IMG/VR virus record: IMGVR_UViG_3300034061_000037
Coordinates: 1 to 22,544 of that record
From: a virus
Reading direction: 5' to 3' (one strand)
DNA length: 22,544 bases
Under the pieces are notes generated by a model. The model ran no database searches and was not told the DNA's origin. It was given only the letters and a program-made list of their open reading frames with translations. Below, piece after piece: positions 1 to 22,544 of this stretch. Numbering within the stretch: position 1 is the stretch's first letter; every line of letters starts with the position of its first letter. A program made the position numbers and the translations under genes.

Positions 1-20
1 GTAATCTTGTGCAAAGTAAT

Positions 21-50
21 TTGACAAGAGGGGGTGTCGTGTCATACTAT
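21..50 (+). promoter_or_regulatory. Possible sigma70-like promoter before the terminase genes
   Basis: A perfect -35 hexamer TTGACA (21-26) is followed after 18 bases by TACTAT (45-50), which matches 4 of 6 bases of the TATAAT consensus. Transcription would then begin near 57, almost exactly at the ATG of the small terminase gene (58). TGACA (22-26) and TGTCA (40-44) form a short inverted repeat across the same region, which could be an operator or chance. Upstream context is missing, so an ongoing late transcript from further upstream cannot be excluded. Confidence 0.3.
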
Positions 51-57
51 CGGGGAC

Positions 58-528
58 ATGAACAAAAAACCTCCTGAATTGCATTTGGTTGATGGGACAA
101 CTCCCCGCAAGGGCATGCCTACGGCATTGCCTGACAACATCAAAAAAAGAATCCCAAAGGCTGAATGGGTCGATAACCCTGATGCGTGGGACAAGACTAA
201 GTTTATTGAGGAAACGTCAAATTTTTTGTATGAGGTCTACGGGATTGGGAATGATCAGGACAAACATACGCTGGCTATGTTGGCTGACCATATCGATACT
301 TATGTGGCATGCACAAAAGCGATTAAAAAGGGCGGGATTGTGACCTCGTTCAATAATGGGCAGACGATTGGTCCGAATCCGTATCTGACTGTACGCAATA
401 AGATGATGACGCTAATAATTCAATTGATGAACGAACTCGGGTTAACACCTAGAAGTAGGCTGTCGGCTGGGAAATCTGAGGAAAATAGTCCGGTGGCTCA
501 ATTCCTGCGTGGTCCGTTGGCTCAGTAA
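58..528 (+). CDS. terS: Terminase small subunit (P27 family)
   Basis: Small DNA-recognition subunit of the packaging motor. It binds the phage DNA end or packaging site and hands it to the large terminase. The protein opens with a KPPELHLVDGTTPRKG segment, which matches the usual N-terminus of P27-family small terminases (a Lys/Pro-rich start followed by L-x-L-x-x-G-x-x). The rest is mostly helical, with a conserved-looking LTVRNKMMTLIIQLMNELGLTP stretch near residues 118-139, typical of the family's C-terminal half. I chose ATG 58 over an in-frame GTG at 34 because the family start aligns there and CGGGG lies just upstream. The next gene starts 9 bases after the stop and is the large terminase, which confirms the role by context. 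Confidence 0.85.
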   Translation: MNKKPPELHLVDGTTPRKGMPTALPDNIKKRIPKAEWVDNPDAWDKTKFIEETSNFLYEVYGIGNDQDKHTLAMLADHIDTYVACTKAIKKGGIVTSFNNGQTIGPNPYLTVRNKMMTLIIQLMNELGLTPRSRLSAGKSEENSPVAQFLRGPLAQ

Positions 529-537
529 GGGTTTTCG

Positions 538-2208
538 ATGAATTGGCAAGACGGGGTAGCGTATGCGCACGCTGTGGCAAAGGGCGAGATAAATGTCTGC
601 AATGATGTTCGGCTGGCGTGTCAGAGGTTTATAAACCAGTACGAAAATCGTGAGTGGGAATGGGTGTTCGATGAGAGGTTTCCGAATCATGTAATTCAGT
701 TCGCCTCTACGCTGAGACACACGAAAGGTCCGCAAGCGGGAGAGCCGATAACACTCGAGCCGTTTCAGTTGTTGCTGATTTGCGCTATTTATGGGTTCAG
801 GTCTAAAAAGGATTTGAACAAACGAATGGTGACGGATGTCATACTGTTTATTCCCCGTAAGGCTGGTAAGTCTACGATTTCTGCGGTGTTGGGACTTTAT
901 GAGTTGCTGTGCGGTGATGCTGGACCGGAAGTGTTTACGCTGGCGACAAATCGGGAACAGGCGACTATTGTGTTTGATGCTTCTAAGGGCTTTATTGATG
1001 CAATGCCCAAAGAGTTGGCAGACTTGTTTGTGCCGAGCAAGTACATGATTGGTAAGCGGGGTGATTCGCAGTCGATGTTTAAGGCTTTGAGCCGAGATAC
1101 AAAAAAATCGGGTGACGGTAAAAATCCCTCATGTGTGGTGATTGATGAGGCGGCACAGATTACGGATAGGAATTCGATTGAGGTTTTGCACTCTGGTATG
1201 GTGGCTAGGCAGAATCCGTTGCGGGTATATATTACAACGGCAAGTTTCACAAAAGACACAAAATTCTACGAAGATTTGTCGATGTTTCAGTCTATGTTGC
1301 GGGGCGAGGCTACGGACAATTGCCGCTGGTTTGGGTTAATGTACGGGTTAGACCTTGGCGATGACTGGCGAGACCCTGTTAACTGGCGTAAGGCAAATCC
1401 GATGCACGGGATATCGGTGTATGACGATGCGATTGCTCAGAGGGCAGAGGAAGCGAAGCATAAGCCAGCCGCGCTTAATGAGTTTCTTTGTAAGACTCTT
1501 AATGTGTGGGTGTCTGCAAATGCCGCCTGGCTTGACAGACAGCATTGGGACGACCCCGTATGTATTTTAATAAACCCTAGAAAAGATCCAGAGGCGGTGT
1601 TTATGGGGTTCGACTTGGCGGCTACGCGAGATTTAAATTCGGTCTGTACTTTTAAGAGATACGGGGAGATGGACTACGAGGCCGAATGGCAATTCTTTTT
1701 GCCCGAGGATAGTCTGACATTTATTCCAAAGCATTATCTGGACATTTTTCAGGTGGCTATCAAGAGCGGTATCCTGAAATTGACGGAAGGCAATGTAATG
1801 GATGACAGGGAGATTTCGGAATATATTATTAATCAGCAATGTCAGAAGTACAACATTAAAGAGGTGGGATACGATGCCTACAATGCCGCTAGTCTGGTGG
1901 CAAGGTTGCACGATGCTGGAGTGCCTGTTAAAAAAGTCGGTCAGGGTATGGCGGTTTTGAATAATCCGAGCAAATACATTGAAAAATTGATATTAAACAA
2001 ACAAATTAAGCATGATGGCAACCCGTTTGTTGGCTGGCAACTTGGCAATTGCGAATGTTATACGGATGTGAACGGCAATATTAAAGTTAGAAAGAACGAA
2101 GCGGATAAGGCGGCTAAGGTTGACGGCATCATTTCGATGATTATTGCGGCACATTGTTCGCTGGACAATCCTTATGTGAGCGATAGTTTTGGATTTAGAG
2201 CGTTTTAA
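538..2208 (+). CDS. terL: Terminase large subunit (ATPase and nuclease)
   Basis: Motor that pumps DNA into the prohead through the portal and cuts concatemers. The N-terminal ATPase shows a Walker A motif PRKAGKS at residues 106-112 and a Walker B motif CVVIDEA at 199-205 with catalytic Glu204. The C-terminal RNase H-like nuclease shows three well-placed acidic residues: Asp359 in GFDLAATRD, Asp446 in GYDAYNAASL and Asp529 in KVDGII. At 556 residues it has the normal length for the HK97/Terminase_1-type family and looks complete. A ribosome site AAGGG sits just before ATG 538. Small terminase lies immediately upstream and portal 30 bases downstream, the classic packaging order. I see no adjacent HNH endonuclease, which many HK97-type cos phages carry. 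Confidence 0.97.
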   Translation: MNWQDGVAYAHAVAKGEINVCNDVRLACQRFINQYENREWEWVFDERFPNHVIQFASTLRHTKGPQAGEPITLEPFQLLLICAIYGFRSKKDLNKRMVTDVILFIPRKAGKSTISAVLGLYELLCGDAGPEVFTLATNREQATIVFDASKGFIDAMPKELADLFVPSKYMIGKRGDSQSMFKALSRDTKKSGDGKNPSCVVIDEAAQITDRNSIEVLHSGMVARQNPLRVYITTASFTKDTKFYEDLSMFQSMLRGEATDNCRWFGLMYGLDLGDDWRDPVNWRKANPMHGISVYDDAIAQRAEEAKHKPAALNEFLCKTLNVWVSANAAWLDRQHWDDPVCILINPRKDPEAVFMGFDLAATRDLNSVCTFKRYGEMDYEAEWQFFLPEDSLTFIPKHYLDIFQVAIKSGILKLTEGNVMDDREISEYIINQQCQKYNIKEVGYDAYNAASLVARLHDAGVPVKKVGQGMAVLNNPSKYIEKLILNKQIKHDGNPFVGWQLGNCECYTDVNGNIKVRKNEADKAAKVDGIISMIIAAHCSLDNPYVSDSFGFRAF

Positions 2209-2238
2209 TGTAACATTGCTCAACTTCTGGGGGAAATT

Positions 2239-3633
2239 ATGGGCATTTTGGACATTTTTAGCGGTAAAAAGAACACCCAAAACGAGGCGAACGTTGTCCT
2301 TGGACAGATGCAACTCGGTAACCAAGTGGTTATTGGGCAAAATAAAAACCAGCCTTCACAGCAGTTACTTTATGTAACAACCTCTAGCACTACGACTGCG
2401 GGGCGTGTTTTGGACATGTCTGCGCTGACGCGAAACTCGACTGTAATGGGTTGCGTGGGAGTTAAGGCGAGGTCGCTGTCTCAATGCGGTATATCGGTAA
2501 TGGCGAAGAATAAGGACGGAAGTCTGGTGGATGCTGTTACAGACCCTAGCGTGGGTACGAGGGATAAGGCGAAGGCGCAACAAGTGCTAAACCTATTGCA
2601 AAACCCTAATAATTTCCAGAGTGCGTATGAGTTCTGGTATCAATGGATGATGTGGCAAGACTTGGCGGGTGAGTCTTTTACGCTGTGGTGGAGAAAAGAT
2701 CAAAAAGACCCTGTGCAGACTCCTGTCGAGATGTACAACTTGGATGCTACGCTGATTACGGTTAAATTAAATCCGGGCAATTATCCTGCGTATGTGCTGA
2801 GTTCACCCTCGTATGGATTTAGTAAGGATACGCCTCTGGAAGCGCATCAGGTGATGCACATTAAGGAAGCGGCTTGGCAAGGTTCGTCTGGTTTTAACAA
2901 AGGTATTTTGGCTACGGAGTTGATTGCGTTAGATCAGGATATTGACATCTATGCAAACTTCATTATGCAGAATGGTGCGAAACCGTCTGGCATTTTCTAT
3001 ACCGATCAAGTGATTCCTGACGCTAAGTTTAAGGAAATCGCTTCGCGTATCAAAGAGACTTGGAACGCTATGACGGGTAGTCGTTCTACTGACCCGAGCA
3101 AGGCTGGTCAGGGTATGTTGTTAGATCAGGGCATGAAGTATGACCCTATCAAGATGCTGACCTTGCAAGATGCGGAAGCGGCTGAGTTAAAAGTGCAAAC
3201 AATGAAAAGGATTTGCGGATTGTTTGGTGTGCCTCCTGCAATGCTGGGGATTGCTGACCAAAAATATAATAATACGCAAACAATGCTGGATGAGTTTTAT
3301 AAAACGGTGATGTATCCGACCATTATCAATATTGAGCAAAAACTCAAGCAACAATTGTTTAAGGGTTATCCTAATTTGTGCGTTCGTTTTGATACGAAAG
3401 ACTTTTTGAAGGGTGCGCCTCTTGATCAGATGAATTTCGTTACAGCGGCTGTTAAAGCGGGTATCATGACACCTAATGAGGCACGCGAATATTTGAATAT
3501 GTGCCGTATCGATGGCGGTGATGAATTGCAAGCGGGTGGCTCATCTAGCGAGCCATTAAAAGGCACATCACCGCAGGATACAGGGGGTGGTGGCGGTGGT
3601 CAGAGTCGTAAAATGAATATCGGGACGACCTAA
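2239..3633 (+). CDS. Portal protein (HK97 type)
   Basis: Forms the dodecameric ring at one capsid vertex through which DNA enters and leaves and to which the terminase and connector dock. The 464-residue length and sequence fit the HK97 portal family. Features include an early LTRNSTVMGCVGVKARSLS segment, an AYEFWYQWMMWQDLAGESFTL region, the HIKEAAWQGSSGFNKGI block, and a C-terminal RICGLFGVPPAMLGIADQ motif, typical of the clip/stem-to-wing part. The last 30 or so residues are a glycine-rich low-complexity tail (GGGGGG-type), probably disordered. GGGGGA lies just before ATG 2239. Its stop overlaps the start of the next small ORF by one base (TAATG), suggesting translational coupling. Confidence 0.96.
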   Translation: MGILDIFSGKKNTQNEANVVLGQMQLGNQVVIGQNKNQPSQQLLYVTTSSTTTAGRVLDMSALTRNSTVMGCVGVKARSLSQCGISVMAKNKDGSLVDAVTDPSVGTRDKAKAQQVLNLLQNPNNFQSAYEFWYQWMMWQDLAGESFTLWWRKDQKDPVQTPVEMYNLDATLITVKLNPGNYPAYVLSSPSYGFSKDTPLEAHQVMHIKEAAWQGSSGFNKGILATELIALDQDIDIYANFIMQNGAKPSGIFYTDQVIPDAKFKEIASRIKETWNAMTGSRSTDPSKAGQGMLLDQGMKYDPIKMLTLQDAEAAELKVQTMKRICGLFGVPPAMLGIADQKYNNTQTMLDEFYKTVMYPTIINIEQKLKQQLFKGYPNLCVRFDTKDFLKGAPLDQMNFVTAAVKAGIMTPNEAREYLNMCRIDGGDELQAGGSSSEPLKGTSPQDTGGGGGGQSRKMNIGTT

Positions 3634-3848
3634 TGAATAGCATTAAAAAAATGCTCATACAAATGACTTCACAAATCCGAACGAGTAGTGTTACACTCGA
3701 GCCGGTAGAGAAACCCCACAAGATAAAAGACGACAATCAATCTATTCACAACGGGGTGATAAATGAAGAATTTAACTCTAATTTGCGAAGCCAAATTAAG
3801 CCTGACACCAAACGAAAACGAGGGCGTCCAGCCAAGCGGGTTAATTGA
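3633..3848 (+). CDS. Small basic protein of unknown function, AT-hook-like C-terminus
   Basis: A 71-residue ORF starting in the portal stop codon (TAATG overlap) and running 86 bases into the protease gene in a different frame. I do not recognise the family. The N-terminal part is polar, and the C-terminus is strongly basic (KRKRGRPAKRV), containing the RGRP core of AT-hook minor-groove binders. The coupled start and full-length open frame favour a real gene. However, the basic tail lies wholly within the overlap with the protease frame, so its composition is constrained by, or could be a by-product of, that other reading frame. If real, a small DNA-binding protein between portal and protease could be packaged or act in prohead assembly; that is inference only. 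Confidence 0.45.
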   Translation: MNSIKKMLIQMTSQIRTSSVTLEPVEKPHKIKDDNQSIHNGVINEEFNSNLRSQIKPDTKRKRGRPAKRVN

Positions 3849-4587
3849 GGCAGTATGCACGACATGGGGCGCACGTGAGGGTGCGGATGGTCGCAAGTTC
3901 AATTACCAGCCAGAGGGTTTTGCGGATTGGGCGAAGGAGTTTGCAAAGGGCGATAAGCCTTTGCCAATGTTCCTAAATCACAATGACTTGGGTATGCCGA
4001 TGGGTGAGTGGAATTCTTTTGAGTTCGATGACACGGGCATGACTGCAAAGGGTCGTTTGTATACGAATACTGTTGGGGGCAATGACCTCTATCAAATCCT
4101 CAAAGAATCTCCAAAAATGTTCGGTGGTGTTTCAGTTGGCGCTTATGCTGACGAGGCTCGCTGGGTCGATGAGGACGGTAATCCTTTTGAAAATGGTCCA
4201 GATGGGACTATGTATTCAAACCCTGATTTTGATTACGAAAAAGCGTATTTTCAAATTATTAAGGGCGGTATGCGTGAAGTGTCGGTCGTGATGTACCCGA
4301 ATAACCCGCATGCGGAAATTAACAAACTCGAAATGTTCAGCCCAGAGGGTGTATTGAACATTCGTTCGGTCGAAAAGGCTCTGCGTGAGGCGGGTCTGAC
4401 TCGGAAGGATGCGACCACCGCATCTTTGGTATTCAAGAGCGCTTTGGAACAGCGTGAGGCAGTTCGTAAGCCACTTGAATCTCTACCAAATCAGAGTGAG
4501 TCTGATGCGGTGGCAAATGAAGCCGAAAAACTGCTTGCCGCTTTCGAAGCGCGTGAGTTGTTAAAGGCACTCGAAAAACGTATCTAA
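3763..4587 (+). CDS. Prohead maturation protease (HK97/U35-type serine protease)
   Basis: Cleaves scaffold segments from the capsid protein during prohead maturation. The family pattern is visible: an N-terminal strand leading to VCTTWGAREGADGRKF, a catalytic-type His73 in MFLNHNDLGMPMGEW, then GMTAKGRLY, and a candidate nucleophile Ser124 in GGVSVGAYAD followed by MREVSVVMYPNNPHA. Residues from about 190 to 274 form a separate, charged, probably helical C-terminal extension that may help scaffold assembly. ATG 3763 has GGGGTGA upstream. The next in-frame methionine is inside the catalytic domain, so this start is needed even though it overlaps the previous small ORF by 86 bases. It sits between portal and capsid genes as expected. 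Confidence 0.92.
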   Translation: MKNLTLICEAKLSLTPNENEGVQPSGLIEAVCTTWGAREGADGRKFNYQPEGFADWAKEFAKGDKPLPMFLNHNDLGMPMGEWNSFEFDDTGMTAKGRLYTNTVGGNDLYQILKESPKMFGGVSVGAYADEARWVDEDGNPFENGPDGTMYSNPDFDYEKAYFQIIKGGMREVSVVMYPNNPHAEINKLEMFSPEGVLNIRSVEKALREAGLTRKDATTASLVFKSALEQREAVRKPLESLPNQSESDAVANEAEKLLAAFEARELLKALEKRI

Positions 4588-4602
4588 AGAAAGGACATCA
4601 TC

Positions 4603-5958
4603 ATGTCTATGGATAAAGTAATTGAAAAAGTCGATGCGATTGCCGCATCAAACGAGGCAAAGATTGACGCTGTTAAGACCGAAGTTTCTGCTTCTGTTGC
4701 TACTGCTGTCGAGAGTGCTAAAAATGAGATGAGCGAGAAGTTTGCCGCTTTGGAAGCCAAGGTTGCATCTATTCAAGCGCCTGAGTACATTCGCGCACCC
4801 CACAAGACCGTTCGCGGTGATGTGAATCGTCGCGTTAAAGAGCAACTCGCTAGTTTCACAAAGAGCAATGCTCGTGTGCATACTGAGTTGAAGGTTTGGG
4901 AATCTGACGATCAGTATTCTGCATACTTGACAGAAGCATCAACCCTGACAGGTTCTGGTGCTGGCATTGGTGGTCGTACAGCGTACGACCCCGTGTTCCA
5001 CAAACTGCGTTTGATCAACCCAATGCGTGGTGTGTCTCGTAATGTGGCTACTGATGGCTCAACCTATCAGTTCCGCGCAAAGACGGGCAACGCTGGCGCT
5101 CAATGGGGCTATGCAATTCAGAACAACGGTTCTGCTACAACTGAGGCGACTAGCATTTGGCAGTTGAACATGCAAGACATTAACGTTCAGTTCCCAATCC
5201 GTACAGCGGCTTTGGACGACATCGATGGCTTGGAGTCAAATGTTGTTGATGACATGTTGCAAGAATTCAGTCAGCAAGAAGGCTTGTCGATGATTTTGAA
5301 CAACGACCAGTCTGGTACAACTACTACTGCTTACGGTGGTACGGATGGCTTGCGTGGTCTTAATTCTTATCCCGGTGCTAACAGTTCTTATAGTGGCGGT
5401 ACTATCAGTACTGCGGCTTTCGGTACTAGCGGTACAGCGGCTACAAATGGCTTGCATAGCATCGCTACGTATGACCAGTTGACCACTAACGGTTTTGGTG
5501 CGACAAACAATGTGTCTTATGCTGATTTGATTCAGTTCATTCACAATTTGCCACAACAATACTGGTCTACTGGTAACCGCTTCGTTATCAATCCTTTGAT
5601 GCTCGCTGGCATCCGTGGTTTGGTGGACGATAACGGTACGCCTGTGTTCGAGCGTATGTCTCCGTTGGTCTATGACGGTATCGTTGGTAAGTTGCTGGGC
5701 TTCGATGTGGTGGTTAACACCTATTTGAACAGCCCCGTTTCTGTTGGCGGTTCTGCTGGTACTACAAGCCTGTACCCAATGTACTTTGGCGACTGGCAAC
5801 GTGGTCATACAATCGTAGATCGCTTGAGCATGGTTCTGCGTAGATACGAACAGACACAGCCAGGTTTCATCACATTCTTTGGCGAAAAACGCCTTGCCAC
5901 ATCGGTGGTCGATCCATTTAGCATTATTCGCTATCGTTCGACAGCAACTGGTGCTTAA
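4603..5958 (+). CDS. Major capsid protein 1 (HK97 fold, with N-terminal delta domain)
   Basis: Principal shell protein. Residues 1 to about 100 are helical, rich in Ala, Glu and Lys, with a coiled-coil look (EKVDAIAASNEAKIDAVK and similar). This matches the cleavable delta/scaffold domain of HK97 gp5. The mature fold begins around residue 105-115 (YLTEASTLTGSG). Other landmarks are FPIRTAALDDIDG (197-209), FSQQEG (222-227), NNDQSG (233-238), GLRGLNSY (249-256), and a C-terminal YEQTQPGFITFFGEKRLA. The exact protease cleavage point cannot be read from sequence. AAAGGA precedes ATG 4603. It lies 15 bases after the protease and is followed by a strong intrinsic terminator. A paralogue without the delta domain follows at 6011. 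Confidence 0.95.
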   Translation: MSMDKVIEKVDAIAASNEAKIDAVKTEVSASVATAVESAKNEMSEKFAALEAKVASIQAPEYIRAPHKTVRGDVNRRVKEQLASFTKSNARVHTELKVWESDDQYSAYLTEASTLTGSGAGIGGRTAYDPVFHKLRLINPMRGVSRNVATDGSTYQFRAKTGNAGAQWGYAIQNNGSATTEATSIWQLNMQDINVQFPIRTAALDDIDGLESNVVDDMLQEFSQQEGLSMILNNDQSGTTTTAYGGTDGLRGLNSYPGANSSYSGGTISTAAFGTSGTAATNGLHSIATYDQLTTNGFGATNNVSYADLIQFIHNLPQQYWSTGNRFVINPLMLAGIRGLVDDNGTPVFERMSPLVYDGIVGKLLGFDVVVNTYLNSPVSVGGSAGTTSLYPMYFGDWQRGHTIVDRLSMVLRRYEQTQPGFITFFGEKRLATSVVDPFSIIRYRSTATGA

Positions 5959-5965
5959 TTAAGAT

Positions 5966-5996
5966 GGGGGGCTTCGGCTCCCCTCTTTTAATTTTT
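5966..5996 (+). terminator. Intrinsic terminator after capsid gene 1
   Basis: A seven-pair stem GGGGGGC (5966-5972) / GCTCCCC (5977-5983), with one G-U pair, closes a TTCG loop with a C-G closing pair, the exceptionally stable tetraloop form. It is followed by TCTTTTAATTTTT. This is a textbook rho-independent terminator placed 7 bases after the capsid stop and 15 bases before the ATG of the second capsid gene. Because I see no clear promoter in the gap, partial read-through or 3'-end protection of the capsid transcript is likely. Confidence 0.85.
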
Positions 5997-6010
5997 AAGG
6001 ATTTATCAAA

Positions 6011-7030
6011 ATGAGTGCAAACCAAAAAATTTTAGACGGCATTAAAAAAGCCATGAACGAAGGCGGCAAAGTGAAGATTGACTTGCGCGAAGCCTCGACT
6101 ATTACGGGTTCGGGTCTGGACATTGGCGGTCGCACTTATTTTGATGACGCTTTTTCTGCTTTGCGTTATGCAAATCCGTTTCGTATGGGTTCACGCAATA
6201 TCAAAGCGCCTAATAGTTCTGGGGTGCAATTTGTAGCAAAGACTGGTAATGCGACTGGTGCGAATCCGTGGAATCCTAATGCTACGCCTAATACTGGCTC
6301 GCCTGATACAGCGACTTCGTTTTGGGTGATGCCTACACGGATTATCAATGCTCAGTTGCCGATTCGTATTGCCGCGATGGATGATATTAACGGCTTGCAA
6401 GATGCGCTGATGATGGATTTGGCTTTGGAGTTTTCTCAGCAAGAGGGTGCTTCGATGGCCGCTAATAACGATCAGTCTGGTTCTACGACTACTACGACTG
6501 GTGCGACTTATGGTCTGCGCGGTCTTAATTCGTACACTAGCGGCTCGAGTGCGGCTTATGGTTCTAGTGGTACTGCTATCACGAACGGCATTCATACGCT
6601 GGCAACGGTGTCTCTGGGTGGCGTTGCTGTTACTTATAACAAGGTGGTGGATATCGCTAATGCGTTGCCAGCGCAGTATTGGGCTTTGCCTACAACGGCA
6701 TGGCACATGACACCGACAATGATTCAGACCTTGCGTCAGTTAAAAGACTCACAGGGTTTGCCTTTGTTCCTAGAGTTGGGCGAGCCGGGCGAAGGTGGTG
6801 CGGTTGGTTCGATCTTTGGATGGCCAGTCATTCCTAATTCGTTCCTGAGTTCTACATTCCCGATTTACTTGGCGAACTGGGACAGATTCCTGACGATTGC
6901 GGATGTCGAGGAGATGGATGTTCAGGTGTATGAGCAAACAGCGCCTGGCTTTGTGACGCTGTACGCTGAGAAACGTCTGGCTTCTACTGTCCGTGACCCA
7001 TTTGCGGGTGTTCGCGCAAGTGCCGCCTAA
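6011..7030 (+). CDS. Major capsid protein 2 (HK97-fold paralogue lacking the delta domain)
   Basis: Second HK97-fold capsid protein, clearly homologous to the gene just upstream. REASTITGSGLDIGGRTYFD aligns with the start of the mature fold of capsid protein 1. Across residues 141-175 I count 26 of 35 identities with residues 222-256 of the first protein. The C-terminus repeats the YEQTAPGFVTLYAEKRLA motif and DPF. Only about 25 residues precede the region of homology versus about 109 in protein 1, so the scaffold/delta domain is absent. It could be a minor shell or vertex protein, as T4 gp24 is to gp23, or an alternative coat protein. It has AAGGA upstream and sits beyond a terminator, which should lower its expression. 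DNA-level divergence suggests an old duplication or acquisition. Confidence 0.92.
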   Translation: MSANQKILDGIKKAMNEGGKVKIDLREASTITGSGLDIGGRTYFDDAFSALRYANPFRMGSRNIKAPNSSGVQFVAKTGNATGANPWNPNATPNTGSPDTATSFWVMPTRIINAQLPIRIAAMDDINGLQDALMMDLALEFSQQEGASMAANNDQSGSTTTTTGATYGLRGLNSYTSGSSAAYGSSGTAITNGIHTLATVSLGGVAVTYNKVVDIANALPAQYWALPTTAWHMTPTMIQTLRQLKDSQGLPLFLELGEPGEGGAVGSIFGWPVIPNSFLSSTFPIYLANWDRFLTIADVEEMDVQVYEQTAPGFVTLYAEKRLASTVRDPFAGVRASAA

Positions 7031-7040
7031 GGGGTAAAAC

Positions 7041-7703
7041 ATGGCAGTTGAAAATCAAACTCTTGCACCGTTCTTTTCCAATAATAGGAATCCGTACAAC
7101 TACGCTAAGTTTGAACAGATCAGCCGCGATGTTTCTACTCAATGGCTAACGCTTGAGGAATGCACTCAGCAGTTAAATTTGTACGATGACGAAAGTCAGG
7201 ATGCGTATGTGCGATCGGTAGAGTTGGCGACTCGAATGGCCATTGAGGATTATTTGGGTATGGCAATTTTTGCCACGACTTGGATGGTGTTTTACACAAA
7301 CTTCGGTTTGTATAACACAGCGGTGTATTTGGATTTGCCAGAGGTGTCTCAGGCTAGCACTTTTGGGGCTGGTGTAACAATTAACAATGTTAGTTGCTAC
7401 ACGACTTCAAATACAGTTCCTGAGGTTATTAACTCGGCTAATTACTCTTATGACCCTACGGGCAATCGCGTAATACTTAATTCGTTACCTAATACGCTCA
7501 ACCAAGAGGTGGCAAACCCTATTGTGGTGACGTATACGCAAAATGCGAGCCCGTTGGCTTCGTATCCTGTTATTAAACAGGCGGGGTTGATGTTGTTGAC
7601 GCACATTTATAACAATCGTTCTAATAGTACGGAAATCAAACTTCATGACATCCCGTTTGGGGTTGCTACTCTTTTGCGTTCTTACAAACCGCTGGTGATG
7701 TAA
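7041..7703 (+). CDS. Head-tail connector protein (gp6-like adaptor)
   Basis: Likely the first ring docked under the portal. The family pattern is recognisable: an N-terminal helical segment beginning LTLEECTQQLNLYDDESQDAYV (residues about 36-57), followed by a helix with the SVELATRMAIEDYLGMAIF pattern found in gp6/gp15-type adaptors. A variable middle of beta character follows. The C-terminus, IPFGVATLLRSYKPLVM, matches the usual Pro-Phe-Gly-Val ending. At 220 residues it is somewhat longer than the smallest family members because of the middle insertion (about residues 90-160). AAGGGG lies before ATG 7041. Its stop overlaps the next start (TAATG). Position after the capsid genes supports the role; assignment is by pattern and context. 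Confidence 0.78.
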   Translation: MAVENQTLAPFFSNNRNPYNYAKFEQISRDVSTQWLTLEECTQQLNLYDDESQDAYVRSVELATRMAIEDYLGMAIFATTWMVFYTNFGLYNTAVYLDLPEVSQASTFGAGVTINNVSCYTTSNTVPEVINSANYSYDPTGNRVILNSLPNTLNQEVANPIVVTYTQNASPLASYPVIKQAGLMLLTHIYNNRSNSTEIKLHDIPFGVATLLRSYKPLVM

Positions 7704-8047
7704 TGGGAATCAAACGCTACGAGAATTTGGCTGTAAACAATGTCGTTAATGGCATTGATTCTTTTGGTCAATATACGACTACGCTGACAAAGTGGTTCGA
7801 CACTCGTGGGTTGGTGGCTGATGTTTCAAATTCTGTGCGTATTTCAGAGCGGTATCGTGTTTATCAGGACTTGGTAAACATTACATTAAATTACACGCCT
7901 AATATGAAACAGATGGTTGATAACCAGAATTTGTATTCAATAACATGGCGTGGGTTCGATTGGCGTATTACAGATGTGCGCGAATCAAATGATCGTATGC
8001 GTGTGACGTTTATCTGTTATCGTAATGACCCGAGTACGCCAGTATGA
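7703..8047 (+). CDS. Head closure / head-tail joining protein
   Basis: A 114-residue protein in the slot and size range of head-closure (SPP1 gp16 / HK97 gp9-like, Phage_H_T_join) proteins, which plug the portal channel after packaging and carry the tail interface. The second half has the beta-barrel pattern common to the group: RYRVYQDLVNITLNYTPNM, then LYSITWRGFDWRITDVRESNDRMRVTFIC. Start and stop overlap both neighbours by 1 and 4 bases, so it is probably translationally coupled in the connector operon. Assignment rests on size, position and the barrel-like C-terminus. Confidence 0.7.
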   Translation: MGIKRYENLAVNNVVNGIDSFGQYTTTLTKWFDTRGLVADVSNSVRISERYRVYQDLVNITLNYTPNMKQMVDNQNLYSITWRGFDWRITDVRESNDRMRVTFICYRNDPSTPV

Positions 8048-8466
8048 GTACGCAACAGAATCCATCAGTTTACGCGCAGACTATTCAGTATCAACTGGCG
8101 AGCATTGTTTCGCCTGTGCCTGTTTATGCGTTGTTTAATCGTAACTATGCAACGCAACCTAAGTTTGTGACTTGGCAGTTGAGGAATGTGCATCAGCCAG
8201 TCTATACGGGTCAGACGCAAAGCAATAAGGGTATCGATCGCCCTGTTTTTCAGATGACAGTTTTCGCCCAAAATATGGACGATGCTTTCAATTTATCAAA
8301 CACGATATTACAATCGCTTCATGGGTATTCTGGGACATTTGGCAACCCTGATAACGGGGGCTTTTTTGTCGCGAAAGCGGATGTCGTTTGGCTCTACAAT
8401 ACTTATGACAACGAGTTGGGGTTAAACCAAATTATTTTGGATTGCACCTTAGACGTTCCAACATAA
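8044..8466 (+). CDS. Tail terminator / tail completion protein (DUF3168-like)
   Basis: A 140-residue protein resembling DUF3168-type tail terminators, which cap the tail tube and bind the head-closure ring. The pattern fits: an N-terminal helix (VYAQTIQYQLASIVSPV), an early PVYALFNRNYATQPKFVTWQL strand region, a DRPVFQMTVFAQNMDDAFNLSNTILQSL strand-plus-helix, and a final strand near LGLNQIILDCTLDVP. The ATGA overlap with the preceding gene indicates coupling. In the HK97 order a gp10-like gene normally separates it from head closure; here that gene is displaced downstream to 10161. Confidence 0.7.
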   Translation: MSTQQNPSVYAQTIQYQLASIVSPVPVYALFNRNYATQPKFVTWQLRNVHQPVYTGQTQSNKGIDRPVFQMTVFAQNMDDAFNLSNTILQSLHGYSGTFGNPDNGGFFVAKADVVWLYNTYDNELGLNQIILDCTLDVPT

Positions 8467-8511
8467 GACAAGAATTGTTCATCAAATTTTTTTTATGTAA
8501 AGGAAAACAAA

Positions 8512-9036
8512 ATGGCTCTCATTAATAAGGTTTTACCCGGCTATGTAGCAACACTCTGGTGTCAAGATGACGCTAACCCAGTTCCGTTGACTGATACTCA
8601 ATTGGAAACATGGACTGGTCAAGTTGCTACCATTATTGGTACTTCTGCTGGCGGTACTGGTACTGCTGGTATTCAAGTGCCTGTGGAGGTCGTGCCTCCG
8701 TTCGGTTCTGACGATGCGTTTGCGGCATACTCTGTTGCTGGTGCTCGTACTGGTGCAAAGATCACAACTCAGAATCAGGTTACCTCGCTGACTATTACAT
8801 CGGCTTGGAATCCCGCTGACACCGCTCAGTTGTTGATTCGTGATGATGGCTATAACGGCACGATCATTCGCACTTATGTTGTTGCTGTTTATGATGGCAC
8901 TAACACCGTGGCGTATGCTTTCAATGGCCGTGTTGGTGGTCTCAAATGGGATATGTCTCCATCGGCTGAGGGTAAATTTGAATTTACTATTCACCCAACT
9001 GGCGGCAACTCCTACGGCTGGTCAAACAATACCTAA
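8512..9036 (+). CDS. Major tail protein (tail tube)
   Basis: Polymerises to form the tail tube. The 174-residue sequence is beta-rich and of low charge, with VTSLTITSAWNPADTAQLLIRDDGYNGTI in the middle and a FNGRVGGLKWDMSPSAEGKFEFTIHP C-terminal segment. This matches the usual way tube proteins of lambda/HK97-type siphoviruses end (a strand, a 'processed' loop and a final strand). No C-terminal Ig-like domain is present. A strong AAAGGAAAA ribosome site, a 45-base AT-rich leader, and an intrinsic terminator right after the stop all suit a very highly expressed protein. Position between tail terminator and chaperones is the standard one. Confidence 0.82.
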   Translation: MALINKVLPGYVATLWCQDDANPVPLTDTQLETWTGQVATIIGTSAGGTGTAGIQVPVEVVPPFGSDDAFAAYSVAGARTGAKITTQNQVTSLTITSAWNPADTAQLLIRDDGYNGTIIRTYVVAVYDGTNTVAYAFNGRVGGLKWDMSPSAEGKFEFTIHPTGGNSYGWSNNT

Positions 9037-9041
9037 ACTAG

Positions 9042-9062
9042 AAGCCCCTTCGGGGGCTTTTA
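9042..9062 (+). terminator. Intrinsic terminator after the tail tube gene
   Basis: A perfect seven-pair stem AAGCCCC (9042-9048) / GGGGCTT (9053-9059) with a TTCG loop, followed by a short T-rich tail. It begins 5 bases after the tube stop codon. It has the same TTCG loop design as the terminator behind capsid gene 1 (there C-TTCG-G closed). The 3' arm GGGGG (9052-9056) is also the only Shine-Dalgarno-like sequence before the next ATG (9069), so folding could also limit translation of that gene. Confidence 0.82.
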
Positions 9063-9068
9063 TACGAC

Positions 9069-9290
9069 ATGACAAAAGACACAAATACAGAGGCGTTGCT
9101 AAATTATTTGGTAACGCAAACGCAGACAGGACAAAAAAACTGGTTCGGTTTTCAGCAACAGCGTGTTGCTGGAATCGACCTGGCATATCGAATTGCCGCT
9201 TTGCATGCAGACAAGATGACACCGGACGAGGTGGTTAACTATGTCGTAGAGTTGAACAACTCGATATATAACAAGATGATTAAAGGATAA
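9069..9290 (+). CDS. Small protein of unknown function between tube and chaperone genes
   Basis: A 73-residue ORF that I do not recognise. It is mixed-charge and probably all-helical, with Gln/Thr-rich residues early (TQTQTGQKNWFGFQQQR), then DLAYRIAALHADKMTPDEVVNYVVELNNSIY. There is no signal peptide or membrane segment. It lies 3 bases before the tail-assembly chaperone gene, and AAAGGA in its last codons serves as that gene's ribosome site, so the two are coupled. Its own start has only the GGGGG of the terminator stem, about 12 bases away. Position suggests a tail assembly role; function unknown. Confidence 0.65.
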   Translation: MTKDTNTEALLNYLVTQTQTGQKNWFGFQQQRVAGIDLAYRIAALHADKMTPDEVVNYVVELNNSIYNKMIKG

Positions 9291-9293
9291 GAC

Positions 9294-9812
9294 ATGACGT
9301 TTGCAGATAAGTTGGGTGCGTCTTACACGCAAGTGCGCGATCAAGTAAAGATTAAAAAAATCGAAGTTACTGTCGGCAATGTAACTTTCAATTTGCGAGT
9401 TCGGATTCCGTTAAAGCGTGAGACGGAATTGATGATGGAAAGAATCGCAAAACCAAATCCTGAATTAGTCGAAAAAATCTATGCCCGTTTGAGCAGTCCG
9501 TTGAAGGAATCTATTGCGGAAGGCGGTGAGGATTTTCTCGAGGTCTTGAACAAAGACAAACAGATTATTACAGTCCTCGATGATGACATGATTGTCGATG
9601 GTAACTCTGTAAAACAAGTTGCCACATTTAATGCGATGTGGGAAACTAAGGTCGAGGAGTTTTTTCATTTATTGCAATCCGAGAGTGGCGAGCCAATCGA
9701 TGAGACTTATGAGCAGATTGCGGAGGAATTCCCCGAGCCTGTTATTCGTCAAATCGTGGATGACATCGAGTCAGCAATTAAGCCTGACTACAAGACCGCA
9801 AAAAAAAACTAA
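9294..9812 (+). CDS. Tail assembly chaperone (lambda gpG-like, short form)
   Basis: Short, abundant partner of the tail-assembly chaperone pair that coats the tape measure protein while tube subunits polymerise. The protein begins with a strand-rich half (KKIEVTVGNVTFNLRVRIPLKRETELM) and continues as acidic helices (VEEFFHLLQSESG, YEQIAEEFPEPVIRQIVDDIES), the common pattern for G-type chaperones. It ends KTAKKN at a UAA immediately after a run of nine A residues, which is the frameshift site used to make the longer form. Sequence similarity alone is weak; position (between tube and tape measure) and the slippery site make the call solid. Confidence 0.82.
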   Translation: MTFADKLGASYTQVRDQVKIKKIEVTVGNVTFNLRVRIPLKRETELMMERIAKPNPELVEKIYARLSSPLKESIAEGGEDFLEVLNKDKQIITVLDDDMIVDGNSVKQVATFNAMWETKVEEFFHLLQSESGEPIDETYEQIAEEFPEPVIRQIVDDIESAIKPDYKTAKKN

Positions 9813-10177
9813 GGCGGTCTCTGCGTAGGCAAGTAGTTGCCGCGATGGTTTTCAATGGTCACACGGAGCAGTATGTTGAGACTATTGACGAAGAATTATT
9901 CACGGAGATACAGGTCATGTACGCAGACGGGTTGCTTGGGAACAAAGGCATTTTTGATGCTTTGTCGCCTTTGACAGCGGCTGTATTTAATTACTTTCGT
10001 GCGGATAATGCACCGTCTGTTAAGACCTCCGATGTTTACCCTTGGGTTCACGAGTACAGCGTTGACCCGTCTAATGATGTCGACCCCGATGTGGCGGTGA
10101 GCAATGCTCTGTTGGGCTGGATGTCTCAGGCTAAGGGTTTCACTATGGATAGATTCCAAAATGGCAAATCCAACTAA
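9294..10177 (+). CDS. Tail assembly chaperone, -1 frameshift fusion (lambda gpGT-like)
   Basis: Predicted 294-residue fusion made when ribosomes slip -1 within the A9 run at 9800-9808. The -1 frame is open from the run straight to TAA 10175-10177. It adds LRRSLRRQVVAAM, then VFNGHTEQYVETIDEELFTEIQVMYADGLLGNKGIFDAL and a 45-residue tail. The downstream ORF has an ATG at 9845 but no Shine-Dalgarno sequence before it, which argues that it is reached mainly by frameshifting. In lambda and many siphophages the G/GT ratio is set this way; the T part binds tube subunits. The GT stop overlaps the next gene's start (ATG 10161) by 17 bases. Confidence 0.8.
9798..9844 (+). other. Programmed -1 frameshift signal
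   Basis: Zero-frame codons GCA AAA AAA AAC TAA contain nine consecutive A residues, offering two good heptamers: A AAA AAA (9800-9806) and A AAA AAC (9803-9809). The stop codon comes directly after. Downstream, GGCAA (9828-9832) / TTGCC (9837-9841) forms a perfect five-pair hairpin with loop GTAG. A competing pairing GCGG (9814-9817) / CCGC (9840-9843) starts only 4-7 bases after the slip site, nearer the usual spacing for a stimulator. Which fold acts cannot be decided by eye. Confidence 0.8.
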
Positions 10178-10682
10178 CAGAGAATTTAAGGTCGAGGGCT
10201 TTGAGGAATTGTTCAAGGCGATGGACGAACTCGGTCAGGAAGTTGGCAAGGCTAAGACTGACAATATCTGGCGTAGGGCGTTAGGGTATGCGTTTACGCC
10301 TGTGTTGGAGTCTGCGAGGACTCTAGCGCCTACTGATACGGGTCAATTGCGTAAGGGCATCTATATGAAGGTTGCTCGCCCGACTGCTAGGGATAAAGCG
10401 TCATCGTCTTATAAGGGCGAAGTATTTTTGGCGCGAGTAACGAGTTCTGCAAAGCGTGACGATAGTACGGTACACACAACGATCACAAAAAAGGGAAAAG
10501 AGCGAAAGGTTTATACCAATCGCCCTGTGGGACTTGCGGCAGAGTTTGGTACGGCTGATACATCGCCACAACCTTATCTCAGGCCGTCTTTGGAGAGCAA
10601 TGCCGATAGGGTTATCAATCGGCTTGGTTATTCCGTTATGGCGGCTATCGAGGCTGGCAAATGGGTAAAGCAAAAAGGATAA
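10161..10682 (+). CDS. HK97 gp10-like tail/connector protein
   Basis: A 173-residue member of the HK97-gp10_like family, proteins placed at the head-tail joint. Supporting pattern: FKVEGFEELFKAMDELGQEVGKAK at the start, the LESARTLAPTDTGQLRKGI motif (residues about 47-65), and the RPVGLAAEFGTADTSPQPYLRPSLES motif near the C-terminus; the family's hallmark is this Gly-x-x-Glu-x-Gly-Thr-type block followed by Pro-x-L-R-P. The start chosen is ATG 10161 (MANPTNREF), since an upstream in-frame ATG would add 19 residues lying within the chaperone gene with no family match. It normally sits between head closure and tail terminator; here it lies after the chaperones, 4 bases before the tape measure gene. 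Confidence 0.85.
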   Translation: MANPTNREFKVEGFEELFKAMDELGQEVGKAKTDNIWRRALGYAFTPVLESARTLAPTDTGQLRKGIYMKVARPTARDKASSSYKGEVFLARVTSSAKRDDSTVHTTITKKGKERKVYTNRPVGLAAEFGTADTSPQPYLRPSLESNADRVINRLGYSVMAAIEAGKWVKQKG

Positions 10683-10686
10683 AAAC

Positions 10687-12915
10687 ATGGCAGTCATTGG
10701 TTCACTATCGGTCAAACTTGGTCTGGTCACTGTGGAATGGGATCAGGCTACGGCTAAGGCAAAAGCGCAAGCAAAAGATTTAAAAAAATCAATTGACGAA
10801 TTGGGTGGTGGCATTAAAACGCTTTCGGGTTATTGGAAAACACTCGGGGGTTCAATGTCTATCGGTGCGGTGGGCATTGGGGCTTTGTTGCAACAGACAT
10901 TGCAGTTCACAGACGCAATTAGCGAAATGGCTAAGGGCTTTGACCTGAGTATCGAAAAGACGTTGCAGTTTAGAAAGGCTGTACAGGTCTCGGGTGGTAA
11001 TGCTGAGGGTGCATCAAAAATCCTGTCAAGTTTGTTTTCTAAGATCGAGGAAGCCCGTTCGGGTAACGAAGCAACAATTGCTCAGTTTGAAAAACTAGGA
11101 ATTTCGTTCGAGGAAATTTCTCGGATGAAGCCGGAACAGGCTTTAAATCGTGTCTTTGAGGCGCTGAGTAACATCGGCAATACTTATCAAAGGGTTAAGG
11201 CTGTAAAAGAGTTATTAGGTAAGCAAGGTATCGGCTTAGATTTAGAGCAAGTGTCGCAACGATTGAATATGACGACTGCGGAATTTCAGTCGTATGCAAG
11301 AAGCATTGAGAGAGTGGGTCAGGTTAATGATCAACTTGCGGAATCGTTGGACAACATGAAAATTGCTTTTGCAGACATGATTGCCCCGTTGGTTCGCGAT
11401 GGCGTGGTGTCGATTGAAAAATTTAAAGCGGCTATGGTGGCTATAACTGCGGCCGCTGTGGTGGGCGGCTTGGTTACTATTGCTAGTACGATTGGCAAAA
11501 TCGTTGTGCTTTTGAGAGAGGGTGCAAAAGTACAGGCGGCAATTACGGCTATGACAGGCGGTAAGGGTGCGGCACAGTTGGCGGCTGGCGCACTTGCGTA
11601 TGTGGTTGCGAAACGGCAGTTCGATTTAGATGTCGAATCAGCAATTGCGGAAACCGAAGATTCTGATGCTAGCGATAAGCAAAAAGAGGAAGAAAAAAAC
11701 AAGGTCGATTTGGCGGCTCGTAGAGAGATTATTGCGGGTCAGGCAAAAATTGCTTTGCTGAAAAAACAAATCGACTTCGCTAAAGAGGAAGGCGAAATCA
11801 AAATTAAAGCGTTGAATATGGACAAGTATTCAGCGCAGTTGATTGAGAACAACTTAACAAATGCTCGTGAAATTGCCGCGGCACAAAATGAACGTGCGCA
11901 AGCAATGAAAAAGGAAAATCTGAGTCAGGCGGAGATGAATAACATTGGCGAAGAATATCGTCAAAAGGTTTTATTGTCTGACGAGAAGGCGATACAAAAT
12001 CAACAGTTGATTTTGGCTACGAGAGAGAAAGAGATAAAGCAAATTAACAATCAGCAGATGATTGCTAAGTCAATGCAAGAGTTTGAGGTTAAGCGCCTGG
12101 AACTTGAGCAAGAGCGTGCTTATATGACTGACAACGAGTACAAGATTGCGGTCGAGAACTTGTCAACGAGAAAACGTATTGCGGAAATTGAACAACAGAT
12201 CGTTGATGCAAAAGACAAATACGGTGCAGGACCATCCTTTGATGCGGAAGAAAAACGCTTGCGTGACTTGATTGCAATTGAGCAAGAGTTAAATACGGTG
12301 CGGTTGCAAAGTATTGCGCTTTCAGAGAAACAACGCACGACTTTCTCTGAGGGCTGGGGCGAGGCGTTCCGTAAATATGCTGAGGATGCACAGGCGTATG
12401 GCAAACTGGGTTCGGACATGTTTACCTCGTTTACCTCAAATATGGGTAGCGCGATAGATAACTTCGTGCGTACTGGCAAGATGAATTTTAAGAGTTTTGC
12501 AAAAAGTGTTATTCAGGACATCTTGGCGATGATGCTGAAATTTCAGGCAATGCGGTTGTTGACTGCTGGCTTGGGTATGTTTGGCATGGGTTCGTTTATG
12601 CCTAAGACAGGGAGCATAACAATGTCTGGGATGCCGGGCAATATAGGTTTTGCGGCAGAGGGTGGCGATTTGACTGGTCCGACAATCGTGGGCGAGAAAG
12701 GTCCGGAGTTGTTGATTCCTAGTCGTAATACTGGTAACACGGTTATTCCAAATAATAAAATGCCGCAATTTGGCAGTACGAATGTGACTAACAACTACAT
12801 TAATGCTATTGATACGAAATCGTTTGAGGAACGATTGCTAGGCAGTTCAAATGCTATTTGGGCGGCTAATGCTTACGCAAACAAAACATTGGCTGTAAAT
12901 AGGGGTCGAGCATGA
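10687..12915 (+). CDS. Tape measure protein
   Basis: Sets tail length and is ejected with the DNA. At 742 residues it implies a tail of about 110 nm if the usual 0.15 nm per residue holds. The N-terminus (MAVIGSLSVKLGLVTVEWDQ, then a helix rich in Ala and Lys) is family-typical. Hydrophobic stretches occur near residues 54-70 and 246-275 and could insert in the host membrane. Residues about 330-560 are a long charged coiled coil. The C-terminus carries a lambda tape-measure-like segment, GKMNFKSFAKSVIQDILAMM (from about residue 597), and a GEKGPELLIPS motif (about 670). Start at ATG 10687 follows AAAGGA, which lies in the end of the preceding gene. The stop overlaps the next start (ATGA). Confidence 0.95.
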   Translation: MAVIGSLSVKLGLVTVEWDQATAKAKAQAKDLKKSIDELGGGIKTLSGYWKTLGGSMSIGAVGIGALLQQTLQFTDAISEMAKGFDLSIEKTLQFRKAVQVSGGNAEGASKILSSLFSKIEEARSGNEATIAQFEKLGISFEEISRMKPEQALNRVFEALSNIGNTYQRVKAVKELLGKQGIGLDLEQVSQRLNMTTAEFQSYARSIERVGQVNDQLAESLDNMKIAFADMIAPLVRDGVVSIEKFKAAMVAITAAAVVGGLVTIASTIGKIVVLLREGAKVQAAITAMTGGKGAAQLAAGALAYVVAKRQFDLDVESAIAETEDSDASDKQKEEEKNKVDLAARREIIAGQAKIALLKKQIDFAKEEGEIKIKALNMDKYSAQLIENNLTNAREIAAAQNERAQAMKKENLSQAEMNNIGEEYRQKVLLSDEKAIQNQQLILATREKEIKQINNQQMIAKSMQEFEVKRLELEQERAYMTDNEYKIAVENLSTRKRIAEIEQQIVDAKDKYGAGPSFDAEEKRLRDLIAIEQELNTVRLQSIALSEKQRTTFSEGWGEAFRKYAEDAQAYGKLGSDMFTSFTSNMGSAIDNFVRTGKMNFKSFAKSVIQDILAMMLKFQAMRLLTAGLGMFGMGSFMPKTGSITMSGMPGNIGFAAEGGDLTGPTIVGEKGPELLIPSRNTGNTVIPNNKMPQFGSTNVTNNYINAIDTKSFEERLLGSSNAIWAANAYANKTLAVNRGRA

Positions 12916-13538
12916 GTTTTCAGACTATTTTTGAGATACAGCAGTCGATGACTGTTAATAATCGTAGGACGGTTGGTCAGCAAGTGGCGCGAAGTGGTTA
13001 CATCACGGTGGCGCAATATCTGACTGCTGTGCCTTGGGTGTTTACTATTCAGCCGCATCAGTATTTGTATTACCCTCAGGTGCGTGATGTTATTCAGAGT
13101 ATTGATAACAAAGACAGGCAGTTGTCAGAGCGTATTATTTTTAACAGCGCAAACTTGTCTTGGTTTACAAAGTATCAGGGCGATGTGGTTGCGCCAGCGT
13201 TTACTCTGGCATCTACGCCTACGCCTAATACTCAGGTTATATCTGTGAATGTGACTGCTGGGTCTGGGTATGCGTTTAAGGCTGGCGACTTCTGCATGAT
13301 TGGTGGGTATACCTATAAGGTGACAGCAAATGTTCTGCAAGGTACTGGCGTGGCGAGTGTGCCTATTCATCGACCTTTAATTGGGACGCCTAGTTCGGGT
13401 GCGGATGTTTATGTGGGAAATTCGTGTTCGTTTGCTGTGGTTGCAGAATCCTGCCCGACATATACACTTAACCCGATGACCGATGGGGCGTTTGTACAAT
13501 GGGATTCGCCTTTCGTTTTTAGAGAGTACATCACATGA
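12912..13538 (+). CDS. Minor tail / distal tail-like protein
   Basis: First gene after the tape measure, the position of distal tail (Dit) or lambda M-type proteins that begin the tail tip. The 208-residue protein has a WVFTIQPHQYLYYPQVRDVIQSIDNKDRQ block and a beta-rich C-terminal half. Inside it is YAFKAGDFCMIGGYTYKVTANVLQGTG, a pattern seen in minor tail proteins of lambdoid siphophages (a GDF-x-x-I-x-x-Y-x-V-T turn-and-strand element). It overlaps the tape measure stop by 4 bases (ATGA) and the next gene start by 4 bases. Exact family assignment is uncertain; tail-tip role is by position and fold pattern. Confidence 0.65.
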   Translation: MSFQTIFEIQQSMTVNNRRTVGQQVARSGYITVAQYLTAVPWVFTIQPHQYLYYPQVRDVIQSIDNKDRQLSERIIFNSANLSWFTKYQGDVVAPAFTLASTPTPNTQVISVNVTAGSGYAFKAGDFCMIGGYTYKVTANVLQGTGVASVPIHRPLIGTPSSGADVYVGNSCSFAVVAESCPTYTLNPMTDGAFVQWDSPFVFREYIT

Positions 13539-14185
13539 CAACAATAAATGCTGTAACAGGCGCACAGATAAACCACGCAGAGTTCGTGCGCTTAACTGTT
13601 GGTAAAACTCCTGTCGTATACACCTTTTGTAACGCTTCTGCGCCTATTACTGTCGATGGTATTACATTTGCAAATCTTGGTGCTTTGCTGAATGTTGGCG
13701 ATGTTCAGAGGGATATCAAGGCGACATCGGATGACATGACGATTCAGTTAACTGGTATCGACCCGACTAACATTGGCATTATTTTGGGTAGCGAGATCAA
13801 GGGTTCGCTGGTGGAGGTGTGGCGAGGATTCTTTGATTCAAACAATCAGATTATTACTACTCCTACGCAACAGTTTTTTAAACGCTATCAGGGCATTATC
13901 AATAGCGTTTCTATTAACGAAGATTTCAGTACGGAGAAACGAATTCGTGTTGCTACATGCAATATAGCGTGTTCGTCAATGCGTAGGATTTTGGAAAACC
14001 GATTGTCGGGTATGAAAACTAACAAAAGCAGTTGGCAGTTTACTTATCCTGCGGACACATCAATGAATCGTGTTGCGGAAATCTCTAATCAATATTTTGA
14101 CTTTGGAAAGCCACCGCAAAAGAATACTCAGGCTAGCGAGACAACTGTTACAACATCAAATTCAGCAGTTGAATTCAATAGTTGA
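13535..14185 (+). CDS. Tail-tip hub protein (DUF2163 / lambda L-like)
   Basis: A 216-residue tail-tip protein. The middle contains the pattern of DUF2163-type hub proteins: VGDVQRDIKATSDDMTIQLTGIDPTNIGIIL (from about residue 53), then SLVEVWRGFFDSNNQIITTP and FKRYQGIINSVSINEDF, then a CNIACSSMRRILENRLSG segment, the usual ending of the domain. It contains four cysteines (Cys32, Cys144, Cys148 and no obvious fourth metal ligand; the C-x-x-x-C pair is CNIAC), so an iron-sulphur cluster as in lambda L is possible but unproven. Sits between Dit-like protein and the acetyltransferase, overlapping the previous gene by 4 bases. Confidence 0.68.
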   Translation: MTTINAVTGAQINHAEFVRLTVGKTPVVYTFCNASAPITVDGITFANLGALLNVGDVQRDIKATSDDMTIQLTGIDPTNIGIILGSEIKGSLVEVWRGFFDSNNQIITTPTQQFFKRYQGIINSVSINEDFSTEKRIRVATCNIACSSMRRILENRLSGMKTNKSSWQFTYPADTSMNRVAEISNQYFDFGKPPQKNTQASETTVTTSNSAVEFNS

Positions 14186-14199
14186 AACAAATTTCTAAA

Positions 14200-14646
14200 A
14201 TGATAAAACTTGCAACAAGATACGACATACCAAGATTGCTGGAAATTGTGGAGGCTTATGCGTATGAGAATCCGATTCAGAAACTTGGTGAACAATCAAA
14301 TCACTTTCCTAAATATGTCGAGGAACTCTTGTTCAGCATCATTCAGGGACGTGGTTTCATTTATGTAGATTCGCATTTGCGTGGTGCTATCGTGGCGTAT
14401 AAGACTTCTAATATCTGGTCGCCTAAGGTTAAAGAGTTGAACGAGTTGTTATGGTGGGTCGAGCCTGAGTATAGGAATGGGACGGTTGGCGGTAGGCTTT
14501 GGAAGGCGTTTGACGATCGGGCAAATGCTATGCTTAAGGCGGGTGAAGTGGATTTTGTTTGCACATCGATTTCGGCAAATGGTCCGTTAATTGATTTCAC
14601 TACCAGAGGTTACAAGCCTTTGGGCGCAACTTTTGTTAAGGAATAA
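14200..14646 (+). CDS. GNAT-family N-acetyltransferase in the tail-tip cluster
   Basis: An acetyl-CoA-dependent transferase of the GNAT superfamily. It opens MIKLATRYDIPRLLEIVEAYA, the classic first strand and helix, and later has ELLWWVEPEYRNGTVGGRLW. This segment contains the beta4-beta5 region and the acetyl-CoA pyrophosphate loop R-x-x-G-x-x-x-x-L-like element (RNGTVGGRL). It then ends FVCTSISANGPLIDFTTRGYKPLGATFVKE, with the Phe-x-x-x-Gly-Tyr ending of many GNATs. I chose ATG 14200 because the fold starts there; an in-frame TTG at 14182, overlapping the previous stop, is the alternative. It lies where a tail peptidase often sits in other siphophages. The substrate is unknown. The next gene starts 2 bases after the stop. 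Confidence 0.83.
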   Translation: MIKLATRYDIPRLLEIVEAYAYENPIQKLGEQSNHFPKYVEELLFSIIQGRGFIYVDSHLRGAIVAYKTSNIWSPKVKELNELLWWVEPEYRNGTVGGRLWKAFDDRANAMLKAGEVDFVCTSISANGPLIDFTTRGYKPLGATFVKE

Positions 14647-14648
14647 AA

Positions 14649-17600
14649 ATGGTCGGGTCACTTATTGTTGCGGAAATTACATCAACGGCAGTTTCTGCTT
14701 TTACTGCGGCACAGACAGCGGCCGCTTTTGCTGTCAACTTTGCAGTATCGCAAATTGTTACTCGTACTTTCGCTGACAATCCTGAGAATCAACAGGACAT
14801 GGGAGTGCGTCAACAAGTGCCGCCTAGTTCTGTTAATGCCTTGCCTGTGGCGTATGGCGATGCGTATATGGGCGGGACATTTGTAGATGCGGTTCTGAGT
14901 AATGATCAGCAGACGATGTTCGATGTGCTGGCGGTTTCTAGCATTAGTCCTAATGGCCAATTTTCGTATGACTGCTCGCGTATGTATTATGGCGATCGCC
15001 TGATTACATTTGCGGCAAGTGGTGGGGCAATCTCGGCAACTGTATTTAATGGCGGCACAGGGTATGCGGTAGGCAATGTTTTGACTGTTGTTGGTGGCTT
15101 ACCTACTACGGCAACGCAGTTGACTGTCACAAGCGTTTCTGGTGGCGTTATCACTGGCGTTAGTGTGTCTACGGCTGGCTCGTATACGTATGGCAATAAT
15201 CCTTTGAATTGCGCTGGCGTGACTGGTGGTTCTGGGACTGGTGCAACTTTTATTTTGCGATTCTCTAGTTATGGTCCGACTGTAATTGCGCTGACTGATG
15301 ATTCAGGAAATGTAGATACAAAGATTGGTGACAGGGCTAGACTTCAACTTCACTTGTACACATCTAATCAGGCGGGTGATGTGACTCGTTTTAACACCGC
15401 GAGTTATCCGTGGGAGGTTATGGGACCGAGCGAGCCATCGGGAATCCCGACAGAACTGCAATGGATTTCAGGTGCATACGATGGCGTGAATCCTAGTCGA
15501 AGAATGAATGGGACAGCGTTCTGCATTGTGCGTATTGCGTACAACCAAGATGCTGGGACATCTAGTTTGTCGCCTATTACTTTTTGCGTAAGTCATTACC
15601 TGAATGGTACGGGCGTGGCAAAGGCTGGCGATGTATGGTTCGACTACATTACTAACCCGATTTATGGCGGTGCTGTTGACGCTGATTTTGTAAATACATC
15701 AAGTGCAACTTTCCTGAATACTTATGGCGATCAGACGATTACGTTTACGGACTCTAATGGAGTAACTACAACACAACCTCGTTATCGCATCAATGGGGTG
15801 CTGGATGCGGGTCAGTCGGTGCTGTCAAATATTGATCGACTTATGTCTGCTTGCGATTCGTGGATGACGTATAACGCGGCATTGGGTCAATGGGCGGTGG
15901 TGGTTAATAAGGCTGAGTCGGTGTCATACGCTTTTGATGACAACAATATCATTGGCGATATTCGGGTGAGTGCGACAGATATTACATCGTCAATCAATCA
16001 GGTCGAGGCTCGTTTCCCATTTAAGCAAAACAAAGATCAGGCATCGTTTGTTAATATTGAGACTCCACCGGAGTTGCTATACCCGAACGAGCCTGTTAAT
16101 AAATACTCAATTACTTATGACATGGTTAACGATTCGGTGCAAGCGCAGTACCTTGCAAATCGTTTGCTAGAGCAAGCCCGTGAGGATTTAATTGTCTCGT
16201 TTAGCACTACGTTTTATGGCATTCAGGTGGACGCTGGTAATGTAATTAGCGTAACGAATGCTGACTACGGGTGGAGTGCAAAGACGTTTCGTGTGATGAA
16301 GGTTAACGAAATTGCGTTAGGCGATGGAACGCTGGGGGCTAAATTAGAACTGAGCGAATACAACTCGGCTGTATATGATGACAAGGACATCACGCAGTTT
16401 ACGCCTGTGCCTAATAGTAATTTGCCTAGTGCTAATTATTTTTCGCCTCTTAGCGCACCAGTAGTTTCGTCATCTACTTCGACTTCGGCTATTCCTAATT
16501 TTGCTGTTACGACAACGATTCCTACTGTCGGTCGAGTTACTTATGTAAATTTGTTTTACACGACCTCAACAACGCCAACGGCTACGGATTGGAAATTGTT
16601 ATCGGCAGAAAATTTGGTGGATGGCAATGCGTATACCCCAGGTTCTAGTCTGATTTTTAACAATCAGGTTTTGGCTACTGGCACGACTACGACTGCAACA
16701 TATTATTTTTGCTACATCGTAGGCAATGAGAACACTAAGTCGTTGCAAAGCCCGACAAGTGCATCGTTTACTTGGAATCCTGTAACTGGTGCAAATGGTA
16801 CTCGGACTGCTATTTTGGACATGTATCAATGGTCGGCATCTGTACCGACTACATTCCCTGTGGGGGTGTCGGTTTACACATGGGCGACTGGACAATTTAC
16901 TGCACCCGCTACGCCTAATGGCTGGTCGTTAACGCCTCCTACATCGACTGCTGGTCAAACGCTGTGGATTGCTCGAACAATTTATGTGGATACGGCAACT
17001 ACGGCAACGTCTAATGTGACTTGGACAGCGACAACGGCTTACGCTGTGGGGGCGGCTGGTGATAATGGCACACGGACTGCGTTCTTGGAACTGTATCGCT
17101 GGGCGGCTTCTACGCCTACGACATTCCCGTCTGGTAATTCGACATATACATGGGCGACCGGTGCGTTTACTGCGCCAGCAACGCTTAACGGGTGGTCGTT
17201 GACCCCGCCAGCGGCTGTTACTGGTTACACCTTGTATGCGTGTTCGGTGCGGTATGTTGACTCGTTGACGACAGCGACATCTAGTGTGCCTTGGACAACT
17301 TCGACTGCGTATGCAGTGGGGGCGGCTGGAACGAATGGTGCGGATGGTGCGCCCGGCACGCCTGGACTAAATGGCTTGAGTTTTATCAATGCTTATTTGG
17401 TGCAAAGTCAATCTGCGTCTACGCCTACATTTAGTTCGGTGACTTCGGGTGCGACTATCCCGTCTGGCTGGAGTGCAACTTCACCCGCTGTTAGCGTGGG
17501 TCAGGTTATGTGGTACATCCAAGGTCGGTATAATAGTACCTCGTCAACGATTAACGGAGTAGCGGCTAACACTACCGCTTGGACTGGACCGATTGCGGCT

Positions 17601-18362
17601 AGTATTTTTCAGGACATTCGTTCGGATAACTGGAACGGCTCGACACCGCCTACGGCATCTAATGTTGCTACATGGGGTTCGACAGGCTATTACATTAGTC
17701 GCACCGATGGCAATATGTACGCTAACGGGTTTTATGCTCGTGGCGTAATGAAAGTTAATGGCGGGGTGTATGACCCTAGTTTGGGGTATACAACGGCTTT
17801 AGATGCAAACTCTGCGGCTGGTTCTGCTGTTGGTGTTATTGGATATACAAATGCGACTGGCGGCTTTGGCATGGTGGGCTGGACTGATAACGCTTTGGCT
17901 TATGCTGGCATTAACGGTACATCAACACAAAATGGTTCTATTGGTGTTCAGGCTAACAATACGGGTGGTGGATTTGCCTTAGATGTTGCTGGAAAAATGC
18001 GTATTAGTAATAGTACAGTTGTTACAAACTTAAACGCAAATTATTTGCAAGGCAATCCAGCATCTGCTTTTTATGTTGCTGGTGGTGCGTTAGGTACTCC
18101 GTCATCAGGTACTCTTACAAACTGCACATTTCCTACGCTTAATCAAAATACAACGGGTAATGCGGCTACGGCAAGTAACGCTAGTCTGTTAAATGGTTTG
18201 GCGGCAACTGCGTTTGTAAATGTTGCAAGTGGAACAACAAACGGAAAATACTTTTATTATGTGAATAATACTGGCGCACCAAGTGACCCTGTAAACAGGG
18301 CGGCTTGGATTTTAGTTTCAACAAATGACGGTGGAACTGTTTATCTCCCCGGCTATATTTAA
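14649..18362 (+). CDS. Tail-tip attachment protein (lambda J-like) with repeats and fibre-like C-terminus
   Basis: Central 1237-residue protein of the tail tip, expected to form a trimeric hub-plus-fibre that recognises the host. Residues 1-40 are Ala-rich and hydrophobic. A glycine/threonine-rich beta module interrupts the N-terminal region at about 120-200 (GGTGYAVGNVLTVVGG). Residues about 230-575 follow the phage-tail J/Phage-tail_3 pattern, closing at YNSAVYDDKD. A beta-rich linker follows. Two 90-residue tandem repeats span 715-804 and 805-894, then a collagen-like GADGAPGTPG, then a degenerate third copy. The last 230 residues look like a fibre, with LNANYLQGNPAS and GALGTPSSGTLTN motifs. 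GTTAAGGA-type ribosome site lies in the previous gene's end, before ATG 14649. Confidence 0.92.
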   Translation: MVGSLIVAEITSTAVSAFTAAQTAAAFAVNFAVSQIVTRTFADNPENQQDMGVRQQVPPSSVNALPVAYGDAYMGGTFVDAVLSNDQQTMFDVLAVSSISPNGQFSYDCSRMYYGDRLITFAASGGAISATVFNGGTGYAVGNVLTVVGGLPTTATQLTVTSVSGGVITGVSVSTAGSYTYGNNPLNCAGVTGGSGTGATFILRFSSYGPTVIALTDDSGNVDTKIGDRARLQLHLYTSNQAGDVTRFNTASYPWEVMGPSEPSGIPTELQWISGAYDGVNPSRRMNGTAFCIVRIAYNQDAGTSSLSPITFCVSHYLNGTGVAKAGDVWFDYITNPIYGGAVDADFVNTSSATFLNTYGDQTITFTDSNGVTTTQPRYRINGVLDAGQSVLSNIDRLMSACDSWMTYNAALGQWAVVVNKAESVSYAFDDNNIIGDIRVSATDITSSINQVEARFPFKQNKDQASFVNIETPPELLYPNEPVNKYSITYDMVNDSVQAQYLANRLLEQAREDLIVSFSTTFYGIQVDAGNVISVTNADYGWSAKTFRVMKVNEIALGDGTLGAKLELSEYNSAVYDDKDITQFTPVPNSNLPSANYFSPLSAPVVSSSTSTSAIPNFAVTTTIPTVGRVTYVNLFYTTSTTPTATDWKLLSAENLVDGNAYTPGSSLIFNNQVLATGTTTTATYYFCYIVGNENTKSLQSPTSASFTWNPVTGANGTRTAILDMYQWSASVPTTFPVGVSVYTWATGQFTAPATPNGWSLTPPTSTAGQTLWIARTIYVDTATTATSNVTWTATTAYAVGAAGDNGTRTAFLELYRWAASTPTTFPSGNSTYTWATGAFTAPATLNGWSLTPPAAVTGYTLYACSVRYVDSLTTATSSVPWTTSTAYAVGAAGTNGADGAPGTPGLNGLSFINAYLVQSQSASTPTFSSVTSGATIPSGWSATSPAVSVGQVMWYIQGRYNSTSSTINGVAANTTAWTGPIAASIFQDIRSDNWNGSTPPTASNVATWGSTGYYISRTDGNMYANGFYARGVMKVNGGVYDPSLGYTTALDANSAAGSAVGVIGYTNATGGFGMVGWTDNALAYAGINGTSTQNGSIGVQANNTGGGFALDVAGKMRISNSTVVTNLNANYLQGNPASAFYVAGGALGTPSSGTLTNCTFPTLNQNTTGNAATASNASLLNGLAATAFVNVASGTTNGKYFYYVNNTGAPSDPVNRAAWILVSTNDGGTVYLPGYI
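16791..17330 (+). repeat. Two tandem 270-base repeats inside the tail-tip gene
   Basis: Unit 1 is 16791-17060 and unit 2 is 17061-17330, each exactly 90 codons. Both begin NGTRTA after one residue, contain YTWATG and FTAPAT, NGWSLTPP, and end TAYAVGAAG. A third, degenerate copy follows from about 17331, beginning with a collagen-like stretch and sharing PSGWSATSPAVSVGQ and TTAWTGPIAA. Unequal recombination between units could change fibre length. Confidence 0.9.
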
Positions 18363-18371
18363 GGAAAAACC

Positions 18372-18683
18372 ATGAGAACTGTTACGATTCCAACTCAGAC
18401 CGTGATTGAGAGCATTCAGTCATACAACTATCAAGTTGGCAGTTATGTTTATGTCGTAATTGGCGTTGGCAAAATGGTGGATGGTGCGTTCGTTTTTGAT
18501 GTGCCTCAGCAGTTTGATAGCGTTTATATTATTGATAGTCCTGCGGTAGTTGACCCTGTTACACAGCAACAAATGAAAGCGGCTACGACAGACTTTACGG
18601 AATTGATGGCTCAATACCCAGAGGGTAATTTTTCGACTGACGATTTGTGGCCATACATTGACCAAGTTCGTGCGAGGCGGTAA
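18372..18683 (+). CDS. Small protein of unknown function after the tail-tip gene
   Basis: A 103-residue protein I do not recognise. The first half is beta-rich (VIESIQSYNYQVGSYVYVVIGVGKMVDGAFVFDVPQQF), and the second half is helical and acidic, ending FSTDDLWPYIDQVRARR. It has no signal or membrane segment. TAAGGA, formed by the stop codon of the tail-tip gene plus GGA, is its ribosome site. A small gene in this slot is common in siphophage tail clusters, but no function can be inferred. Its stop codon forms part of a candidate -10 element for the next unit. Confidence 0.75.
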   Translation: MRTVTIPTQTVIESIQSYNYQVGSYVYVVIGVGKMVDGAFVFDVPQQFDSVYIIDSPAVVDPVTQQQMKAATTDFTELMAQYPEGNFSTDDLWPYIDQVRARR

Positions 18684-18686
18684 AAT
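18658..18686 (+). promoter_or_regulatory. Candidate sigma70-like promoter for the fibre genes
   Basis: TTGACC (18658-18663) and TAAAAT (18681-18686) each match 5 of 6 consensus bases and are separated by exactly 17 bases. The -10 overlaps the stop codon of the preceding gene, and transcription would start near 18693. This leaves a leader of about 70 bases before ATG 18763. It is the best promoter-like sequence I found in the window. Confidence 0.5.
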
Positions 18687-18704
18687 TTAAAAAAAGATAA
18701 GATA

Positions 18705-18754
18705 GCATCCGTCCCCATGCGAGTTTGCGGGGTGCGTAATTACCTGAGTACAGG
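18705..18754 (+). promoter_or_regulatory. Structured leader before the first fibre gene
   Basis: Three possible stems lie in the leader: GCATCC (18705-18710) with GGGTGC (18730-18735); CCCC (18713-18716) with GGGG (18729-18732); and CCTG (18743-18746) with CAGG (18751-18754), loop AGTA. The first two share the G-run and exclude one another. The third covers part of the Shine-Dalgarno CAGGGA before ATG 18763. The stems are short, so this is suggestive rather than shown. No known riboswitch class is recognised. Confidence 0.3.
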
Positions 18755-18762
18755 GAAGCAAA

Positions 18763-19251
18763 ATGGCTATTTTTAATAAAAACACGCTACTACAAGTAAG
18801 CGGGTTTGATAACGAAATCATTGCTGGTGAGTTGGTCTGGCAACAGAAAACTTATTGGAATCTGACAATGACTGCCGCTGATGGCGTGACTCCTATTGAT
18901 TTGACGGGCGCGACTATTGACGCACAGATCATTCGTAGGGCGGTAACAAATATTCAAGACACACGCAATGGGCTGTCTTTTGACATTGCTAATTACACTC
19001 CGACACCGACTCCTGTTGAGTTGACTATTGCTAATCGTAGTAACTCGACTGGGTTTTTCACGCTGGTTATTAACGATACTACATGGAGTTTGATTGACTC
19101 AGACCCAGAGTTGGACATTAATGCGGTGGATTGCGTAGGGTTTTCTGGTCGTATCAAAATTGGATTCCCTGCGAATTCAACAAATCCTGCGGATGATGCA
19201 ATTATTTTCTTGTTATTCCTAGTTCGTTCTGACGGTATTGTTGTGGAGTAA
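18763..19251 (+). CDS. Putative tail fibre/baseplate-associated protein (BppU-like N-terminal pattern)
   Basis: A 162-residue beta-rich protein. Residues about 22-60 (AGELVWQQKTYWNLTMTAADG, then TPIDLTGATIDAQIIRRA) follow the pattern of baseplate upper-protein-like N-terminal domains and related phage beta-sandwich domains: a first strand, then an x-D-x-x-G-x-x-x-D-L-T-G-A-T turn. The rest alternates strands ending GFFTLVINDTTWSLI and a hydrophobic AIIFLLFLVRSDGIVVE. This last stretch is more likely a buried strand than a membrane helix. It has AGGGAAG upstream and follows the candidate promoter at 18658-18686. Function is inferred from location among fibre genes and the recurring motif. Confidence 0.6.
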   Translation: MAIFNKNTLLQVSGFDNEIIAGELVWQQKTYWNLTMTAADGVTPIDLTGATIDAQIIRRAVTNIQDTRNGLSFDIANYTPTPTPVELTIANRSNSTGFFTLVINDTTWSLIDSDPELDINAVDCVGFSGRIKIGFPANSTNPADDAIIFLLFLVRSDGIVVE

Positions 19252-19257
19252 GAACAC

Positions 19258-19572
19258 ATGCCAAACATCAGCGTTAATGTAGCGAACGCGAATGGCGTAA
19301 ATGTTCAGGTTCAAGACCCAAATAATCTCAAGGTCATTGTTCAAAATCCGACAACTATCAATGCTGTCGTTACGCCACCAGCAAACAACATCATTACTCT
19401 TAACCGAGGAATCGTTGGTCCACAAGGTCCAGCAGGACCATCGGGGTCATCAAACATTGGCGGTTATCCAGTTTCAATTACAGGCGCACAAAATTATGAT
19501 GCGCTGATGTGGGTTTCTGGAGAATGGATCAATGTCCCTCAAACCGAAATCACCGATGGTGGAAATTTTTAA
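19258..19572 (+). CDS. Small tail fibre protein with collagen-like segment
   Basis: A 104-residue protein with an Asn/Val-rich N-terminus (ISVNVANANGVNVQVQDPNNLKVIVQ), a short collagen-like triplet stretch GPQGPAGPSG at residues 55-64, and a C-terminus ending ITDGGNF. Such collagen-like spacers form rigid triple helices in trimeric fibres. The N-terminal strands could attach it to the tail tip. The start follows AAGAA 6 bases after the previous stop. The TAAGGA at its stop is the ribosome site for the next gene. Role as a fibre subunit or linker is inferred. Confidence 0.65.
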   Translation: MPNISVNVANANGVNVQVQDPNNLKVIVQNPTTINAVVTPPANNIITLNRGIVGPQGPAGPSGSSNIGGYPVSITGAQNYDALMWVSGEWINVPQTEITDGGNF

Positions 19573-19581
19573 GGAATTATC

Positions 19582-20679
19582 ATGAGCAATACTATTCGCA
19601 TTAAGCGTAGGGCAAATGGTGGTGGTGCTGGCGCACCTTCATCATTGGAAAACGCCGAGTTAGCCTTTAACGAACAAACGAATATCCTGTACTACGGTAC
19701 AGGTACAGGCGGCTCTGGCGGGTCAGCAACAAGCATTATTCCTATTGCTGGTAATGGTGCTTTTGTTGATACATCAACCGACCAAACCATTGGCGGCAAT
19801 AAGACCTTTAGCAATACTATTCTTGGTAATGCTTCAACAGCAACTAAGTGGGCTACGGCTCGCGACTTGTCGCTGACTGGTGACGCTACGGCTACGCTTG
19901 CGTCTGTTGATGGTTCTGCAAATGTGTCGACTGGTATTACATTCGCAACGGTTAACAGCAACATTGGCGCGTATACAAAGATTACGATTAACGCTAAGGG
20001 TTTGGCTACGGCTGGTTCTCAGGCGAGTTTGTCCGACTTATCTAGTCCGACATCATCGTTTAGCATGGGCAGTCAACTGCTGACAAATTTGTTAGACCCT
20101 GTTAACCCTCAGGATGCCGCGACAAAGAATTATGTCGACAATGTGGCTCAGGGTTTAGACCCTAAAGCGTCTGTGGTGGCCGCTACGACTGGCGATATTA
20201 CGCTGTCAGGTTTGGGTACTCAAAGCGGTGGCGACTGGACTTCTGCGCTGTCTGATGGCGACCGAGTGCTGGTTAAGAATCAAACTCTGTCACAAAACAA
20301 CGGCATTTATAACGCCTCTGCAAGCGCCTGGACTCGTTCTAGCGATGCAAATACATGGGCAGAGTTGGTTTCTGCTTTTACCTTTGTGGAGACGGGTGCG
20401 ACCGAAGCCGATACTGGCTGGGTTTGTACTGTTGATGCTGGCGGTACGCTGGGTACTACGCCTGTTACTTGGGTTCAATTCTCTGGTGCTGGCTCGTATA
20501 CGGCTGGAACTGGTTTGACTTTGACTGGACAACAGTTCAGTATTACTAACACGGCTGTAACAGCGGCTTCGTATGGCAATAGTAACGGGACACAGACACC
20601 GACATTTACAGTTAATGCTCAAGGTCAATTGACTGCGGCATCTACTGTTGACATTAATGTGGATGGCGGCACATACTAA
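19582..20679 (+). CDS. Tail fibre protein
   Basis: A 365-residue fibre. Residues 1-45 (MSNTIRIKRRANGGGAGAPS, then LENAELAFNEQTNILYYGTG) follow the Mtd/fibre N-terminal pattern: I-x-I-K-R at the start, then A-x-L-x-x-x-E-L-A-x-x, then L-Y. The rest is low-charge and beta-rich, with TIGGNKTF, the NPQDAATKNYVDNVAQG neck motif found in many long fibres (about residues 174-190), and repeating GTGLTLTGQQFSITNT strands near the end. It ends NVDGGTY, like the preceding gene's DGGNF. Low-charge Thr/Ser/Gly-rich composition fits an extended trimeric beta structure. A second fibre with a related start follows at 20720. Confidence 0.85.
   Translation: MSNTIRIKRRANGGGAGAPSSLENAELAFNEQTNILYYGTGTGGSGGSATSIIPIAGNGAFVDTSTDQTIGGNKTFSNTILGNASTATKWATARDLSLTGDATATLASVDGSANVSTGITFATVNSNIGAYTKITINAKGLATAGSQASLSDLSSPTSSFSMGSQLLTNLLDPVNPQDAATKNYVDNVAQGLDPKASVVAATTGDITLSGLGTQSGGDWTSALSDGDRVLVKNQTLSQNNGIYNASASAWTRSSDANTWAELVSAFTFVETGATEADTGWVCTVDAGGTLGTTPVTWVQFSGAGSYTAGTGLTLTGQQFSITNTAVTAASYGNSNGTQTPTFTVNAQGQLTAASTVDINVDGGTY
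20648..20677 (+). promoter_or_regulatory. Weak promoter-like sequence inside the fibre gene end
   Basis: A perfect TTGACA (20648-20653) is followed after 18 bases by CATACT (20672-20677), which matches 4 of 6 -10 bases. It lies within the last codons of the fibre gene, just before the palindrome at 20692-20703 and the second fibre gene. Coding sequence can produce such a match by chance, so this is weak. Confidence 0.2.
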
Positions 20680-20691
20680 AGACATCGACCC

Positions 20692-20719
20692 TGCTATATA
20701 GCAACGAAAGGGAAGCCCT
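20692..20719 (+). promoter_or_regulatory. Palindrome and Shine-Dalgarno hairpin before the second fibre gene
   Basis: TGCTATATAGCA (20692-20703) is a perfect 12-base palindrome. Directly after it AGGG (20709-20712) can pair with CCCT (20716-20719) around a 3-base loop, which would mask the Shine-Dalgarno AGGG just before ATG 20720. Palindromes of this size can be operators or weak hairpins; no protein partner is known. Confidence 0.35.
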
Positions 20720-21985
20720 ATGGCTAATAAAATCATTCTAAAAAAGACGTCAACGGCTTCTAAGATTCCGTTGGCAACTGATTTGGAAGTTGGCGAGATT
20801 GCGGTTAACTTAGCCGATCAAAAACTGTACAGCAAGAACGCAAGTGGCACAGTTATTTTGGTCGGTGATGGCCAAGGTACGGGCGATGTTACGGGACCGT
20901 CTAGCGCAACGGATAACGCTGTTGCAAGATTCGATAGTACTACTGGCAAACTGATTCAGAATTCCGTAGTCACTATCGATGACACAGGAAATGTTGCGGG
21001 TGTTTTATCTGAGCAATACAACACCGCAGGGACACCACCCACAATCGTTGAAGGTTTAGAAGCATGGGACAGCGGCAATGGTACGCTTGAACTTGGCTTG
21101 ACTGGTGGCGTTGTTTCTTACAAGTATGGTCAACAAGAGTTTGTAAGGGCGTATAACGGTAGTGGTTCTGCTATGACCAAAGGTCAGGTGGTCTATATCG
21201 TTGGCGCACAGGGCAATCGTGTAGATGTTCGTTTGGCATTGGCTACTTCTGATGCAACATCTGCTGGGACAATTGGTTTTGTTGCCGAGTCAATTGCTAA
21301 TGGTGCAGAAGGTTGGGTTCAAGTATCAGGCACATTGTATAAATTAGATACATCTGCTTTAACTGCGGGTGCGCCTTTATACCTTTCGCCTACTGTTGCT
21401 GGTGCGTATACAACAACAAAACCAACTGCCCCCAATCACACAGTTATTTTGGGTTGGGTTGAGCGTGTTAGCGCAACTGTTGGTTCGTTCTATGTGAAGG
21501 TCGATAACGGCTACGAACTTGACGAATTGCATAATGTATTGATTACATCGCCTACTAACGCACAGGCTCTTGTCTACAATTCATCGGTTGGTGTTTGGGA
21601 GAACAACACAGTTTCGCTGACAGCGGGTGTTAATGGCATATTGCCTGTTGCTAATGGTGGTACTGGAACGGCAACGCCTAGTTTGGTGGCGGGTACAAAC
21701 ATTACGATTACGGGAACATTCCCTAATCAAACAATTAATTCAAGCGGTGGCGGTAGTTTGCCAAGCCAATCGGGTAATGCGGGTAAATACCTTACAACGG
21801 ATGGCACTAATGCGTCTTGGGGTACTGTATCTGGTGGCGGTGGTCCGATTACGCAGAACTTAGACCAAGTAACATCTAATCAAACCATTGCAAGCGGTTC
21901 TAATGGTTTTTCTGTTGGACCGATGACTATCGCAAGCGGTTACACGGTGACTGTTGCAAGTGGTCAGCGTTGGGTCATCATTTAA
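20720..21985 (+). CDS. Tail fibre protein
   Basis: A 421-residue fibre. It opens MANKIILKKTSTASKIPLAT, then LEVGEIAVNLADQKLYSKNASG, the same I-x-x-K-x ... G-E-x-A-x-N ... L-Y pattern as the upstream fibre, suggesting a shared attachment domain. The middle contains AMTKGQVVYIVGAQGNRVDV and a trio of strands around GTIGFVAESIANGAEGWVQVSG (about residues 178-200). The C-terminal 100 residues are Gly/Ser/Thr-rich with NGGTGTATPS, and it ends SVGPMTIASGYTVTVASGQR, a motif very common at fibre ends. Its stop codon forms TAAGGA with the following bases, giving the next gene's ribosome site. Role as receptor-binding fibre is by composition and motif. Confidence 0.85.
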   Translation: MANKIILKKTSTASKIPLATDLEVGEIAVNLADQKLYSKNASGTVILVGDGQGTGDVTGPSSATDNAVARFDSTTGKLIQNSVVTIDDTGNVAGVLSEQYNTAGTPPTIVEGLEAWDSGNGTLELGLTGGVVSYKYGQQEFVRAYNGSGSAMTKGQVVYIVGAQGNRVDVRLALATSDATSAGTIGFVAESIANGAEGWVQVSGTLYKLDTSALTAGAPLYLSPTVAGAYTTTKPTAPNHTVILGWVERVSATVGSFYVKVDNGYELDELHNVLITSPTNAQALVYNSSVGVWENNTVSLTAGVNGILPVANGGTGTATPSLVAGTNITITGTFPNQTINSSGGGSLPSQSGNAGKYLTTDGTNASWGTVSGGGGPITQNLDQVTSNQTIASGSNGFSVGPMTIASGYTVTVASGQRWVII

Positions 21986-21994
21986 GGAAAAGAC

Positions 21995-22544
21995 ATGAGT
22001 ACGATTCGTGCGGGTACAACTACAACCACAGCGTTGGTGCAGACTGGTGACACATCAGGAAACATTACTCTGACTGCTGATAGCGGAATTGTTACTGCTA
22101 ATGCTACTGGTGCGCTGACTGTTCCATCAGGAACAACTGCACAACGCCCCGCAAGCCCTGTTAACGGAATGACAAGGTACAACACAACACTTGGTGCTAA
22201 TGAAATATATCAAGGCGGTGGTTGGAATACTTATTCTTTGATTTATTCTGTTGATTATTTGATTGTTGCTGGCGGTGGTGGCGGTGGTGCAAATAACGGA
22301 GGCGGTGGCGGTGCTGGTGGGTTATTAACAGGCTCTACAAATGTTAATTCTTCAACAAGTTATGTTGTAACTGTTGGAGGTGGTGGTGCTGGTTCTACTG
22401 GAACGATGAATCCAAACGCTGGTGGCTCTAATGGCGGCAATTCTTCTGCTTTATCAATTACGACTATTGGTGGTGGTGGTGCTGGCGGTCAAGGTGGTCA
22501 ATCTGCTCAATCAGGCGGTTCAGGTGGCGGTGCTGGAAATGCAA
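21995..22544 (+). CDS. Glycine-rich fibre/adhesin protein (partial, runs off the window)
   Basis: An open frame from ATG 21995 to the end of the window, at least 183 codons, with the C-terminus missing. TAAGGAAAAG precedes the start. The first 85 residues are fibre-like (STIRAGTTTTTALVQTGDTS) with a TTAQRPASPVNGMTRYNTT motif at about 48-66, widely seen in fibre proteins, followed by EIYQGGGWNTY. After VDYLIVAGGGGGG (about residues 88-100) it becomes very glycine-rich, with repeated GGGGAG runs separated by strands. This resembles poly-glycine adhesins such as the T-even-type gp38, in which glycine helices display receptor-binding loops. Whether it is a fibre tip or an adhesin cannot be settled without the rest. 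Confidence 0.83.
   Translation, partial: MSTIRAGTTTTTALVQTGDTSGNITLTADSGIVTANATGALTVPSGTTAQRPASPVNGMTRYNTTLGANEIYQGGGWNTYSLIYSVDYLIVAGGGGGGANNGGGGGAGGLLTGSTNVNSSTSYVVTVGGGGAGSTGTMNPNAGGSNGGNSSALSITTIGGGGAGGQGGQSAQSGGSGGGAGNA

Follow-up and report, generated by a model that had tools for sequence, protein, structure and literature searches.

Tandem HK97-fold capsid paralogs in a large group of tailed phages, the second a candidate minor shell subunit

Two paralogous HK97-fold capsid genes stand in tandem throughout a large group of tailed phages, mostly from freshwater, and a terminator-like hairpin is conserved between them. Judged from these sequences, the second gene very probably encodes a minor shell subunit of some kind, be it at the vertices, mixed with the major coat or at another special site. 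The reading we favor, at slightly under an even chance, is that gene 1 makes the major coat and gene 2 builds separate capsomers, with the vertices as their most probable site, on the model of T4 gp24.

The capsid gene pair and its distribution

The stretch of DNA that we analyzed (the window) is a 22,544-base viral contig. Judging by its open reading frames and their Pfam and PHROG matches, it covers the part of a tailed phage genome that encodes head and tail, with terminase subunits, portal, S78 protease, two capsid genes, head-tail adaptor, tape measure and tail proteins. The features of the head region are the following.

3763..4587, + strand: prohead (S78-type) protease gene, adjoining gene 1 (Pfam PF04586, 28.7 bits, cut-off 21; PHROG head maturation protease)
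4603..5958, + strand: gene 1, HK97-fold capsid protein, putatively the major one, 451 aa, with an N-terminal extension of ~108 residues that is a probable delta/scaffold domain (Pfam PF05065, 9.6e-29; highest C-ending codon use in the window)
4603..4926, + strand: part of gene 1 without a gene 2 counterpart, the probable scaffold extension, with predicted helices at residues 3-56 and 70-87 (BLASTP alignment begins at residue 109; AlphaFold2 helix of low confidence)
5966..5992, + strand: terminator-like hairpin GGGGGGCTTCGGCTCCCC with a UUCG loop, followed by a T-rich tail
5997..6001, + strand: AAGGA, Shine-Dalgarno-like site of gene 2, 9 nt ahead of the ATG (AAGGA or AGGA in most spacers listed)
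6011..7030, + strand: gene 2, HK97-fold capsid paralog, putatively minor, 339 aa, without the N-terminal extension (Pfam PF05065, 2.4e-20)
6596..6880, + strand: gene 2 A-domain, residues ~196-290, where divergence and exchange are greatest (limits approximate, inferred from the fold match)
7041..7703, + strand: head-tail adaptor gene, downstream of gene 2 (PHROG 442, head-tail adaptor, 7.2e-13)

Between the tail genes there was also a weak match to GNAT acetyltransferases (14182-14646, TTG start; PF00583, E 0.0047, below the cut-off).

An earlier reading of the sequence alone had placed two HK97-fold capsid genes at 4603-7030. Both open frames are there, and both scored well above the gathering cut-off of the Phage_capsid family PF05065 (101.1 bits for gene 1 and 73.5 bits for gene 2; cut-off 24.2). 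The pairwise alignment which that reading had proposed gave 45% identity and 59% positives over 340 aa of the shared fold; with an E value of 2e-71 (BLASTP), the likeness is not due to chance. The motifs YEQT.PGF and EKRLA occur in both proteins as it had said, and the identities in its 35-residue motif number 27 rather than 26.

Structure prediction, which it had likewise proposed, worked for one of the two proteins. The AlphaFold2 model of gene 2 has the HK97 fold (pLDDT 75) and matched the Rhodobacter GTA capsid with a Z score of 21.4 (252 residues at 4.7 A) and HK97 itself with Z scores of 16-17 in the fold comparison. For gene 1 the model was of low confidence (pLDDT 56) and not usable, and its HK97 fold was assigned through the 45% identity to gene 2.

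The sequence-only reading had further assigned a delta-type N-terminal domain to the first gene only. The extension is indeed absent from gene 2, which aligns from about residue 109 of gene 1, the first ~108 residues being unmatched except perhaps for one short helix; only ~24 residues precede the conserved N-arm in gene 2, compared with ~108 in gene 1. The delta type is plausible, because the extension is predicted, at low confidence, to be mostly helical with a long helix at residues 3-56 (pLDDT about 55-60), and because an S78 prohead protease gene lies next to gene 1.

To survey relatives for co-occurrence of the two genes, as had been suggested, we collected 489 loci by IMG/VR scans starting from the window genes and from divergent relatives, plus one scan of GTDB genomes. 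These loci can overlap, since one contig may recur under several ids; 267 pairs were complete and distinct at the DNA level. Gene 1 and gene 2 were found in tandem and in the same order in 461 of the 489 loci, and in 456 of these each gene is one open frame. The five records with a split gene concern gene 1 in L305/L488 and L490 and gene 2 in L308 and L329, so that gene 2 is interrupted in 2/461, about as often as gene 1. Among the loci without the full pair, 26 are cut by the contig end, one (L220) has no more than the beginning of gene 1, at its contig end, and one (L281) is a probable chimera. Relatives without gene 2 or with a broken copy had been named as the observation that would count against the pair; we found gene 2 wherever its position was covered, bar that one probable chimera, and no credible relative without gene 2 turned up among the 489 loci (IMG/VR from several divergent starting points, GTDB once). 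We rejected L281 as a relative lacking gene 2: the last 69 codons of a capsid gene lie at its contig end (1-207) and bacterial genes follow, which points to a chimeric contig in a metagenome-assembled genome. That contig is assigned to Polymorphobacter. The GTDB matches as a whole are scattered over unrelated bins (Nitrosotalea, Alpha-, Beta- and Gammaproteobacteria), which suggests misbinned phage contigs.

Across the family, gene 1 encodes 435-477 aa and gene 2 encodes 333-360 aa, and the spacer between them is 48 to about 80 nt long, apart from two loci where an ORF has been inserted. An assembly artefact or a local duplication was rejected as the source of the pair, as it occurs in hundreds of contigs and in one complete phage genome. 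The latter belongs to Methylophilaceae phage P19250A (KX815270.1; 38,749 bases, cultured host), the sole phage record with either protein. Its genes P19250A_0005 and _0006 stand in the same order, are 60% (gene 1) and 54% (gene 2) identical to those of the window and are separated by a spacer with a similar hairpin; the annotation of gene 0006 reads 'hypothetical protein'. As a cultured family member, P19250A makes a two-protein head directly testable. Separately, one 75,987-base record of about twice the usual genome length (IMGVR_UViG_3300022748_000017) has two capsid-pair loci ~40 kb apart (L202/L284 and L332/L442), with gene 1 copies 76% identical to each other; it combines two related phage genomes, fused either during assembly or naturally.

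The spacer hairpin and codon use

A GC-rich hairpin followed by a T-run was present in 198 of 208 distinct spacers, compared with 1.7% of dinucleotide-shuffled spacers, and most or all of the ten spacers that failed the strict definition show a hairpin by eye. The hairpins have 104 distinct 5' arms and tetraloops that are mostly UUCG or GNRA, which indicates that base pairing is maintained although the sequence varies. With the same scan we found no such hairpin ahead of gene 1 and none after gene 2, and few within genes. From the end of the hairpin to the start of gene 2 there are 20-31 nt. This leaves hardly any room for a gene 2 promoter, and gene 2 would then depend on read-through from upstream or on a promoter inside gene 1. 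From these features we infer that the hairpin is a partial terminator, lowering gene 2 and the later genes relative to gene 1. Terminators behind major capsid genes have a precedent in T7, where one follows the coat gene, and the spacer terminator may serve only to lower all downstream genes; this counts against giving it a meaning specific to a vertex protein.

In two loci an extra ORF of about 180 aa separates the hairpin from gene 2 and ends in a stop codon that overlaps the start of gene 2 (L294, 5348-5920; L315, 5348-5921). Its N-terminus (YTYIHF...PFYIGKGRGDRYL) recalls GIY-YIG homing endonucleases, and Pfam gave no match.

Codon use also separates the two genes. We used as index the share of C-ending codons for Phe, Tyr, Asn and Ile. 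In the window, gene 1 has the highest value (0.54) and gene 2 (0.31) lies inside the range of the other genes. Over the 267 pairs the index was 0.545 for gene 1 and 0.39 for gene 2, compared with 0.396 for the protease and 0.393 for the adaptor, and gene 1 exceeded gene 2 in 254 of the pairs. This contrast fits one highly expressed coat protein together with one ordinary minor protein.

Low-copy use would also fit a minor shell protein at a special site other than the vertices, for example beside the portal, or a subunit that sets head size and acts in assembly only; gene 2 lies between the coat and head-tail adaptor genes, behind the terminator. We know of no phage protein of HK97 fold in either role, and the usual neighbors of the portal vertex are ordinary coat hexamers, so we hold this reading to be rather unlikely.

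Duplication, divergence and exchange

In a tree of 68 pairs, the gene 1 copies and the gene 2 copies formed two reciprocal clades with support of 100 and a long branch between them. Reciprocal clades imply one duplication before the family radiated, and the split between the genes is thus, on this tree, a single ancient duplication. Recent duplication or gene conversion is excluded by the tree. The identity of paralogs within a phage (0.432) is only 0.5 points above that between phages (0.427), although none of 2000 permutations reached as high a value. Median dN/dS was 0.13 for gene 1 and 0.15 for gene 2, and purifying selection of this kind means that both genes are functional. It is therefore highly improbable that the gene 2 product stays outside the virion, as a leftover or as a regulator such as a decoy of the coat protein: besides its dN/dS of about 0.15, the gene is intact in all but two of the 461 records and conserved family-wide.

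The A-domain of an HK97-fold shell protein packs round the center of its capsomer, and the other parts touch neighboring capsomers. With approximate domain limits, paralog identity within a phage was 63% in the N-arm, 54% in the spine helix region, 43% in the P-domain hairpin and 31% in the A-domain. The A-domain is also the most variable part inside each family; its divergence between the paralogs is thus not specific to a vertex role, a point against the vertex reading.

Near relatives pointed to exchange of gene 2. When gene 1 is 88-97% identical between two phages, gene 2 is less than 72% identical in 10% of such pairs (63 pairs, 31 loci). In these 63 pairs, the A-domain of gene 2 is 47% identical, compared with 89% for the N-terminal helix, 80% for the N-arm and 78% for the P-hairpin. 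At the DNA level, L099 against L026 and L008 gave flanks of mostly 75-90% identity and a gene 2 interior of 55-70%. By these comparisons, gene 2 is exchanged largely as a cassette. If the two proteins shared capsomers, their A-domains would have to match and exchange would be costly, whereas in capsomers of its own, exchange of protein 2 would be tolerable. The pattern is thus suggestive of gene 2 capsomers of its own, and recombination breakpoints in the conserved ends could yield the same pattern.

Congruence between genes across the family gave a related picture. Gene 2 correlated with gene 1, portal and protease with Spearman coefficients of 0.31-0.38, compared with 0.61-0.75 for those three among themselves, and it was also less congruent with the adaptor than gene 1, portal, protease and adaptor are among themselves. 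Such low congruence is not obviously expected of a tightly fitting vertex protein and counts against that role. By itself it does not single out gene 2, because two small neck genes after the adaptor (g8 and g9, window 7703-8466) also have low congruence with the head genes (Spearman 0.29-0.49); the case for gene 2 exchange is instead based on the near-relative comparisons above. The two neck genes may mark a further exchange hotspot where head and tail join, although their short length may explain the low values.

The same evidence bears on a mixed shell, in which proteins 1 and 2 would sit in the same capsomers at a variable or fixed ratio, like the Family 2B encapsulin of Streptomyces lydicus. 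The paralogs are ~45% identical over the whole fold, mixed HK97-fold shells have a precedent (PMC12407261), and the slight excess of paralog identity within phages would agree with such a shell. However, the A-domains, which would pack together inside a capsomer, are just 31% identical; gene 2 is exchanged, its A-domain foremost, while gene 1 stays nearly constant; and the expression signals of the two genes are unequal. We therefore consider a mixed shell unlikely.

Cassette-like exchange among near relatives, together with the faster divergence of gene 2 (mean pairwise identity across relatives 61%, compared with 69% for gene 1), would rather suit an alternative coat that takes the place of gene 1 in certain conditions, or a subunit with a variable surface that diversifies by exchange. 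A coat protein acting by itself would require its own scaffold, and gene 2 has no scaffold extension; its weak codon bias, fixed place behind the terminator and purifying selection also speak against this reading, which we regard as improbable. Among the three options that the sequence-only reading had offered, the evidence thus leans to the vertex-type subunit resembling T4 gp24, and a shell of two equal partners or a bet-hedging coat is less likely. A sub-stoichiometric subunit with its own capsomers is favored because of the terminator, the codon bias and the exchange centered on the A-domain.

A possible head architecture and known two-paralog shells

On the vertex reading, the gene 1 product would be the major coat of a siphophage-type head for a genome of ~38 kb, scaffolded by its own N-terminal extension, which the neighboring S78 protease would cut off. 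An old duplication of gene 1 would have given rise to gene 2, which lost the scaffold extension and took the role of a minor shell subunit. Transcription would run at full rate across gene 1 and be partly stopped at the conserved intrinsic terminator, so that gene 2 and everything downstream would be made at a lower level. Protein 2 would then enter the virion by co-assembling onto the shell scaffolded by protein 1, through its conserved N-arm, spine and P-domain; such dependence on protein 1 for scaffolding would be consistent with the missing N-terminal extension. Protein 2 would form capsomers of its own, most probably pentamers at eleven vertices. In a T=7 head, 55 copies of protein 2 would be expected against ~360 of protein 1, with head size and T number assumed from genome length. 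The HK97 fold of both proteins, the parallel with T4, the tandem co-occurrence, the single duplication, purifying selection, the conserved hairpin, the codon contrast and the A-domain-centered exchange were counted in favor of this reading.

In nearly all HK97-fold capsids, hexamers and pentamers are made of the same protein. The Rhodobacter capsulatus GTA capsid (Rcc01687, 6tb9/6tsu) and HK97 gp5, the closest solved folds to the gene 2 model among the matches listed, are each the one capsid protein for both capsomer types, unlike the pair described here; a delta-type scaffold domain is present in HK97 gp5 and apparently in gene 1. Profile searches of PDB sequences gave GTA-type capsids only. 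Bacillus phage B450T, a siphovirus, is annotated by its authors with two distinct major capsid proteins in neighboring ORFs 6 and 7 (PMC12786184), a likeness in annotation.

In the S. lydicus Family 2B encapsulin, two HK97-fold shell paralogs (Sl-Enc1 and Sl-Enc2) also co-assemble (PMC12407261), and the fold comparison paired the gene 2 model with each of their chains (9bje, Z 15.8; 9bix, Z 15.4). Unlike the pair here, the encapsulins come with no phage genome or portal, form hetero-pentamers and carry an extra variable cyclic-nucleotide-binding (CBD) domain. No such insertion domain was found in the gene 1 or gene 2 proteins, where Pfam matched Phage_capsid only.

According to a 2025 paper, no virus other than T4 has two HK97-fold proteins with distinct structural roles (PMC12407261). 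The T4 major coat gp23 and vertex protein gp24 are likewise paralogs with the HK97 fold, whose presence in one phage is ascribed to gene duplication, and T4 also has a prohead protease. The minor paralog gp24 has a much shorter N-terminal part, like gene 2: the propeptides measure 10 residues in gp24 and 65 in gp23, and some mutations that let gp23 replace gp24 fall in the A domain (PMC9958956). T4 differs in its separate scaffold, 171 kb genome, prolate head and only ~20% identical paralogs, whereas the present family has 45% identical paralogs, a scaffold apparently fused to gene 1 and a genome of ~38 kb. T4 chains were not among the best 50 fold-comparison matches listed, which has no bearing either way on kinship with T4.

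Our literature search for this pair or other dual HK97 coats, in which subscription journals were thinly covered, gave T4, the S. lydicus encapsulin and the B450T annotation only. Heads of two paralogs are thus already known; a ~38 kb phage family in which the paralogs share 45% identity and flank a conserved terminator is new, unreported in the literature searched. Taken whole, the picture of an abundant small-genome siphophage-type family with two HK97-fold head proteins, their ratio set by a terminator and the minor one both forming the vertices and exchanged as a cassette, is one that we put forward tentatively, as possible rather than probable. If true, it would be a second, independent origin of the gp23/gp24 arrangement of T4 and the first with an exchangeable vertex protein. 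Such a conserved and widespread second case would reveal the changes by which a coat protein becomes specialized, the means by which a phage controls the proportion of two shell subunits, and the reason why the minor subunit is exchangeable while the major one stays.
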